Below are positions 1 through 64,000 of a stretch of 64,000 bases of DNA, piece by piece. The stretch spans positions 1,240,001 through 1,304,000 of the forward strand of contig NZ_CP016027.1 in the NCBI RefSeq assembly GCF_001663815.1. Direction: 5' to 3'. Below the pieces are notes generated by a model that was not told the DNA's origin, did no database searches, and was given only the letters and a program-made list of their open reading frames with translations. Origin of the DNA: Halothiobacillus diazotrophicus (GTDB lineage: Bacteria > Pseudomonadota > Gammaproteobacteria > Halothiobacillales > Halothiobacillaceae). Position numbers and translations under genes: made by a program. Every line of letters begins with the position of its first letter. The first letter of the stretch is position 1.

Positions 1-916
1 ATCGCACCTCGAAGACATCCCGTTCCTGACACCGTCGTGCGATGAGTTCGTCGCTAGTCGCCAAGGCATCCACCAGCCCCAGGGGCGCAGCTTGGGTAGC
101 GAACCAGTACTCGCCGGTTGCCAACTTCGTCAGATCCAGCTCGGGACGATATTTCTGAAGAAACGCCTTGAACAAGGCATGGGTTTCGTTGAGCTGACTT
201 TGGAATTTCTCGCGGCCCTCCGGCGTGTTCTCGCCCAGGACAGTCAGCGTACGCTTGTACTCGCCCGCCGTCAGCAGCTCGATATCGACATCATGACGCT
301 TGAGCAGGCGGTGGATGTTGGGAATTTCCGCGACCACGCCGATCGAACCGACGATGGCAAAGGGTGCCGCGACAATTTGCGGTGCAACGGCAGCCATCAT
401 GTAGCCGCCACTGGCCGCCACCTTGTCGATTGCCACCGTCAATGACAGACCGGCCTCCCGAAGCCGGACCAACTGAGCTGCGGCCAAACCATAAGACGTC
501 ACGAGTCCGCCGCCACTTTCGAGGCAGACCAGAACCTCGTCTCCCTCCGGTCGGGCAGCGTCCACGATGGCCGAAACCTCCTCACGCAGAGCCTCGACCT
601 GACTGGCCCGGAGATCGCCGTGAAAGCGCAAGACAAACGTTCTGGGACGCCCTCCTTCAGACTGTGCTTGTTCGACCTTCCGCGCCTTCTGGACCGATTT
701 ACGCCATTGTCGAAACTGCTTGGCCGACAATATGCCCTTTTCCAACTGTTCGCGTCGATCAGCGTACTGATCGTTCAGACGTTTCACCGAGAGCGACCCG
801 GCCGAAGCGTTGTTCCGCTGCCGCAGTGAAACGATAGCCGCCACCAGCACCAAAGCGGCCAAAACCCAGGTCACGGTCTTCGCCAGAAACAAACCATAAT
901 CGGTCAAAAATTCCAT
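1..916 (-). CDS. sohB: SohB-like inner-membrane serine peptidase (S49), C-terminus cut by window edge
   Basis: Reading the minus strand from the ATG at 916 gives a protein beginning MEFLTDYGLFLAKTVTW, typical of SohB, with one N-terminal membrane helix (about residues 8-30). The S49 protease domain follows: the catalytic serine lies in ASGGYMMA (about residue 170) and the general-base lysine in GEYKRTLT (about residue 220). About 305 residues are present and the frame is still open at base 1, so only the last few dozen residues are missing. S49 enzymes of this kind degrade membrane-associated peptides and proteins at the inner membrane, with the active site on the periplasmic side. The gene points away from the Tim44-domain gene and shares the 228-bp upstream region with it. 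Function in this organism is inferred from the family. Confidence 0.9.
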   Translation of the reverse strand, partial: MEFLTDYGLFLAKTVTWVLAALVLVAAIVSLRQRNNASAGSLSVKRLNDQYADRREQLEKGILSAKQFRQWRKSVQKARKVEQAQSEGGRPRTFVLRFHGDLRASQVEALREEVSAIVDAARPEGDEVLVCLESGGGLVTSYGLAAAQLVRLREAGLSLTVAIDKVAASGGYMMAAVAPQIVAAPFAIVGSIGVVAEIPNIHRLLKRHDVDIELLTAGEYKRTLTVLGENTPEGREKFQSQLNETHALFKAFLQKYRPELDLTKLATGEYWFATQAAPLGLVDALATSDELIARRCQERDVFEVR

Positions 917-1144
917 GCCATCCTCATTTACGCTTCACCAACTTCAAACTCAGAGTATCACCGCCCCGAACGGTTCCCAAGGCATGCCCGGACCAGGTGA
1001 TCGTGCGCACGAGCAGCCTTTATCATGCAGGAAGTATTTAATTCCCCTGCTACACGAAACTTCCTGAAAGGACGTGCAACGGGGCTATCCAACCCCTAGA
1101 ATGAAAACGCATATTGATCCATTTCAAGTAATCGGGAATCGCAC

Positions 1145-2032
1145 ATGATCATCAAAAAGACTGCCGCATTCATCACGACCGTCCTGGTGAGCCTCGGCCT
1201 AGTCCTGGCTCTGGGCCTGCAAAGCGCAGAAGCCAAACGACTTGGCTCGGGCGGCAGTTTCGGCTATAGCAAGCCGAATTATGCCCGTCAGGCGACGACA
1301 CCGGCCACAAAACCCGCAACGCCCCCTGCTGCCGCAACACCCGCAGCCGCTGGCGCGCGCAACTGGATGGGTCCGCTGGCTGGCCTGGCTGCAGGCGGGC
1401 TTCTCGCTGCTCTCTTCTTCGGTGGCGCATTCGATGGTCTGAAGCCGATGGACTTCCTGCTCATCGCCCTGTTGGCCATTGGCGCTTACCTGATCATTCG
1501 CGCCCTGCGCAAGCCAACCGCCCCATCCGGCATGACCCCTTATGCCAACACCGGCGCACCGTTGAACGGCGTGGACCACGAGCCCATGAACCGTGGGATG
1601 GCAGGCACCGGTCTCGGCGCCGTGCCGCCGGCACCGTTGGCCGATGCGCCCCAGTGGTTCAACGAAACCAGCTTCCTGCGGGGAGCCCAACACCACTTCA
1701 CCAGCCTGCAGAAAGCCTGGGATGCCAACGACCTGAATACGCTCCGCGAGTATTTCACGCCGGAGATGTTTGCCGCATTGAGTGCGGAACGCAATCGACT
1801 GGGCGATCTCAACAACGTCACGGAGGTTCAGTCTCTGGACGCCCAACTCCTGGACATCACCCGGGAGGGCAACGTCGTCGTGGCCTCCGTGCTTTTTCAG
1901 GGCCGCCTGCGCGAAAACTACGGCCTGCCGGAGGAAATTGCCGAGATCTGGCATGTTCAGCATGCGGCAGATAACCCCGAGGGCGACTGGCTGATTGCCG
2001 GCATCCAGCAGCATCAGCAGCCCATGCACTGA
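1145..2032 (+). CDS. Tim44-like domain membrane protein
   Basis: A 295-residue protein with an N-terminal signal or anchor segment (about residues 8-28, ending QSAEAKR). A low-complexity stretch rich in alanine, proline and threonine (about 45-70) and two closely spaced hydrophobic segments (about 75-118) follow. The C-terminal half (about 165-290) has the pattern of a Tim44/Mba1-like fold, including FLRGAQHHFTSLQKAWDAND and YFTPEMF. Bacterial members are common in proteobacteria and are not well characterised; a membrane- or preprotein-associated role is only suggested by the domain name. It is a single-gene unit: a strong terminator follows at 2060-2083 and the next gene is convergent. Confidence 0.75.
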   Translation: MIIKKTAAFITTVLVSLGLVLALGLQSAEAKRLGSGGSFGYSKPNYARQATTPATKPATPPAAATPAAAGARNWMGPLAGLAAGGLLAALFFGGAFDGLKPMDFLLIALLAIGAYLIIRALRKPTAPSGMTPYANTGAPLNGVDHEPMNRGMAGTGLGAVPPAPLADAPQWFNETSFLRGAQHHFTSLQKAWDANDLNTLREYFTPEMFAALSAERNRLGDLNNVTEVQSLDAQLLDITREGNVVVASVLFQGRLRENYGLPEEIAEIWHVQHAADNPEGDWLIAGIQQHQQPMH

Positions 2033-2059
2033 CCTGCCAAATATTGACAAGATCTCCCA

Positions 2060-2083
2060 GGCCCGGTCATGTCCGGGCCTTTT
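2060..2083 (+). terminator. Rho-independent terminator after the Tim44-domain gene
   Basis: Seven-base-pair GC stem (GGCCCGG at 2060-2066, CCGGGCC at 2073-2079) with a six-base loop, followed by TTTT. It lies 28 bp after the stop codon at 2032. Confidence 0.8.
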
Positions 2084-2224
2084 CATTGGCTGAACACCCC
2101 ACGCATTCTGCGTGTTCGGGTCGACACGGACTCGGGACTAAGGACTCGGGTGGCCGAGTATCGCGCCGAGGTGATTCCATCGTATCGCTCGAACTACCCC
2201 ACCGCGGTCCGAACATCCCGAGAA

Positions 2225-2252
2225 AAAATGAAGCCCGGTCAGAGCCGGGCTT
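2225..2252 (-). terminator. Rho-independent terminator after pssA
   Basis: On the minus strand, the stem AAGCCCGG/CCGGGCTT (2231-2238 and 2245-2252) with a six-base loop is followed by CATTTTTTCT. It lies about 30 bp beyond the pssA stop and would end the minus-strand ilv-pssA transcript. Confidence 0.8.
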
Positions 2253-2282
2253 CAACTTCGACATCAATCCGTGGGGAACCTC

Positions 2283-3104
2283 TCAGGATCCGCTGGGCCG
2301 CCGTACGACAAGCCGCTTCAGACGACGACCCAGGAACCACAACGGTGCCGAAAGCGCATAACCCAGGGCCAGCAACCAGAGCGTCAGGGCAAAGTCCTTG
2401 AGCGCCAGCACGAAGATCAGGATCAGGACGGGCACGCTCAGGAACGAGACCCGCAAGCGCGGGCTGACGCTCTTGAAGCTGTAGTAGGGCAAGCTCGATA
2501 CCATCAGCAGGCCCGTGGTCACCGTAATCACCCAGACCCAGCCGATGTTTTCATAGAACGGAATCTGCTGCTCCTCGAAAAACCAGACCATGCCCATCAG
2601 CACGGCGGCCGCGGCTGGCGAAGCAAGCCCCACGAAATAACGCTTGTCGACCGTTTCGACCTGGACGTTGAACCGTGCCAGTCGAATTGCGGCCGAGGCC
2701 ACGAACACGAACGCACCCAGCATGCCCCAGCGATCGCCAATGCCGTAGAGACTCCACAGGAACACCACGACGGCGGGCGCGAGGCCGAAGGCGATCACGT
2801 CCGACAAGGAGTCGTACTGAACGCCGAACGCCGACTGCGTGCCGGTCAATCGCGCGACACGACCATCCAGACCATCGAGCAGCATGGCCACGAACACGGC
2901 AATGCTGGCCTGCTCGAAATCGCCCTGAATCGCCCGCAGCATCGCAAAAAAACCGGCGAACAGGGCGCCGGTGGTGATCAGGTTGGGCAACAGGTAGATC
3001 GCCTTTCGCGGATGCACCCGCTGGACATGATCATCGACATGACCCTGTTGCCCCGCATCCGGGGATTCGGTCATTGGGACAGGCTGTTCGGCTTCTGGTT
3101 TCAT
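2283..3104 (-). CDS. pssA: CDP-diacylglycerol-serine O-phosphatidyltransferase
   Basis: Makes phosphatidylserine from CDP-diacylglycerol and serine, the first step to phosphatidylethanolamine, in the inner membrane. The CDP-alcohol phosphotransferase signature D-G-x2-A-R-x8-G-x3-D-x3-D is present in full, from DGRVAR to YDSLSD. Around it are about seven or eight hydrophobic segments, after a polar 35-residue N-terminal tail. The length, about 273 residues, fits the integral-membrane subclass II enzyme. The ATG at 3104 is chosen because AGGGGG lies six bases upstream; a GTG two codons earlier overlaps that ribosome site. It lies downstream of ilvC with a 67-bp gap and ends at the terminator at 2225-2252, so it may be the last gene of the ilv transcript. 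Confidence 0.93.
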   Translation of the reverse strand: MKPEAEQPVPMTESPDAGQQGHVDDHVQRVHPRKAIYLLPNLITTGALFAGFFAMLRAIQGDFEQASIAVFVAMLLDGLDGRVARLTGTQSAFGVQYDSLSDVIAFGLAPAVVVFLWSLYGIGDRWGMLGAFVFVASAAIRLARFNVQVETVDKRYFVGLASPAAAAVLMGMVWFFEEQQIPFYENIGWVWVITVTTGLLMVSSLPYYSFKSVSPRLRVSFLSVPVLILIFVLALKDFALTLWLLALGYALSAPLWFLGRRLKRLVVRRPSGS

Positions 3105-3171
3105 GGGCACCCCCTGACAATTCGGGGGCCCATGGCCCCCGGTCTACGCTCTGATTTTAGCGAGTCAATTC

Positions 3172-4203
<1,032 letters not shown>

Positions 4204-4242
4204 TCAAAACAATCGTTATAAATCAGTCGGAAATTCGGTCGA

Positions 4243-4743
4243 TCAGGCTTCCGGAATCGCCATGCCCCGCGGCCCCCGGGAAATGCCCAGGGCGCCGGAG
4301 CGCACGATTTCCACGACGGGAATCGGGCCCAGGGCCGCCAGGAAGGCGTCCAGCTTGTGGCCAGGGCCGATCATCTGAATCGTATAGCTCGATTCGCTCA
4401 CATCGATGATCTGTCCGCGGAAGATTTCCGCCAGACGGTAGACCTCCTCCCGTGAGCTGTCGATCGCCTGCACCTTGATCAGCATCAATTCACGCTCGAT
4501 GTGCGGTGCGTCGGCCATGTCCTGCACCTTGACCACGTCGATCAGCTTGTTCAACTGCTTGATGATCTGCTCGATGATCTGGTCGTCCCCGTGGGTGACC
4601 AGGGTCATGCGCGAGAGCGTTTCGTCATTGGTCGGCGCCACGCACAGGGATTCGATATTGTAGCCGCGCGCCGAAAACAGGCCCGCCACGCGGGACAATG
4701 CGCCCGCCTCGTTCTCCATCAGAATGGAAATGATATGTCGCAT
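4243..4743 (-). CDS. ilvH: Acetolactate synthase small (regulatory) subunit
   Basis: Regulatory subunit that stimulates the catalytic subunit and confers valine feedback inhibition. 166 residues: an ACT domain (about 2-77, starting RHIISILMENEAGALSRVAG, with the glycine-rich turn GYNIESL) and a C-terminal ACT-like domain (about 80-160). The length matches the IlvH type rather than the short 96-residue IlvN of enterobacteria. It starts five bases after the ilvI stop codon, implying translational coupling. Confidence 0.96.
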   Translation of the reverse strand: MRHIISILMENEAGALSRVAGLFSARGYNIESLCVAPTNDETLSRMTLVTHGDDQIIEQIIKQLNKLIDVVKVQDMADAPHIERELMLIKVQAIDSSREEVYRLAEIFRGQIIDVSESSYTIQMIGPGHKLDAFLAALGPIPVVEIVRSGALGISRGPRGMAIPEA

Positions 4744-4748
4744 CGTCG

Positions 4749-6449
4749 TTACACCAGAATCATTTCGTTCAGACCCGCACCGGCAGGCACCATCGGGAAG
4801 ACGTTCTCCGTCGGATCCGTCTGGAAGTCCATGAACACCAGACGATCCTTCAGGGCGAAGGCTTCACGCAGCGCGCCCTCGACATCCGATGCCTTCTCGA
4901 TACGCATGCCCACATGACCATAGGACTCGGCCAGCTTGACGAAATCCGGCAGCGCTTCCATGTAGCTCATGGCGTAGCGCCCGGAGTAGAAGAACTCCTG
5001 CCACTGACGCACCATGCCGAGATAGCGGTTGTTCAGGCTGACGACCTTGACGGGCAGATGGTACTGCAGCGCCGTCGACAGCTCCTGGATGCACATCTGG
5101 ATGCTGCCTTCGCCGGTAACGCAGACCACCTCCTCGTCGGGATAGGCATACTTCACGCCCAAGGCGGCCGGCAAGCCGAAGCCCATCGTGCCCAGGCCGC
5201 CGGAGTTGATCCAGCGATTCGGCTTGTCGAAACCGTAATACTGCGCAGCCCACATCTGGTGCTGACCGACATCGGAGGTCACGAAGGCATCGCCCTTGGT
5301 GATCTCCCAGAGCTTCTGGACGACGTACTGCGGCTTGATGATCTCCCCGTTCGTCTTGTAATCCAGGCAACGCATGGCGCGCCATTGCTCGATCTGCTTC
5401 CACCAGGCCGCCAGGGCCTCGGGCTGCTTCGCCCCGCCGGCGTCGGCGATCAGCGGGAGCATCTCTTCGAGCACCGCCTTGACGGCGCCGACGATCGGCA
5501 CGTCGACGATCACGTTCTTGGAAATGGAGGCCGGATCGATATCCACATGGACGATCTTCGCCGTCGGGCAGAATTTTGCCAGGTTGCCGGTGACCCGATC
5601 GTCGAAACGGGCGCCGATCGCGATCAACACGTCGCAGTGGTGGACCGCCATGTTTGCTTCGTACGTCCCATGCATCCCCAGCATGCCCAGGAATTGCGGG
5701 TCGCTGGCGGGGAAGGCGCCAAGCCCCATCAGGGTGTTGGTGATGGGATAGTTCAACAGGCGCGCGAACTGGGTGAGCTGCTCGGCCGCACCGCCGAGCA
5801 CCACCCCGCCGCCCGTGTAGATCATGGGCCGTTCGGCGTTCAGGATGAGATCGATGGCCTTGCGGATCTGACCGGTATGTCCCTTGACGGTCGGATGGTA
5901 GGAACGGAGCGCGACCGTTTCCGGATAGCTGAACGGAATCAGCACGTTCGGATCGACCATGTCCTTGGGAATATCGACCACCACGGGGCCGGGACGACCG
6001 GTGGTGGCGATATAGAAGGCCTTCTTCATGGTTTCGGCCAACTCGTTCACGTTCTTGACCAGGAAGTTGTGCTTGACGCAGGGACGCGTGATCCCGACGT
6101 TGTCCACTTCCTGGAACGCATCGTTGCCGATGAGATGACTCGGCACCTGCCCGGTGATCACCACCATGGGAATGGAGTCCATGTACGCCGTCGCGATACC
6201 GGTCACCGCATTCGTGGCGCCCGGCCCGGACGTCACCAGCACGACGCCCGGCTTACCCGTCGCCCGCGCATAACCATCGGCCATGTGCACGGCACCCTGC
6301 TCGTGACGAACCAGGACATGCTTCACATCATCCTGTTGGAACAGCGCATCGTAAATATGCAAGACGGCCCCGCCCGGGTAGCCGAAAACCGCCTCGACCC
6401 CCTCGGCCTTCAGGCACTCAACCAGGATTTGACCACCGGACAATTCCAC
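4749..6449 (-). CDS. ilvI: Acetolactate synthase large (catalytic) subunit
   Basis: Thiamine-diphosphate enzyme that condenses pyruvate with pyruvate or 2-oxobutyrate, the first committed step of branched-chain amino acid synthesis. 566 residues with the three usual domains. The N-terminal ThDP-pyrimidine domain has the catalytic glutamate in [19 protein letters not shown] (about residue 50). The middle FAD-binding domain runs from about 190 to 330. The C-terminal ThDP-pyrophosphate domain has the metal motif beginning TGEGSIQM and ending in NNRYLG, with glutamate in place of the usual GDG aspartate, as in this family. The start is GTG at 6449, with AGAGAG about nine bases upstream. It is the first gene of the ilvI-ilvH-ilvC operon. 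Confidence 0.97.
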
Positions 6450-6729
6450 GCGAATTTCTCTCTATTAAATTGTGTCGTAGGGATAAGGGAATTTGGCCGG
6501 AACCTACCGACTCGCCGCGCGCGTTGAACGGGGCAAAACGGACAGGGACCAACCACTCCAGATCTGCGCTCACGCCTGTACGTGTATCAGCCGCATGAAT
6601 CAAGCCGGCTAATATAGCTGGATATGGCAAGAATTGCATCGAATCATTGCAAAATGATCGAGATATCCCCATAAACCGGATGGTCAAACCCAGCACCCCG
6701 GCACCCCGATGCCAGGGGAACGCTTGGGT
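6450..6729. other. Upstream region of the ilv operon, no gene seen
   Basis: 280 bp between ilvI and the secreted DUF302-like gene, both on the minus strand. A minus-strand TATATT near 6611-6616 could be a -10 box but has no good -35. A tiny minus-strand reading frame encoding MRLIHVQA is present near 6568-6594, but it has no run of leucine, isoleucine or valine codons and no terminator after it, so no ilv attenuator can be claimed. Confidence 0.4.
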
Positions 6730-7674
6730 TCAGAACGATCCGAAACCGTTATCCGAACCGGTTGTATCGCTGATGACGGTTCCACCCAATGCCTTGCGCA
6801 AGACGCTCTGAATGGCGCCGGGCGCGTCGCGCAGCTTGAAGAAGGAAGCATCGGAACCCATCATGGGCAAGTCGGGGAAAAACAAAGCCATGCGGAACCG
6901 GAGATTCAAACCCTCCGCGTTACGGTCCCTCAGCACGACTTCGTAGGGCAGAAAGGCATAACGATGAGGCGCGGGGCCGGGATCAACCGACTGGACCAAT
7001 TTAGCCCCGTTGGCATCGGGATTCTTGCCGGCCAAATCAACACCGAATACAACCTCATCCCGACCGGGAATCTTGATCTCGTAGACCAGACGGACGCCAT
7101 CGGTTCCCGCCCTAAGTCGACTGGCTATCTGCTGGGTGCCGGCCTGAAACCCCTTGAAGCTCCCCAGATCCATCGGGTCGGTGAATGTTTCCATCCCGAA
7201 GGTGTACTGATAATTCCGCAATTCCGACGCCGGTCGGGGTTTTGCCCCAAAGGATTTTTCGTTACCGAGAACCGTGCTCAGCGCCTTGGCCACATCCGTG
7301 TTGTCGTTGGCCAGACGATAGCCCGCCGCCACATATTGCGGATTCATGTAGGTCACGAAGGTTTTCCCGTCAACGGATTCCAGTGCCACACTCAACGCTG
7401 CGCCGTAACCACCGCGCTCCGTGGCAGCCGCATTCCTCAGCATGCTCGGGCTCGAAATCGAAATGACCGTGACATTCTTCACGGGGGAATACCGCCCAAC
7501 CACGTCAAATCCCCCCTTGCCCAATGCCGCAACCACCGTCTTCGTCGCATCCGACAAGCCCGATGAAAGCGTCGTTCCCTCGATGAAGGGCTGCAGCCCC
7601 CCTTCCGCAGCATGGGCCGCATTCAGCGAAAGCAACAAGGGGAACAACAGAAGTACACGCAATAACTTGATCAT
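6730..7674 (-). CDS. Secreted protein with DUF302-like region, function unknown
   Basis: A 314-residue protein with a clear Sec signal peptide (LLRVLLLFPLLLSLNAAHA, cleavage about residue 22). The next 140 residues (about 30-165) resemble the DUF302/TT1751-like fold: a strand-helix start LSDATKTVVAALGKGGFDVV, a central VTVISISSPSMLRNAA and a YMNPQYVAAGY segment. The C-terminal half (about 165-314) is not recognised and has no obvious cofactor motif. GGGTGAG precedes the ATG closely. It lies 176 bp downstream of the dsrE-like gene on the same strand, so it could be read with the sulfur-carrier trio, but no direct link to sulfur metabolism can be read from the sequence. The DUF302 assignment is tentative. 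Confidence 0.6.
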   Translation of the reverse strand: MIKLLRVLLLFPLLLSLNAAHAAEGGLQPFIEGTTLSSGLSDATKTVVAALGKGGFDVVGRYSPVKNVTVISISSPSMLRNAAATERGGYGAALSVALESVDGKTFVTYMNPQYVAAGYRLANDNTDVAKALSTVLGNEKSFGAKPRPASELRNYQYTFGMETFTDPMDLGSFKGFQAGTQQIASRLRAGTDGVRLVYEIKIPGRDEVVFGVDLAGKNPDANGAKLVQSVDPGPAPHRYAFLPYEVVLRDRNAEGLNLRFRMALFFPDLPMMGSDASFFKLRDAPGAIQSVLRKALGGTVISDTTGSDNGFGSF

Positions 7675-7850
7675 CTCACCCGCCTCTTTGGTTTTTTTGG
7701 TTCTCGACGCTGCGTCCCTGACCTTATTTACGGGTTTTCATCCCAAAAACCGCTTTCGTGATGACGTTCGTTTTGTACGAAATCCATGCAAAATCGACAA
7801 AGCCCCCGGCAACGGATCTGCCACGGCATCCACGCTCCGACGCATGCGGG

Positions 7851-8219
7851 TTAGATGAACAGTGAAACGGCGACCGTACGGGCAAACTGATAGAAACTGA
7901 TCGCGCCGGCCACCTCGACGCCAGGGCACAACTGCTCCGCGGACAACGTCGACTGGGCCAGAGAATCCGAACAGGCGATGAATCGCACCCCCTCGTCCTG
8001 ACAAAAGCCGAACAACTCCGCAAGATCCGGTTCGAGCTCAGCGTTTTGCGCAAGCCAGGCGATCCCGTGCTGCGTAAAGAAGATTGCGGCCGGATCCCCC
8101 AGCGCAACAACGGTTGCCGCCAGAGAAAAAGCCGCTCGCGCAGCTTCTGGCGCATCCTTGCTCAGGATCAGGGCGATCCCGGATCGTTCCGGGGTGGTTG
8201 TCGGGAAATCGGGAGTCAT
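7851..8219 (-). CDS. DsrE-family sulfur-carrier-like protein
   Basis: About 122 residues. The pattern fits the DsrE/TusD fold: a beta strand GIALILSKD, a long helix with AARAAFSLAATVVALG, the strand AAIFFTQHG, and a cysteine in VRFIACSDS, where DsrE-type proteins carry their conserved persulfide-accepting cysteine (about residue 83). A second cysteine lies in LCPGVEVAG. The ATG at 8219 overlaps the tusA stop as ATGA, so this start is preferred over one ten codons upstream. It is the third gene of a rhodanese-tusA-dsrE-like unit, an arrangement known in sulfur oxidisers, where it relays sulfane sulfur in the cytoplasm. Which DsrE subfamily it belongs to cannot be decided by eye. Confidence 0.75.
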   Translation of the reverse strand: MTPDFPTTTPERSGIALILSKDAPEAARAAFSLAATVVALGDPAAIFFTQHGIAWLAQNAELEPDLAELFGFCQDEGVRFIACSDSLAQSTLSAEQLCPGVEVAGAISFYQFARTVAVSLFI

Positions 8220-8458
8220 CGGCGGCAGACCAGAACAATCTTCAGCCAAGTGGCTCCTTCCTCGTCACGCCCGGGCTCCATGCGCAACAAATCATGCCCG
8301 GCCTGTTCGCAATAGGCCTTGAAATCCGCCTCGGCCCCCGGGTCGGTGGCCCAGACCTCAAGCTGAGCCCCGTCCTTCAGCGAAGAAATGGCCTTTCTGG
8401 CTTTGAGCAGCGGCATCGGACAGCGGAGTCCTCGTGCATCGACGATGAGGGTCGACAT
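8216..8458 (-). CDS. tusA: TusA-family sulfurtransferase
   Basis: About 80 residues with the defining motif DARGLRCPMPLLKARKAI, where the cysteine of CPMP carries a persulfide. TusA proteins take sulfur from rhodaneses or desulfurases and hand it to DsrE-type partners, either for tRNA thiolation or, in sulfur oxidisers, for dissimilatory sulfur transfer. The ATG at 8458 overlaps the upstream rhodanese stop (TGATG), and its own stop overlaps the dsrE-like start (ATGA). The three proteins are therefore translationally coupled, which favours the dissimilatory relay over a stand-alone tRNA role. Confidence 0.92.
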   Translation of the reverse strand: MSTLIVDARGLRCPMPLLKARKAISSLKDGAQLEVWATDPGAEADFKAYCEQAGHDLLRMEPGRDEEGATWLKIVLVCRR

Positions 8459-8775
8459 CACTCGGGGGCAACCAGCGGCAAACCGGAGCCCGCCCAATAC
8501 ATGACGCCCCCCTCCAAATTGAACAGCCGATCAATACCCTGCGCCGCCAGGAACTGGCAAGCCTGAGCGGAACGTGCGCCACTATGGCAATACACCACGA
8601 CATCCTGATCGGTCTTGAATTGGTCGACATTCATCGGGACCAGATGCAAGGGAACCAGCTTTGCCCCCATGATGATGCCGCGAGCGGTTTCCGCCGGACC
8701 ACGTACGTCGACGAGCAACACCTCGTGCATACGATCTTTCAGCTCTTCCGGAGCAATGCTTTGAAAACTAGACAT
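8458..8775 (-). CDS. Single-domain rhodanese-like sulfurtransferase
   Basis: 105 residues forming one rhodanese domain. The N-terminal MSSFQSIAPEELKDRM and LLVDVRGPAE match the CH2A region, and the active-site loop is CHSGARS (about residues 72-78), the six-residue loop type that acts on sulfane sulfur. There is no signal peptide, so it is cytoplasmic. It is the first gene of the coupled rhodanese-tusA-dsrE-like unit and probably loads TusA with sulfur. Confidence 0.92.
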   Translation of the reverse strand: MSSFQSIAPEELKDRMHEVLLVDVRGPAETARGIIMGAKLVPLHLVPMNVDQFKTDQDVVVYCHSGARSAQACQFLAAQGIDRLFNLEGGVMYWAGSGLPLVAPE

Positions 8776-9084
8776 TCAATTCAACTCACTATAAAAATTG
8801 ATCTCATCACATTTTGGGGCAACGGAGATTGCGATTCCCAATCTGCGCACCAAACATGGTGCAGGGACTATTTTAGCCAACGAACGGCATGCGCTCACGC
8901 AGAATAGCCGCTGTTTTCCTCGCAGGCCGGATACGATGCAAAACCGATCATGCTGGTTGCCAAAGACACCAATCGGATTCCGGTCAGGACTTCATTAGCG
9001 AAGATTAATAACATAAACGGCTAGCACTACTCTCATCCAAAAATTTTCACCTCAATCAAATAATCACAAAGGCCGAATGCCGCC
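8776..9084. other. Divergent promoter region between the sulfur-carrier unit and bepA
   Basis: 309 bp without a supported gene. On the minus strand TATAGT lies close to the rhodanese start but without a convincing -35 box. The part next to bepA (9000-9080) is AT-rich. No operator or repeat was recognised. Confidence 0.4.
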
Positions 9085-10515
9085 ATGAATAAAATCGCAG
9101 CGCCCCTCATTCTGGTCTGGATCTTTTGTCTTCCCGGATTGGCCACCGCCGACAGCACACGCAGCCATTCGAACTTTTCCAGCCTGAACAGCCAATTACC
9201 GGATCTCGGAGACCCTGTAGATCAAACCTTATCGAAGGCGGAGGAGCAGAAAATCGGTGCGGAGGTGTTCGAGAAATTACGTAGCCAGGTCCAGTTCATC
9301 GATGACCCTTTGCTTTTGCGCTACCTGAATGACCTGGGGGATCGGTTGATGGCCTCGGCCCCCGGTACCCGCTTCCCGCCCAATTTCATGCTGATCAACA
9401 GCCCGACCATCAATGCCTTCACAGTGCCGGGCGGTTATATCGCCGTCTATTCGGGGCTGTTTCTGTTCGCGGATAATGAAAGCGAGCTGGCTGGCGTCCT
9501 GGCGCACGAGATCGCCCACGCCACGCATCGGCATATTGCCCAGATGCTTTCTCGGCAATCAGGCAACAGCGCGCTGGTGATCGCGGGATTCGTCGCAGCC
9601 TTACTGCTAGGCAGCATCAACCCGGACATGGGTGCCGCCGCCGCGGCATCCAGCGTCGCCGGCGCGACGCAGAACGAAATCAACTTCACCCGCATGCATG
9701 AGCGCGAGGCCGACGAGTTCGCCATCCAAACCCTGCAACGCGTCCATATCGACCCGCATGGACTGGTGAGCTTCTTTGAGAAACTGCAACGTCAAAGTGG
9801 CGACAACGGTGCGGCACAATATGCATTCCTGCTCACCCATCCCCTGAACAACGAACGCATCAGCGCCGCGGAAGATCGAATCGCAGCAATTCCTCGTGAG
9901 CAACTGGGCACGCGGGACAGCCTCTCCTTCCAGCTCGCACGTGCCCGATTAGCCGGACTCACGGGCGCGACGAAGATCCATCTCGGCACACCGGTCGGCG
10001 AATCCTATCGGCAGGCCGTACTGGATCAGGCCCATGGCAACTGGACGGCGGCCAGGTCACTGCTCGACAAACTCTATCGCACACACCCGGGAAATCTCTG
10101 GTTCGGACTGCCGCTCGCCCAGGTCCTCTTTGCCCACGGACACACCAAGGAAGCCCAGTCGCTTATGGATGAATTACTCGCACTCTATCCAGGCAACGCC
10201 ATCCTGCTTCGCCAGTCCGTCCACTGGCTGATCAAGACGGGCAACCCGGATCAGGCCTACAAGACCGCTCGGGCCATGATGGAACAGGACCCGGGCAATC
10301 GGAGAATCGTGCTCTCTGCAGCAGAAGCTGCGGCGGCAGCGGGGGACCACCTCGGCAGCCATGAACTGCTCGGAAAATATTTCTTGATGGGCAACCAACT
10401 GGTGGCCGCCCACCAGGAATACGAACTGGCCTTCAGCTATTCCGCAGGGGATTCACTGGCCCAGGAACGCCTGGATGCCGCGCTCAAGCAGATCGAGTCA
10501 CGAGCCCGCCCATAA
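9085..10515 (+). CDS. bepA: BepA/YfgC-like periplasmic M48 metalloprotease with TPR tail
   Basis: 476 residues: signal peptide (about 1-22, ending LATADS), M48 peptidase domain with the zinc motif HEIAHATHRH (about 140-149) and the third ligand in the glutamate of HEREADEFAIQTL (about 205), then a TPR-rich C-terminal region (about 310-470). BepA degrades stalled LptD and BamA-related intermediates and assists outer-membrane protein assembly. The ribosome site is weak. It is followed by a 303-bp gap and soxX on the same strand but is probably a separate unit. The specific name is family inference. Confidence 0.88.
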   Translation: MNKIAAPLILVWIFCLPGLATADSTRSHSNFSSLNSQLPDLGDPVDQTLSKAEEQKIGAEVFEKLRSQVQFIDDPLLLRYLNDLGDRLMASAPGTRFPPNFMLINSPTINAFTVPGGYIAVYSGLFLFADNESELAGVLAHEIAHATHRHIAQMLSRQSGNSALVIAGFVAALLLGSINPDMGAAAAASSVAGATQNEINFTRMHEREADEFAIQTLQRVHIDPHGLVSFFEKLQRQSGDNGAAQYAFLLTHPLNNERISAAEDRIAAIPREQLGTRDSLSFQLARARLAGLTGATKIHLGTPVGESYRQAVLDQAHGNWTAARSLLDKLYRTHPGNLWFGLPLAQVLFAHGHTKEAQSLMDELLALYPGNAILLRQSVHWLIKTGNPDQAYKTARAMMEQDPGNRRIVLSAAEAAAAAGDHLGSHELLGKYFLMGNQLVAAHQEYELAFSYSAGDSLAQERLDAALKQIESRARP

Positions 10516-10818
10516 TCCGGAAAACGCAATACATTGTAATAAAAGAAATAAAAAAGCAGGGGCGAATTGTCATCGCGAGCAAAAGGAACGCCCGCCCCTC
10601 ATCCACAGAAAGTCAACCGGCCAATGCCCCAGAAATCCGGTCAACATTAGCGATTGCTTTAGAAATGGATGCTTTCCCAACCTTAGTGAATAAACCATGT
10701 AGCCATAAAATTTTTTTTATTGTCTCAAGGAACCAGACCACTACAGTATAGGTCGTCAAAACGACAAAATAAGGCCACCAAAGCCATCTTGGCGTCTCAT
10801 GCGTCTTAAGAGGAGAGG
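10516..10818. other. Upstream region of soxXA
   Basis: 303 bp between bepA and soxX. It contains a T-rich tract near 10710, a weak promoter-like pair (TTGTCT and TACAGT, 16 bp apart, about 10718-10745) and a short inverted repeat at 10752-10765. A minus-strand reading frame with a hydrophobic stretch covers part of it but runs into soxX and is not accepted as a gene. Confidence 0.4.
10752..10765. promoter_or_regulatory. Inverted repeat near the putative soxX promoter
   Basis: GTCGT-caaa-ACGAC, 54 bp before the soxX ATG and just after a weak -10-like box. It could be a half-site pair for a repressor or a small hairpin in the leader; nothing in the window identifies a partner. Confidence 0.3.
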
Positions 10819-11241
10819 ATGATAATGACATCATTGATTCGAGCAATTACCCACACGAGCACCGCCATTCTGTTCGCCAGCAGTCTGGTCGTCACCAGTC
10901 AGGTCTTCGCCACGGAAGAAGACGAGCCGGCGGATGCGCCCACTGCCGTCACCCACACGATGACCAAGGAAGAGCAGGAAGGCAAGGATCTTGCCTTCGC
11001 TAAAAGCAAAGGCAACTGCCTTGCCTGCCATGCCATCGCGGGCGGCAACCTGGCTGGCAACATTGGCCCGGCGCTGATCGCCATGAAGATTCGTTATCCC
11101 AACAAAGAAGACCTGTTCAAGGTTGTCTGGGATCCGCGCGAAAAGTTTGGTCGCGGAGTCATCATGCCGCCGTTCGGGGATCACAAGATCCTGACCAAGG
11201 AAGAAATCGAAAAAATCGTCGATTATCTGTACACGCTCTAA
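10819..11241 (+). CDS. soxX: Sulfur-oxidation cytochrome c subunit SoxX
   Basis: Small haem subunit of the periplasmic SoxXA complex, which couples thiosulfate oxidatively to the SoxYZ carrier. 140 residues: signal peptide (about 1-31, cleavage after QVFA), one c-type haem site CLACH (67-71) in the context KGNCLACHAIAGG, and the distal methionine ligand in VIMPPFG (Met116). A GGAGAGG ribosome site precedes two nearby ATGs; the second (10825) has better spacing, so the protein may start two residues later. soxA follows after about 45 bp, forming one operon. Confidence 0.95.
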   Translation: MIMTSLIRAITHTSTAILFASSLVVTSQVFATEEDEPADAPTAVTHTMTKEEQEGKDLAFAKSKGNCLACHAIAGGNLAGNIGPALIAMKIRYPNKEDLFKVVWDPREKFGRGVIMPPFGDHKILTKEEIEKIVDYLYTL

Positions 11242-11286
11242 GCGCAGCGAAAACAGCCAGCGACCATCAACGAGGAGCTCGTGAGA

Positions 11287-12177
11287 ATGAAAAAGTTTGT
11301 TAGCAGTATGTTAATTGTCGGCCTGATTGCCGGGGTCAGTGCGACTGCCTCAGCGGGGGGGTATAGCAGCTTCAATCCGAAGGATGATGTCAACAATCCA
11401 GCCGAATTTGCCAAGGAATTCCGAAATTTCTACTACAAGAATTTCCCCCAGATCCCACACGATAAATACAATATCGGCGTCTATGCATTCGACAAGGACT
11501 CCTACGCTCAGTATCAGGACATGATGCAGTTCCCACCACAGGATGATTTCATTGCGAAAGGGAAGAAGCTGTGGGAAGACTACCGCCTGCCGAACGGCAA
11601 GCCGCTGAGTTCCTGCGTCGGCGATGCCAAGGGCCTGCGCGCCAAGTATCCCTACTTCAACCCCAAAGATGGCAAGGTCCACAACCTGGAATTGGATCTG
11701 ATCAACTGCCAGTTGAACGCCGGCGTCCCGAAGGATGAATCCTGGGAGTCGAAGAAAGGCTACAACGACCTCGTGGCCGTCTCAGCCTATCTGGCCAGCG
11801 AATCCCGCGGCATGAAGGTCAACGTACAGATCCCCAACGATCCCCGCGCGGTTAAAGCCTTCAATGACGGTAAAGAAATGTGGTTCCGCAAGACCGGCCA
11901 ATTGAACCTGTCCTGCGCCGATTGCCACATGTATCACGCCACGCAACGTATTCGCGCAGAAACGCTGCATACCGGTATCGGCAACACCACCTCCTTCCCG
12001 GTGTTCCGCTATAGCAAGCAGAAAATGTTCACCCTGGACAAGCGTTTGAAAGGCTGCATGCGTGACACGCGCACCATTCCGTTCAAAGCCTATTCTTCGC
12101 ATTATCTGGATCTCGAGTATTTCCTGGCCTACATCGACAACGGTCTGGAAATCAACGGTCCGGGCCTGCGCAAGTAA
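11287..12177 (+). CDS. soxA: Sulfur-oxidation cytochrome c subunit SoxA, one-haem type
   Basis: Catalytic subunit of SoxXA. 296 residues with signal peptide (cleavage about residue 23, ATASA-GG). Only one CxxCH is present, CADCH at 210-214. The position of the N-terminal haem found in two-haem SoxA proteins instead has single cysteines Cys110 (SSCVGD) and Cys141 (LINCQ), expected to form a disulfide as in one-haem SoxA enzymes. Cys257 in LKGCMRDTR is the family's active-site cysteine persulfide ligand of the retained haem. The ATG at 11287 is chosen over a GTG two codons earlier because GAGGAG is then correctly spaced. It ends at the terminator at 12213-12243. No soxYZ or soxCD lies in this window. 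Confidence 0.95.
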   Translation: MKKFVSSMLIVGLIAGVSATASAGGYSSFNPKDDVNNPAEFAKEFRNFYYKNFPQIPHDKYNIGVYAFDKDSYAQYQDMMQFPPQDDFIAKGKKLWEDYRLPNGKPLSSCVGDAKGLRAKYPYFNPKDGKVHNLELDLINCQLNAGVPKDESWESKKGYNDLVAVSAYLASESRGMKVNVQIPNDPRAVKAFNDGKEMWFRKTGQLNLSCADCHMYHATQRIRAETLHTGIGNTTSFPVFRYSKQKMFTLDKRLKGCMRDTRTIPFKAYSSHYLDLEYFLAYIDNGLEINGPGLRK

Positions 12178-12212
12178 ACCGACCCATCGTGGGGACAGGA
12201 CGTTCCCACGCC

Positions 12213-12243
12213 AAAAAAAAGCCAGCGATTTGCTGGCTTTTTT
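12213..12243. terminator. Bidirectional terminator between soxA and the DedA gene
   Basis: Stem AAAGCCAGC/GCTGGCTTT (12218-12226 and 12232-12240) with a T run on the right and an A run on the left, so it can end both soxXA and the convergent minus-strand transcript. Confidence 0.85.
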
Positions 12244-12432
12244 CATGCGTGCGGATTCGGGATCCGCGGGGTCCGACCCCATTCCGCTCGAAGCGGCAGC
12301 GGCCCCCTCGCGCCCTTACCGATCGGCACGAATTGATGCGGCATTCTCCGTCAACCGCCGAAGCATATTCATACTGCAACCCCTCTCCGCGCACCACGCC
12401 GCACTAAACGTCATGAGCGGCATTGATTAGCG

Positions 12433-13194
12433 CTACAGGGGACGAATGAGATAAAGCACGCCAAGAATGACTCCGGCGATCACCAACAGGGAGAGGCCGA
12501 AATGCTGGCCGATGAAAAGCGTCATCTCGGCCTGCGTCCGATCCAGGCGTGAACGCCAGTCAACGAACCGGCGAATGATCAGAACCAAGATGACGAGGCC
12601 CAACAGGATCACGGCCAGGGCCAGCCCATAGCGATGCAACACGTCCAGGATCGTGCCGATATGGTTGCCGAAGAAATAGCCGATCACGATGAATTCGCTG
12701 ATCCCGATAATCACGGCCGGCGTGTTGAATTGCAGAAACGTCCGGTAATCGAGGCGGAAAATACCCGCCAGCGCCGGGGTCACCCAGGAAAGCGGGCCAC
12801 TGAGTCGCGCGATGAACACCGCCAGCGCCCCGCGCTTCTCGAAGAAGACGACCCCTTTTTCGTAATTTTCCCGATGGATGAGTCGACCGATCAGCGGCCA
12901 GTGTTGCAATCGGTCGAAGAGCCCCGTCCCGTAGCGGTACCCCATCCAGTAACTGAGGTTGTCACCCAGAATGCCGCCGCCATAGAGCAAGACCATGACC
13001 AGCCAGAGATCGAGCACGCCCATCCCCGCCAGAATCGCACCCGAGAGGAAAAACACCTCGCCGAGAATCAGCAGCGAGAACGGGATGACCGTCTCGAAGA
13101 AGGCACCGAAGAACAAGATACCGTAGGCGATGTTCCGATGTTGCTGCAAGAAGGGGATCGCCTGTTCAAACGAACCGAATTCAGCGAATGACAT
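12433..13194 (-). CDS. DedA/VTT-domain membrane protein
   Basis: 253 residues with about six hydrophobic segments. The DedA hallmarks are present: ILFFGAFFETVIPFSLLILGE near residue 25 with a membrane-embedded glutamate, the GGGILGDNLSYWMGYRYG loop (about 72-89), and FIARLSGPLSWVTPALAG (about 125-142). Members of this family act in undecaprenyl-phosphate or phospholipid transport and proton-motive-force homeostasis. The gene start lies inside the end of the upstream glycosyltransferase (14-bp overlap). It therefore appears to be co-translated with that enzyme, suggesting a lipid-linked substrate; this link is inference. Confidence 0.88.
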   Translation of the reverse strand: MSFAEFGSFEQAIPFLQQHRNIAYGILFFGAFFETVIPFSLLILGEVFFLSGAILAGMGVLDLWLVMVLLYGGGILGDNLSYWMGYRYGTGLFDRLQHWPLIGRLIHRENYEKGVVFFEKRGALAVFIARLSGPLSWVTPALAGIFRLDYRTFLQFNTPAVIIGISEFIVIGYFFGNHIGTILDVLHRYGLALAVILLGLVILVLIIRRFVDWRSRLDRTQAEMTLFIGQHFGLSLLVIAGVILGVLYLIRPL

Positions 13195-15010
13195 CGTACC
13201 CCCGCCGCCGCTTCATCCGCATGGGCATCAGGGCCTCCATGAGCCAACGCAGACTTTGCCTGAGGTAGCCACGTGCCTCGAAACGCCGTGTCGAGGTCGC
13301 CACCTGATTGGTGGGCACAAAGAAGAACCGACCATAACGCCGACATTCACGCGTGAACACCAGATCCTCGGCGAAACTCAATTCCGCGTGAAACCCGACC
13401 CCACGCGCGATGGGCGTACGTGCAAGCTGGAGCGCATACGAACTGTAGGTGACCCGGTGAATCACATCGTAGATCCGGAACCATAACCGCGCGTACAGGC
13501 GATCAGCCGGCTGCGGACGGATCTGGGTCGTACCCACGCTCAACCCTTCGGAGCCGTGCCGATTGATCCAGGTATTGAACTGATGCAACGCCTCTGGCCC
13601 GAGATAAGTATCCGCATCGCAGAACACGACCCACTCGGACTCGGCGCTGGCGAGCGCCAGACCGGCGTTCTTCGCACGAGAAACGCCCAACTCGCTCTGT
13701 ATGACCCGGATGGGGATCAGGGTATCGACACGGGACGCATAACGTTGGGCAATGGAAAGCGTGGCGTCCGTCGAACCATTCTCGACGATGATGATTTCCA
13801 TCCGGCTGGCCGGGTAGCGCTGTGCCAACAGCGCGTCCAGCGTACGCGCCAGTTCGGCCTCTTCGTTGTGCGCCGGGACGATGATCGTGAAGAAGTTCTT
13901 ATAGATGAGTTCCGACATGGCATCGAGTATGCGGCGAACCGATTCCTCGGTGCGCCAGGGCGGGACGAACGGCTTTTTCGATGCGCACTCGGCCAAGGCA
14001 GTCCCCAAATCGAAATCTTCTGCCTGATCGCGCGTAGCGAAGTAGGCAAGGCTGTCGAGGTAATAGGCCAGATACTCCTGTTCGGTCTGATTCGGTGTGG
14101 GCACCAGCAACGCTTGCTTGTTGTGCTCGACCAGGTCCATCACGGTGGTGTAACCCGCCCTCGAGACGACGCAACGGGCACGACTGAACAGATCGACCCG
14201 CAAGTCGCCACTGGCCAATGGGTAGATAGTGAGATCTGCACGCTCGAACGATGTGAACTGGCGTGGATCGGCCGTGGGATCGCCGAGCACGAAGACCTTC
14301 TTGCCCGGAATGTCCGCAGCCTGCGCCAGCAGGTTCGCCACAAAGGCGCCCTTGTGTTCCTGCAGGTAGCCGCTGATCACGAACAGATAATCGATATCCT
14401 GGGTGCACTCCCGATGCGGGTAGGCGGAAAGAATGCCGATATAGTGGTGTCGTGCCTGATTAAGCACCGGTGTATGGGACAGATTACCGGCGAGATTCCG
14501 GCTGGGACCGGGATAGTCCGGAATGAAAATCCGATCGAACTTCTTCAGCGCCACCGCATTCAGGTGATCGCTCAACCAGCCGATTTCGTGCAATCCCTTG
14601 GGCGGGATGAAGGCGATCTGATGCGAGAGGATGTAGGACGGCGTCCATCGGCTGTAAAAGCCGTAACGCCCGTCGCTGAACACGAAGTCGTATTCGGCGG
14701 CCCAGGCGTCGAAAGCACGATGCTCCTCCCGAATGCGCTGCCAGGTCTTGACGAGATCGAACAGCAGGTAGAGATAGAAGCGCCAGCCCGTACCGCGCTC
14801 CAACGGCGGATAGTCCGTCATGTCGCGCCAATCCACCGCAGGGTGATCCGCCAGCTCAAGCTGCAGGAAAGCCAGCGCATTCCCGGTGGAAACAATCGTG
14901 ACCTGATAGCCACGGGCCAGGAATGCCTGGATCAGGACCAGACTCCGGGTGGCATGCCCCAAGCCCAGGGAACTGACGGCAAACAACGCGCGCATGGGCA
15001 AATCTTTCAT
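13181..15010 (-). CDS. Two-domain glycosyltransferase: GT-B (MurG/MGT-like) fused to GT-A family 2
   Basis: About 609 residues in two catalytic halves. Residues about 6-380 look like a GT-B enzyme: RALFAVSSLGLGHATRSLVL at the N-terminus, VFVLGDPTADPRQF at the linker region, and a donor-site region SRAGYTTVMDLVEHNKQALLVPTP. Residues about 389-600 form a family 2 GT-A domain starting FTIIVPAHNEEAELARTLDALL, with VENGSTDAT and the metal motif in VVFCDADTYLG. No membrane helix is evident. The ATG at 15010 has GGGAA upstream; a TTG four codons earlier is less likely. It overlaps the DedA gene. Acceptors are unknown; a glycolipid or polysaccharide product is plausible. Confidence 0.85.
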   Translation of the reverse strand: MKDLPMRALFAVSSLGLGHATRSLVLIQAFLARGYQVTIVSTGNALAFLQLELADHPAVDWRDMTDYPPLERGTGWRFYLYLLFDLVKTWQRIREEHRAFDAWAAEYDFVFSDGRYGFYSRWTPSYILSHQIAFIPPKGLHEIGWLSDHLNAVALKKFDRIFIPDYPGPSRNLAGNLSHTPVLNQARHHYIGILSAYPHRECTQDIDYLFVISGYLQEHKGAFVANLLAQAADIPGKKVFVLGDPTADPRQFTSFERADLTIYPLASGDLRVDLFSRARCVVSRAGYTTVMDLVEHNKQALLVPTPNQTEQEYLAYYLDSLAYFATRDQAEDFDLGTALAECASKKPFVPPWRTEESVRRILDAMSELIYKNFFTIIVPAHNEEAELARTLDALLAQRYPASRMEIIIVENGSTDATLSIAQRYASRVDTLIPIRVIQSELGVSRAKNAGLALASAESEWVVFCDADTYLGPEALHQFNTWINRHGSEGLSVGTTQIRPQPADRLYARLWFRIYDVIHRVTYSSYALQLARTPIARGVGFHAELSFAEDLVFTRECRRYGRFFFVPTNQVATSTRRFEARGYLRQSLRWLMEALMPMRMKRRRGYDVIR

Positions 15011-15080
15011 GCTGGTTCCCAAGTGGTTGACAGCCGCGGCCGGCTATGATGCCCGACAGACGCGCAAGGGATGAAACACA

Positions 15081-15614
15081 TTACTGCTCGTTGAGGCGCG
15101 GCATCAATTCGACCATATTGCACGGCCCGGTCCGAAAATCCAGTTGCGCGCGGATAATCTGGTCCCAGGCATCGCGACAGGCACTGGTCGAGCCGGGAAG
15201 AACGAATAGGTAGGTGCCGTTGGCGACACCGGCCGTCGCCCGAGACTGCACGGTGGAGGTACCGATCGTCTGCCAGGAGAGCCAGCGGAACACCTCCCCG
15301 AAACCTTCGATCTCCTTGTCGAACAACGGCCGGAGGGCCTCGGGCGTGCCATCGCGTCCCGTCAATCCCGTCCCGCCCGTGGAAATAACGGCCTGACAGG
15401 CTGGATCGGCGATCCAGGCAGACACGGCCGCCCGGATCGCATATTTGTCATCGCGTACGATCTGGCGATCGAACAACTGATGTCCGCTGTCACGAACCCG
15501 CTCGACCAAAAGATCTCCGGAGCGGTCATCGGAAAGGCCACGTGTATCGGAAACGGTAAGTACGGCGATGTTCAAGGGCCTGAAGGCTCGATCATTGCGG
15601 GATTCGGTTGTCAT
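15081..15614 (-). CDS. moaB: Molybdenum cofactor biosynthesis protein MoaB/MogA family
   Basis: About 177 residues. Molybdopterin-binding fold motifs: LNIAVLTVSDTRGLSDDRSG near the N-terminus, AVISTGGTGLTGRDGTPEAL (about residues 75-94) and LFVLPGSTSACRDAWDQII near the C-terminus. MoaB/MogA proteins adenylylate molybdopterin before metal insertion. The start at 15614 has AGAGGG a few bases upstream. It lies alone; no other molybdenum cofactor gene is in the window. Confidence 0.92.
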   Translation of the reverse strand: MTTESRNDRAFRPLNIAVLTVSDTRGLSDDRSGDLLVERVRDSGHQLFDRQIVRDDKYAIRAAVSAWIADPACQAVISTGGTGLTGRDGTPEALRPLFDKEIEGFGEVFRWLSWQTIGTSTVQSRATAGVANGTYLFVLPGSTSACRDAWDQIIRAQLDFRTGPCNMVELMPRLNEQ

Positions 15615-15730
15615 GGTACCCTCTGGCGTCAATCAAGGTCGAATGGCGTATCCGAGCGATCTGAGCGCACCCGGAACCTGTGCGCATGCTGCACGCCCAC
15701 CGGCGGATTCACGGTAGATCAAGCGGTCCA

Positions 15731-15979
15731 TCACAAGACACCGGTGCCGGATTGATTCGTATCAATCAATCGCGCGCAATGCGGACAGGGCAGCAATGTA
15801 CCCAACATCGCCATTCGACCGAAACTGTTTTCGACCCACGCTCTATTGATCCAGGGCGGATTGTGTCGCGTGTGCTGATGATGGCCGCATTCAAGCTTGA
15901 CGTACCAGTCGCCATGCACATCCCGATGAAAAGAGTGAATCGCTCGTTGGGGCGAAGCGAACGGTTTCAACGCAACCAT
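15731..15979 (-). CDS. DUF3565 small conserved protein
   Basis: 82 residues. The family pattern is visible: FHRDVHGDWYVKLECGHHQH, RHNPPWINRAWV and a C-terminal CPHC. The cysteine and histidines of CGHHQHTRH together with CPHC look like a zinc site. No function is established. It starts nine bases after the rimO stop on the same strand, so it is probably the distal gene of a rimO operon. Confidence 0.8.
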   Translation of the reverse strand: MVALKPFASPQRAIHSFHRDVHGDWYVKLECGHHQHTRHNPPWINRAWVENSFGRMAMLGTLLPCPHCARLIDTNQSGTGVL

Positions 15980-15988
15980 TGGCCAGGA

Positions 15989-17338
15989 TCAGGCGACCGG
16001 GATCGCCCACATGTCATGGTCATCGGCATCGGTAATCTCCACTTCCACGAAGTCACCGGGGCGCACATCGGTAACCTCCGGCAGAAAAACGACTCCGTCG
16101 ATCTCCGGTGCAGCGCCCGGCCCACGGCCCACGGCACCGGATGCATCGACATCATCGATCAGAACAGCCATGGTCTGTCCCACCTTGTCCGCCAGCTTCG
16201 CGGCACTGATGGCTGCCTGCTTTTCCATGAAACGCGCCAAACGCTCCTGCTTGAGCGATTCCGGTACCGGATTGGCCAACTGATTGGCCGCAGCACCCTC
16301 GACCGGGGAATAGGCAAATGCCCCGACCCGATCCAGTTGGGCCTCGTCCATGAATTCGAGCAACTGATTGAAGTCGTCCTCCGTCTCGCCGGGGAAACCG
16401 ACGATAAAGGTCGAACGCAACGTGATGTCGGGGCAGATATCGCGCCAGCGGCGAATCCGCTCCAGCACGTTCTCACTGGAAGCGGGCCGCTTCATGGCCT
16501 TGAGGACAGCCGGACTCGCGTGCTGGAAGGGAATATCCAGATAGGGAAGAATCAATCCCTCCGCCATCAGCGGAATGACCTCGTCGACATGCGGATAGGG
16601 ATAGACGTAGTGCAGGCGAATCCAGGCATCGAGTTGACCCAGCTCCTGCGCCAGCTCCTTGAAGCGCGTCTTGATGGGTTTTCCGCCGAAGAAATCGAGT
16701 TTGTACCGGGTATCCAGGCCATAGGCGCTGGTGTCCTGGGAGACGATCAGAAGCTCACGGACTCCGGCGTCAACCAGATTGCTGGCTTCGCTCAGCACCT
16801 CACCGATGGGTCGGCTAACCAGATCGCCGCGCATGCTCGGAATGATGCAGAAGCTGCAGCGGTGGTTACACCCCTCGGAAATTTTCACATAGGCATAGTG
16901 ACGCGGCGTCAGCTTCACGCCAACCTGCTGCTCAAAGGTCGGCCGGGGCGCAGGCATCAGGTCCGTAAACGGATCATGTCTCGGCGGCACATGCTGGTGG
17001 ACGACATTCATGACGTCCGCATAAGCCTGTGGACCAGTAATGGCAAGGACGCTCGGATGCACCTCCTTGATCAGCGCCCCTTCGTCCCGCCCGCCCAGGC
17101 ATCCGGTGACGATGACCTTGCCATTCTCGGCCAGGGCCTCACCGATGGCATCCAGGGATTCCTGCGTCGCAGAATCGATGAAGCCACAGGTATTGACGAT
17201 CACGAGGTCTGCGTCATCGTAGTCCGGCGAAATGGCGTAGCCTTCGGCCCGCAACTGGGTAAGAATCCGTTCGGAGTCGACCAACGCCTTGGGGCAACCC
17301 AGGCTGACGAAACCGACGCGAGGCGCTGATGCGTTCAT
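15989..17338 (-). CDS. rimO: Ribosomal protein S12 methylthiotransferase RimO
   Basis: Radical SAM enzyme that methylthiolates the conserved aspartate of ribosomal protein S12. 449 residues: the N-terminal UPF0004 domain (about 8-120) starts [18 protein letters not shown] and contains further cluster cysteines in NTCGF and TGCLGG. The radical SAM core has CNHRCSFC (CxxxCxxC, about residues 155-162). The C-terminal TRAM domain (about 380-449) is seen in [15 protein letters not shown]. The length is typical. DUF3565 follows immediately. Confidence 0.96.
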
Positions 17339-17360
17339 GAGCGTGATAATCCGAAGTTAT

Positions 17361-17705
17361 TTATGCCGATGGGGTGTCCGCAGGCGCCGTTCCGGGCGGC
17401 GCACCGGTGTACTCTTCCATACGGCCATCGGAATACTGAATATGCATTTTCAGATTATTGCGCTCGACGAAATGAAGCACCGACTCGAACATCGGTGCAT
17501 TTTCCGCCTGGAGACTGGGTTCAATCACCAAAACCTTCTGCCCATCCAGCATGGCCGGATGCAAACGTTCGGAAAATACCAGTCGATGCTGATCGAACGT
17601 GGCATCCCAGCTGGCAAGACGATCAATCCAGTCACTGGGCCGGAAGCGAGCGCCAGACTTGGTCACCGACTCGATAAGGTAACGATAGGACGAGGGATTG
17701 TTCAT
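17361..17705 (-). CDS. DUF3579 conserved protein
   Basis: 114 residues. The family signature is clear in SGARFRPSDWIDRLASWDATF and in LDGQKVLVIEPSLQAENAPMF followed by FVERNNLKM. Proteins of this family occur across beta- and gammaproteobacteria and have no established function. No signal peptide or membrane segment. It lies 22 bp upstream of rimO on the same strand and may be its leader gene. Confidence 0.8.
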   Translation of the reverse strand: MNNPSSYRYLIESVTKSGARFRPSDWIDRLASWDATFDQHRLVFSERLHPAMLDGQKVLVIEPSLQAENAPMFESVLHFVERNNLKMHIQYSDGRMEEYTGAPPGTAPADTPSA

Positions 17706-17922
17706 GTTTGATTCTTGCCGGCGACTCGGTTCTTATAACCCGATGAATATTCAAAATAACCGATTTTATTGGCCTACATTCTAGAATATTTAATGAATAA
17801 AAGCACATGACCGACGCAGTGCGGGCATTCCGAACAAGCCTGCCAACCACAATTCCCGATGAATACCCGACGGAATTTCGAGGCATCTCACACGGACCCG
17901 GCCGCATCCCCTAAAGGATATT

Positions 17923-17951
17923 TTCACAATTTTTCGGCACACGACGATAAT
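17923..17951 (+). promoter_or_regulatory. Sigma-70-type promoter for the small asparaginase gene
   Basis: TTCACA (17923-17928), 17-bp spacer, GATAAT (17946-17951): five of six matches at each box. It lies downstream of an ATG at 17859 in the same frame, which therefore cannot be the start for this transcript, and 112 bp before the GTG at 18063. Confidence 0.6.
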
Positions 17952-18062
17952 TGGGACCGCACAATATACGCGCAGCCCGTGCCGTTATGGACCTACCGAC
18001 ATCGCCATCGCGATGCTGCGCTGGATCCTTCCCGAGACATGCGCCCGCACAGGAGCCTCGAA

Positions 18063-18611
18063 GTGACGAGCAAATTTGCCATACCCACGCGACTACCGGT
18101 GGTAGTCATCAACACCGGGGGCACCCTGAACAAGTGCTACGACCCGATCGCCGGACAATTGATCGTTTCGCCCGACGAAGCAGTCATCTCGAGACTGCTT
18201 GAGTCGGCCGCGCCGAATCTGGACATCCACCTGATGGGCCTGATCCACAAGGACAGCCTGGAGATGACCGATGAAGACCGGAAACTGATCATCGCCGCGA
18301 TCCGCACCCTGCCCGGCTTGTTGCAGCAGGCACCGATCATCGTCGTACACGGCACGGACACCCTTCACCAGACGGCGACAATGCTCGATCAGGCGAACCT
18401 TGATCATGTCGTGGTCCTCACCGGCGCCATGCGGCCGGCCGAACTCGAGCCTCGGGAATCGGCACTTCATATGGGATTGGCGCTCGGCTTCCTTGCCGCC
18501 GATCCGCCACCTGGTGTTTATGTGGCCATGCACGGCCGCGTGGCACCCTACGCATTTCTGCGCAAGAACTACGACCAAGGGGTTTTTCGCCCATTGCCAA
18601 TGACCGATTGA
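18063..18611 (+). CDS. Short asparaginase-family protein (N-terminal domain only)
   Basis: About 182 residues starting at GTG 18063, chosen because AGGAG lies seven bases upstream and a promoter lies between this and earlier in-frame starts. It matches only the N-terminal catalytic domain of L-asparaginases: the first threonine motif in VVINTGGTLNKCYD, the TDT motif in IVVHGTDTLHQTA and the lysine-region loop as VVLTGAMRPAE, where the usual catalytic-lysine context is altered. The roughly 120-residue C-terminal domain is absent and the frame ends cleanly with a terminator, so this is a compact protein rather than a visible truncation. Asparaginase activity is not assured. Confidence 0.75.
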   Translation: MTSKFAIPTRLPVVVINTGGTLNKCYDPIAGQLIVSPDEAVISRLLESAAPNLDIHLMGLIHKDSLEMTDEDRKLIIAAIRTLPGLLQQAPIIVVHGTDTLHQTATMLDQANLDHVVVLTGAMRPAELEPRESALHMGLALGFLAADPPPGVYVAMHGRVAPYAFLRKNYDQGVFRPLPMTD

Positions 18612-18632
18612 CCGCCCGATCAATGTAGCCAC

Positions 18633-18660
18633 AAAAAAAGCCCCGCGAATGCGGGGCTTC
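18633..18660. terminator. Bidirectional terminator between the asparaginase-like gene and soxB
   Basis: Stem AAGCCCCGC/GCGGGGCTT (18638-18646, 18651-18659), loop GAAT. The A run to the left gives a T run for the minus-strand soxB transcript. The right side has only short T stretches, so termination is likely stronger for soxB. Confidence 0.8.
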
Positions 18661-18691
18661 TGTTTCAACCTGGACGGTGACTAAGCGCTGA

Positions 18692-20494
18692 TTAGCACTT
18701 GGTCAGGCCCGGATTGCCCTTGACGCCGATCAGTTTCGGCTCGTTGATCTTCACCGGCTTGATGTGCTTCTTGTCACGCAGCCAATGCTCGACCTGATCC
18801 CAGATCATCTTGCCGGTATCGCCCGGAATCTGACCCGGCTTGTGCACGGAAGCCCAACCGGCAACCTTGTACTTCTTCTTCGGATCCAACGGCTTGCCGT
18901 TGAGCGCCATTTCGGAAATACGCTTGCCCTTGGACTCGTTCGGGGCACAGGCGTAGGTCATGCCGCCGATACGGACCATGTCACCACCTTGCTGGTAATA
19001 CGGATCCTTGTTGAAGATGTTGTCGCAAACGTCTTCGAGGATGCCCTTGATCTGCTCGCCGGTGAACTCGTTCACGGTGACGTTCGGGTAGGTCAGACCC
19101 ACTTCGGTCATCAGATCTTCGTAGGTGATCGGCTCGCCCGGAATGAGGGTGGTACCCCAGCGAACCCCCGGAGAGAAGGAGATTTCGCAATCGTTCTCGT
19201 CGATCAGGGCCTGACAGATCAGCTGATCCCAGCTGCCGGTGAAGTTGCCGCGGCGATAGAGCAGACCGTCGTTGGTGGCGACGACTTCGTCCAGACGCTT
19301 CTTGGCGTTGAACGTCTTGCCCTGGAAGGTGACGTCCTGGTTGGTCGCTTTCTCAATGAAGGCGGCCATTTCCTTGTCGGGTTCGATGAAGTCGGAGAAG
19401 ACCGGCAGCAGGTGATATTTGAAATCCTGCAGCTTGCCATTGCGGTAGTCGATATCCAGCACACCGAGGTATTTGCTGTTCGAACCGGCGTTGGTGACGA
19501 TGGTCTTGCCGCCCGGGTTCTTGACGATGGTCGGACGCGGGATGGCGTCGTGGGTGTGACCGCCCATGATCGCGTCGATGCCGCTGACCTGGGAAGCCAT
19601 CTTCAGATCCACGTCCATACCGTTGTGGGACAGAACGATGACGACTTCGGCGCCGTCCTTACGGGCCTTGTTGACGACATCCTGCATGTCTTCCGGATTG
19701 ATACCGAAGGTCCAGCCTTCAACCATCCAGGCCGGGTTGGCGATCGGGGTGTACGGGAACGCCTGACCGACGATTGCCACTTTCACGCCGTTTTCTTCGC
19801 GGATGATGTACGGCTTGAATACGCGGTCTTCGAAATCCTGGTTACGGATGTTCTGGGCAACGAAGGTCATGTTGCCGGCGGCTTCGAGCTGCTTGATACC
19901 GTCCATCATGCGGTCTTTGCCGTAGGTGGCTTCCCAGTGGGAAGTGAAGGCATCCAGACCGAAGATCTTCTGGGCGTCGATCTGACACTGGGCGTTGGTC
20001 CACAGCGCCAGGCCGGTACCCTGCCAGTTGTCACCACCGTCCATGACCAGCGCGCCGGGACGCTGGGCCTTCATGTGCTTGACCAGGGTCAGCAGGTGGG
20101 CATAACCGCCGACCTTGCCGAACTTCTTGGCCGCTTCAACGTAGTTGATGCAGGTGAACGCGTGCGCTTCCGGGGTATTCGGCTTCAGGCCGAAATACTT
20201 CAGGAATGCCTCGCCGACGAGATGCGGCGGATGACCTTCCATTGAACCAATGCCCAGGTTGATGCTGGGCTCGCGGAAATGGATCGGGTTCAGCTGCGCA
20301 TGAATGTCGGTGTAGTGCAGGATGTGCACGTTACCGAACTTGGGGATTTCATACATGTTGCCCGAGGCACGATTGGCCTTGACCGAATGGGCGACGGTTT
20401 GCATGCCCGTGCCCGCTTGCGCGGTCTCAAGGCTGATGCCGGCGGCGGATGCCGCAGCCAGCATTTGCAAAAATTCCCGACGAGATAAATTCAT
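18692..20494 (-). CDS. soxB: Thiosulfohydrolase SoxB
   Basis: Periplasmic di-manganese enzyme that releases sulfate from the cysteine-S-sulfonate on SoxYZ. 600 residues with a Tat signal (SRREFLQM, then a hydrophobic stretch ending near residue 28). The calcineurin-type metal motifs are present: HYTDIHAQL (about 60-68), MDGGDNWQGTG (about 155), SHNGMDVDL and GGHTHDAIPRP (about 310-320). The 5'-nucleotidase-like C-terminal domain (about 400-590) is complete. GGAGATC precedes the ATG by about five bases. It stands alone, about 6.5 kb from soxXA and on the other strand, with no soxYZ or soxCD in the window. Confidence 0.97.
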   Translation of the reverse strand: MNLSRREFLQMLAAASAAGISLETAQAGTGMQTVAHSVKANRASGNMYEIPKFGNVHILHYTDIHAQLNPIHFREPSINLGIGSMEGHPPHLVGEAFLKYFGLKPNTPEAHAFTCINYVEAAKKFGKVGGYAHLLTLVKHMKAQRPGALVMDGGDNWQGTGLALWTNAQCQIDAQKIFGLDAFTSHWEATYGKDRMMDGIKQLEAAGNMTFVAQNIRNQDFEDRVFKPYIIREENGVKVAIVGQAFPYTPIANPAWMVEGWTFGINPEDMQDVVNKARKDGAEVVIVLSHNGMDVDLKMASQVSGIDAIMGGHTHDAIPRPTIVKNPGGKTIVTNAGSNSKYLGVLDIDYRNGKLQDFKYHLLPVFSDFIEPDKEMAAFIEKATNQDVTFQGKTFNAKKRLDEVVATNDGLLYRRGNFTGSWDQLICQALIDENDCEISFSPGVRWGTTLIPGEPITYEDLMTEVGLTYPNVTVNEFTGEQIKGILEDVCDNIFNKDPYYQQGGDMVRIGGMTYACAPNESKGKRISEMALNGKPLDPKKKYKVAGWASVHKPGQIPGDTGKMIWDQVEHWLRDKKHIKPVKINEPKLIGVKGNPGLTKC

Positions 20495-20880
20495 TCGTTG
20501 ATCTCCGTTATTGGATTTTTAAGTACGCACAAGCAGTTCGAGTCATTTTGCCTGGGCCAAACCAGATACACGTTTCGACACACTTGCGTGCGGCGCGAAA
20601 CCGTAACCCGAAATTTAACCACACTGCTCATCGCAAAAACAGCAAAAATACTTATGTGCATAAAAGCAAAACAGGGAATCCGCACCGGCAGATCGCCTTG
20701 TTGCCGTTCCTACGATTGATAGCCGGGCAAATGGTTCCCCGATCGGTGATGAAAATGCAGGGATCCGCGTCAGACGCGCCGTTAAGCTGTCCGCATCAGG
20801 CGCCGCGAGTTCGCCTTAAGACGGCACCAGTACCCATCGCGGGAACCCAACTGCCGACGGCACTGCCGATCTCGGACGGA
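20495..20880. other. Gene-free region upstream of soxB and downstream of holB
   Basis: 386 bp. The 150 bp next to soxB are relatively AT-rich and must hold the soxB promoter on the minus strand, but no pair of -35 and -10 boxes is convincing. No terminator for holB and no repeat was recognised. Confidence 0.4.
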
Positions 20881-21951
20881 TCAGGCCAAGCGGGCCGGCA
20901 AAGCCGGATCGGAGAGATCCAGGGCCAGCCGCTCCCGGGCCAGCTCCTCGTTCAAGGGATGACTGGCCGTCTGCAGGAAGGCCAGAAGAATCGGATGCCG
21001 CTTGAGCCAATCCTCGGCGGACAGTGCCGCTGCCATGCGCCCGATGGCCGGACACAAGGATTCGGGCGCCGTGCAGGGCAAACCAAGCGACACACCCTGA
21101 ACCGCCAGCCAGACACGCAACAGCCACCGGGCCAGCGTTTCCCGATCCACGGACTGCCAAACCTTGGCCACGGCCAAGGGTGAACTGTGACCGCAGATGA
21201 GATCGCAGAAGGATTGGGTCACACCCTGCCAATCCCAGTCCGGCGCTTGACCGGCCACCAGATCGCGCCCACCCATGAACCAGAGCAGGTCCGCGTCGGC
21301 GCGCGGCAGGGCGTGCGTCGTGCACAACCAGTCGACGAGCGCGGATCGATCCGGATTGGGGACGGATAGACGCTGTACCCGAGATCGAATGGTCATCGGT
21401 AGCAAATCGGCGCGCTCGGCGGTGAACAGGAACAGACTCCCGGCCGGCGGTTCTTCCAGCAATTTGAGCAGACTGTTCGCTGCAGCCCGGTTCATGCGCT
21501 CCGCCTGTTCGATCAAGGCGATGCGCACTGGGCCATAACGGGTCAATCCGAAAGCATCGATCAGGGCGCGCACCACGTCGACGGGGATATCGCGCACCGA
21601 GAGATCTTCTGCCGCCAGAATCAGATCCGGATGCGTACCGGCCTGACGCAATCGACAGGCCGGACAAACCTCGCAGGGCGCCTCCGAACCCGGTTGCCGT
21701 ATCGGTTGGCTGCAGAGCAGGTAGGCCGAAATACAGCGTGCAAGCGCACTCGAACCCAAGCCGCGCTCTCCGACGATCATCAGCCCATGGGGGACGCGTC
21801 CCTGGGCATGCATGCCGATGAACCGTTCCCAGGGCGCCAGCAGCCAGGGCGCCCGGCGAACGAGTTCGAGAGAGCGCTGCAAGGGGGGCGACTCTCCACT
21901 GTCGACAGGCGTTGCGGGTACCTTTTTCTCCGAAGCCTTACCTGCCGCCAT
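20881..21951 (-). CDS. holB: DNA polymerase III delta-prime subunit
   Basis: Clamp-loader subunit. 356 residues: AAA+-like domain with a degenerate Walker A, GERGLGSSALA (about 61-71), as expected for the non-hydrolysing delta-prime subunit. A zinc module follows with cysteines in CEVCPACRLRQ (about 92-102), then NSLLKLLEEPP, a hallmark of the subunit. The usual SRC motif reads SRVQRL here, so the sensor cysteine is replaced. GGGGGAGG lies before the ATG. The start overlaps the end of tmk by 14 bp, the classic tmk-holB pairing. Confidence 0.93.
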   Translation of the reverse strand: MAAGKASEKKVPATPVDSGESPPLQRSLELVRRAPWLLAPWERFIGMHAQGRVPHGLMIVGERGLGSSALARCISAYLLCSQPIRQPGSEAPCEVCPACRLRQAGTHPDLILAAEDLSVRDIPVDVVRALIDAFGLTRYGPVRIALIEQAERMNRAAANSLLKLLEEPPAGSLFLFTAERADLLPMTIRSRVQRLSVPNPDRSALVDWLCTTHALPRADADLLWFMGGRDLVAGQAPDWDWQGVTQSFCDLICGHSSPLAVAKVWQSVDRETLARWLLRVWLAVQGVSLGLPCTAPESLCPAIGRMAAALSAEDWLKRHPILLAFLQTASHPLNEELARERLALDLSDPALPARLA

Positions 21952-22603
21952 GCACGCCTACCTCCCCCTCATCGAAACGCGCAGCCAGAGCCGCGTGAAT
22001 CTGCAGCCGGACCCGATCGAGCGGTTCAGCAGCATCGATGACACGAACGCGCCGGGGATGCGCCTCGGCAATCGCCAGGAACCCCGCGCGAACACGCCCG
22101 AAGAATTCGTGCGCCTCACGTTCGAAACGGTCCTTGGCAATCATCCCCCGCCGGGCTGCCGCTCGAGCGATGCCGATGCCCACCGGCAGATCGAGCAGCA
22201 GGGTCAGATCAGGACGCACACCCTGCTCCGCGTAACTGGCCAGGGATTCGATCACGACCGGATCGATCCCCCGACCGGCACCCTGGTAGGCACGACTCGA
22301 ATCGGTGAAGCGATCGCAGACGACCACCCGCCCGGAATCGAGTGCAGGGCGAATTCCCCGGGCCACATGCTGGGCCCGTGCCGCAAACATCAGCAACAAC
22401 TCGGTCGGTTCGGCCAGCTCTTCCTCGGTCGCGGTCAGCAGGATGCGGCGGATGTCCTCAGCCACTGGCGTTCCGCCGGGCTCGCGGGTGCGCAGTACCT
22501 CCCTCCCCCGCCCGGAGAACCAATCGGCCACACAGGACACGGCCGTCGACTTGCCCGCGCCTTCGATGCCCTCGATCGTGATGAACACGCCCTGCGCCGT
22601 CAT
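21938..22603 (-). CDS. tmk: Thymidylate kinase
   Basis: Phosphorylates dTMP to dTDP. About 221 residues from ATG 22603, chosen because GGGAGGAG lies just upstream and the start overlaps the mltG stop as ATGA. The P-loop is GIEGAGKSTA, the dTMP-binding DRx motif is VVCDRFTDSSRAYQGAGRG, and REPGG follows the P-loop region as usual. The lid region contains RAAARRG. It lies in the mltG-tmk-holB order that is widely conserved in gammaproteobacteria. Confidence 0.95.
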   Translation of the reverse strand: MTAQGVFITIEGIEGAGKSTAVSCVADWFSGRGREVLRTREPGGTPVAEDIRRILLTATEEELAEPTELLLMFAARAQHVARGIRPALDSGRVVVCDRFTDSSRAYQGAGRGIDPVVIESLASYAEQGVRPDLTLLLDLPVGIGIARAAARRGMIAKDRFEREAHEFFGRVRAGFLAIAEAHPRRVRVIDAAEPLDRVRLQIHAALAARFDEGEVGVHGGR

Positions 22604-23697
22604 TTTACTCCTCCCGAGGTTGCCGCTTTCGAATCGCCGACCTGATCGGCGCGACGGTTTTCCAGCTTGCGCCAAGCCTGAACAGCCTGATTGTGCCCCT
22701 GCAAGGTTCGGGAGAAAGTATGACCGCCCGATCCGTTTGCCACAAAATACAGGGCATCGGTTTGCGTCGGATGGGTCACGGCCTGCAGGGACGCTTCCGA
22801 AGGCAGCGCGATCGGCGTGGGCGGCAGCCCGACCCGTACGTAGGTGTTGTACGGCGTATCCTGTCGCAACTCGGATTGCGTCAGACTCCGCGGCGCCGTC
22901 GCGGCATCCACGACACCCCGCCGGGATTTCGCCACGCCGTAGATCACGGCCGGATCGGTCTGCAAGCGCATGCCCCGGTTCAGGCGATTGATGAAGACAC
23001 CGGCCACCTTGCCCCGCTCGTCCGCCAGACCAGTCTCCTTCTCGACGATCGAGGCCAGAATCAGGGCATCCTCGGGGGTCTTCAACGGAAGATCGGGTGC
23101 CCGGTTCGCCCAGGCTGCGTCCAGATGCGCCTGCATCGACTGGTAGGCTTTCATGACGATCTGTCGATCCGTGGTACCGCCGGTGAACACATAAGTATCC
23201 GGGAAAAGCTGCCCCTCCAGATGCTTGATCGGCAGACTCAGCGCCGCGATGATCTCGGCATGACTGAGCCCGGTCAATGTGTGCTTGAGGTGGGGATCCG
23301 TCGCCAGTCGGTTCAGGAAATCCTGTGCGGTATCTCCCTCCGGCACCGTGACCCGGTAACGAACCACGTCGCCGGAAACCAGACGGTCCAGCAGGCTGAG
23401 CAAGGTGTCCTTCGGCGAAATTTCGTATTCGCCCGCCTTGATGGCGCGCGCCTGCCCCCGCAAGCGGGCCACCCAGTAGAACAAGGTCGGATCAAGATGG
23501 GCGCCCGACGCGTCGGCCAATTCGGCAATACGTCGCGCATCCATGCCGGGGAGAATGGTCACCTGCACCGCCGGGTCACCCGTCGCCAGCAAGGGCTCGG
23601 TCAACCCGCGACCCACGGTACGGTACGTGATCACCAGGGCGAGCAACAGCCCCATCACGACCAACCAGACCACCAGATACCCCACCATGCGCTTCAC
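22600..23697 (-). CDS. mltG: Endolytic peptidoglycan transglycosylase MltG
   Basis: Cleaves nascent glycan strands at the inner membrane and so helps set glycan length. 365 residues: a short cytoplasmic start, one membrane helix (about 7-27), a LysM-like region (about 45-110), and the YceG catalytic domain with the active glutamate in LASIVEKETGLADERG and the conserved NRLNRGMRLQTDPAVIYG. The start is GTG at 23697 with CGAGG seven bases upstream. It sits between pabC (12 bp) and tmk (overlap), the usual pabC-mltG-tmk-holB block. Confidence 0.95.
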   Translation of the reverse strand: MKRMVGYLVVWLVVMGLLLALVITYRTVGRGLTEPLLATGDPAVQVTILPGMDARRIAELADASGAHLDPTLFYWVARLRGQARAIKAGEYEISPKDTLLSLLDRLVSGDVVRYRVTVPEGDTAQDFLNRLATDPHLKHTLTGLSHAEIIAALSLPIKHLEGQLFPDTYVFTGGTTDRQIVMKAYQSMQAHLDAAWANRAPDLPLKTPEDALILASIVEKETGLADERGKVAGVFINRLNRGMRLQTDPAVIYGVAKSRRGVVDAATAPRSLTQSELRQDTPYNTYVRVGLPPTPIALPSEASLQAVTHPTQTDALYFVANGSGGHTFSRTLQGHNQAVQAWRKLENRRADQVGDSKAATSGGVK

Positions 23698-23709
23698 GCA
23701 AAAACCTCG

Positions 23710-24558
23710 CTATTCGTTCATCATCGGCTCACCGCGCGCGACCCGCCACCAGGCGGTTTCCTGCACGGGAAGCGTCCCATCCGGTTCCGGTAGCGCCGCA
23801 TAGCGATCCGCCAGCCCTTGCACGGGCGCCAGACTAAGGGCGCGCCCCTGAATCGCCCGAACCGGCACAATCCCCCAAACCGAATTGGTCATCGCGGCCG
23901 CCTCGGCCATGGCCAGGCGGCCCGGCGCCAGGGGCGTACGACGCACCCCCAGAGATGCGATCAACGTGGCACGCACCGTACCCGCTATGCCAGCACCACT
24001 GACCGGCGGGGTATGCCAGCATCCTTCCTCAAACCAGAAGAAATTGCTCTGAATACCCCCCGAGATCAGCCCTTCGGGGCTCATCATCAGGCATTCGTCC
24101 ATAGCTTCGGAACACGTCTGGCGGCACAGCACCTGAGGCAACCGGTTCAAATGCTTCAGACCGGTCAAGTGTGGCACACCCGGAAACTTCGTGGGCTGGA
24201 GACCGACCGACACCCCCTGCGCCTGCCACGCGGCGATCCGGTCGGGAACCGGACCGCACTGGATCAGCACCGTCGGCCGAATCGGATCAGGACGCCGATA
24301 ACCGCGCGCGCCCGATCCCGCGGTATAGGTCAGCTTGAGCACGCCCCGATCGCCAGACGGATTTTCGGCGACGGCGGCCGCAATTTGTGCGCACAGATCG
24401 GATGCAGAGGGCACAGGCAAACCTAGTCGACGGCAACCCCAGGTCAGGCGGGCGAAATGCTCCGACCACCACTCGGACTTGCCATGCCGGAGGCGCAGCG
24501 TTTCGAACAGACCATCGCCATAAGCGAGGCCTCGGTCCGCCGCCTCGATGGTGGTCAT
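23710..24558 (-). CDS. pabC: Aminodeoxychorismate lyase
   Basis: Class IV PLP enzyme that converts aminodeoxychorismate to p-aminobenzoate and pyruvate for folate synthesis. 282 residues. Fold motifs are ADRGLAYGDGLFETLRLRHG at the N-terminus, the PLP lysine in LTGLKHLNRLPQVL (about residue 140) and the phosphate-cup region following SGAGIAGTVR. The start overlaps the pabB stop as ATGA, so the two folate enzymes are made together. Confidence 0.93.
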   Translation of the reverse strand: MTTIEAADRGLAYGDGLFETLRLRHGKSEWWSEHFARLTWGCRRLGLPVPSASDLCAQIAAAVAENPSGDRGVLKLTYTAGSGARGYRRPDPIRPTVLIQCGPVPDRIAAWQAQGVSVGLQPTKFPGVPHLTGLKHLNRLPQVLCRQTCSEAMDECLMMSPEGLISGGIQSNFFWFEEGCWHTPPVSGAGIAGTVRATLIASLGVRRTPLAPGRLAMAEAAAMTNSVWGIVPVRAIQGRALSLAPVQGLADRYAALPEPDGTLPVQETAWWRVARGEPMMNE

Positions 24559-26006
24559 GGCGCCATCGCACCCAATGCCAGAAGGAGGCCACGCGCCTTT
24601 TCCTCCGTTTCGATCCGCTCCCGCAGAGGTTCGCTGTCCGCGACGACCCCTGCCCCAGCCCGGAATTCTCCCGAGCCGTCCGTCGCCAAAAACACCGTTC
24701 GAATCAATATATTGCTATCCATGCGGCCATCTAAGCTGAGGTAACCGACGCTTCCGGTGTACGGCCCTCGTCCCGTCGCCTCGAGTTCCGAAAGAATTTC
24801 CATGCAACGGACCTTCGGGCAGCCGGTGATCGTCCCGCCGGGAAATGTGGCCGCCAGGAGATCGAAGACGCTGCGGTCGGGGCGCAATTTCCCGGACACG
24901 TTCGACACCAGGTGGTGGACGTGGGCAAAGGATTCAATCGTCATCAGCTCGTCGACCTGAACGCTGCCGGGCTGACACACGCGCCCGAGATCGTTCCGCT
25001 CGAGATCGATCAGCATCACATGCTCGGCTCGCTCCTTCGGATGGGCACGCAATTCGTCCATCAGCGCCCGATCCCGAGCGCGATCGGCATCGCGACGCCG
25101 CGTGCCAGCAATGGGGCGGGTGGAAACGCGTCCGGATACATGATCGACGAGCCGCTCGGGCGACGAACTGATGATCTGCCCTTCATCCAGTCGATACCAG
25201 GCGGCAAAGGGCGCGGGATTGTAGCGCCCCAGACGACGAAAGATCCGCCAACCGGCATCCGATTGCGGTGTCGAAAAACGCCAGGCCCGAGATAGGTTCG
25301 CCTGAAACACGTCGCCCGCCTGTAGGTAGTCGAGAATCCGGGCTACGCCCGCTTCGTAGATGGCCGGATCATCGGCCGCGACGGCGCCCAGCGCAAGATC
25401 GTCGTCCATCGCATCCCCTGCACCTGATCCCGCCCGATATTCGATGATCGCCGTACGCATCGTGTCGGCAGCCAAGGATGAACGACCGTCCTGCACGAGA
25501 TACATCCGGCTTGCCTCATGGTCGAAGACCAGGGCGGCGGCATGATACTGCGCCACAGCGACCGGGAAACCGGAATCATCCGGAGTGCCAACGGCGAAAG
25601 ACGGCAGATCGAGACTCGGCTCGATCTGACCGGCCAACTCATAGGAGAGGTAGAAGCTCCAGCCCCCGACGAAGGGCAGTTCGTGCGCCAGGGGGGCGAC
25701 TGAATCACGCGTCGGGTCAACCCATCGGCCGAAGGCGTCAAGAAAATCGCCATTTTCCGGCAAACAGGGCGGTTGCCCCTCCGTCGTCAGCGGCCGGAAA
25801 TGAAGCGAGTTCCGCCTTGTCAGTCGCAGCTCCGCGGCCGGTGCCGACATCAGGATCGACCAACGGGCATTGTGCGGCGCCGAATCGGTGTCTCCCGAAG
25901 CGAGACTGGCGAACAGTTGCGAGAAAGCCGCCGGAGCGGACCGGATCAGATCCGGGAAATCCGTGGCATGAATGCCCTCGATACGCTCGATGATCGGCTG
26001 GATCAT
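24555..26006 (-). CDS. pabB: Aminodeoxychorismate synthase component I
   Basis: Chorismate-binding enzyme that aminates chorismate with ammonia from a glutaminase partner. About 483 residues from ATG 26006; longer in-frame starts would run back into fabF, and a GTG at 26024 is a possible alternative. The C-terminal chorismate domain (about 190-480) is complete, with IAGTRRRDADRARD, LIDLERNDLGRVCQPGSV and the typical end motif TFPGGTITGCPKVRCMEI and GPYTGSVGY. No glutaminase (pabA) domain is fused. It is 32 bp downstream of fabF and overlaps pabC. Confidence 0.93.
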   Translation of the reverse strand: MIQPIIERIEGIHATDFPDLIRSAPAAFSQLFASLASGDTDSAPHNARWSILMSAPAAELRLTRRNSLHFRPLTTEGQPPCLPENGDFLDAFGRWVDPTRDSVAPLAHELPFVGGWSFYLSYELAGQIEPSLDLPSFAVGTPDDSGFPVAVAQYHAAALVFDHEASRMYLVQDGRSSLAADTMRTAIIEYRAGSGAGDAMDDDLALGAVAADDPAIYEAGVARILDYLQAGDVFQANLSRAWRFSTPQSDAGWRIFRRLGRYNPAPFAAWYRLDEGQIISSSPERLVDHVSGRVSTRPIAGTRRRDADRARDRALMDELRAHPKERAEHVMLIDLERNDLGRVCQPGSVQVDELMTIESFAHVHHLVSNVSGKLRPDRSVFDLLAATFPGGTITGCPKVRCMEILSELEATGRGPYTGSVGYLSLDGRMDSNILIRTVFLATDGSGEFRAGAGVVADSEPLRERIETEEKARGLLLALGAMAP

Positions 26007-26038
26007 GGCTTTCGCCGAAGTCACGGCGGGATCCCGCA

Positions 26039-27280
26039 CTAGACGCGCCGGAAGATCAACGTACCGTTCGTGCCGCCAAACCCGAAAGAGTTGGACATGA
26101 CCACATCCAGGCCCTGTACCGGGCGCGCGGTATGCGGCACGAAATCCAGATCGCAATCATCGGAGGGGTTGTCCAGATTGATTGTCGGCGGCAGAACCTG
26201 GTCGCGCAAGGCAAGCACGGAGAACACGGCCTCGATGCCACCGGCAGCGCCCAACAGATGCCCGGTCATCGACTTGGTCGAACTCACCGGGCAACGCTTG
26301 GCATGCTCCCCCAGCGCCGCGCGCAAGGCGACGACCTCGGCCACATCGCCCGCCGGGGTCGACGTGCCGTGGGCATTGATGTAACCGATGTCCTCCGGGT
26401 TGATACCCGCATCGTTCATCGCGGCCTGCATGCAGCGTCGAGCCCCATCGCCATCGGTCGAAGGCGCCGTCATGTGATAGGCATCGGCACTCATGCCGAA
26501 CCCGAGCAATTCGGCATAAATCCGTGCGCCACGCGCCTGTGCATGCTCCAGGGATTCCAGCACCAGCACGCCGGCGCCCTCTCCGAGCACGAAACCGTCG
26601 CGATCCCGGTCCCAGGGCCGGGAGGCATGGGTGGGGTCGTCATTACGGGTAGACAGTGCACGGGCGGCGGCGAATCCCGCCACGCCCAGCGGGGAAATGG
26701 CACCCTCCGCACCACCGGCGATCATGGCGTCGGCATCACCGTAGGCGATCAGTCGTGCCGCCTGGCCAATACTGTGCGTGCCGGCCGCGCAGGCCGTGAC
26801 GGTGGCCAGATTGGGACCGCGAAAGCCATAGCGGATAGACAGCTGGCCGGACACCATATTGATGATCGCACCCGGCACGAAGAACGGGGATACCCGGCGC
26901 GGCCCCTGCTCGGCGAGTGCGATGGTGTTGCGCTCGATGCCATCCAGACCGCCGATGCCGGAGCCGATCAGGATGCCGACCCGATCCAGATTCAGCGTAT
27001 CGCTGACCAGGCCAGCATCGTCAATAGCCTCTATCGCCGCCGCCAGGCCATAGTGGATGAACGGCTCCATTTTCTTCACGTCTTTGGGCGGGATGTAGTT
27101 GGCGGGATCGAAATCCTTGACCATCGCCGCAATCTGAACCGGAATGGCGCCCAGCTCGAAACGATCGATGTGCCCCACGCCCGACTGCCCGGCCAGAATA
27201 CCCGACCAGGTTTGCGCCACACTGTTACCCAGGGGCGACACCATGCCCAAACCCGTAATGACTACCCGTCGCTTACTCAT
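26039..27280 (-). CDS. fabF: Beta-ketoacyl-ACP synthase II
   Basis: Elongates acyl-ACP chains with malonyl-ACP. 413 residues of the thiolase fold. The catalytic triad is visible: cysteine in [15 protein letters not shown] (about residue 165), histidine in [12 protein letters not shown] (about 304), histidine in [12 protein letters not shown] (about 341), with lysine in [10 protein letters not shown] strong terminator-like hairpin lies only 27 bp upstream of the start (27308-27344), separating fabF from acpP. Confidence 0.97.
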
Positions 27281-27307
27281 GCTCTATGATCCGTTTGCAT
27301 TCCATAA

Positions 27308-27344
27308 CAAAAAAGGCCGCGCCCGGTAAATCCGTAGCGCGGCC
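27308..27344 (-). terminator. Terminator or attenuator between acpP and fabF
   Basis: On the minus strand the stem GGCCGCGC/GCGCGGCC (27337-27344 with 27315-27322) has a 14-base loop and is followed by TTTTTT. It lies about 200 bp after acpP and ends 27 bp before the fabF ATG, too close for a full promoter downstream of it. fabF expression should therefore depend on readthrough. Confidence 0.75.
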
Positions 27345-27544
27345 TGGAGAAGGCGCAGATTGACTCGGCGATTCTCGCTTGGATATTGAACGCCAAGATT
27401 CATGAACGATCACGATCTTCTTGGAGCGAACTATCCGATGAGCGTCACCGGCGACACGCTGAAGTCAAGATACCCCGAAATCCGGGAATGATCATCCGAT
27501 CCGCGCCAGTTTCCGAAATCCACCCTCGTCCGGAGGGTAGCGGA

Positions 27545-27784
27545 TTATGCGTCTTTGTGGGCGTTGATGTAATCAATGGCCAATTGGACGGTCGTGATCT
27601 TCTCGGCTTCTTCGTCGGGAATTTCGCACTCGAATTCCTCTTCCAAAGCCATTACCAGTTCCACCGTATCCAGTGAATCCGCACCCAGATCGTCAACGAA
27701 AGAAGCCTCGTTGGTCACTTCCTCTTCCTTGACACCCAGCTGCTCGACAACAATCTTCTTCACGCGCTCTTCGACGGTGCTCAT
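27545..27784 (-). CDS. acpP: Acyl carrier protein
   Basis: 79 residues, highly acidic. The phosphopantetheine attachment serine lies in [18 protein letters not shown] (about residue 38). It starts [18 protein letters not shown], close to the gammaproteobacterial consensus. It carries acyl chains for FabD, FabG and FabF encoded on either side. It has its own likely promoter (27844-27872) and is separated from fabF by a terminator, which fits the high demand for ACP. Confidence 0.98.
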
Positions 27785-27843
27785 ATCGCATAAACCTCAT
27801 CATGGACAAATTGGTTCCGGGGCTGTTACCCAAGATGGCAGGC

Positions 27844-27872
27844 ATTCTAGTGAAAAGCAGACCAAGCGCCAA
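27844..27872 (-). promoter_or_regulatory. Sigma-70-type promoter of acpP
   Basis: On the minus strand TTGGCG (27867-27872), a 17-bp spacer and TAGAAT (27844-27849), about 60 bp before the acpP start. The -10 box matches five of six positions and the -35 four of six. Confidence 0.55.
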
Positions 27873-27960
27873 ATAAAAATCGCACCCGACGCCCTTCATG
27901 GCAGAGAGACGCCGGGCGAATCCGCCCCGAAAAACCCCTGCATTTTGCCGCTTGGCAAAA

Positions 27961-28722
27961 TTAGCTCATGTACATTCCACCGTTGACATGCAGGGTATGC
28001 CCGGTGACGTAAGCCGCTTCATCGCTGGCCAGGAACCGGACGCAACCGGCAATTTCCGCCGGGTCGCCCAGACGGCCCAGGGGCACGTTGGCCAGCAGCG
28101 CCTTCTTGTGCTCCTCGGGCAAATCCTTGGTCATGTCGGTATCGATAAAGCCCGGCGCCACGACGTTGACCGTGACACCCCGCGGGCCCACTTCACGGGC
28201 CAGGGACTTGGAGAACCCCATGATGCCGGCCTTGGCCGCCGCATAATTGGTTTGCCCGGCGTTGCCCATCGATCCGACGACGGACGCGATGGAGATGATG
28301 CGCCCCCACCGTGCCTTGGTCATGCCCCGCAGTACTTTCTGAGACAGGCGGAAGACCGAAGTCAGGTTGGTTTCCAGGATGGCAGCCCAATCGTCATCCT
28401 TCATGCGCATCAACAGGGTGTCGCGCGTAATGCCCGCATTGTTCACAAGGATGGCAACGGCGCCATGCTCGCTTTCGATCTTGCTCAGTACCACATCGAT
28501 CTGGGCGGGGTCCGTCACGTCCAACCGGACGCCGGCACCGCCACGCGGCGCCAATCGTTCCTGAATCGTGGCGGCGCCGGTGTCGGAGGTGGCGGTCCCG
28601 ATGACGATCGCCCCCGCATCCGCGAGTTGGTCGGCAATCGCCGCACCAATACCACGGGTCGCCCCCGTCACCAGCGCGACCTTACCCGCAAGGCCACCCA
28701 TCGTTGTCATGTTCGTTGTCAT
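27961..28722 (-). CDS. fabG: 3-oxoacyl-ACP reductase
   Basis: NADPH-dependent reduction of beta-ketoacyl-ACP. 253 residues from the ATG at 28722; an in-frame start further upstream lies inside fabD. Short-chain dehydrogenase motifs: the nucleotide loop VTGATRGIGAAIADQLA, NNAG in ILVNNAGITRD, the catalytic serine in SIASVVGSMGN, and YAAAKAGIMGFSKSLA with tyrosine and lysine. It lies 31 bp after fabD. Just after its stop is an eight-base-pair inverted repeat (27942-27961) that could be a weak terminator. Confidence 0.96.
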   Translation of the reverse strand: MTTNMTTMGGLAGKVALVTGATRGIGAAIADQLADAGAIVIGTATSDTGAATIQERLAPRGGAGVRLDVTDPAQIDVVLSKIESEHGAVAILVNNAGITRDTLLMRMKDDDWAAILETNLTSVFRLSQKVLRGMTKARWGRIISIASVVGSMGNAGQTNYAAAKAGIMGFSKSLAREVGPRGVTVNVVAPGFIDTDMTKDLPEEHKKALLANVPLGRLGDPAEIAGCVRFLASDEAAYVTGHTLHVNGGMYMS

Positions 28723-28753
28723 ATGATGAATCTCGACTCGTTCAGATAAAAAA

Positions 28754-29680
28754 TCAGGTTTGCGGCAACACGGCGGACAGACTGGCCTCATCGAAGACAG
28801 CCGCCCCTTCCATGCCCCGCTCGATCCGTCGAACCAATCCCGTCAGCACCTTGCCGGGCCCGAACTCGAACTGCCGATTGCAGCCCCGCGCATGAAGGGC
28901 ACGCACACAGGCAACCCACTGCACCGGACGATACAGCTGCTCGACCAGCGCATGACGAATCGCCACGGCATCATCATGCGCCTGGGCATCCACATTGTGC
29001 AGCACGGGAATGGTTGGCGGCCGGATCACGACGCGCGCGAGATAGTCGTCAAGCGACCGCGCCGCTTCCGTCATCAGGCTCGAGTGCGAGGGCACGCTCA
29101 CGGATAGCGGGACGAACCGCTTGGCGCCTGCCGCCTTGGCCAATCCTTCGGCACGCGCCACGGCCGCCGCATCGCCTGCGATGACCACCTGCCCCGGCGA
29201 ATTGAAATTCACGGCTTCGCAGACCTGCCCGGCCGCCGCTTCCGCGCAGACGGACAGAACCACCTCATCTTCCAGTCCCAACAAGGCCGCCATGGCACCC
29301 ACGCCGGGCGCCACCGCATCCTGCATGAGCCGTCCACGTTCGGCCACGAGCGCGATGGCATCGGCAAAATCGAGGCTGTCGGCGGCGACCAACGCCGCGT
29401 ATTCGCCCAGGCTATGTCCGGCCAACGCCACGGGCCGATGCCCGCCGGCGGCCAGATAGATCCGCCAGGCCGCCACGTCCGCCGCCAGCATGGCCGGCTG
29501 AGTGATTTCGGTGCGATTCAATTCCGCTGCATCGCCCGAAGCGACCAGCGCCCACAAATCGAAGCCGAGCACCGTGCTCGCCTCGGCGAAAACAGCCTGA
29601 GCCAAGGGTTCATGTGCCCCCCAAGCACCGACCATCCCGATCGATTGTGACCCCTGACCGGGAAAAACGCCTGCAATCAT
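28754..29680 (-). CDS. fabD: Malonyl-CoA:ACP transacylase
   Basis: Loads malonate onto ACP. 308 residues with the FPGQGSQSIGM start, the nucleophile serine in LAGHSLGEYAALVAA (about residue 92) and the catalytic histidine in VPSHSSLM (about 200). It is the first gene of the fabD-fabG-acpP-fabF cluster; fabH and plsX, often upstream of it, are not present here. Confidence 0.96.
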   Translation of the reverse strand: MIAGVFPGQGSQSIGMVGAWGAHEPLAQAVFAEASTVLGFDLWALVASGDAAELNRTEITQPAMLAADVAAWRIYLAAGGHRPVALAGHSLGEYAALVAADSLDFADAIALVAERGRLMQDAVAPGVGAMAALLGLEDEVVLSVCAEAAAGQVCEAVNFNSPGQVVIAGDAAAVARAEGLAKAAGAKRFVPLSVSVPSHSSLMTEAARSLDDYLARVVIRPPTIPVLHNVDAQAHDDAVAIRHALVEQLYRPVQWVACVRALHARGCNRQFEFGPGKVLTGLVRRIERGMEGAAVFDEASLSAVLPQT

Positions 29681-29973
29681 AGTGAAACCCTTAAACCGAT
29701 GCGCAAAGTGCGTGCAATCCTACCACAGCCGAGTAATCCGGCTGCTGCCGCGCGGTGCGGATCATGAATTTGTCACATTTATCACCCAACCTGAGGGAAC
29801 AAACCGTGCAGAAACCGTTAATTGCAACGATGTCCGCGAAACCGCCACGACTCGGCAACTGCACATCGACCCGGATAATATGTTGTTCCGAATGAAACGT
29901 ACCTGCCGCGCACAGCATTGCCCACCAGCCGTCCGGGCCTCGCTCTTCCGCCCTACAGCCATCCTCATGCCAG

Positions 29974-31176
29974 GTGACCCGCGTGCACATCTTGATGATT
30001 TCCGACGTTTACTTTCCGCGCATCAATGGCGTTTCAACCTCGATCGACAGCTTTCGCAGCGAAATGCGGGCACAGGGACACCGGGTGACGCTCATCTGTC
30101 CCGAATATCCCGAAGCCCGCAATCTGGCCCGCGCCGCAGACCACACGGATGATCCCGACATTATCCGGATACCGTCCCGGTCGGTGATCCTCGACCCCGA
30201 GGACCGGATGATGCGCTACGGGGAAATACTCCGGCTCATCCCCACACTCCAATCCCAGAGTATCGATCTGGTGCACATCCATACCCCGTTCGTGGCGCAC
30301 TATGCGGGCCTGAAGCTTGCCCGAGCCCTGGGCACACCCGTCGTGGAGAGCTACCACACCTTCTTCGAGGAATACCTGTACAACTACGTCAAGTGGTTGC
30401 CGAAATCCTGGCTGAAATTCATGGCACGACGATTCTCTAAGAGCCAGTGCAATTCAGTCGACGCATTGATCGTCCCCTCATCCCCCATGCGGGACATCCT
30501 CCATGCCTACGGCGTGCGGACCACCATGCACATCCTGCCGACAGGGCTCGACCTCGACCAGTTCCGAACCGCGCCCATCACGGACTTCCGGTCCGGACTG
30601 GGCATTCGTACGGATCAGCCGCTCCTTCTCTATGTCGGCCGAGTTGCGCTGGAAAAGAACATCGACTTTCTCATCGACATGTTCCCGGCGGTACGCAAGC
30701 AACACCCGGAAGCCGTTCTGGTCATCGCCGGCGAAGGTCCTGCAGAGGGACACCTTCGTCGCCGTGTGCGTGCACTCGACCTCGACAATGCCATCCGGTT
30801 TGTCGGGTATATGCGCCGGGACGGCACGCTGCAGGATGCCTATCGTGCCGCCGATCTCTTCGTCTTCGCCTCCCGTACGGAAACTCAAGGACTGGTCCTG
30901 CTCGAAGCGTTGGCGCTCGGCACGCCCGTGGCCGCCCTCGGCGCCATGGGCACGCGGGATGTCCTTGATACGGCGGGTGGCTGCCTGATTCCACCCGATC
31001 ATCCGAGCGAGTTTGCCAATGCGGTCAATTCGGTACTGCAGACACCCGACAGGCTCGTGCAGATGGCTCGGGAAGCCATGCACTACGCCGACTCCTGGTC
31101 CGCCGAACAGAAAACCGCCCAACTGATTGATCACTACGTGGATCTGGTGACGGAAAAACAGCAATCCTCTTGTTGA
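29974..31176 (+). CDS. GT4-family glycosyltransferase
   Basis: 400 residues with two Rossmann-like domains. The N-terminal acceptor domain starts VHILMISDVYFPRINGVSTS and contains VHIHTPFVAHYAGL and VESYHTFFEEYLYNYV. The C-terminal donor domain has LLYVGRVALEKNIDFLID and the family EX7E motif in SRTETQGLVLLEALALGTPV. The pattern is that of GT4 retaining enzymes acting on lipid acceptors such as diacylglycerol or on cell-surface glycans. The start is a GTG at 29974 (another GTG follows three codons later) with a weak ribosome site. It is divergent from fabD. The sugar and acceptor cannot be read from the sequence. Confidence 0.88.
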   Translation: MTRVHILMISDVYFPRINGVSTSIDSFRSEMRAQGHRVTLICPEYPEARNLARAADHTDDPDIIRIPSRSVILDPEDRMMRYGEILRLIPTLQSQSIDLVHIHTPFVAHYAGLKLARALGTPVVESYHTFFEEYLYNYVKWLPKSWLKFMARRFSKSQCNSVDALIVPSSPMRDILHAYGVRTTMHILPTGLDLDQFRTAPITDFRSGLGIRTDQPLLLYVGRVALEKNIDFLIDMFPAVRKQHPEAVLVIAGEGPAEGHLRRRVRALDLDNAIRFVGYMRRDGTLQDAYRAADLFVFASRTETQGLVLLEALALGTPVAALGAMGTRDVLDTAGGCLIPPDHPSEFANAVNSVLQTPDRLVQMAREAMHYADSWSAEQKTAQLIDHYVDLVTEKQQSSC

Positions 31177-31188
31177 ACAAAGATAAAT

Positions 31189-31217
31189 CGGACACGGGGC
31201 ATGTTTTCGCGTATGAT
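31189..31217 (+). promoter_or_regulatory. Likely promoter of deaD
   Basis: CGGACA (31189-31194), 17-bp spacer, TATGAT (31212-31217), giving a leader of roughly 120 nt before the deaD ATG. Confidence 0.5.
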
Positions 31218-31245
31218 GCGGCGCTATCCCTATCCGGCTCGATAA

Positions 31246-31276
31246 GCGCGACATCTCAGACGCGCCGATGTCGCGC
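31246..31276 (+). promoter_or_regulatory. Hairpin in the deaD leader
   Basis: Nine-base-pair perfect stem GCGCGACAT/ATGTCGCGC with a 13-base loop, followed by CTTTCCC. It lies in the predicted 5' untranslated region; it might act as a weak terminator for the upstream glycosyltransferase gene or as a control element for the helicase. Confidence 0.45.
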
Positions 31277-31344
31277 CTTTCCCAGAATCGTCGCCCGTGA
31301 GTCACGGCCAGACGCATTCATTTCTTGAGAGCCCTTGAGTATCC

Positions 31345-33099
<1,755 letters not shown>

Positions 33100-33154
33100 T
33101 AGGGTCTGCCTGTCGGAATCGTAACCGTCCGGCAGGACTGCCAAGCGCACCAAC

Positions 33155-33184
33155 AAAAACACCCCGAGTTCGGGGTGTTTTTTT
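33155..33184. terminator. Bidirectional terminator between deaD and purT
   Basis: Stem AAACACCCCG/CGGGGTGTTT (33157-33166, 33171-33180), loop AGTT, T run to 33184 and A run on the left. It serves the convergent deaD and purT genes. Confidence 0.9.
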
Positions 33185-33223
33185 ATGGAGGGATCGGTTG
33201 GACGCCGCTTGACGATCCGGCCC

Positions 33224-34468
33224 TTACGAAGCCCCTGCCTGCAGCCGGATGAACTCGGCGGCGCGCCGCGCCTTGGCACGTGCTGCTTCGACCGAATCGG
33301 CCAGGGCCAGCGTCACGCCCATCCGCCGCTTGCCGGCAATATTGGGCTTGCCGAACAGTCGAACCTGGGTATCCGGCTCGACGAGCGCGTCGGCGAGTCC
33401 GGTCATGACCGGGGCGTCGGTTTCGCCCTCGCGCAGGAGCGCGCAGGAAGCCGCCGGTCCGCGGCTGCGCAGGTTGGGGATGGGCAACCCCAGAATGGCG
33501 CGCACATGCAGGGCGAATTCCGACAGATCCTGCGAAATGAGCGTCACGAGCCCCGTGTCGTGCGGGCGCGGAGAGACCTCGCTGAACCATACCTCGTCGC
33601 CGCGCACGAACAGCTCGACGCCGAACAGGCCGTAGCCGCCCAGGGCATCGACCACCGTCCGCGCAATGACCTCGGCCCCCGCCAGGGCTGCCGGGCTCAT
33701 GGGTTGCGGCTGCCAGCTTTCCCGATAGTCGCCGTCGATCTGCACATGGCCGATCGGCGGACACATCGTGATGCCGTCCCGATGGCGGATCGTGAGCAGG
33801 GTGATTTCATAGTCGAACAGGATCATCGACTCGACGATCACCCGACCGCCCCCCGCTCGGCCGCCGCTCTGGGCGTATTGCCAGGCGGTTTCGATCTGCT
33901 CGGGCGTGCGGACCACCGACTGCCCCTTGCCGGACGAACTCATCACCGGCTTGACGACGCAGGGCAGACCGATCTGCGCAATCGCCTCGGAGAAATCCGC
34001 GAAGGTATCGGCGAAGCGGTACTGACTGGTCGGCAGCTTGAGGGTTTCCGCGGCGAGGCGCCGAATGCCCTCCCGGTTCATCGTCAGCTGCGCGGCGCGG
34101 GCATTCGGCGTCACGATCCAGCCCTCAGCCTCGAGTTCGACCAGGGTCTGGGTCGCGATGGCCTCGATCTCCGGCACGATCAGACGCGGGCGCTCCTGCA
34201 TCACCAGCTGGCGAATCGCCGCGCCATCGAGCATGTCCACGACATGGGAACGATGCGCCACCTGCATGGCGGGTGCCCCCGCATACCGGTCGACGGCAAT
34301 CACCTCGATACCCAGGCGCTGAGCCTCGATGGCGACTTCCTTGCCCAATTCGCCACTGCCCAGCAGCATCATGCGGAATGCATCCCGGCTACCGGGTGCC
34401 CCCAGTGCCGCCGCCCGATCCTCGATCGTCACTGCCACATCGGGGGATGTCTTGCTCGAATCATTCAT
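33224..34468 (-). CDS. purT: Formate-dependent phosphoribosylglycinamide formyltransferase
   Basis: ATP-grasp enzyme that formylates GAR with formate and ATP, the folate-independent version of the third purine step. 414 residues: N-terminal domain with [21 protein letters not shown] (about 33-53), ATP-grasp domain with [17 protein letters not shown] (about 165-181) and [25 protein letters not shown] with the metal-binding glutamates (about 275-300). The length is typical. It stands alone between deaD and a DUF3301 gene. Confidence 0.96.
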
Positions 34469-34556
34469 GTCCCTGTACTCCCAACGGATGGTTCAGCGAG
34501 GCCGCAACGACGACGCCCGCATTTTTTCGTCTTGTTACCCTGAGTCCAGTCATCCT

Positions 34557-34880
34557 CTAACCTGCCAACAACGGGCGGGACAGATCCAGATCGACCGACT
34601 GGAGGCGTTGCCCGGAAAAGGCCACCGTACCGGCATAACGGTTTGCGCCGGTCTGGCTGAATTCGAAACCGAAAACGCGCACGATCTGCACCCCGAATTG
34701 CCCACCTCGGGCAAGGCGGAGACGGCGCAAGCCGACGGAGTCGTCCAAAAGCTGGACACTGGCACGATCGCACGCCTGCTTCGCCAGGGCCAGCGCACGT
34801 CGGTGGAACCGATCCTGATGCCACCAGAACCACGCCACACCGGCCACCAACACCAGAATGACCACATCATTCACCGTCAA
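34557..34880 (-). CDS. DUF3301 membrane-anchored protein
   Basis: 107 residues: one N-terminal membrane helix followed by a tryptophan-rich edge (VILVLVAGVAWFWWHQDRF), then the family core ALALAKQACDRASVQLLDD, VGLRRLRLARGG and VFGFEFSQTGANRYAG. The family is common in gammaproteobacteria and has no assigned function. It lies 88 bp upstream of purT on the same strand. Confidence 0.82.
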   Translation of the reverse strand: MTVNDVVILVLVAGVAWFWWHQDRFHRRALALAKQACDRASVQLLDDSVGLRRLRLARGGQFGVQIVRVFGFEFSQTGANRYAGTVAFSGQRLQSVDLDLSRPLLAG

Positions 34881-35063
34881 AACGCCACTTCCTTCAAGGA
34901 GCCGATCAGGGCAGCATCATAAACGAACTGCGTTGCGAACAGAGCAGACCCAGGCGCAATTTCTCCACCAGCGCGCCCGTTCCTGGCAGCCCATGCATCA
35001 CGCCCAACCACCCTAGACACTGCTTGCCTTTGTCATACAAACGAGATAAATTGCACGCCCTTA

Positions 35064-35150
35064 GCCGGGGTGGCGGAATTGGTAGACGCAGTGGATTCAA
35101 AATCCACCGAGCTAACCCTCGTGTCGGTTCGAGTCCGACCCTCGGCACCA
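35064..35150 (+). tRNA. tRNA-Leu (anticodon CAA)
   Basis: 87 nt. Acceptor stem GCCGGGG pairs with CCTCGGC (one G-U), the D-loop contains GGTAGACGC, the anticodon loop TTCAAAA reads CAA, and a long class II variable arm is followed by the T-loop GGTTCGAGTCC. The 3' CCA is encoded (35148-35150). Confidence 0.97.
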
Positions 35151-36021
35151 GACATCCTGACAACCGACACACTTCATTTCTGCGAACGTCCGTTCGGTAG
35201 TCTTACCACCTTTTGCCCCATAAGCGGGCTCCGTCGCCGGATTGCATTGACGCAATCGGAATCGACGCCCCAGTGCCGTGACCAACCCCGTCCAAACTCA
35301 TCTCGGACAACGACGTGTACCTTGATCCACGGATCGAGATGCGATTGTCATGCCCAAGTTGTCCGGAGAGCAATGAACAGGCGCGGGCCGTCCACAGGCT
35401 TATTCACCCCCCACGCTGATAACAGGGTTCATCTCATGCGATGCTCGAGCCTATCTGTCGATGGTTCCCCCTGCGCCCAAGCCACCCGAATCATCCCATC
35501 CGCAACAGTGCAGTCAATTAGTTTTATAACCTAATTCAATCACCACTAATTTAATAAAAAAGCCCAAATCACATACCAAGCTTAATTATTTTTATAATTC
35601 AGTCAAAATTCAATAGCCAGGCACTTAATAAATAAACCCGCCATAATAGGTGAATTCACCTACGTATTTACCCTTATTTATTTAACACATCGAAAACATA
35701 AAGTATCGACTAACGACCAGGACAACCCATCGAGCCAACGGCGTTGTTTTATCAGCGATTGCGAGATAAGCACCACGCCAGAGAAACAGAAACGATGACG
35801 CAAGAAACTCATCCGATCCGCCATAGAAACATTAATCACGAACAGCAGGACAATATCGGCTTTATCGGATCAGACAAAGATTATCCCGGAGCAACCGTAC
35901 GTGCACAAACGGGGACAGAATACCGCCGTCTCAGCCGCCGGCACCCCCAATCCAAACGGCATAACCAAGAAGCTGTGTATATGCACGACGCAACTGTCAC
36001 CGCTCACACCGGAGAACACTC
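35151..36021. other. Long gene-free, partly AT-rich region between tRNA-Leu and cfa
   Basis: 871 bp. The segment 35510-35730 is strikingly AT-rich compared with its surroundings and holds several -10-like boxes (for example TATAAT at 35593-35598) but no full promoter. A 16-bp palindrome lies at 35647-35662. A plus-strand frame at 35744-36034 (96 codons) has no good ribosome site or family resemblance and overlaps cfa; it is not accepted. No direct repeat of the tRNA 3' end was found, so there is no sign of an integrated element. Confidence 0.5.
35647..35662. promoter_or_regulatory. 16-bp perfect palindrome, possible operator
   Basis: TAGGTGAATTCACCTA, in the AT-rich region 360 bp upstream of cfa, overlapping a CATAAT box. 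It looks like a dimeric regulator site; the regulator is unknown. Confidence 0.4.
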
Positions 36022-37194
36022 ATGCATTCCATGACGCACGCGGAAGTCACGACCCGGCAGCATTACGACATACCCCCCGCACCGCCGACCGTACTCTGGG
36101 ATCTGGCCAACGAGGCCGGTATCCGGTTCAACGGTGACGCGCCCTGGGATATCCAGATACACGACGAATGCGTCTATGACCTGATTTTCAGCGAGGGTTC
36201 CCTCGGTTTCGGTGAAGCCTACATGGACGGCCTGTGGGATTGCGGCAGGCTGGACGAACTCTTTCACCGCCTGTTACGTGCAGATATCGATACCAAAATC
36301 GGCAAATGGACACGCTTGCGCTTTCTTGGGCATGCCCTGCGCCACAGACTGTTCAACCTGCAATCCAGCCGACGCGCCTTTCAGGTCGGCGAACGCCATT
36401 ACGACATCGGGAACGACGTGTTCGAAACCATGCTCGACCCCACCATGAGCTATTCCTGCGGTTACTGGCGCGATGCGACCAACCTCACGCAGGCACAGTT
36501 CGACAAGCTCGACCTGATCTGTCGCAAGCTCGACCTTCAACCGGGTGAGCGCCTGCTCGAAATCGGCTGCGGTTGGGGCGGTCTCGCCCGATTCGCCGCG
36601 CAGCACTATGGCGTGGATGTCGTGGGCATCACCGTATCGAAAGAGCAGCAGAAACTCGCCGAGGATCGCTGCGCCGGCCTGCCCGTCACCATCGAACTCA
36701 AGGATTACCGGGATCTCACGGGGACGTACGACAAGGTGGTTTCCGTCGGCATGTTCGAACACGTCGGCCCGAAAAACTATCCCGCATATTTCGAGGTAGT
36801 GAACCGGGTGCTCAAGGACGACGGCCTGTTCCTGCTCCACACCATCGGTGTCACCAGCACCTCGAACCAAACGGACCCATGGATCGACAAGTACATTTTC
36901 CCCAACGGAAAAATCCCCTCCGCACAGGAGATCACGGCCGCGGTAGAACACCGCTTCGCCATCGCCGACTGGCACAACTTCGGTCCGGACTACGATCGGA
37001 CGCTCATGGCCTGGTGGGGAAACTTCGACCGCGCCTGGCCCCAGCTGTCGAACAAGTACGGCAATCGCTTTTACCGCATGTGGAAATACTACCTGCTGTC
37101 CTGCGCCGGATTTTTCCGCTCCGGACAAGGGCAGCTCTGGCAGGTTGTCCTAGCCAAAAACGGACGTTCATCGATCTACGAATCGGCCCGTTGA
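36022..37194 (+). CDS. cfa: Cyclopropane-fatty-acyl-phospholipid synthase
   Basis: SAM-dependent methyltransferase that converts unsaturated acyl chains of membrane phospholipids to cyclopropane forms. 390 residues: N-terminal lipid-binding domain (about 1-120), ERHYDIGNDVFETMLDP with the family hallmark, and the SAM motif LLEIGCGWGGLARFAAQ (about 180-197). The catalytic region includes DYRDLTGTYDKVVSVGMFEHVG. The ribosome site GGAGAAC precedes the ATG. The unusually long upstream region suggests regulated expression, as for cfa genes induced in stationary phase or acid stress. Confidence 0.95.
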   Translation: MHSMTHAEVTTRQHYDIPPAPPTVLWDLANEAGIRFNGDAPWDIQIHDECVYDLIFSEGSLGFGEAYMDGLWDCGRLDELFHRLLRADIDTKIGKWTRLRFLGHALRHRLFNLQSSRRAFQVGERHYDIGNDVFETMLDPTMSYSCGYWRDATNLTQAQFDKLDLICRKLDLQPGERLLEIGCGWGGLARFAAQHYGVDVVGITVSKEQQKLAEDRCAGLPVTIELKDYRDLTGTYDKVVSVGMFEHVGPKNYPAYFEVVNRVLKDDGLFLLHTIGVTSTSNQTDPWIDKYIFPNGKIPSAQEITAAVEHRFAIADWHNFGPDYDRTLMAWWGNFDRAWPQLSNKYGNRFYRMWKYYLLSCAGFFRSGQGQLWQVVLAKNGRSSIYESAR

Positions 37195-37301
37195 AGCACC
37201 CATCTTCGAATGCATCGGCCTACGCCCTGCGCGATATGACCCGGGGCCAATCGGATCGTGGACTCTTTCAATCAACAAGGAACTTTGACAGGTAAATCAC
37301 C

Positions 37302-38858
37302 ATGAGCGCCATCCAACAAGCGAACACCCACCCCGAGTACACGTCGCATGCGGCGAAACTGGACTCATTAGCCACTTTCTTCAACCGTAGGGGCGACGAC
37401 CACGACCCCTTTCCGGAGGAATCGAACCGCAGACGCAACAATGGACTGATGGACGATGCCATTGCCCGTACGGGCAAGCGGGCCAGCCAGGGGAAGACCC
37501 TCGAGCGCCGGCAACTCATCTATCTCTCGTTTCGCAAGGACGATATCGGTGAAGACGTGGCGCGCATCGCTTCCTCATTCATGTGGGATGTCACCCTCGT
37601 CCATGATTGCGATCAATTGCAGCGCGCATTGAAACATGCGCCGGTCAAGGTGGTTCTGGCCGATCTTCGCGACGCCGTATCCAAACTCGGCGCCTGTCTC
37701 GTACAGACAACCCACAAATACCCGAACGTCCAATGGGTCGGCCTGGTGGAACCGCAGGCAGCAGACAGCCCGACTTATGCAGCTTTCCTGCACTCATACT
37801 TCTTCGATTTCTGTTTCCTGCCCCTGGAACCGCTGCGCCTGTTCTTCTCGCTGGGACACGCCTGGACGATGGCCCGGGTCGCCGATATCCACGCCGACAC
37901 GGTTTCCGTCGATGCCGGCACGGCTGGGATCAATGAACAGGGTCTGATCGGCAGCAGCCCCATCATGAAGACCGTCCGCGCACATCTGAAACGCTATGCC
38001 CGAAACGACCTGCCTGTGCTGATCACCGGCCCGACCGGTACCGGCAAGGAAATGGCCGCACGCTACCTGCACGAACACTCGGATCGGCACGACCGCCCCT
38101 TCATCGCCGTGAACTGTGGGGCGCTGACGCCGAGTCTCGTGCAATCGGAACTATTCGGTCATGAAAAGGGCGCCTTCACGGGCGCCCATCAACGCAAAAT
38201 CGGGCGCGTGGAGGCTGCCGACGGCGGCACGCTGATGCTGGATGAGATTGGCGACCTCCCGCTGGAAACGCAGGTCAGTCTGCTGCGATTTCTGCAGGAA
38301 GGCGTCATCGAGCGCGTCGGGAGTGACAGGAGCATCCCCGTGAACGTACGGATCGTAGCAGCCACCCATGTGGATCTCGAACAGTCGGTCGCTGAAGGTC
38401 GATTCCGCGAGGATCTGTATTTTCGTCTCAACGTACTGCGACTGGTCATGCCCCCGCTCGCCGAGCGCGGCACGGACGTGGTCGAACTCGCCCAGCACTT
38501 CATCCACCGGTTTGCCGATGAGCTCGGCCTGGAGCACAAGGTTCTGTGCCCCGCAGCCCTGGCGGCACTCTCAGCGTACACCTGGCCGGGCAATGTCCGT
38601 GAACTCATGAACCGGCTGAAACGCGCCATCGTGCATAGCGACCGCCAGGCGATTGGCCCGGCAGATCTCGAGTTCACCACCCTGGTCTCCGAGCCTTTGC
38701 CCAGTTTGGCCCAGGCGCGCAACGAGGCGGAATTACAGGCACTGTCGCGTGCGCTGGTCACGACCAACAGCAATGTCACCGAAGCGGCGGAAATGCTCGG
38801 CATCTCCCGGGTTTCGATGCATCGCCTGATCAACAAGCACGGCCTGTCCGCCCCGTGA
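37302..38858 (+). CDS. VpsR-like sigma-54-dependent transcriptional activator
   Basis: 518 residues. After a disordered start (about 1-65) comes a divergent receiver-like domain (about 70-190) with an aspartate in VVLADLRDA. The AAA+ domain (about 212-445) has Walker A TGPTGTGKEMAAR, the sigma-54 loop GAFTGA, Walker B TLMLDEIGDLP and RFREDLYFRLNVL. The C-terminal Fis-type helix-turn-helix ends VTEAAEMLGISRVSMHRLI. The receiver resembles VpsR and FleQ-type proteins, several of which bind cyclic-di-GMP. It lies about 100 bp after cfa and at the head of the signalling genes that lead to the fap operon, whose upstream region has a sigma-54 promoter; control of fap by this protein is inference. 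Confidence 0.88.
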   Translation: MSAIQQANTHPEYTSHAAKLDSLATFFNRRGDDHDPFPEESNRRRNNGLMDDAIARTGKRASQGKTLERRQLIYLSFRKDDIGEDVARIASSFMWDVTLVHDCDQLQRALKHAPVKVVLADLRDAVSKLGACLVQTTHKYPNVQWVGLVEPQAADSPTYAAFLHSYFFDFCFLPLEPLRLFFSLGHAWTMARVADIHADTVSVDAGTAGINEQGLIGSSPIMKTVRAHLKRYARNDLPVLITGPTGTGKEMAARYLHEHSDRHDRPFIAVNCGALTPSLVQSELFGHEKGAFTGAHQRKIGRVEAADGGTLMLDEIGDLPLETQVSLLRFLQEGVIERVGSDRSIPVNVRIVAATHVDLEQSVAEGRFREDLYFRLNVLRLVMPPLAERGTDVVELAQHFIHRFADELGLEHKVLCPAALAALSAYTWPGNVRELMNRLKRAIVHSDRQAIGPADLEFTTLVSEPLPSLAQARNEAELQALSRALVTTNSNVTEAAEMLGISRVSMHRLINKHGLSAP

Positions 38859-39274
38859 TACGCATGAGCCAGGAATCCCCTCGCCCTTGGGCAAAGTCCC
38901 GCTCCGGTGCACGCTCCTGGCTGACGTCGAACCAGCCGCTCTATGATCCCCGTCCATCCGATGGCAATCTCGTTCTCGACCGGGAGAACCGTCCAGGACT
39001 TCCCTCCGGGCGCAACGCACCTCATCCCCCCCCAGAACACGATGACCAAGGTGCCTCCGCAACCGGATGGCTCGATCCCCCGAAGCGCATACCTGCTGCA
39101 ATGACACGTGGCATACCGCGCGGGCCTGCATGGACTATTGACATAGGGTCCAAACAGGTAACACCCTACCGAAATGGCAGGTTATTGAAAAAGCACGATG
39201 AAGTGCGCGGATCGATGGGGCAATCGGATGACCGGCAGCCCCCAATCATGTACGAGGATCAGGGAGCGCGGAAG
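38859..39274. other. Region between the VpsR-like gene and the kinase start
   Basis: 416 bp. An open frame covers it continuously with the kinase, but the encoded residues are proline- and arginine-rich and unlike any domain, and the best ribosome site is at 39275. A perfect TTGACA lies near 39139 without a matching -10 box. If the longer frame is real, the kinase would have an extra 140-residue N-terminal tail. Confidence 0.45.
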
Positions 39275-41311
39275 ATGGTCGATCGCAAAAAACGCTACAA
39301 GACGGAGGCTGGCGCCTTACCTGCCGAGGGTAAGAGCAAGATGCCCGGCATGACCGCACAACCGTCGCCCGATAGCGACCCGAACACCGTGATCCGCAAC
39401 TTGCAGGCCCATCAGATCGAACTGCAGATGCAGAATGAAACCCTGCGGCACGCTCATATCGAACTGGCGGAATCGCGGGATCGCTACGCCGAACTCTATG
39501 ACCTGGCCCCCGTCGGTTACATCGCCCTCAACCGCGATGGTCTGATTGCCGAAGTGAACCTGACCGCCACCGCCATGCTCGGTCTTCCACGGCGTGCGTG
39601 CATCGGACGCCGCTTCGCTCAGTTCGTCGTTCCCGATGAGCAGGCGTACTGGTCCGCACAGTTTGCGGACATGGTGAAGCATACCGACCGCCAGCGGTTC
39701 AATCTGACCCTGGCGGGTGCCGACGGCACCATCATCCATACCCGCTTTGTCGGCATCGTTCGAGCCTCCAGCATGTCCGATATGGTCGTCTGGCTCATGT
39801 TTCTCGACGTCTCGGACCGACGGGCGACCGAAGATCAGCTCCGCAAGGTCTCCCTCGCCGTGGAGCAAAGTCCGGACAGCATCATGATCACCAATCTTCA
39901 GGGAATCATCGAATTCGTCAACCCCGCCTTCACGCAGATTTCCGGATATACGGCCGAGGAAGTCATCAATCGCACCCCCCGGATGCTGCAGTCCGGATTG
40001 ACGCCTGAGGAAACTTACCGATCACTGTGGCAATCTCTTGCCCGTGGCGAAATCTGGCGGGGCGAATTCGTCAACCGGCGCAAGGATGGTCTGTACTCCA
40101 TCGAATCCGCAACCATATCCCCCCTGCGACAAGCCGATGGCAAGGTGACTCATTACGTGTCGGTCCAGAAGGATATTACCGAGCTCAAACGCACCCTGAG
40201 CGAACTGATTGCGAGTCGGAATCGACTCCAATTGGCGCAAGAAGCGGCGGGTTTTGGCATCTTCGATCGGGACATTGCATCCGGACGACTGGAGTGGGAC
40301 GCGCGTGCGCGCGCAATATGCGGAGTGGATCTGGATACCCCGATCAATTTCACAACGTTCCTGGATCTGGTTCATCCGGATGATCGCAGCAAGATTCATG
40401 CAGCCATCGAGCGCGCGATGAAACCCGATCAGGGTAACGGCGTCTACCGTGTGGAGTACCGGATCATCAACCCGAAAACCGGCGAGGAACGCACCCTGAT
40501 GGCCAACGGCCAGACCTTTTTCGAAGGGGGACGCCCAACCCGGATTGTCGGCACAATTCAGGACATCTCCCAGCAGCGTGCCATGGAAGCCGAACTGAAA
40601 AACCGCCGCCGCGCCATGGATCGACTGGTTGATCAGCAGGTTGCGGCACAGACGGCCTCGGCCATCGCCCACGAGATCAATCAACCCCTCGCCTCGATTT
40701 CCGCCTACAGCGAAGCGGCAATCAACATGTTGCGCGCCGGTCATCTGGACAAGCTCGAACATGCCCTGCTCGGTGCAGCCGCTCAATCACAAAAAGCCGG
40801 ACAGGCTCTGCACGAGTTGCTCGAATTCCTCCAGGATGGCGAGATCATTCTCGAGCCGACGGATCTGAACGAGGTGATTCATGAAGCGCTCGCGGAAGTC
40901 GAGGATAGCGGATATACCGACTTTCATACCGCGGTGGAACTGATGCCCGATCTGAAGCCGGTCATGGCCAACCGGCTGCAACTGCAGAAAGTACTGATCA
41001 ACCTCGTCATGAACGGGGTGGATGCCATGCGGGAAGCTGGAATCTCCCCGGCACACATTACCATCCGGGTCCGTACCATGATCGATGACGGAATGGCCAT
41101 GACCACCATCCAGGATTCCGGGCCGGGCGTGAGCGCCGAGACGGCCAAGCGAATCTTCAACCCATTCTTCACCACCAAGACTAACGGCATCGGCCTGGGT
41201 CTTGCCATCAGCCGGGCCCTCATCGAAGCCCAGGGCGGGCGACTCTGGGTCGATATCGAGGCGGGTGAACGGGGTGCCGTTTTCCACTTCACACTACCCT
41301 TCGCATCATGA
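39275..41311 (+). CDS. PAS-domain sensor histidine kinase (FixL-like)
   Basis: About 678 residues from ATG 39275 (AGGGAG nine bases upstream). A coiled region (HQIELQMQNETLRHAHIELAE) leads into three PAS domains: about 70-175 (LYDLAPVGYIALNRDG), 190-310 (AVEQSPDSIMITNLQGII, GYTAEEVI) and 325-440 (QEAAGFGIFDRD). The kinase core has the phospho-histidine in SAIAHEINQPLASISAYSEA, the N box LINLVMNGVDAM, the G1 motif DSGPGVS and the G2 motif NGIGLGLAI. No membrane helix or signal peptide, so it senses a cytoplasmic or diffusible cue. Its stop overlaps the FixJ-like regulator start (ATGA), identifying the partner. No haem-binding PAS signature could be confirmed. Confidence 0.9.
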   Translation: MVDRKKRYKTEAGALPAEGKSKMPGMTAQPSPDSDPNTVIRNLQAHQIELQMQNETLRHAHIELAESRDRYAELYDLAPVGYIALNRDGLIAEVNLTATAMLGLPRRACIGRRFAQFVVPDEQAYWSAQFADMVKHTDRQRFNLTLAGADGTIIHTRFVGIVRASSMSDMVVWLMFLDVSDRRATEDQLRKVSLAVEQSPDSIMITNLQGIIEFVNPAFTQISGYTAEEVINRTPRMLQSGLTPEETYRSLWQSLARGEIWRGEFVNRRKDGLYSIESATISPLRQADGKVTHYVSVQKDITELKRTLSELIASRNRLQLAQEAAGFGIFDRDIASGRLEWDARARAICGVDLDTPINFTTFLDLVHPDDRSKIHAAIERAMKPDQGNGVYRVEYRIINPKTGEERTLMANGQTFFEGGRPTRIVGTIQDISQQRAMEAELKNRRRAMDRLVDQQVAAQTASAIAHEINQPLASISAYSEAAINMLRAGHLDKLEHALLGAAAQSQKAGQALHELLEFLQDGEIILEPTDLNEVIHEALAEVEDSGYTDFHTAVELMPDLKPVMANRLQLQKVLINLVMNGVDAMREAGISPAHITIRVRTMIDDGMAMTTIQDSGPGVSAETAKRIFNPFFTTKTNGIGLGLAISRALIEAQGGRLWVDIEAGERGAVFHFTLPFAS

Positions 41312-41925
41312 AAATGCACGACACCGTTTTCGTCGTCGACGACGACCCTGCCATTCGCGACTCGCTCTCCCTGTTGCTGGAACAGGAGGACATGACCGTG
41401 GTGAGTTACGAGAGCGCGGCTGAGTTCCTCAAGAACATCGATGCCCTCGTGCCCCGATGCTGCGCCATCATCGATATCCGGATGCCGGATATCGACGGCC
41501 TGCAATTGCAGGCGGAAATCATCAACCGAGGCATTCTGCTGCCGGTGATTTTCCTGACGGGTCACGGCGACATCCCGATGAGCGTCCGGGCAATCAAATC
41601 CGGCGCCGTGGACTTTCTCACCAAACCCGTCAGCGGCCACACTCTGCTGGAAAGCGTGCATGTCGCCCTGCTGGAAAGCGAACGGCTGTTCTCCCAAGCC
41701 GAAGCCAACCACTCGGCCCGATCCGTACTGGAAAGCCTGACCGACCGGGAGCGGGAAGTGATGAGCCTGGCGATCGAGGGCCGATCGAACAAAGAGATCG
41801 CCCGCCAGCTGGGCATCAGCCATCGCACGGTGGAAATCCACCGCGCACGTGTCATGCACAAAACCGGCGCCGACTCCCTCGTCGAACTCGTGCGCATCGC
41901 CGAGCTGGGTACAATCCCGTCCTAG
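41308..41925 (+). CDS. FixJ-family response regulator
   Basis: 205 residues: receiver domain (about 4-122) with VFVVDDDPAIRDSL, phospho-acceptor aspartate in CCAIIDIRMPDIDGL and lysine in VDFLTKPVSG, then a LuxR-type DNA-binding domain (about 137-200) with SLTDREREVMSLAIEGRSN and GISHRTVEIHRARVM. It is translationally coupled to the PAS kinase. Its targets are unknown; the closest candidates are the neighbouring cfa, Hsp20 and fap units. Confidence 0.93.
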   Translation: MKMHDTVFVVDDDPAIRDSLSLLLEQEDMTVVSYESAAEFLKNIDALVPRCCAIIDIRMPDIDGLQLQAEIINRGILLPVIFLTGHGDIPMSVRAIKSGAVDFLTKPVSGHTLLESVHVALLESERLFSQAEANHSARSVLESLTDREREVMSLAIEGRSNKEIARQLGISHRTVEIHRARVMHKTGADSLVELVRIAELGTIPS

Positions 41926-41978
41926 CGCCATACGGGTGCCAACCTGGCACCGCGTTTCGCGTCCGATCCCGAGCATCG

Positions 41979-43679
41979 TCATGCCTTGCGTACCAGCATC
42001 GGGCCCGGGGCGGGAACAACCTCCGGCGCGGGATGATGGATGACGAATCGATTACCTCCGGCGCGCTTGGCCACATACATGGCCTCATCGGCATTTTTCA
42101 GCAGGGCAACAGCATCGCGCGCATCCTCGGGATAGATACTGACACCGATACTCGCCCGGACCCGCGCAGCCGGATGGCAGGCCAGCGGTCGGGCCAGTAC
42201 GCGCAAGATTCGTTCGAGCACCTCCCGCAATTGCCGTTGATCCTCGAAGTCATCCATGACCAGAACAAACTCGTCCCCACCATAGCGGGCCACCATGTCG
42301 CTCTCACGCAGGCCCCGCTGAATGCGCCGGGATACCTCCTGCAGCACCCGATCGCCGATCAGGTGACCGAAGGTATCGTTGATGGGCTTGAACCCGTCAA
42401 GATCGAGCAGGCAGACTGCCACCTCCCGCCCACTTCGCCTGGCCTGGGCCAGGGCAAGCGTCAAGCGTTCCTCAAGCAGCACGCGATTCGGCAGTCCCGT
42501 CAGAACATCGTGATGCGCCATAACCTGCAATTGTGCCTGCGAGGCGTGCAGCGCCCGGTTCACCCGACGCGCATGCCCGTACATCAAAAGCAAGGTCAGG
42601 AGGAACAGGGCAAACAGACCCATGATCGCCTCGAACGAATGGTGATCGATGTAGCGATGCCACGCCTGCCACTCGCCCTGTACCGCGGCGGCGGCTGGGT
42701 GCCTGACGGCGGGCGACACGACACGCGCCGACGTTATCCCGGACATACCCTCAAACCCCGCTGGCGACAACGGTGGCGACCAACCGGCGTAATTATTCTG
42801 CCGGGCGGCCGGGTCATCCGGCTGCATGACCAGCAAAGCGGCCGCCACCTGATTGATCAGCTTCATGGAAACATGCGACGCCGCAGTCAGGATCCACTCC
42901 GGGTAAAGTTGAGTCGACAGGCGAAACGGAAACTCCGGCCGGATCATCTCGTTGAGCACGCGTATCCGCGATAGATCCAATCGTCCGGCGCGCACCATGG
43001 ATTCGAGTACGCCGGTTCGGACAAACCCTGCATCGGCGTGTCCTTCCAGCACAGCAAGTACGCTCCGATCTTGCGGATTGCCCAATGCCATGAGCCGACT
43101 GTCCCGGACCACATCCACGCCATGACGGCTGAGGAGTCCCTGCTGGATCTGGAATCCATCGAACGAATCCCGAACGGAAAATGCGATGGTTTTGCCGCGC
43201 AGATCTTCAAGATGCTGTATATCCTGGCGTTGGCGCTGCGTGAACACGACACCGCCAAACTTGTTCAAGGGTACAGACTGACCTTGATTGATCAGCGTAC
43301 TGACATTGGATAGTCCGTAGGCCGCCTTCAGCCGGTTGGTATAGGCCGGATGCACCAGCAGGAAATCCAGCGTTCTGGCCTCCAGGGCGCGCTGAAGATC
43401 GGAGACCCCGACCGGCAACAGGACAAAGCGATGCCCAGGGACATGCGTGGACAGATAGCGCATGGTCGGTAACCACTGCTGATGAATCGCGCTGCGATCG
43501 AAATCGCTCAGAACGCCCACATAGACGGTCTGCTCGGCCATCCGCTCCTGGGCATGTGCAGCAGCGCCCCCGCCCAGTATTCCCCACATCACGACCACAA
43601 TCAGCCAGCACACGGGCGACATCCGGTTCGCACCCGCCAGAAGAATGGAATGCAGCAGTTTTCGCGGCGTATCGGTCAT
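41979..43679 (-). CDS. Diguanylate cyclase with PhnD-like periplasmic sensor domain
   Basis: About 566 residues from ATG 43679, preceded by GGGAA. A membrane segment near residues 20-40 is followed by a periplasmic domain (about 50-300) of the phosphate/phosphonate-binding PhnD type (VYVGVLSDFDRSAIHQQWLP, FLLVHPAYTNRL, LRGKTIAFSV, ADAGFVRTGVLESM). A second helix (about 370-392) and a GGDEF domain (about 405-550) complete it. The active motif is intact, ARYGGDEFVLV. The RESD sequence five residues before it is an RxxD inhibitory site. It should make cyclic-di-GMP in the cytoplasm in response to a bound periplasmic ligand. Confidence 0.9.
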   Translation of the reverse strand: MTDTPRKLLHSILLAGANRMSPVCWLIVVVMWGILGGGAAAHAQERMAEQTVYVGVLSDFDRSAIHQQWLPTMRYLSTHVPGHRFVLLPVGVSDLQRALEARTLDFLLVHPAYTNRLKAAYGLSNVSTLINQGQSVPLNKFGGVVFTQRQRQDIQHLEDLRGKTIAFSVRDSFDGFQIQQGLLSRHGVDVVRDSRLMALGNPQDRSVLAVLEGHADAGFVRTGVLESMVRAGRLDLSRIRVLNEMIRPEFPFRLSTQLYPEWILTAASHVSMKLINQVAAALLVMQPDDPAARQNNYAGWSPPLSPAGFEGMSGITSARVVSPAVRHPAAAAVQGEWQAWHRYIDHHSFEAIMGLFALFLLTLLLMYGHARRVNRALHASQAQLQVMAHHDVLTGLPNRVLLEERLTLALAQARRSGREVAVCLLDLDGFKPINDTFGHLIGDRVLQEVSRRIQRGLRESDMVARYGGDEFVLVMDDFEDQRQLREVLERILRVLARPLACHPAARVRASIGVSIYPEDARDAVALLKNADEAMYVAKRAGGNRFVIHHPAPEVVPAPGPMLVRKA

Positions 43680-44071
43680 TTGTTCCCATTCCTCATCTTC
43701 CCCGCCCATCCCCGTGATACGGCGGTACGTAAACCGAACGTGATCCGGCCCCACGCCCGCGACTGGATCTGACCATGCGGCTTCGGCAAACCACGGCATC
43801 GCACCAAGCGGCGATATACGCGCCGGGCGATGATTCACTCTCTGAGACCGTTACCGTAGTCCCCCCCCTGTGGCCATCCAATACGGGTGACTCCCTAAGG
43901 GCGATCCCCTACGGGTCCCACCTTACGCAGCCGCCCTTATTTGCCGGACCCTCCAACGAATCTAGAGTGACTCAAGATATGGCGTCTCGTCCCAACCCAA
44001 TGGCCTGGGCCGCCATCCCTCATCCGTATCGAGCATCTTCGGGCGGACGTTTTTTCAGGAGGAGAAATCTC
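43680..44071. other. Divergent region between the cyclase and the DUF2934-Hsp20 genes
   Basis: 392 bp. It contains a run of eight C (43861-43868) and, at about 43942-43970, a weak TTGCCG/TAGAGT pair with 16-bp spacing that could start the plus-strand genes. Longer in-frame starts for the DUF2934 gene through this region are rejected because GGAGGAG directly precedes the ATG at 44072. Confidence 0.4.
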
Positions 44072-44332
44072 ATGGCAACTGTCCAGAAACCGAAACACGA
44101 CAGCCTGGCTGCCAACGAACCCGACACGGCAGCAACCTCGCCCACAGATCAGCATGAACGAATCGCCACTGCCGCCTATTACCGGGCGGAAGCTCGCGGC
44201 TTTTCGTCGGGCAACGAGCTGTCGGACTGGCTGGCGGCCGAAGCCGAGATCGAAGGCATGGCCGATGTGGGGCCGCTCAAATCCCGACCAAGCCGGTCGG
44301 CACATCCTGATATGCGGCTTGCCGACGGATAG
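44072..44332 (+). CDS. DUF2934 small protein
   Basis: About 86 residues from ATG 44072 with the excellent ribosome site GGAGGAG. The C-terminal half carries the DUF2934 pattern: ERIATAAYYRAEARGFSSGN followed by ELSDWLAAEAEIEGM. The N-terminal half is polar and probably disordered. The family is widespread in proteobacteria and of unknown function. It is 74 bp upstream of the hsp20 gene on the same strand. Confidence 0.85.
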   Translation: MATVQKPKHDSLAANEPDTAATSPTDQHERIATAAYYRAEARGFSSGNELSDWLAAEAEIEGMADVGPLKSRPSRSAHPDMRLADG

Positions 44333-44406
44333 CATGCCGCCACGTCCGTCCAGGGCCGGGCATCTCGTCCGGCTCCTGGCTTTCCTCATGCAACGGAGAA
44401 AACACC

Positions 44407-44856
44407 ATGACCGATCTAACACGCTTGAACCCCTTCAAAGGATTAACCCGTGTCGAACCACTCCCGCGAGACATGGACGACCTGTTCCAGGGCTTTTTCA
44501 TGAAGCCATTCTCCTGGCCGCAGATGTCCCGCCACCCGTTTCCCATCGATGTCACGGAAAACGATGGCGCCTATACGGTATGGGCAGAAATCCCGGGCTT
44601 CCGGAAAGAGGACATTCAGGTTTCGGTTCATGGAGATCAGGTCGTCATCAGTGCTGAAGCCAAGCAGGAAAAAGCGGAAAAGGAAGGCGACCTGGTCGTC
44701 CTGAGGGAATGCAGTTACGGACGGCAATACCGGTCTTTCACCCTGCCCCAGACGGTCGATGACACCAAGACGACGGCCAGATACGAGGACGGCATCCTGA
44801 AACTGACCCTGCCCAAGAAGGCCGACGGCGCCCTGAAAAAAATCACCGTGCAGTAA
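44407..44856 (+). CDS. Hsp20/alpha-crystallin small heat-shock protein
   Basis: ATP-independent holdase chaperone. 149 residues: N-terminal region with two DPF-like aromatic patches, alpha-crystallin domain (about 45-140) with PIDVTENDGAYTVWAEIPGF, the beta-6 loop region EGDLVVLRECSYGRQYRSF and ARYEDGILKLTLPKK, close to the conserved A-x-x-x-n-G-v-L motif. The C-terminal I-x-I anchor is only partly present (KKITVQ). The ribosome site CGGAG precedes the ATG. It sits between DUF2934 and PAS genes. Confidence 0.93.
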   Translation: MTDLTRLNPFKGLTRVEPLPRDMDDLFQGFFMKPFSWPQMSRHPFPIDVTENDGAYTVWAEIPGFRKEDIQVSVHGDQVVISAEAKQEKAEKEGDLVVLRECSYGRQYRSFTLPQTVDDTKTTARYEDGILKLTLPKKADGALKKITVQ

Positions 44857-44915
44857 TCCCGCCGACACCCGGCATCACCGGCGAAAGCCATATCGACGAC
44901 AAGCGAGAGGTCAAC

Positions 44916-45305
44916 ATGATCACCACCAGCCTGAACACACTGCCCCTGTCCACCCATCGTCGGCAATATTTCCCCCCCGACGAACAACGGCAACCCTGCC
45001 GGGTCTGGGTCGACGAACAGGGGCACATTCTGGATTGCTGCGCGAATACGCAGATCATCTTCGGCTACGACCGCGACGCCCTGAAGGGCCGGCACATTGC
45101 CGTACTCATTCCCAGTCTGGGGCACGTTTCCCTCCTGGACGGCGGCGCGGTTAACCCCCGTCTCGCCTATCGTTGTCGCTGTGCGGTGCCGTTCCAGGTG
45201 GTTGATTACGATGGGCGGAAAAGCCGCTGCCACCTGTTCATGAACCGCGTGACGCTGCCGAACGGGCCCGCACTGGCACTCATCTGCGTCCCGCTCCTGT
45301 ATTGA
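44916..45305 (+). CDS. Small single-PAS-domain protein
   Basis: 129 residues; the region about 25-125 has PAS-like features (CRVWVDEQGHILDCCANTQ, IFGYDRDALKGRHIAVLIPS). There is no output domain, membrane segment or signal peptide, so it is likely a soluble sensor or adaptor. Several cysteines (CC, CRC) are notable. AGAGG precedes the ATG. It is the last gene of the DUF2934-Hsp20-PAS run and is convergent with fapF. Function unknown. Confidence 0.7.
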   Translation: MITTSLNTLPLSTHRRQYFPPDEQRQPCRVWVDEQGHILDCCANTQIIFGYDRDALKGRHIAVLIPSLGHVSLLDGGAVNPRLAYRCRCAVPFQVVDYDGRKSRCHLFMNRVTLPNGPALALICVPLLY

Positions 45306-45347
45306 ATCCGCCCGGCGTGGATTGGCGCGCCAGGCAGGAACCCGCAC

Positions 45348-45390
45348 GATACGGGCAAGCACTCGCAGCGATGCCGTGCTTGCCCGTATC
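45348..45390. repeat. 15-bp perfect inverted repeat between the PAS gene and fapF
   Basis: Arms GATACGGGCAAGCAC (45348-45362) and its exact complement (45376-45390) with a 13-base loop. No T run follows on either strand, so it is not a simple terminator; it may protect or end the transcripts that meet here. Confidence 0.75.
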
Positions 45391-45507
45391 ACGTTTCCGA
45401 CAGGAAAAAACGGTCCGCAGATCCCGGGTAATACCCGAGCAGCACGACCGGCCACACCGCAGATGCGGCATGGCCGGCCCAGAAACCCAGCGCGCCAGGC
45501 TGTGCAA

Positions 45508-46845
45508 TCAGAGGATAAAGGGAATCTTGATACCGAGCGTGAAATCCGGCGCGTCGGGCGTCAACCCCACGCCCAGCGTCGTCACCAGGGTGGTGCGTTT
45601 GTTCAACGCGTAGGTCATCCCCAGATTGAAGGTCGCGGCGTTGGCATTACTGCCGATCAGCGCCTGCCAGGGTTGCCCGTCGTACTTGATCCGGGCCTGA
45701 CGCGAAATCTGGTCGCTGACTGACAGGGACAGGCTGGCCCGATCGTTCAGCGCGAAGGCCAGGCCGAGCGCATAGGAGAACGACTCACCCAACTTCACGC
45801 GTCCGGGGTTCTGCACGGAGGGATCGATGCCGATGTCGTTGAAATGCCGGGAGAGGTAGCCGGTATAACCGAAGTTCGTGAAGATGAGGGCCGGATCCAT
45901 GGTCTTGACCATGGACAGGGAAACGCCATATCCCCACAGGCCGTTCCCCGTGGCCTGCTTCGTCGGCACGGAAAACTGCACGAAGGAATTCCCCGAGGCG
46001 TCCTGCCCGGCGTTGATCGTTTCCCAACTGATGCCGTAAGGGGCGCGTCCGGTCGGCGCAATGACGCTGCCGGTCAGTACGATGTCGGGCCAATCCTGGG
46101 TTTCTGGCAGCAACCGGTAGCTGAGGTTGAATGTCGTATCGCCCGGCGTGACGGTGCTGCCCTGGGACAACTCCGCATAACTCGCCGCCGAACCGCCCGC
46201 CCCGCCTTTCTGATAGGTGATCTGACGTTGCAGGAAAGGCGTCGACACGCCGATGTTCCAGCGGGGCGTCAGGCTGTACCGGGCGGCCAGACTGTAAGTC
46301 AGGGTGTCGCTGGCCACCTTGTCCACGGAAATATTCCCCAGGAAAATCGAATCCAGCGCGAGAAAACCGTTCAGCGCCAGTTGATTGCGATCGTAACGGC
46401 TATAGGTGATCCCCCCCTCGATGACCAGTCGTCGATCGAAGGCCACATGCTCCTGCTGCAGAAAATCGTCCACGCTGCGCTTGGTCGCCTTTTCCTTGTC
46501 GGCGGCGGTATGGCCGACTTCGGAAGTCTCGCCGGCAGTCGTGTTGCTCGACGCTGCCGTGGGGCCGCCCGAGGGTTCGGCACGGGTCGTCTGTCCGTCC
46601 GGCTGGACACCCGCCGCCTTCAATTGAGCCTGTATCGCCAGCAATCGCGCATCGACCTCGCGCAGCCGACGGACTTCCTTGACGTAGCTCTCGCGGAGCG
46701 TTTGCAGCTCGGCGCTCAATGCATTGACATCATCCACCTCGTTCGCCTGCGTGGCCTGCGGTGCGGCCACCATGCCCAGCCCGACCGAAACAGCCAAGGC
46801 CAGGCCCTGCTTCAGGCCCGTCTGCATCACATGTTCCTTTCTCAT
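45508..46845 (-). CDS. fapF: FapF: outer-membrane pore for functional amyloid secretion
   Basis: 445 residues. Signal peptide (cleavage about residue 35), a heptad-like coiled-coil segment (about 38-73, LSAELQTLRESYVKEVRRL), a serine- and threonine-rich linker (about 78-125), then a beta-barrel with alternating hydrophobic strands ending in IPFIL, typical for an outer-membrane protein. FapF of Pseudomonas is a trimeric barrel with an N-terminal coiled coil that exports FapB, FapC and FapE, and this layout matches. It is last in the fapA-F order. AGGAA lies seven bases before the ATG. A general phenol-degradation-type transporter barrel would be the alternative name if it stood alone. Confidence 0.85.
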   Translation of the reverse strand: MRKEHVMQTGLKQGLALAVSVGLGMVAAPQATQANEVDDVNALSAELQTLRESYVKEVRRLREVDARLLAIQAQLKAAGVQPDGQTTRAEPSGGPTAASSNTTAGETSEVGHTAADKEKATKRSVDDFLQQEHVAFDRRLVIEGGITYSRYDRNQLALNGFLALDSIFLGNISVDKVASDTLTYSLAARYSLTPRWNIGVSTPFLQRQITYQKGGAGGSAASYAELSQGSTVTPGDTTFNLSYRLLPETQDWPDIVLTGSVIAPTGRAPYGISWETINAGQDASGNSFVQFSVPTKQATGNGLWGYGVSLSMVKTMDPALIFTNFGYTGYLSRHFNDIGIDPSVQNPGRVKLGESFSYALGLAFALNDRASLSLSVSDQISRQARIKYDGQPWQALIGSNANAATFNLGMTYALNKRTTLVTTLGVGLTPDAPDFTLGIKIPFIL

Positions 46846-46972
46846 GATTATTCCTTTTGTTTTTTGGGATTGATTGTCGGATCAGTTGAACACCACCCCA
46901 CCCACTCGCCCTGACCCAACCGACCTTCCGACGTCCAGAAGGCCGACGCCGGAAGCAGAATCGACAGTGGGA

Positions 46973-47845
46973 TCAGAGGCCGCGCAAGGTCGCCAATGCC
47001 ATACCCACCTGTTGCTTGAGATCCGCGCCGGGCAGGCCGGAAGCCTGACCGACACCGACCATCAGTCGTAACTGGTTCTGAATCTGCTGCTGATCGCCCG
47101 AGAGCTGGATCAACTGCATCGCATTACTGCCTCCACCAATCACCTGGCGGACGGTCGAGTCGCCGAGTTGAAGGGTGACGCCCGCCTGGTTGCCGCCGAT
47201 GATCCCCGCGCTGGCCGTGGCGCCACCCTGGCTGATCACGACCTGGGACGGCCCGCTGCCGGTGTTCGAGGCGTCGGTTGTCGGGACTGCACCACGCGCC
47301 CCGTAGGGTTGCACGGCCACCTGAAACTGGTTGGTGGCCCGATTGTCGTTACCGGCCACCTGGATCTGCTGACGCACCCCCCGGGTATCCTGCGCGGAGT
47401 GATCCTGAACCACGCCATCGGCGGCCACCTGGGTCGGCGTTCCCATGATCGTTACCATCGGCTGGAAGCTGACTGAAGGCTGCCCCTGGGAACGGTCGAT
47501 GCCCAACGTCATGCCCGCGCTCATGGCGCCACCGGCGGTTTGCCACTGGGACACCATCTGCACCCCGAAAAACACGACCTGCTGATTGTTCGGCAGGAAT
47601 TTCCCGCGCAGAACCGACAGCTCGGGGTCGGTCAGCGCCACGATGGCCGATTTTTTGGCGAAGGTGCCACCGGGGATATGCCCCGACACGGCGGTGTTGT
47701 CGGGTACGGGCGAGGCCGAGGCCAACCCGGCAAACAGGACACAGGACACGAGGGCGCCACCGACCACCCACGTCACGTCCCGTACGGTTTCCCGGTACTG
47801 TCGGTCCGGGGCTGCACGCCGAAAATTGCGCTTCGTATGATTCAT
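46973..47845 (-). CDS. fapE: FapE-like secreted component of the Fap amyloid system
   Basis: About 290 residues from ATG 47845, chosen because GGAGAG lies at good distance. After a signal or anchor segment (about 24-45, VVGGALVSCVLFAGLASA) comes a segment with LTDPELSVLRGKFLPNNQQ and VVFFGVQMVSQW, resembling FapE proteins. The C-terminal half is rich in glycine, glutamine and asparagine with strand-like repeats (VVISQGGATASAGI, VTLQLGDSTVRQVIGGG). Pseudomonas FapE is a minor fibre component. The assignment rests on position between fapD and fapF plus these motifs; sequence alone would be less certain. Confidence 0.75.
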   Translation of the reverse strand: MNHTKRNFRRAAPDRQYRETVRDVTWVVGGALVSCVLFAGLASASPVPDNTAVSGHIPGGTFAKKSAIVALTDPELSVLRGKFLPNNQQVVFFGVQMVSQWQTAGGAMSAGMTLGIDRSQGQPSVSFQPMVTIMGTPTQVAADGVVQDHSAQDTRGVRQQIQVAGNDNRATNQFQVAVQPYGARGAVPTTDASNTGSGPSQVVISQGGATASAGIIGGNQAGVTLQLGDSTVRQVIGGGSNAMQLIQLSGDQQQIQNQLRLMVGVGQASGLPGADLKQQVGMALATLRGL

Positions 47846-47930
47846 CGTTGACATCTCTCCATGCGGGGCAGTTGTCATCTGCACGGTTAAAGCAGCCGAT
47901 CTGTCGCCCGCTCTTGCGACTGCTGAGCGG

Positions 47931-48686
47931 CTAGAACAGATCGGCATGGGTAAATCCGAAATCCAGCAGTTCGGCCTTGGGGACGCCACCCGACCGTTCC
48001 TGCAGGTTTTTGGCACTGGGAATATCCGTAGCGTCCAGCAACGCCGTATGGCGATCGAAACCGGGGCCGATCACGGCAAAAATGGTTCGGGATGGCCAGG
48101 TCTCCAGAAATTTGGCCAGGGGATAGCGCCGATTGCCCAGGGCAGGATCGGCAATATGCACATACCCATCGCTGACGCTTTTCAGCACGACGAAATGGTT
48201 GTAGCCGTTCACGTTCATCAACACGATCGTCGGGACGTGGATCGACTCCAGACGCGCCAGATCGATGCGATAGCCGCGACCGCGATAACCCAGCTCAGCC
48301 AAGTATTCCTTCATGTCCAGCAGGGAAAAGCCCCGGGTCCGCACCAGTTCCGGATTGGCCACGCCCAACATGCCGGAAAGCACGGTTTCCTCCCCGAGGC
48401 GCAACCCGTAGGCGTAACGCAAAATCGTCGCCAGCGCCGCAGCACCACAGGAAAAGTCGTACTGCTGACGAACCACGTTCAGGTAACGCCGCTCCTGCAT
48501 GCTGATGACCGGTTTGGTCAGAATCGCGCCGTTCGGCAGGATGTCGCCGAAGCGGATCTCCGCCGCCCGAGCAGGTGCACCGACCATCCCGCCGGCAGTC
48601 AGAAGCACGACGAGCGTCACTGTCGCGAGCTGCGACTTTTTCGACGCCCGTTGGACCACAAGCCATTGGTTGAATAAACGCCGCAT
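47931..48686 (-). CDS. fapD: FapD: C39-family cysteine peptidase
   Basis: 251 residues with an N-terminal membrane or signal segment (about 20-42). The C39 domain is clear: the oxyanion glutamine and nucleophile cysteine in VRQQYDFSCGAAALATIL (cysteine about residue 81), histidine in GYNHFVVLKSVS and aspartate in VHIADPALGNRRYPL. In Fap systems this peptidase is required for amyloid secretion; its substrates are not settled. It lies 144 bp after fapC, across a perfect hairpin, and 85 bp before fapE. Confidence 0.9.
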   Translation of the reverse strand: MRRLFNQWLVVQRASKKSQLATVTLVVLLTAGGMVGAPARAAEIRFGDILPNGAILTKPVISMQERRYLNVVRQQYDFSCGAAALATILRYAYGLRLGEETVLSGMLGVANPELVRTRGFSLLDMKEYLAELGYRGRGYRIDLARLESIHVPTIVLMNVNGYNHFVVLKSVSDGYVHIADPALGNRRYPLAKFLETWPSRTIFAVIGPGFDRHTALLDATDIPSAKNLQERSGGVPKAELLDFGFTHADLF

Positions 48687-48748
48687 CGATCAATCCCCTG
48701 CGTTCTAGCCAAACATCCCCCGTAGGTCGTTGGAACCGGCCCCGGTGT

Positions 48749-48783
48749 CGTCTTTCCAGACAATCTCCTTGTCTGGAAAGACG
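48749..48783 (-). promoter_or_regulatory. Stable hairpin between fapC and fapD
   Basis: Arms CGTCTTTCCAGACAA (48749-48763) and its exact complement (48769-48783) with a five-base loop. On the minus-strand transcript it lies about 50 nt after the fapC stop and about 60 nt before fapD. There is no T run, so it more likely protects the upstream fapABC mRNA or marks a processing point than terminates. Confidence 0.75.
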
Positions 48784-48830
48784 GGGCAACGCCAGAAGCG
48801 TGCCCCGCCGATAGCCATCAAGCGGCGCAA

Positions 48831-50066
48831 TTACTCGCCGGTGCCGCCCTTACCGCAGCTCACGCAGGAGACCGCCATGGACAGGCTGTTGCTCTGCAGG
48901 TTGCCGGTACCGGCTGCCACGTTCACGCCGATGTTGCCGGCTGCCTTGGAGAAGGCATTCCCGCTCAGGGAAGCGTCATTCTCGGCATTGATCACGACAT
49001 AACGCGTGGTGGCAACGCTACCGCTCATCACGGAGCTCAGACCGATCATGCCCTGCTCCTTGAAGCCCAGGCTGCCGCCTTCGGAACCGCTTGACTTCAT
49101 GTCATGGGTACCGAATGCCAGTGCGCCGCCATCGCCATTCAGATCGGAGCCGCCCTGAGTTGCCGTATCCAGATCGATATGGCCGGTGACAGAACCGCTC
49201 GGATGGCTCGCACCGCTCCAGGTATCGGGATAGACATTGCCGATCTGGTCCATCTGGCCGGTGATGGTGGAGCTGGTGCGACCGCTGTACGATCCGCTGC
49301 CAGCGCCCTTATAACCGCCGATGCTGCCGCCCTTGAGGGTGACATTCACGAGATCGGTGTATTTCTCGGTACGGCCTTCGTTGCGGATGCTGTTGCCCGC
49401 AGAAGCCTGCGTGCTGTTGATGGACGCACTGGCTACCCGTGAAGTCGATACGGAAGCCGCCATCGTGTTCTTCTGGCCGTTGCCGGTACCGGAAGCCACG
49501 TTCACGCCGATGTTGCCGGAAGCGCTCTGGAAGGCGTTGTCCGCGATGGATGCGGTGTTGGTGACGCCGCTGTTCATGGTCGTGTTGCCCATGTTGGTCT
49601 GACCGACATCCACCGTTGCGGTGGACTGGCCGAACACGAAACCGGCATCAACTGCTGCCAGGGCAGCCGCATTGTCCTGCACGTTGGTATCGCCTGCAGC
49701 CACGTTCATGCCGATGTTGCCGCTCGCGTTGGTGCCGACGTTGTCACCGATCTTGGCGTTGTTGGTCAGCTTGACGTTATCCACCTCGTTGTTGGTGATG
49801 AGTTGCTGATCCATGGCATTGGCGGCTGCTTCCGCATTCACCGTGATGTCGCGGACATCGTTGTTGACGATGTTGTCCGTGACGTTCTTGTTGATGGTCT
49901 TGTTGACCTTCAGGTTGATGTCTTTCTTGACACTGATGTCCTTGCTGATCTTGATCTTCACATCCGGCTTGCCGTGATGCCCTTCGTGGTCATCGGCCAT
50001 GGCCGGAGCAGAAACCAGTGCCGCGATGGCAGAGGCGATCAGCGTCATCTTGATTTGCGTTTTCAT
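48831..50066 (-). CDS. fapC: FapC-like major amyloid subunit
   Basis: 411 residues from ATG 50066 (AAGGA eight bases upstream). Signal peptide 1-24 (ending APAMA), a histidine- and lysine-rich segment (25-60), then three imperfect amyloid repeats at about 103-137, 171-206 and 364-399, each with a core like SGNIGVNVASGTGNGQKN. The linker between repeats one and two is about 33 residues; that between two and three about 158 residues and rich in glycine, serine and threonine. The C-terminus has CVSC (401-404), a CxxC. Three repeats separated by variable linkers are the FapC architecture, and its place third in the operon agrees. Confidence 0.88.
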   Translation of the reverse strand: MKTQIKMTLIASAIAALVSAPAMADDHEGHHGKPDVKIKISKDISVKKDINLKVNKTINKNVTDNIVNNDVRDITVNAEAAANAMDQQLITNNEVDNVKLTNNAKIGDNVGTNASGNIGMNVAAGDTNVQDNAAALAAVDAGFVFGQSTATVDVGQTNMGNTTMNSGVTNTASIADNAFQSASGNIGVNVASGTGNGQKNTMAASVSTSRVASASINSTQASAGNSIRNEGRTEKYTDLVNVTLKGGSIGGYKGAGSGSYSGRTSSTITGQMDQIGNVYPDTWSGASHPSGSVTGHIDLDTATQGGSDLNGDGGALAFGTHDMKSSGSEGGSLGFKEQGMIGLSSVMSGSVATTRYVVINAENDASLSGNAFSKAAGNIGVNVAAGTGNLQSNSLSMAVSCVSCGKGGTGE

Positions 50067-50112
50067 AGTAACTATCCTTCTTGTTGGGTTTACATCGATC
50101 ATGAAACCAGCC

Positions 50113-50766
50113 TCAGGGCATCGAGATTGAGAAGTGATTGGCCGTCATATTCCCGATCCCTGAAACCTGGTTGATTTGGAGTACACCGCTGAATCCGGAT
50201 AACGCGCCCTCGCCGATGACGGCGCGATACCGATCCGGGATGTGCCCCGCCCTCCGCCCAGTATCCTGGCCGGAGAGATTCGGCAACGGCTTCGGGATTC
50301 CCGCGCCCATTGCACGAATTCCTGACGACGACGAGCCACCGCCCCCCATCGACATCGTGTTCACCTGTGCATTGCCTGCACCACTGACCTGATTGATGCC
50401 AAGCACACCGGCCGAGTGGCTGAATGCCTGTCCGCCGATTTCCGTTTGCGCGTCCAGCGCAGCGCCGCCCGACACATTGCTCGGCTTGTGGACGCCAAGG
50501 GGTGTCACCGGCCCGGCAACGACGCCACCGCCTACCCCGATTTGTCGCTGATTTGCCTGGATATTGCCGTCGCCGGCCGCCGTGTTTACCGCCATATTCC
50601 CGGATGCGCCGCTCCCGACCTGCCCATTGATACGAGAACTGTCCAGCACCTGGAGCATCCAGTCGTACTCGTCCGCCTGCGCGGTGGTACCGAGCAGCCC
50701 CAGAACCAGACCCAAGCTCAGAATGAGTCTGCGCGGGCGAATCTGCCGGGACAGGTGTGGGCTCAT
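50113..50766 (-). CDS. fapB: FapB-like minor amyloid subunit
   Basis: 217 residues with a signal peptide (cleavage about residue 31, TTAQA). Three imperfect repeats at about 44-78 (SGNMAVNTAAGDGNIQAN), 106-140 (AGVLGINQVSGAGNAQVN) and 183-216 (SGVLQINQVSGIGNMTAN) share the Fap pattern of a strand, GN turn and asparagine or glutamine ladder. Linkers are short and glycine- and serine-rich. In Pseudomonas FapB is the proposed nucleator. Its start overlaps the fapA stop (ATGA), and fapC follows after 46 bp. The FapB name is from order; a FapE-like role cannot be excluded. Confidence 0.8.
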   Translation of the reverse strand: MSPHLSRQIRPRRLILSLGLVLGLLGTTAQADEYDWMLQVLDSSRINGQVGSGASGNMAVNTAAGDGNIQANQRQIGVGGGVVAGPVTPLGVHKPSNVSGGAALDAQTEIGGQAFSHSAGVLGINQVSGAGNAQVNTMSMGGGGSSSSGIRAMGAGIPKPLPNLSGQDTGRRAGHIPDRYRAVIGEGALSGFSGVLQINQVSGIGNMTANHFSISMP

Positions 50767-51272
50767 GGCCGGGCGCCTCCCGACAACAGCCCGCTGGCAC
50801 CCAGAGCACCGGAGACGGTTGGCGCGATTCCACCCGTTGCCGAACGAATGGCACTACCCGCAGTGCCCGCAGATGCGCCGCCCTGCGTGGGTGTCAACAG
50901 GCCGGTCGTTGTGGCCTGAACGTTCTCCCGAACCAGTTGCGCAGTCAGCGGCCCTTGGCGAGGCGACGTGACCACCCCCGGTGCGTTGGCTGAGAGCGCG
51001 GCGTAGTCGGCATTCGACAATTCCGCCGACCCCAGACCCTGTGCGATTTCCGCTAGCGGACTCGGGTTCAGCATCACGGCCTTCGATGGCGGCATGGCAC
51101 GAGCGGCCGGCCGTGCCGGCACATTGCGCAGGATAACGATGTCGCCCGGATCGGCCTTGACCTGATTCTTGACGCCCGCCGCCTGGGCTTCGCGCCAGAG
51201 CGGGAGGCTGAGAATCAGTGCCGCGCCACTGAACAGGCAGCCCTGCCAAACACATTGAATTCGATTAGCCAT
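50763..51272 (-). CDS. fapA: FapA-like periplasmic protein
   Basis: 169 residues with a signal peptide (about 1-31, ending REAQA). The middle contains KADPGDIVILRNVPARPAAR and MLNPSPLAEIAQGLGSAELS; the C-terminal third is low-complexity, rich in glycine, alanine, serine and threonine. In Pseudomonas FapA is a periplasmic protein that restrains FapC and affects fibre composition. Sequence similarity is weak and the name rests on first place in a complete A-F operon. GAGG lies upstream of the ATG, and the sigma-54 promoter at 51328-51343 is about 55 bp away. Confidence 0.7.
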   Translation of the reverse strand: MANRIQCVWQGCLFSGAALILSLPLWREAQAAGVKNQVKADPGDIVILRNVPARPAARAMPPSKAVMLNPSPLAEIAQGLGSAELSNADYAALSANAPGVVTSPRQGPLTAQLVRENVQATTTGLLTPTQGGASAGTAGSAIRSATGGIAPTVSGALGASGLLSGGARP

Positions 51273-51327
51273 GACCTGACGTCCTCGCGTTGCCCCAGGT
51301 GGGAATCACCTTGCATGTCTTGGATTG

Positions 51328-51343
51328 AGCAACATCGATGCCA
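51328..51343 (-). promoter_or_regulatory. Sigma-54 promoter of the fap operon
   Basis: On the minus strand TGGCATCGATGTTGCT: the -24 GG and -12 GC elements are spaced exactly ten bases apart and the consensus TGGCAC-N5-TTGCT is matched at all but one defined position. Predicted transcription would start near 51317, leaving a leader of about 45 nt before fapA. Confidence 0.75.
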
Positions 51344-51436
51344 GAAAATGAATCGCTTTCAGATCAGCGAATTACATCGAATAGCCAGGCAAACGGATGA
51401 CGTTTTGTTTCAGTTTCGGAACAGTTTTTCGGTACG

Positions 51437-51468
51437 AAAAAAAGGAAACCGCGCCAAAGCGCGGTTTT
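51437..51468 (-). terminator. Second terminator downstream of the chemoreceptor gene
   Basis: Minus-strand stem AAACCGCGC/GCGCGGTTT (51446-51454 and 51459-51467), loop of four, then CCTTTTTTT. It lies about 150 bp beyond the first terminator (51612-51632) and insulates the fap promoter; it could also end a small RNA starting in between. Confidence 0.8.
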
Positions 51469-51611
51469 GAGTGCAACTAATTTGAGACAGTACGCTGGGG
51501 TACAACACGGATTGGTACAGGCGCTCACAAGGCGCCATCAAACAAAGCCCCTAGAAAATCAAGGGATAAACGCGGGATGACAAGACCCGTCACCCCATGT
51601 AATAAGCCCGC

Positions 51612-51632
51612 AAAAAAGGGGCATGACGCCCC
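51612..51632 (-). terminator. Terminator of the chemoreceptor gene
   Basis: Minus-strand stem GGGGC/GCCCC (51628-51632 with 51618-51622), five-base loop, followed by TTTTTT, 65 bp after the stop codon. Confidence 0.7.
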
Positions 51633-51696
51633 CCATCGATAAAGGCAGCGGCACCCTGCCCGGAATACCGCTACTCAGCGATGTGCGGTGACGGGC

Positions 51697-53319
51697 TCAG
51701 GCCTTGAAACGACCGACCTGTCGATCCAGGTTGGCGGCCAGGCGGGTCAGATCGGCGCCGGCAATGGAAACCTGCTCTGCCGAATCGTCGAGGTGTTCGC
51801 TCTGCACCCGGATTTTCGAAAGGTTCTGATTGATCTCGGCCGCCGCTGCCGATTGCTCCTCGGTTGCGGCTGCGACTTGCAAGGTCATCTGGGTAATGGC
51901 GTTCACCCGCGTAATGATCACATCGAGCAGTTCATCGGTTTCTGCCGTCAGCTTGATGGTTTCCTGACCATGCGCCTCGCTGGTCTGCATGGCCTTGGCT
52001 GTCTCGCTGACGCGCTCCTGGAGCTGTTCGATGATTTCCCGGATCTCCTCCGTTGAGCGCTGAGTCCGACTGGCAAGATTGCGGACTTCCTCGGCCACCA
52101 CGGCAAAACCGCGACCGTGTTCGCCAGCCCGGGCCGCCTCGATCGCGGCATTCAATGCCAGCAGGTTTGTCTGCTCGGCGACACTCCGGATCACATCGAG
52201 CACACCACCGATTTTCGCGGTCTGCCCTTCCAGCTCATGCACCGACTCCGTGGTCGTGTGCATATGGTTCACCAGCTTGTTGATGCTTTGGACCGAGCGA
52301 TTCAGAACTTCCTTGCCGGCACGGGTCGCCTCATCGGTTTCCTGGGCGGCAAAGGCGGTTTCGTTGGTGTTCTGGGCGACGGTTTTGGTCGTTGCCGTCA
52401 TTTCGTCGATAGCGACGGCAACCAACTCGGTCTGTTCGGTCTGGTGTCGGGTATTCTCCCGTGACATCTGGGTGATGGTCGACATTTCCTCTGCGGAGGC
52501 AGCCAGATGTGTTGTGGAATCGGTAATTTCGCGGACCAGGTCCTGAATCTTGATCACGAACCGGTTGAAGGTTCTGGCCAAATCGGCGATTTCGTCGCGC
52601 CCGGTATCCGGCAGTCGTTTGCGCAAGTCGCCATCCCCGGAGGCGATTTCATGCATGGCGCGTGTGACCGAAGACAGTCGGCTCGATACCGAACGCATGA
52701 CCAGCACGATCAGGGTCAATCCGATCGCCAAGGCGATCACGCCCACCCAGATACTCAACTGGCGCGCCTTCTCCGCACGTTTTTTGATGTCGCCTTGCAT
52801 CTGTAACGCCTGAGCTTTCCAAGCTTCGGTCAACGCCTGGAGATCCTTTCGAATCTGCTGCCAGTTGGGAAACTCCGATTCCAGTAGCGTCTGCGTGGCG
52901 ACATCCAGATTGCCGGCTTCGACGTCCTTGAACACGCCGATACGCGCCGCTTCCACAAGCGCCCAACGCTTCGCGACATCTTCCAGCAATTCGTTGCTTG
53001 CCTTGTCATCAGCCGGTGTCAGAGAACGCACCATTTCCAGATCTTTTTTGAAGATCTCATTGGTTTTCATCATTACCTTGTACGGCGGCGCGTACTTGGG
53101 CTTGAACACCTTGTTACGCGTGGCCACACCGCCGAGCAAACCGTTGCTACTCATCTCCTGTAGGAGATCCAATCGCGCATACTGCGTCGTGTAAAGATTC
53201 TGATAGGAGGTCGTCACCGAGCTCATATTGCTCAGGATATAGATCAGGACACCGACGAACAGAAGCGCCGATGCCATAAACGAGATCAGAATCTTCGCCG
53301 TGTTGCTGTAAATATTCAT
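51697..53319 (-). CDS. Methyl-accepting chemotaxis protein
   Basis: 540 residues: membrane helix 1 (about 9-31), periplasmic four-helix-type sensor domain (about 35-190), helix 2 (about 190-212), HAMP domain (about 213-266, [20 protein letters not shown]) and a cytoplasmic signalling domain whose hairpin tip is [30 protein letters not shown] in part (about 370-400). No C-terminal pentapeptide tether is visible. The ligand is unknown. A sigma-28 promoter precedes it (53375-53401), so it belongs to the flagellar-chemotaxis regulon. Confidence 0.94.
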
Positions 53320-53653
53320 GTCTGGTGGTCCATCCTTTTAAGGATTTGTGATTGTCGTCTGAGTTCCTCGACCGGTATCGGCTGGGTATGGAATTACTTT
53401 AACCAACCAATCGGGTAAGGCATTTTTTCATGGGGACTATCCAAGATCAAAGTCTCATCCGGCTTCCGCCGCGTTGCGATCAAAGACACAGCATAATCCT
53501 CAACAAATATAGCTGTACATATATTTACCTATGCAAACTATATTGGGTCGCGGGCTTTCTCGGACACAACCCAGGACGCGGCGCCCCTCGTCCCGCTGGA
53601 GGCGGGTTTGTTATGATTTCCCATAGACCCCTATCGAAAAACGAGGATGCCCC
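53320..53653. other. Divergent region between the chemoreceptor and the phosphatase gene
   Basis: 334 bp. Besides the sigma-28 promoter at 53375-53401, the stretch 53500-53545 is AT-rich with several TATA-like boxes and probably holds the phosphatase promoter, but no single -35/-10 pair stands out. Confidence 0.5.
53375..53401 (-). promoter_or_regulatory. Sigma-28 (FliA) promoter of the chemoreceptor gene
   Basis: On the minus strand TAAA (53398-53401), 15-bp spacer and GCCGATAC (53375-53382), seven of eight matches to the -10 consensus GCCGATAA. Confidence 0.8.
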
Positions 53654-54157
53654 ATGCCCAGTTCCCCGCAAATGCGCGTTCTATTCGTCTGCATGGGCAA
53701 TATTTGCCGTTCGCCCACAGCAGAGGCCGTGTTCCGCAAACTCGTTCAGGATGAAGGACTCGAAACACACATCGAGATCGACTCCGCGGGCACCCATGCC
53801 TACCACATCGGCAACCCACCCGACACCCGCTCGACAGCCGTCGCATTGCGACGCGGTTACGAAATGGACGTACTCCGGGCACGACAGGTGACCCGTTCCG
53901 ACATCGAAACCTTCGACTATGTGCTGGCCATGGATCGCGACAATGCGGCCATCCTCCGTCAACTGGCACCCGAAGGACTCAAGGAAAAACCGCAACTCTT
54001 CATGCGTTTTGCCGCCGACTACGGCATAGCGGAGGTGCCCGATCCCTACTATGGCGGGGCCCAGGGCTTCGAGCAGGTTCTCGACATGGTGGAGCAGGCC
54101 AGTGCTGGCCTGTTGACGGAGATTCGGCGGAATCTCGTGGCGCCCCGAATCCGTTAG
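53654..54157 (+). CDS. Low-molecular-weight protein tyrosine phosphatase
   Basis: 167 residues. The P-loop C-x5-R-S is VLFVCMGNICRSPTAEAVF (cysteine about residue 13), and the general-acid aspartate lies in EVPDPYYGGAQGFEQV (about residue 129). This is the full pattern of an active enzyme. In many bacteria such phosphatases act on tyrosine kinases of exopolysaccharide export, but no kinase is adjacent here. GAGGATG precedes the ATG. Confidence 0.93.
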   Translation: MPSSPQMRVLFVCMGNICRSPTAEAVFRKLVQDEGLETHIEIDSAGTHAYHIGNPPDTRSTAVALRRGYEMDVLRARQVTRSDIETFDYVLAMDRDNAAILRQLAPEGLKEKPQLFMRFAADYGIAEVPDPYYGGAQGFEQVLDMVEQASAGLLTEIRRNLVAPRIR

Positions 54158-54200
54158 ATCGGGCAGGACGGTATGCGGCGGGCAGGCACCGAGGGACGAA

Positions 54201-55619
54201 TCACTCCGGCTTAAGCGACTGTGCTTGTCCCAAATGACTATTCCGATACGAGTAGGTGAAATAGATCACGACACCGATCGCGAGCCAAGCCAGAAAACGG
54301 ATCCAGGTCACCATCGGCAGGAACATCATCAATGCACCGCAGGACACCACGCCTAGCACCGGCAACAGGATACCGAACGGGTTCCTGAACGGGCGCGGCA
54401 GATCCGGCTGACGGAACCGAAGGACGATCACACCCAGGCAGACCAGCACGAAGGCCGCGAGCGTGCCGATGTTCACGAGTTCGGCCAGTTCGCCCAGCGG
54501 CACCAGCCCCGCGATCAGAGACATGGCGACCCCGCAGCCCAGAATGATCGGCACCGGGGTTTTGGTTTTGGGATGCACCTTGGCCAATCGCGAGGTGATC
54601 AAGCCATCCCGGGACATGGCGAAAATGATGCGGGTCAGCGCGTAGTAGAGCACCAGCATCACCGTGGTCAACCCGGTGATCACCCCGGTAGCCACGAGCG
54701 CCGACGCCCAGTTGTAACCAAGGAGTTGCAACGAATGGGCGACCGGCGAGGCGACGTTCAGGTCCTTGTAGGAGACGATGCCGGTCAGCAGGCCGGACAC
54801 CACGATATAGATCAGGGTACAGAACACCAGCGAGGCGATGATGCCGATCGGTACGTCCCGCTGCGGGTTGCGCGCCTCCTCGACGGCGGTGGAAACGGCA
54901 TCGAAACCGACATAGGCGAAGAACACGATCGAGGCCCCGGCCAGCACCCCGATGGGCTTGCCCCCCGTGCCTTCCGAAAACCAGCCGAAGGGCATGAAGG
55001 GCGTCCAGTTTTCCGGATGCACGTTAAAAGCGGCCACGGCAATGAACACCGAAATGGTCAACACCTTGACGAACACCATGACCACGTTCACCCGCGAGGA
55101 CTCGCGCACCCCCAGGATCAACAACCCCATGAGGATCAGGATGATCAGCGATGCCGGCAGGTTGATCACTCCCCCCATGGAGGGCGCCTTGGTGAGCACG
55201 GCAGGCAATCCCAGCCCGATGGCCGTCAAGGCATTCTCGAAATAGCCGGACCAGCCGTTGGCGACCGCAGCCACGGAAACCGCATACTCCAGGATCAGGT
55301 CCCAACCGATGATCCAGGCGATGACTTCGCCGAAGGCCGCATAACTGTAGCCATAGGCACTGCCCGACCCGCCGACCGACGAGGCCAGTTCTGCGTAAGC
55401 CAGAGCGGCGAAGGTACAGGCAATGCCCGCCAGAATGAAGGAGAGCACCACGGCCGGTCCCGATTGGTTGGCGGCGGCGATACCGGTCAGCACGAAAATC
55501 CCCGTACCGATAATCGCACCGATCCCCAGAAAGGTCAGGTCGAAGGCCCCCAGGCAACGCTTCAGGCCGGTATCGCAAAAGGCATTCGGGCTTGCCGCCT
55601 TGGTCCGAAAAATATTCAT
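54201..55619 (-). CDS. APC-family amino acid permease
   Basis: 472 residues with about 12 to 13 membrane helices. The APC signature is clear near the N-terminus: TFLGIGAIIGTGIFVLTGIA with the helix-breaking GxG motif, then AYAELASSVGGSGSAYGYSYA. The CAT-like cluster features (VGFDAVSTAVEEARNPQRDVP) suggest a cationic or broad amino acid transporter. It is convergent with the phosphatase gene (43-bp gap) and its substrate cannot be read from the sequence. Confidence 0.9.
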   Translation of the reverse strand: MNIFRTKAASPNAFCDTGLKRCLGAFDLTFLGIGAIIGTGIFVLTGIAAANQSGPAVVLSFILAGIACTFAALAYAELASSVGGSGSAYGYSYAAFGEVIAWIIGWDLILEYAVSVAAVANGWSGYFENALTAIGLGLPAVLTKAPSMGGVINLPASLIILILMGLLILGVRESSRVNVVMVFVKVLTISVFIAVAAFNVHPENWTPFMPFGWFSEGTGGKPIGVLAGASIVFFAYVGFDAVSTAVEEARNPQRDVPIGIIASLVFCTLIYIVVSGLLTGIVSYKDLNVASPVAHSLQLLGYNWASALVATGVITGLTTVMLVLYYALTRIIFAMSRDGLITSRLAKVHPKTKTPVPIILGCGVAMSLIAGLVPLGELAELVNIGTLAAFVLVCLGVIVLRFRQPDLPRPFRNPFGILLPVLGVVSCGALMMFLPMVTWIRFLAWLAIGVVIYFTYSYRNSHLGQAQSLKPE

Positions 55620-55760
55620 GGGATCGGGTCGCTCTCTTCCGTCATTGAACCGCGGTCCAAGGTATCACCACCCGGCCATGCATCACAATGCCCAAAGTCG
55701 CATTCCCACTGGTGGTGCGGCCAAATTCACAATGGTGGTGCGAACAATACGAAGAGTTTT

Positions 55761-55789
55761 TCAACAGACGGGGCGTTGGGCGTTATAAT
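55761..55789 (+). promoter_or_regulatory. Promoter of the xseB-ispA-dxs operon
   Basis: TCAACA (55761-55766), 17-bp spacer and a perfect TATAAT (55784-55789), just upstream of xseB. Confidence 0.65.
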
Positions 55790-55821
55790 TAACAGCTTGT
55801 AGATATCGAATGAGACCCGTC

Positions 55822-56118
55822 ATGGCTGCCAGAAAAACCGCCGCCAACACCCAGATCGTCCAGACCGGCAATCCGGAAGTCATTGCCCAGTACGAGCAGG
55901 CCATGGCAGAACTGGAACAGATCGTGACGCGTCTGGAACAGGGCGAACAGACCCTTGAACAATCCCTGGCAGACTACGAGCGCGGGACCCGACTGGCCCG
56001 GCAATGCGAGCAGGCCCTCAAGGAGGCCGAGCGCCGCATTGACGCACTTTCGTCCCCCGACGACGTCGAGCCGTCTCCAGACGGCGTTGCGCAGGCAAAA
56101 GATTTATTCAATGAGTGA
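55822..56118 (+). CDS. xseB: Exodeoxyribonuclease VII small subunit
   Basis: About 98 residues, forming a helical hairpin: EQAMAELEQIVTRLEQGEQTLEQSLADYERG is the family core (here quoted as EQAMAELEQIVTRLEQ and LEQSLADYERGTRLARQCE). It binds XseA to form the single-strand nuclease. The ATG at 55822 is chosen; another four codons upstream is possible and would have a very short leader. It overlaps ispA by eight bases, the conserved xseB-ispA-dxs order. Confidence 0.92.
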   Translation: MAARKTAANTQIVQTGNPEVIAQYEQAMAELEQIVTRLEQGEQTLEQSLADYERGTRLARQCEQALKEAERRIDALSSPDDVEPSPDGVAQAKDLFNE

Positions 56119-57082
56119 CTGCCTCGTTACGCCGATCATGAAGGCCCCGCTGCCTGCCATCCCCTTCACGCAATGGCAGGCGACGTTCCGGGATGTGTTC
56201 GAGCAACGCCTGATCGAGGCACTCGACGCGCGTCTGGCCGACATGCCACCCCGCCTGAGCGACGCCGTCCGCTATGCCGTCCTCGATGGGGGCAAGCGAT
56301 TAAGACCCATGCTGGTCATGCTGGGCTACGCACTGACCGCCAACCCGGACATATCGGGCGCTCTGCCCGATCCGACAGACGAGGCGTTCACAGCGGTTTG
56401 GCCGGCAGCCATCGCCATCGAATTGATCCATGGCTATTCCTTGGTCCATGACGACCTGCCCGCCATGGACGATGATGACCTGCGCCGGGGAAAACCCACC
56501 GTGCACCGCGCCTTCGACGAAGCAACCGCGATTCTTGCCGGCGACGTCCTGCAGACCTTGGCCTTCGATCTCCTGCTCCAGGAGATACCGGATCATCCCG
56601 TGGCCGCCTCGGTCCAGCTGGCCTGGACGCGTCTGCTGGCCAGGGGGTCCGTAGACATGGTGAGCGGACAGCAACTCGACCTGAACCCGTCGACGACGCC
56701 AAGCGAACAGGAACTTGGTCACATGCACGGTCTGAAGACCGGTGCCCTGCTCCGCAGCGCCCTGCTGATGGGTGCCGCCGCGGGCCGGTCTGATATAACG
56801 GTTCACGCGTCACTGGAAGCATTTATCGCCCCCCTGGGTCTCGCCTTCCAGATCCAGGACGACATCCTGGACGAGACGGGCACTGTTGCGCAGTTGGGCA
56901 AGACGCCGGGCAAGGACGCCGCTCAGGCCAAATCGTCCTACGTCACCGTTCTCGGACTCGAGCGCGCCCGTCAACGCCTGACGGAGACCATTGATGTCGC
57001 GCTTGCCGCGCTGGTCCCCTTGGGTAATGCCGCAGACCCGCTGCGCGCCTGCGCTCATTTCGTGCTGACACGGAATCACTGA
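56111..57082 (+). CDS. ispA: Farnesyl diphosphate synthase
   Basis: Adds isopentenyl units to give farnesyl diphosphate, precursor of undecaprenyl phosphate and quinones. 323 residues from ATG 56111, which lies inside the xseB end. First aspartate-rich motif LVHDDLPAMDDDDLRRG (about 105-121), second motif FQIQDDILDETG (about 250). GGKRLRPML and the GQQLDL region are typical. It is four bases upstream of dxs. Confidence 0.94.
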   Translation: MSDCLVTPIMKAPLPAIPFTQWQATFRDVFEQRLIEALDARLADMPPRLSDAVRYAVLDGGKRLRPMLVMLGYALTANPDISGALPDPTDEAFTAVWPAAIAIELIHGYSLVHDDLPAMDDDDLRRGKPTVHRAFDEATAILAGDVLQTLAFDLLLQEIPDHPVAASVQLAWTRLLARGSVDMVSGQQLDLNPSTTPSEQELGHMHGLKTGALLRSALLMGAAAGRSDITVHASLEAFIAPLGLAFQIQDDILDETGTVAQLGKTPGKDAAQAKSSYVTVLGLERARQRLTETIDVALAALVPLGNAADPLRACAHFVLTRNH

Positions 57083-57085
57083 CTG

Positions 57086-59014
57086 ATGTCGCCTCGGATT
57101 CCCGACTCGACCGACGCCGATCTGCTCAGCCTGATCGAACTTCCTGCCGATCTGCGGCGCCTGCCGAAGCGCCAACTTGCCCAGCTGGCCAACGAATTGC
57201 GCACGCAACTCATTGAGAGTGTGGCTAAGACGGGGGGACATCTCGCCGCCAATCTGGGCGTGATCGAGCTGACGATCGCCCTGCACTACGTCTTCGACAC
57301 CCCGAACGACCGTCTGATCTGGGATGTCGGTCACCAGGCCTATGGCCACAAGATGCTGACCGGACGCCGGGCCGCCATGACCCGTCTGCGCATGCGCGAT
57401 GGCCCGTCCGGATTCACCCGCCGCAGCGAGAGCGCCTTCGATGCCTTCGGCGCCGGTCATTCGAGCACTTCGATCAGTGCGGCGCTCGGCATGGCCGTCG
57501 CAGCCGGACTACAACACGAATCCCGGCGATCCGTCGCCATCATCGGCGATGGGGCGCTGACGGCAGGACAGGCCTTCGAGGCGCTCAATCACGCGGGCGA
57601 ACTGCAGAGCGATCTTCTGGTCGTGCTGAACGACAACGAAATGAGCATCTCGCGCAACGTCGGCGCGCTGACCGAACACCTCACGCGCCTGCGCAGCAAT
57701 CCGATGATCAACAAGTTGCGTCAGGGCGGGCACACGCTCCTTGCCCATGGCGGACCGTTGGGCGAGTTGCTGAACACGACCCGGGTCGGACTGCGTGATG
57801 GCGTCAAGCACCTGCTGGGCGTTACCAGCCTGTTCGAGGAACTCGGTTTCCAGTATTTCGGCCCGATCGACGGTCACGACCTGGGAACCCTCGTCGATAC
57901 CCTGCAGAACCTGCGCGAACAGACCGGGCCGAGACTCCTGCACGTGGTCACGCAAAAAGGTCGCGGGTTCAACGCCGCCGAACGCGATCCGGTCCGCTAC
58001 CACGGCGTCGGCCGATTCGATCCGAAGATCGAGCCACAGCCCGCCGCTTCCGGCCCGTCCGCCAAGACCTGGACGAACGCGTTCAGCCAGTGGCTGGCCG
58101 ATCAGGACGACAACGAAAAACTCGTGGTCATTACACCCGCCATGATCGAGGGGTCGGGACTTGCCGAATTCGGCCGACGCCATCCCGATCGCTGTTTCGA
58201 CGTCGGCATCGCCGAACAGCACGCCGTCACCTTTGCCGGCGGACTTGCCGCCGAGGGATTGCGCCCCCTTGTCGCCATCTACTCGACCTTTCTGCAACGC
58301 GCCTGGGATCAGGTGATTCACGACATTGCCCTGCAGAACCTGCCGGTTCTGTTCGCCGTTGACCGAGCCGGCCTCGTCGGCCCGGACGGCGCCACCCATG
58401 CCGGCAGCTTCGATCTGGCCTTCGGCCAGGCCATTCCCAATCTGATGCTGGCGGTACCCGCCGACGAACGGGAACTGCGCACGGCGCTCGATCTCGGCAC
58501 CGAGCTCGATGCCCCGGTACTGGTTCGCTATCCTCGCGGCGATTGCCCCGCCGATCTGGGTGGAGAACCGCCAACCACCCCCTTCGGTCTACGCGTCCGA
58601 CGCGCCGCAGAGACCCCTGCCGACAGCCTGCTCGTCGTCGCCCTGGGTACGAAGGTGGCCACGGCGTTGAACGCCAGCGAGAACCTCCCCGTGACCATGG
58701 TCGATCTGCGCTGGGCAAAACCGATCGACTGGGCGGCCCTGGCGCCACTGATCGAGAACCATGCCGGCTGGATGATCGTCGAGGAAGGCAGCAAGCTCGG
58801 CGGCATCGGTGCCACGCTCATCGCCACGGCGACCGAACGGGGCCTGTTCAAACCGGTTATGCATCTGGCACTGCCGGATGTCTTCATCGAGCACGGCACA
58901 CGCAACGAATGTCTTGCAGATGGCGGACTTGACGTCGGTAGTCTAAACAGTAGGATGTGCGATTTTTTACGGCGGATTCTTCCTGCCCGTCAACCGTGTA
59001 ACGCCACCCCATGA
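57086..59014 (+). CDS. dxs: 1-deoxy-D-xylulose-5-phosphate synthase
   Basis: First step of the MEP isoprenoid pathway: condenses pyruvate and glyceraldehyde 3-phosphate with thiamine diphosphate. 642 residues. Cofactor and transketolase-type motifs: GHQAYGHKMLTGRR, GAGHSSTSISAALGMA, the metal motif in IIGDGALTAGQAFEALNHAG with the following NDN, and the C-terminal transketolase domain with VGIAEQHAVTFAGGLAAEGL. It follows ispA by three bases and overlaps queD (ATGA). Confidence 0.97.
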   Translation: MSPRIPDSTDADLLSLIELPADLRRLPKRQLAQLANELRTQLIESVAKTGGHLAANLGVIELTIALHYVFDTPNDRLIWDVGHQAYGHKMLTGRRAAMTRLRMRDGPSGFTRRSESAFDAFGAGHSSTSISAALGMAVAAGLQHESRRSVAIIGDGALTAGQAFEALNHAGELQSDLLVVLNDNEMSISRNVGALTEHLTRLRSNPMINKLRQGGHTLLAHGGPLGELLNTTRVGLRDGVKHLLGVTSLFEELGFQYFGPIDGHDLGTLVDTLQNLREQTGPRLLHVVTQKGRGFNAAERDPVRYHGVGRFDPKIEPQPAASGPSAKTWTNAFSQWLADQDDNEKLVVITPAMIEGSGLAEFGRRHPDRCFDVGIAEQHAVTFAGGLAAEGLRPLVAIYSTFLQRAWDQVIHDIALQNLPVLFAVDRAGLVGPDGATHAGSFDLAFGQAIPNLMLAVPADERELRTALDLGTELDAPVLVRYPRGDCPADLGGEPPTTPFGLRVRRAAETPADSLLVVALGTKVATALNASENLPVTMVDLRWAKPIDWAALAPLIENHAGWMIVEEGSKLGGIGATLIATATERGLFKPVMHLALPDVFIEHGTRNECLADGGLDVGSLNSRMCDFLRRILPARQPCNATP

Positions 59015-59424
59015 ACATGAACGATTCCGCCGCCCTTCCGATACCCGCCAACGCTCAATTTACCCTGACCGTCGAAGTGGAGTTCGCCGCCGCCCATCAC
59101 CTGCGCGGCTACGAGGGCAACTGCGCCCGCCTGCATGGGCACAACTGGAAGGTCATCGTGGAGGTGACCGGCAACAAGCTGGACAAGGTCGGCATGGTCA
59201 TGGACTTCAAGACCATGAAGAAAGCCGCACGCGCCACGGCGGAACAACTCGATCACTACTATCTGAACGAGATTCCGCCGTTCGACACGGTCAACCCGAC
59301 GGCAGAGAACATCGCCGTGTGGTTCTTCGATGAATTGAGCAGCACCCTGAACCGGCCGAATGCCCGGCTCAGCGGCATCACCATCTGGGAAAACGACCGC
59401 TCCGCCGTGACCTATCGCGCCTGA
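59011..59424 (+). CDS. queD: 6-carboxytetrahydropterin synthase (QueD/PTPS family)
   Basis: 137 residues. Zinc histidines in FAAAHHLRGYEGNCARLHGHNWKV in part (first histidine pair about 28, then LHGHNW about 43), catalytic cysteine in GNCARLHGH and the MVMDFKTMKK segment. It converts dihydroneopterin triphosphate to carboxytetrahydropterin for queuosine. It is translationally coupled to dxs and followed by folE2, whose product makes its substrate, a functional pairing. Confidence 0.93.
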   Translation: MNMNDSAALPIPANAQFTLTVEVEFAAAHHLRGYEGNCARLHGHNWKVIVEVTGNKLDKVGMVMDFKTMKKAARATAEQLDHYYLNEIPPFDTVNPTAENIAVWFFDELSSTLNRPNARLSGITIWENDRSAVTYRA

Positions 59425-59459
59425 ACCTTCCCTTAGCGCCCCTAGTCCAGGAACCTGCC

Positions 59460-60248
59460 ATGACGCTTTCAGCCATGCCCGATGTGCAATCCGCCTTCGA
59501 TCCCCGCAACATCGCGATCGATCAGGTGGGCATCAAGGCCATCAAACACCCCTTGACCCTGACTGATGGAACCCACCAGCAGCATACGATCGCCGAATGC
59601 GAACTGACCGTCGGACTGCCCGCCGACAAGAAAGGCACGCACATGTCCCGCTTCGTGGCCCTGCTGAACGCCGAACCGCTGCAGCTGTCCCTGGCAAATC
59701 TTCCGGACTGGACCCGCCGGATGGCGAAACTGCTGGATGCCCATCAGGCCCAGGCGCGCTTCACCATGCCCTTCTTCCTCGAGAAAACCGCCCCGGTGAG
59801 CGGCCAGAAGGCGCTAATGGACTACGAACTCACCCTGAGCGGCCACCTGCAGGCCGATGACAGCGCCGAAACGCACCTGCAGCTCGTGGTTCCCGTCACC
59901 AGCCTCTGCCCCTGCTCCAAGGAAATCTCCGCCTACGGTGCCCATAACCAGCGCTCGCACATCACCGTCACCGCGCGAGTCGCCAACCCCGACCTGTCGC
60001 TGGCCGACCTGATCCGCCGCATCGAAGACCAGGGTTCCTGCGCACTCTGGGGTTTGCTCAAGCGAACGGACGAGAAATTCATCACCGAACATGCCTTCGA
60101 CAACCCGAAATTCGTCGAGGACATGATCCGTGACGTCGCAGGCACACTCGCCGACTATCCGGGGCTGTCGGGCTTCCGCGTCACGGTGGAAAACTTCGAA
60201 TCCATCCACAATCACTCGGCCTGGGCGGTGATCGACCGGATGGGCTAA
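59460..60248 (+). CDS. folE2: GTP cyclohydrolase FolE2 (type IB)
   Basis: Opens GTP to dihydroneopterin triphosphate, feeding both folate and queuosine synthesis. 262 residues with the FolE2 hallmark TSLCPCSKEISAYGAHNQRSH (cysteine ligand and histidines, quoted in parts: SLCPCSKEIS, GAHNQRSH) and conserved KGTHMSRF near residue 60. FolE2 can use metals other than zinc, and in some bacteria it replaces FolE1 under zinc limitation. Thirty-five bases separate it from queD. It is convergent with tatD, overlapping by four bases. Confidence 0.94.
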   Translation: MTLSAMPDVQSAFDPRNIAIDQVGIKAIKHPLTLTDGTHQQHTIAECELTVGLPADKKGTHMSRFVALLNAEPLQLSLANLPDWTRRMAKLLDAHQAQARFTMPFFLEKTAPVSGQKALMDYELTLSGHLQADDSAETHLQLVVPVTSLCPCSKEISAYGAHNQRSHITVTARVANPDLSLADLIRRIEDQGSCALWGLLKRTDEKFITEHAFDNPKFVEDMIRDVAGTLADYPGLSGFRVTVENFESIHNHSAWAVIDRMG

Positions 60249-61075
60249 TCGCCCGACGACTCCCGCATATCCCGCGGACCGGGCACCAGCCAGTCCGTGC
60301 CGAACAGTGTCAGGGTGTTCCGATACATCTGGTCGGCCAACACGACCTCGTCCTCTGCGCGAATCGACGCCAGCACGGCCAGAACCTCGCGGATATAGGC
60401 CGGTTCATTGCGTTCGCCCCGATGGGCATGGCCCGGCTGGTTCGGTGCGTCCGTCTCGATGACAAGCGAAGACAATGGCAGACCGGCCACCATCTGACGC
60501 ATCCGTGTCGCCCGAGGGTGCGTGATTGCGCCGCCCACACCCAGAGAGAACCCCCGTTCGACGAATTGCCGCGCCTGCTGGGCCGAACCCACGAAGCCGT
60601 GCACCACGCCCCGCAGCCCCGGCCGCAGCCGGATGGCCTTCAGCAACAGGTCGGCGGATTTGCGCTCGTGGAGGATGACCGGCAGATTCCGTTCCCGCGC
60701 GCGATCGAGCTGACCGTCGAAGAGTCGATGCTGTACCCCGGGATCCGGCATATCCGGGCCGAAATCCAAGCCGATTTCGCCAATGGCCACGGTCGACGAG
60801 GCGTGGCTCGCCAACCAGCGATCCAATGCCGCCAAGCCGGTAAGGGCATCGATTCGATCGGCCCACCAGGGATGAATGCCGAAGGCCAGCCCCACCGACA
60901 CACCACCTGCGCGAATCCGTTCGGCCGTGACACATTGCTGCACCCAGCGATCCGGCGCTACGCCAACACCCAGGATCCCCGTCACACCAACCGCCTGCAT
61001 GCGCGCGATCAGGCCGGCCCAGTCGTCGGCGAACACCGGCTCTTCAAGGTGACAATGGGAATCAACTATGCGCAT
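60245..61075 (-). CDS. TatD-family metal-dependent hydrolase
   Basis: About 276 residues from ATG 61075, giving the canonical start MRIVDSHCHLEE with the first HxH metal pair. Other metal ligands: glutamate in AIGEIGLDFG (about 95), histidine in PVILHERKS (about 130), histidine in GVVHGFVGS (about 155) and aspartate in VIETDAPNQPG (about 205). TatD proteins are Mg2+-dependent DNases, also implicated in D-aminoacyl-tRNA or RNA processing. It stands alone on the minus strand. Confidence 0.9.
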   Translation of the reverse strand: MRIVDSHCHLEEPVFADDWAGLIARMQAVGVTGILGVGVAPDRWVQQCVTAERIRAGGVSVGLAFGIHPWWADRIDALTGLAALDRWLASHASSTVAIGEIGLDFGPDMPDPGVQHRLFDGQLDRARERNLPVILHERKSADLLLKAIRLRPGLRGVVHGFVGSAQQARQFVERGFSLGVGGAITHPRATRMRQMVAGLPLSSLVIETDAPNQPGHAHRGERNEPAYIREVLAVLASIRAEDEVVLADQMYRNTLTLFGTDWLVPGPRDMRESSGD

Positions 61076-61191
61076 AATCGGTCTCGATAGAGTTCGGGTT
61101 GATCGCACCGCGATGTCAGCCACCCAGCCGCACCGCGCATGCAACCGGCTAGCCGGGGCAATTCGCCGGTGCCGCTCAGGCTAACAGCCCC

Positions 61192-61218
61192 TCAAGGAAT
61201 CGTCAGATCTGCCGATAA
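61192..61218 (+). promoter_or_regulatory. Sigma-28 (FliA) promoter of the motA-motB genes
   Basis: TCAA (61192-61195), 15-bp spacer and a perfect GCCGATAA (61211-61218). The predicted start lies about 40 bp before the TTG start of the motA-like gene. Confidence 0.85.
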
Positions 61219-61265
61219 GCAATAGCGCAGACCTTGCCACGAAAATCCTGGAAAAAGGAGTCTTT

Positions 61266-62099
61266 TTGAACCTCACGACCCTGATTGGCATCCTGAGCGG
61301 CTTTGGCATCGTGGTCGGTGCCATCTTCCTGTCCTCGAACAATGTCGCCGATTACTTCAATCTGCCGAGCCTCTTTCTCGTGCTCGGCGGCACCATTGCC
61401 GCGACCCTGATCAGCTACCCGCTGAACGAGGTGCTTCGGGTCTTCCGCATTTTCGCCATCGTACTGCGCAACGAACGACTGTATGCCGAACGGGACATCG
61501 CCGAACTCGTCGAAGTCGCCAAGCTCAAGTTCCAGGGCGAGATCAACCGAGCCGACGAAAAGCTGAGCCGCATCAAGAATCCCTTCCTGCGTACCGGCAC
61601 GCAGATGGTCCTTGACGGTGCATCCAACGACGACATCCTGACGCTGCTCCAGTGGCGAATTGGCCGCATGCGTGCCCAGGAACGCGCCGAAGCGCAGATA
61701 TTCCGCACCATGGCGACTTTCGCACCCGCCTTCGGCATGCTGGGCACGCTCCTCGGTCTGATCAACATGCTGCACGCCATGGACGCCGCCCACTTCGCCG
61801 CCATCGGCCAGAACATGGCGCTCGCACTCATCACAACCCTCTACGGAATCCTGCTGGCCAACATGGTCTTCAAGCCCATCGCCCTGAAGCTGGAGCGGCG
61901 AACCGAACAACGGGTGACCGTGATGAACATGATGGTCGAAGGCGTGATGCTGATGCAGCAACAACGTTCCCCGGCCTTCATTCGTGAAACCCTGCAATCC
62001 TTCCTGGCCCACAGCGAGGACGAATTGCGTGAAACCGCCGCGGGCGGGGCCGGCAGGAAAACCGCATCTTCCGGCAAATCCCGCATCCGCACCCGATGA
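61266..62099 (+). CDS. motA: Flagellar motor stator protein MotA/PomA family
   Basis: 277 residues with four membrane helices: about 2-22, 33-50, then after a cytoplasmic loop with LRTGTQMVLDGASNDD and the charged GRMRAQERAEAQIFRTMATF, helices about 155-180 (APAFGMLGTLLGLINML, with the conserved proline) and 188-210. The start is TTG at 61266, supported by AGGAG a few bases upstream. It overlaps motB (ATGA). It forms the ion-channel half of the stator; the coupling ion cannot be read with confidence. Confidence 0.9.
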   Translation: MNLTTLIGILSGFGIVVGAIFLSSNNVADYFNLPSLFLVLGGTIAATLISYPLNEVLRVFRIFAIVLRNERLYAERDIAELVEVAKLKFQGEINRADEKLSRIKNPFLRTGTQMVLDGASNDDILTLLQWRIGRMRAQERAEAQIFRTMATFAPAFGMLGTLLGLINMLHAMDAAHFAAIGQNMALALITTLYGILLANMVFKPIALKLERRTEQRVTVMNMMVEGVMLMQQQRSPAFIRETLQSFLAHSEDELRETAAGGAGRKTASSGKSRIRTR

Positions 62100-63070
62100 A
62101 TACGGCCCACGAACCCGCCCTGGAATCCAGCAAGGATTCGGCGGACACGGAACTGACCCGCCAGCAGATCCAGGCCGAAATCACCCTGGCGAACCAGAAC
62201 GCCACGTTTACGCGCCCCTGGCACGAAGGCTGGGAGGCGGATGTCCAGATCATTGAGGACGATCAATCCTATTGGTTGCTGACCATGGTCGATCTGATGA
62301 CCCTGTTGCTCACGCTGTTCGTCCTGCTCGCAGCCTATGCCTATCAAAGCAAGGACGTTACAGCCACCGTACCCAGCAGCAGCGGCAGTGCCGTCGAAGC
62401 CCAGGCCAAGGTCGACCGGACGCCAACACCGCAAACCGGGCCCATGCCAACGACGGCGACGTCCCCCGGGGAAACACCGACACAGGGCAACATTCCCCAG
62501 TCGGGCAACGCACTGATCGGCAAGGCCGGCACCAGTGCGCTCGAAGCGACACCGCACCCGCCCACCGAAACCCATCCGGGCGAATCGCCGCTCAGTCCGT
62601 CGGACGCCGACCAGCAGGCCCAACAGCTGTTCTCCGGACTCGGCGAGGATGTGGACGTTTCCGTGGTCAAGGGTCGGGTGAATCTGCGGGTCAAGGACAA
62701 TATCCTGTTCTCCTCGGGGGATGCCACGCTTTCCCCATCCGGGCAATCGCTGATCGACCGACTGGCCGATCGGCTCAAATCCGGCAGCTACCCCATATCC
62801 GTTCAGGGCCACACGGATGATCGCCCTATCCATACGACACAATATCCGTCCAACTGGGAACTTTCCGCCGCCCGAGCCGCTTCAGTGGTACAACAGCTGA
62901 TCGCCCAAGGCGTTCAGCCGGACCGACTCAGCGCCGTGGGTTACGCAGATACGCGTCCCATCGCGTCGAACACCACCCCCGCCGGACGCGCCGAAAACCG
63001 TCGGGTCGATCTGGAACTGCAACTCCCTGCCCCGACAGCCCCCACCCGTCCCCCAGCAGGCACGCCATGA
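62096..63070 (+). CDS. motB: Flagellar motor stator protein MotB family with long N-terminal and linker regions
   Basis: 324 residues. A polar N-terminal cytoplasmic segment of about 56 residues precedes the single membrane helix (WLLTMVDLMTLLLTLFVLLA), whose aspartate is the expected ion-binding residue. A long proline-, threonine- and glycine-rich linker (about 83-170) leads to an OmpA-type peptidoglycan-binding domain (about 190-310) with FSSGDATLSPSGQSLIDRLA, QGHTDDRPIHT and NRRVDLEL. The N-terminal tail and linker are longer than in typical MotB. It is coupled to motA and to a HIT gene. Confidence 0.9.
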   Translation: MNTAHEPALESSKDSADTELTRQQIQAEITLANQNATFTRPWHEGWEADVQIIEDDQSYWLLTMVDLMTLLLTLFVLLAAYAYQSKDVTATVPSSSGSAVEAQAKVDRTPTPQTGPMPTTATSPGETPTQGNIPQSGNALIGKAGTSALEATPHPPTETHPGESPLSPSDADQQAQQLFSGLGEDVDVSVVKGRVNLRVKDNILFSSGDATLSPSGQSLIDRLADRLKSGSYPISVQGHTDDRPIHTTQYPSNWELSAARAASVVQQLIAQGVQPDRLSAVGYADTRPIASNTTPAGRAENRRVDLELQLPAPTAPTRPPAGTP

Positions 63071-63522
63071 GCCAATCAAAAACGACCGAGGCAAGCGCCC
63101 ACTGGCGCCTTCACCCCCAACTGCTTTCCGACAGCATTCCCATCTGCCAACTTCCCGTGTGCAGCGTGCGTCTGCTCGACGATCAGCGTTACCCCTGGGT
63201 CCTGTTGATTCCGCGGATTCCGGATCTCGGTCAATGGCTGGACGTCCCGCTGGAGACGCAGCATCTCGTACTGGAAGAAATACACCAGGTCAGTCAGGTT
63301 CTGCAGAAACTTTATGCCCCGGATCGGATCAATCTGGCCACCATCGGCAACCGCGTGGAACAACTGCACATTCATTGCATCGCCCGTCACCAGCACGATG
63401 CCACCTGGCCGGACGTGGTCTGGGGACGGGGACAGCGCGAAGCCTACAAACCCCTGCAACGTCTGGCACGCGCCAACGCAATCGGCGCTGGACTCAAATC
63501 GCTGTCTCAGCCAAACTCTTGA
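63067..63522 (+). CDS. HIT-domain nucleotide-binding protein
   Basis: 151 residues. The histidine triad reads LHIHCIARHQHDATWP, a variant of HxHxHxx, preceded by NLATIGNRVEQ. HIT proteins hydrolyse or transfer nucleotides; this short diadenosine-tetraphosphate-hydrolase-like class is common in proteobacteria. It is translationally coupled to motB (ATGA), so it may be transcribed from the sigma-28 promoter with the stator genes, without a known functional tie. Confidence 0.88.
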   Translation: MSQSKTTEASAHWRLHPQLLSDSIPICQLPVCSVRLLDDQRYPWVLLIPRIPDLGQWLDVPLETQHLVLEEIHQVSQVLQKLYAPDRINLATIGNRVEQLHIHCIARHQHDATWPDVVWGRGQREAYKPLQRLARANAIGAGLKSLSQPNS

Positions 63523-63606
63523 CCATCGTCAGTGGGGCTTGTCTGGATTGAACACGCCCGGTCGCAAACATAATGGATCTCAAACTTGCCATAAGGATGT
63601 CGGGTT

Positions 63607-64000
63607 ATGCGAAGTCTTCCTCTCTCCATCCAGTTCTTGCTGTTTCTCGGCCTGCAGATTGCCCTGAGCGTCGGTCTCGTCTTCTATCTCAACACCCTGG
63701 CCGACAGCAATTACCAGACCTTTCAGCGCGCCAGCGCAGGTTTCGTGGAATCCAGCAAAACCATCGAGTCCCTGCGTAAGGCATTCGCGCAGACCAGCGC
63801 CGACATCGAGCAGGTCGTCGCCTCATTACGACCGGGTGAACGCATCGATGTCCGGGCACAGGTCGTGAGCCTGCAACAACTGGCCGCCGCGGTGCGCACC
63901 GATGTCGCCCTCGACAATCTGCGCAGCAGCGCCTATGGCCAGATCAAGCAACTCTCGGACAGCATCGATCATCAGGCACAACTGCTGATCGAAGCGGCAG
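63607..64000 (+). CDS. Membrane receptor or chemoreceptor, N-terminal part only
   Basis: From ATG 63607 (AAGGA about nine bases upstream) the frame is open to the window end, about 131 residues. It begins with a membrane helix (LSIQFLLFLGLQIALSVGLVF in parts, about residues 5-29), followed by a periplasmic helical region rich in glutamine and alanine (TFQRASAGFVESSKTIESLR). This is the usual N-terminus of a methyl-accepting chemotaxis protein or membrane kinase. It follows the sigma-28-driven motA-motB-HIT genes, which favours a chemoreceptor. The output domain lies outside the window. Confidence 0.65.
   Translation, partial: MRSLPLSIQFLLFLGLQIALSVGLVFYLNTLADSNYQTFQRASAGFVESSKTIESLRKAFAQTSADIEQVVASLRPGERIDVRAQVVSLQQLAAAVRTDVALDNLRSSAYGQIKQLSDSIDHQAQLLIEAA

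Follow-up and report, generated by a model that had tools for sequence, protein, structure and literature searches.

The closest described counterparts of the locus analysed here are the fapABCDEF operons of Pseudomonas (UK4, PAO1 and PF07). A survey of the Fap system across GTDB has been published (PMC12822426). Among sulfur oxidisers, fap of Acidithiobacillus was included in a 2013 list (PMC3792158), and Fap proteins in vesicles of F. caldus have been proposed to aid attachment to sulfur (PMC10853474). Reviews of Fap hold little on regulation. In Pseudomonas the operon is driven through c-di-GMP sensing by the sigma54 activator BrfA (PMC9207406), of which no description outside Pseudomonas was found in the literature searched.

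The present locus lies within a stretch of 64,000 nucleotides from Halothiobacillus diazotrophicus (hereafter, the window; positions are counted from its first letter), and the host is a Halothiobacillus with nifH. The locus shares with the Pseudomonas operons six genes in identical order, a three-repeat FapB and FapC, a C-terminal CxxC motif in FapC, a C39 peptidase FapD, a coiled-coil barrel FapF and a predicted RpoN-type promoter before fapA. It differs from them in its low sequence identity, in conserved hairpins after fapC and in a putative activator gene that stands 6.6 kb apart. With the Acidithiobacillus and F. caldus genes it has in common that Fap occurs in a chemolithotrophic sulfur oxidiser, for which a role in attachment has been proposed (PMC3792158, PMC10853474); in Acidithiobacillus, however, FapC has 4–8 repeats, FapB has two and the gene order deviates (PMC3792158), whereas three repeats in each subunit and the canonical order are found here. 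The operon is an ordinary further member of a well-surveyed system, adding one host to those of the GTDB survey (PMC12822426). We hold with good confidence the overall reading that these genes form a complete operon for Fap functional amyloid, very likely under sigma54 control, with a proposed activator as its switch and a likely role in biofilm matrix and attachment.

Identity of the six genes and their products

All six genes are intact open reading frames on the minus strand, arranged in the canonical order fapA-B-C-D-E-F within positions 45508–51272:

50763–51272, minus strand: fapA, 169 aa, putative periplasmic chaperone FapA (NCBIfam NF058617, E 1.5e-8, below the curated cut-off)
50113–50766, minus strand: fapB, 217 aa, minor subunit/nucleator with three repeats (NF058557, E 6e-20)
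48831–50066, minus strand: fapC, 411 aa, major amyloid subunit with three repeats and a C-terminal CVSC (NF058558, E 2.1e-65)
47931–48686, minus strand: fapD, 251 aa, C39 cysteine peptidase (NF058616, E 3.7e-73; Pfam PF03412, E 2e-20)
46973–47845, minus strand: fapE, 290 aa from the ATG at 47845 (NF058559, E 6e-17)
45508–46845, minus strand: fapF, 445 aa, outer-membrane barrel with an N-terminal helix (coiled coil) (NF058560, E 3.3e-115)

The fapA and fapB frames overlap by 4 nt. The starts of fapC (50066) and fapE (47845) were refined from the sequence and from ribosome-binding sites read directly; a further in-frame start of fapC is present upstream, at 50102.

Each gene was matched by its own NCBIfam Fap model, in agreement with the complete minus-strand operon in Pseudomonas order that the earlier note had read from the DNA. 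FapC lies above its curated cut-off and the other five proteins below theirs. The FapF cut-off was passed by none of 369 genomes of the class, and these cut-offs therefore appear to be tuned to Pseudomonas and are narrower than the family. The profile search that the earlier note had proposed gave matches for FapA, FapB and FapE, all below the curated cut-offs; since these three are recognised by Fap profiles, and since the barrel proved to be FapF rather than an unrelated porin, the reading was not overturned. In a Pfam search of the six proteins, the sole match above threshold was Peptidase_C39 in FapD. FapA is 36–51% identical to its Guyparkeria relatives across the aligned part.

A C39 peptidase and a barrel also occur in the pilus-type Fil system (FilB/FilC), and the NCBIfam FilB model does match FapD (E 7e-36), as FilC matches FapF (E 8e-15). 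The Fap models score far higher, however (245 versus 124 bits for FapD, 385 versus 55 bits for FapF), FapA, FapB, FapC and FapE are also there, and the nearest solved folds of the barrel are all FapF. We give the Fil identity almost no credence: the score gap and the four additional Fap genes refute it, and the genes are read as fap.

Three GN-rich repeats can be read directly in FapB and likewise in FapC, as had been claimed. The family profile of FapC matched the solved FapC fibres 9NQD/9U4U (E 2e-26), with the solved protein aligned over repeats 1–2 and 3, and both cysteines of the CVSC motif at residue 401 are invariant in 10/10 aligned FapCs. FapD, in which catalytic residues had been noticed earlier, retains the C39 residues Q74, C80, H164 and D180, which are invariant across nine FapDs. 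For FapF, the proposed coiled-coil and barrel layout is borne out by a helix at residues 33–77 followed by a barrel (model confidence moderate, mean pLDDT 59) and by a sequence match to the crystal structures 5o67/5o65 (E 1e-83). The best 18 Foldseek matches of the FapF model are all FapF (TMt 0.85–0.91), with 35–36% identity to the crystal structure in the Foldseek alignment. Structure prediction, which had been suggested for both proteins, was thus informative for FapF but not for FapC, where the model (8 homologues) reached a pLDDT of 33 and was set aside.

By homology with Pseudomonas, FapA–FapF would be exported by Sec, with FapA acting as a periplasmic chaperone for the subunits and the C39 peptidase FapD licensing secretion. 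A trimeric coiled-coil barrel of FapF would carry FapB, FapC and FapE across the outer membrane, and FapB and FapC may polymerise via their three imperfect repeats into matrix fibres.

Predicted promoter, proposed activator and other candidate control elements

The earlier note mentioned neither a promoter, a candidate enhancer, hairpins nor a regulator; these are added here:

51328–51343, minus strand: predicted sigma54 (-24/-12) promoter TGGCATCGATGTTGCT, ending 56 nt upstream of the fapA start
51406–51423, minus strand: candidate activator-binding dyad TGTTCCGAAACTGAAACA, 10/12 core bases, beginning 80 nt upstream of the -24 element
51472–51489, minus strand: weaker possible second dyad TGTCTCAAATTAGTTGCA, 9/12 by a by-eye count, with the half-site TGTCTCA at -146
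48749–48809, minus strand: two tandem RNA hairpins in the fapC–fapD gap, fold z -3.35
37302–38858, plus strand: VpsR-domain sigma54 activator (bEBP) with a GAFTGA motif and a Fis-type HTH (Pfam PF00158, PF20161, PF02954)

The sequence TGGCATCGATGTTGCT is an almost perfect sigma54 element and the sole strict match in the 64 kb (0.19 expected), and the host genome encodes RpoN. Such an element was found in 15 of 18 fap loci, against 0.74 in shuffles, a count that excludes weak sites in L067, L068 and L073 and is slightly biased, as in L018, L066, L070 and L071 the assumed first start codon was shifted by 50–120 nt after the site had been seen. From its sequence, fap transcription very likely starts at the sigma54 promoter 56 nt before fapA.

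The product of 37302–38858 is proposed as the activator of fap. It resembles BrfA of P. fluorescens PF07, compared here by description, which is a Fis-family sigma54 activator linked to fap (PMC9207406, PMC13101488), with the difference that c-di-GMP binding is presumed for the present protein. With VpsR of Vibrio cholerae (PF20161; PDB 7v2b) it shares an N-terminal VpsR domain and an AAA+ domain; unlike VpsR it retains GAFTGA, and it is associated with a sigma54 promoter and with fap instead of Vibrio polysaccharide genes. In the proposed scheme the BrfA-type activator would respond to c-di-GMP, occupy the dyad some 80 nt upstream and switch on the sigma54 promoter of fapA.

Some features would fit control by a different protein, FleQ-like or another activator of the genome, acting on the sigma54 promoter: the host encodes ten sigma54 activators, the gene at 37302–38858 and fapF are 6.6 kb apart, separated by two-component, GGDEF, Hsp20 and PAS genes, and the window dyad is imperfect. 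Against this, the activator co-occurs strictly with fap. Within the order, fapD is present in 11 of 27 genomes and a close activator homologue in 10, all ten among those eleven; the single fapD genome that lacks the homologue is a 79% complete assembly. The activator also adjoins fap in relatives and across families. In the sister species Halothiobacillus LH_M7 (L016) it is convergent and downstream of fapF, the same place as that of BrfA, and among 14 fap loci outside the family all but one have a sigma54 activator nearby (13 of 14), in genomes that carry only 5–15 such genes. One is likewise found near the fap locus of Aeromonas caviae. In a tree, a branch with 100/99 support separates 20 fap-linked activators from 28 others, so that the fap-linked proteins are a single clade; a VpsR domain is present in 16 of 19 of them. 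Together with the BrfA precedent (PMC9207406), these observations make control by a different protein unlikely, and the product of 37302–38858 is retained as the proposed activator.

The dyad consensus, TGTnTCA-N4-TGAnACA, was defined on Guyparkeria and tested on 13 held-out loci, where the summed score was 130 versus 96.6 (sd 2.6) and none of 500 shuffles scored as high. For the copy in the window p is 0.008. In several other fap loci the best copy lies at about -150 to -170. At no more than one mismatch, the whole genomes G012 and G038 each contain a single dyad match, located at fap. An exact copy in G008, whose own fap promoter is absent from the assembly, stands upstream of a pilin gene, and the dyad is therefore not exclusive to fap. 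A first enhancer word, GGTGTATCA, was dropped as too narrow and partly circular, and was replaced by the dyad.

As judged from sequence, the activator kind, the predicted promoter and the candidate site recur beside fap across many families. We think it probable that Fap has an ancestral, near-obligate control module across Gammaproteobacteria (in the GTDB sense), which is not a speciality of Pseudomonas and is made up of a VpsR-domain sigma54 activator that responds to c-di-GMP, a -24/-12 promoter and the dyad. If the module is class-wide, Fap amyloid would generally be c-di-GMP-gated and its enhancer predictable: Fap production could be foreseen and switched via c-di-GMP in many bacteria, and a plain motif search would pick out the regulated promoters.

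In the hairpins, compensatory changes were seen for 10 of 26 pairs (8 loci compared), and the covariation score exceeds those of all 500 shuffles and all slides. The sequence has no U-run 3' of the hairpins at 48749–48809, and by sequence they are therefore not an intrinsic terminator. They may shield fapC mRNA or cut read-through, and either effect would leave the subunit in excess of the secretion machinery.

Attachment, distribution and origin

The likely role of the fibre is in the biofilm matrix and in surface attachment of a sulfur oxidiser. Halothiobacillaceae have been found in sulfidic and mine-tailings waters (e.g. PMC10086054), where biofilms built on amyloid could be of consequence for the oxidation of sulfur and the production of acid. 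Of the sulfur genes attributed to the host, soxX, soxA and soxB were recovered in the window, all exceeding curated cut-offs, and tusA as a TusA-like ORF at 8216–8497 recognised by motif only. A fibre serving mainly attachment to solid sulfur or minerals, instead of general biofilm cohesion, would suit these sox genes and the Fap proteins in F. caldus vesicles that stick to sulfur (PMC10853474). Fap occurs, however, in 13 of 272 sampled genera of the class and is best known in heterotrophs such as Pseudomonas, and only two of ten Halothiobacillus species have fap, so that sulfur oxidation does not need it. We consider such a specialised function rather doubtful and favour the broader role in matrix and attachment; Fap in sulfur oxidisers with proposed sulfur attachment is already published, and the idea is not new.

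The restriction to two of ten species would also be expected if the operon had arrived recently in the strain by horizontal transfer, as would its position: the segment that holds it, flanked by tRNA-Leu(CAA) and an LMW phosphatase gene, is variable and is replaced in G006 by other genes, among them HipBA-like ones and an IS-like transposase. Few fap loci were found in plasmid records, besides a chromosome-size Aeromonas caviae record filed as plasmid. Against recent transfer, the GC content of the operon does not differ from that of its flanks, FapF is 83–84% identical to that of the sister species, close to the core genes Dxs (86%) and PurT (88%), and its identity to Guyparkeria FapF (62–67%) is like that of Dxs (63–64%, via the Dxs of the window). 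A recent arrival is unlikely.

The fap operon and its host

The earlier note had proposed a complete fapABCDEF operon in canonical order, and a search with the NCBIfam Fap profiles assigned all six genes in that same order, as follows.

Genes of the fap operon in NCBIfam order (45508–51272, minus strand; all six open reading frames intact)
FapA, first of six, minus strand, E 1.5e-8
FapB, second of six, minus strand, E 6e-20
FapC, third of six, minus strand, E 2e-65, above cut-off
FapD, fourth of six, minus strand, E 4e-73
FapE, fifth of six, minus strand, E 6e-17
FapF, sixth of six, minus strand, E 3e-115

FapA, FapB, FapD, FapE and FapF fall under the NCBIfam cut-off, yet for each the top match is its own Fap profile; the FapF cut-off is reached by none of 369 genomes of the class, fap carriers among them. 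The C39 peptidase is the sole above-threshold Pfam recognition among the six products. FapF matches the FapF crystal chains in sequence (E 1e-83), and its predicted model shows an N-terminal helix of 45 residues together with a barrel for which all 18 top fold matches were FapF. A profile built from FapC relatives recovered the two solved FapC sequences, and the catalytic residues attributed to FapD are retained (Q74, C80, H164 and D180). A signal-like peptide can be read directly at the N-terminus of all six products; fapA and fapB have a 4-nt overlap. Overall, the operon is a solid, ordinary example of an already known kind.

The host genome is a single contig of 2.91 Mb. Matches to soxX, soxA and soxB, which the host had been said to carry, all exceed cut-off and lie inside the window, and NifH is strongly matched in the genome. 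Fap in sulfur oxidisers, with attachment to sulfur, has been proposed before (PMC3792158, PMC10853474). A fap-bearing congener is Halothiobacillus sp. LH_M7 (genome G008, contig JAGXHU010000056.1, 17,042 bases); Guyparkeria is the sister genus.

Sigma54 promoter, linked activator and candidate enhancer

The putative control module, rather than the operon itself, is the part worth pursuing; the earlier note, whose operon stands, was silent on sigma54 control of fap.

Candidate control elements in the window
51343–51328, minus strand: sigma54 promoter TGGCATCGATGTTGCT, 56 nt before fapA, the sole strict match in 64 kb
37302–38858: sigma54 activator with VpsR, AAA+ and Fis-type HTH domain matches
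51406–51423: candidate dyad, 10/12 bases, top score in its own region (p 0.008)

RpoN is encoded in the host genome. Of 18 fap loci, 15 carry the strict pattern TGG[CT]-N7-[TC]TGC in the 400 nt that precede their first gene (shuffled controls: mean 0.74 loci, maximum 4). In P. fluorescens the fapA promoter is RpoN-dependent and BrfA, encoded by a reverse gene directly downstream of fapF, has been described (PMC9207406); BrfA is a c-di-GMP sensor common throughout Pseudomonas (PMC13101488). No report of a BrfA-type regulator with fap beyond Pseudomonas was found in the literature searched, and a review from 2025 makes no mention of BrfA or RpoN.

Among 27 genomes of the order, 10 have a close homologue of the window activator, and each of these belongs to the 11 fapD carriers; the single carrier lacking one is an assembly 79% complete. 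In the LH_M7 fap locus the activator is the reverse gene immediately downstream of fapF, a placement like that of P. fluorescens BrfA (PMC9207406). The Guyparkeria activator gene is instead found upstream of fapA. Beyond the family, a sigma54 activator accompanies 13 of 14 fap loci (stretches of up to 20 kb), against a baseline of 5–15 such activators per whole genome, and Aeromonas caviae fap also has one. A branch with 100/99 support separates 20 fap-linked activators from 28 others of the same genomes, in a tree that left out VpsR-type proteins unlinked to fap; the VpsR domain was found in 16 of 19 fap-linked activators.

A word repeated at −158 and −81 relative to the −24 element is common to the Guyparkeria fap promoters and resolves to the dyad TGTnTCA-N4-TGAnACA. 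In 13 loci outside those that defined it, the best dyads total 130 versus 96.6 (sd 2.6) when shuffled, with none of 500 shuffles as high, and concentrate around −81 and −150 to −170. Whole-genome searches allowing at most one mismatch returned one match each in G038 and G012, at fap, and the sole exact match in G036 is likewise at fap. The dyad is not limited to fap: in G008 an exact copy, TGTATCACTGTTGAAACA (L126:1501–1518, G008 C17), precedes a type IV pilin gene, and could be a second target or the site of another activator. Taken with the published precedent, these sequence statistics support a putative, broadly conserved control module.

Several neighbouring genes were also noted. The window activator is followed directly, with overlapping gene ends, by genes for a histidine kinase with a PAS domain and a response regulator of the LuxR type (38855–41925, plus strand); neither adjoins the LH_M7 activator. 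The stretch between activator and fapF encodes a diguanylate cyclase whose sensor domain is of the PhnD type (41979–43838, minus strand), a possible local source of c-di-GMP. In Aeromonas caviae a transposase gene separates the VpsR-type activator from fap (L076:5643–6785); this 4.9 Mb record is chromosome-sized and filed as plasmid pKAM479_3.

Hairpins and a possible further component

Two stem-loops in the fapC–fapD gap are conserved across Halothiobacillus and Guyparkeria. Compensatory change is seen in 10 of 26 pairs, a count that takes in a third, weaker outer helix, and the covariation score exceeds all 500 shuffles and every slid version. Since no U-run lies 3' of the hairpins, protection of fapC mRNA or limitation of read-through appears more likely than full termination.

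Seven fap loci encode, directly before or beside fapB, a small secreted protein of ~100–140 aa with an LWDE motif, then a GN/Q-rich tail, and a DxxLxxxxG stretch resembling FapE.

Small secreted protein genes
L062:15266–15580, minus strand
L063:4863–5198
L064:14748–15167, minus strand
L071:4848–5213
L074:14478–14846, minus strand
L069:7029–7367
L072:19739–19939, minus strand

The two examples searched gave no Pfam or NCBIfam match, and the window has no such gene. The protein is possibly an undescribed additional Fap component.

Distribution and genomic setting

FapF is encoded by 2 of the 10 Halothiobacillus species and occurs in 13 of 272 sampled genera of the class; FapD is present in 9 of 11 Guyparkeria genomes. 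A GTDB v226 survey reports fap to be widespread, with three repeats almost without exception (PMC12822426). In Halothiobacillus the operon occupies a variable segment bordered on one side by purT and tRNA-Leu(CAA) and on the other, in the window and in the congener G006, by LMW phosphatase, APC permease and dxs; G006 shares these flanks and has no fap. Because the GC level of the operon shows no shift from its flanks and FapF divergence is similar to that of core genes, inheritance with loss inside the family fits better than recent arrival.

By eye, the G006 segment (L123:2700–11300) carries IS-like transposase and HipBA-like genes, content that suggests a variable hot spot bounded by tRNA-Leu. 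Genome G288 carries two fap loci (L065, L072): in one the activator is present and fapF is separated from the remaining fap genes; in the other, detection was limited to fapE, fapF and a fragment of fapD.

Follow-up and report, generated by a model that had tools for sequence, protein, structure and literature searches.

The regulation of functional amyloid (Fap) production has, as far as the open-access literature shows, been worked out in one isolate of Pseudomonas fluorescens only. According to the published account of this strain, PF07, fapA is transcribed from a -24/-12 RpoN promoter that was mapped by 5'-RACE, and fap expression needs both rpoN and brfA, the latter being the adjacent, reverse-oriented gene after fapF (PMC9207406). 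In the literature BrfA figures as an enhancer-binding protein that senses c-di-GMP, and BrfA-type factors as widespread in Pseudomonas (PMC13101488). Two further biofilm regulators invite comparison. BerB of Burkholderia cenocepacia is likewise reported to be a c-di-GMP-responsive sigma-54 activator with a GAFTGA motif that controls the biofilm matrix, but it is described as having no N-terminal input domain and as activating berA, for exopolysaccharide, rather than fap (PMC5552954, PMC9684580). VpsR of Vibrio cholerae is a biofilm regulator of the enhancer-binding kind that carries an N-terminal VpsR domain (PF20161) and is reported to be RpoN-independent (PMC5552954). A 2018 review presented fap regulation as still to be investigated (PMC6173800), a term search of the 2013 survey of fap found mention of neither Halothiobacillus nor sigma factors (PMC3792158), and we found no report in the open-access literature of a conserved fap control module outside Pseudomonas.

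Here we describe a locus of Halothiobacillus diazotrophicus that resembles the reported PF07 system in having a -24/-12 element, TGGCATCGATGTTGCT, before fapA and a fap-linked, Fis-type sigma-54 activator (PMC9207406, PMC13101488). We put at about 85% the probability that TGGCATCGATGTTGCT serves as sigma-54 promoter for a functional-amyloid operon with all six genes, fapA-F, run by a BrfA-type activator through an upstream palindrome; whereas the PF07 promoter is reported to have been mapped experimentally, control in Halothiobacillus is predicted from sequence. The locus lies in a window of 64 kb, by which we mean the whole stretch of DNA analysed (1,240,001-1,304,000 of the single-contig 2.9-Mb genome). 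Six genes, fapA-B-C-D-E-F, stand in the expected order on the minus strand and are all named by NCBIfam profiles, FapC being the only one of the six proteins to pass the curated cut-off. They encode the amyloid chaperone FapA (50763..51272; 1.5e-8, 35 bits against a cut-off of 110), the minor fibre subunit FapB (50113..50766; 6e-20, below cut-off), the major fibre subunit FapC (48831..50102; 2e-65, 221 bits, above the cut-off of 195), the C39 peptidase FapD (47931..48686; Pfam C39 2e-20, NCBIfam FapD 4e-73, below cut-off), FapE (open reading frame 46973..48016, within which the true start probably lies; 6e-17, below cut-off) and the outer-membrane export pore FapF (45508..46845; 3e-115, below cut-off), whose family profile matches the FapF structures 5o65, 5o67 and 5o68.

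The candidate promoter is a 16-mer on the minus strand (51343..51328) in which GG and GC are separated by ten bases within a TGGCAY-N5-TTGCW context. As the initial annotation had it, the element precedes fapA on the appropriate strand, with 55 nt between its 3' end and the ATG at 51272; from the usual -24/-12 spacing, transcription is predicted to start at about 51317. The genome contains rpoN. Taken by sequence alone, TGGCATCGATGTTGCT could be a chance match: TGGCAYN5TTGCW, the strict pattern, has 10 matches in the 2.9-Mb genome against 6 for the reversed control, and a looser sigma-54 pattern has 16 matches in the window against 29 expected from shuffles. The significance of the element therefore rests on its position and on its conservation in relatives. 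Of 40 genomes searched, 14 have fapF, two of them among the 10 from the genus of the window, and GG-N10-GC precedes the first fap gene at all ten loci whose upstream region is kept (the window and nine relatives). A wider scan for FapD yielded 80 named loci, mostly from Xanthomonadales and also from Halomonadaceae, Pseudomonas, Vibrio and Shewanella, and at most of these a strong -24/-12 element occupies the corresponding place. The initial proposal of a near-consensus sigma-54 promoter for fap is supported by this recurrence, across the Gammaproteobacteria, of site, fap genes and linked activator together.

The activator gene of the window (37302..38858, plus strand) encodes an N-terminal VpsR domain (PF20161, 8.8e-10), an AAA+ domain with GAFTGA and Walker A motifs, and a Fis-type helix-turn-helix. 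It had been called a VpsR-like sigma-54 activator 13 kb away; the domain and approximately the distance are right (12.5 kb from TGGCATCGATGTTGCT, and 6.6 kb beyond fapF, which it does not adjoin), but 'VpsR-like' is a domain label alone, since V. cholerae VpsR itself works without sigma-54, and we rejected naming this a VpsR system on grounds of mechanism. The retained GAFTGA motif of the window protein points away from VpsR-type, sigma-54-free activation. In contrast to the reported PF07 arrangement, activator and fapF are separated by genes for a histidine kinase, a response regulator, a diguanylate cyclase and by small open reading frames. In the sister genome (G005) the activator directly follows fapF in convergent orientation, as is described for brfA, and in Guyparkeria it directly precedes fapA. 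The PAS-rich histidine kinase and LuxR-type response regulator (38855-41925, plus strand) lie directly behind the activator gene and the ends overlap, which gives the three the look of one operon, and the diguanylate cyclase (41979-43838, minus strand), which has a phosphonate-binding-type periplasmic domain, is a possible local source of c-di-GMP. When the proteins of ten neighbouring genes, the activator apart, were compared with the stretches near fap in six relatives, no match was found.

That the activator belongs with fap is indicated by its distribution. A match of more than 330 bits was present in 12 of 14 fapF-bearing genomes and in none of the 26 that have no fapF; the two exceptions are a genome with a fapF fragment only (G022) and one with a more distant fap-linked activator (G034). 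It was found on 72 of the 80 named fap loci and on all 20 Pseudomonadaceae loci fetched later. Four of the eight named loci without it are cut by contig ends; at the other four (L140, L141, L149 and L150) about 10 kb is available on each side, so the activator is truly not beside fap there. In eight loci of the S. maltophilia type (L092, L095, L097, L126, L105, L108, L110 and L117) the activator gene precedes fap, points the other way and encodes no exact GAFTGA, the first four reading GSFTGA instead. The PF20161 domain by itself proved too loose a marker for fap, being matched in 117 of 369 genomes of the class; at least 19 of 33 fapF-bearing genomes have it no more than about 8 kb from fapF.

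One alternative is a promoter that depends on sigma-54 and is activated by a different enhancer-binding protein, of which the genome has about ten in all, for example one of FleQ or NtrC type. The initial annotation had argued that the candidate is the only such activator in the window. It is indeed the sole PF00158 match there, but the rest of the genome holds nine more strong ones (149.7-259.8 bits), so this is weak evidence and we dropped the argument; the 12.5 kb between gene and promoter also counts in favour of the alternative. Against this stand the way in which the fap-linked activator tracks the presence and absence of fap in relatives, its occurrence on nearly all named and later loci, and its recognition helix, SR-x-[TS]-x-[YH]-[RK]-[LI], which is alike in the lineages that bear the palindromic box described below and unlike that of seven other activators of the genome. 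Taken together we regard activation by another protein as improbable. The same helix is common to fap-linked and several fap-unlinked VpsR-domain activators, and phylogeny draws no line between them. In a tree the window activator groups with all VpsR-domain activators (100/99), and the fap-linked proteins are not separated from 10 fap-unlinked ones (7 changes); of the 12 fap-unlinked proteins fetched, 2 were excluded for low score, and 5 rows of the first tree were left out. A clade of fap-linked activators, apparent when only the other activators of the genome were compared, failed once these 10 proteins were added.

If a BrfA-type activator runs the promoter, a binding site should be recognisable upstream, and the initial annotation had suggested searching for a palindrome. 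One exists, at a fixed distance from the promoter. It is 18 bp long, reads TGTNTCA-N4-TGANACA and was recognised in ten upstream regions, with copies some 80 nt and 150-170 nt ahead of the -24 element. In the window, the candidate proximal box is TGTTTCAGTTTCGGAACA (51406..51423, given on the plus strand), with 2 mismatches in 12 positions, and this is the sole place in the 64 kb with two or fewer. Genome-wide there are 37 such places (19 for the reversed control), about one per 79 kb, and a chance copy in the right slot is therefore unlikely. A weak and uncertain distal candidate, with 3 mismatches in 12, lies 66 bp from the proximal box (51472..51489) and is one of 11 places in the window with three or fewer; both window boxes match the palindrome less well than most do. 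A terminator-like hairpin with a T run (51467..51446, minus strand) follows the gene for a methyl-accepting chemotaxis protein (MCP) upstream of TGGCATCGATGTTGCT (51697-53319). It had been taken to isolate the promoter from that gene, and it does stand between the two, but it is not an edge of the control region, because it is located between the proximal and the candidate distal box.

Across other loci the palindrome (two or fewer mismatches in 12, within 300 nt) was found at 47 of 53 independent Xanthomonadales-type promoters, against a mean of 0.2 and a maximum of 1 in shuffles and none in the downstream control, and at 6 of 14 other fap loci. For these two counts the test sites had to fit TGGC[AC/AT], which holds for 67 of the 80 named loci and leaves out 13; loci with enough upstream DNA were all counted in the later test of 102 loci. 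That test used a composite rule, a GG-N10-GC site scoring at least 5/8 together with a box in slots -79..-84 or -150..-170, and the rule was satisfied at 78 of 102 fap loci, against 3 on the reverse strand and 0 in shuffles. Counted among the 102 are the ten loci that had served to define the box; of 106 loci in all, 4 had too little sequence for the test. When scores and slots were kept unchanged, 17 of the 20 newly fetched Pseudomonadaceae loci conformed, against 1 on the reverse strand. The box is not a universal feature of fap, the rule failing at 24 of the 102 loci; at 17 of these, the Halomonas group included, a promoter-like site could be picked by eye, and the motif upstream of it is weaker, displaced or of another kind; the other 7 show no clear promoter site. 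The anatomy of the promoter region and its fixed geometry are observed across loci, and are conserved along with fap and the activator.

The loci of the P. jinjuensis genus, most of which begin their -24 element with CGGCAC where the window has TGGCAT, all (20/20) carry copies of the palindrome with two or fewer mismatches, the usual positions being -82 and -166, with -240 also frequent. Two genomes of this genus have two fapD loci each (L227 and L229 in G391, L228 and L230 in G408), with boxes upstream of all four. In P. jinjuensis a good copy of the box also occurs outside fap (L196; G391 C13:358930), flanked by potassium-transporter-like and peroxiredoxin-like genes, named by eye; this copy may be due to chance or may mark another target.

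Might the palindrome be the site of a different regulator at the fap promoter, such as a repressor, and not that of the activator? The Halomonas group, in which the activator is present and the palindromic box is not, speaks for such a reading. At seven of its loci (L143, L144, L151 and L154-L157) a strong -24/-12 element is accompanied instead by a GTTACA-like motif near -71. However, the palindrome occurs in twos or threes, with copies near -80, -160 and -240, as suits an enhancer-binding protein, and the sites described for BrfA are relevant here. The 2024 primary paper on BrfA, by Guo et al., reportedly gives three enhancer sites with the consensus CA-N4-TGA(A/T)ACACC, which would fit one half of the palindrome, as the number of sites would fit the three positions of the copies; in its exact form this consensus occurs at only 1/20 and 5/20 Pseudomonadaceae loci. 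We consider a site for another regulator just as improbable as activation by another protein. Less probable still is a chance -24/-12 match with fapA served by a sigma-70-type promoter, since, for all that the strict pattern hardly exceeds its reversed control, no sigma-70-like site was found in the region examined (50500-52500) and across many families the same element keeps its position with respect to fapA and box.

Between the boxes and the promoter lies a further element, which speaks for the preferred reading of a sigma-54 promoter run by the BrfA-type activator. An IHF-like site, TAATTCGCTGATC (51362..51374, minus strand), is found 31 nt before TGGCATCGATGTTGCT, with one mismatch to the IHF consensus used for scoring. 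Matches to this consensus with at most one mismatch and within 75 nt were present at 57 of 95 fap promoters (the 78 that satisfy the composite rule and 17 chosen by eye), against about 8.6 expected from shuffles, and 46 of the 57 start at -31 or -32.

A model for control of the operon can be drawn from these features. RNA polymerase with RpoN would sit in a closed complex at 51343..51328, the promoter being off until activated. The BrfA-type activator encoded at 37302-38858 would bind the palindrome at 51406-51423, and perhaps also that at 51472-51489. IHF would bend the DNA at 51362-51374, and the AAA+ ring of the activator, with its GAFTGA loop, could therefore reach sigma-54 and open the promoter. 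The likely signal, to judge from BrfA, is c-di-GMP. RpoN dependence, activator binding, IHF bending and control by c-di-GMP are what we infer for this Halothiobacillus.

Control of fap by RpoN and BrfA is already known from P. fluorescens, and Halothiobacillus would be a new lineage for it. What appears to be new is that the whole predicted module, of promoter, IHF site, boxes and activator, is kept with fap across many gammaproteobacterial families. We lean, with some reserve, towards the view that the module of sigma-54 promoter, IHF site, phased boxes and BrfA-type activator is ancestral, nearly inseparable from fap, and has travelled with it across these families. If so, c-di-GMP and RpoN would govern Fap production in nearly every one of them, and the palindromic box could help to find further targets. 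Boxes and promoter together yield a concrete rule by which control of fap can be tested in Halothiobacillaceae, Xanthomonadales, Pseudomonadaceae and others. In this sulphur-oxidising chemolithotroph the biofilm matrix would be tied to a likely signal, and the conservation of the module suggests that production of an amyloid matrix is an output of c-di-GMP and RpoN in general.
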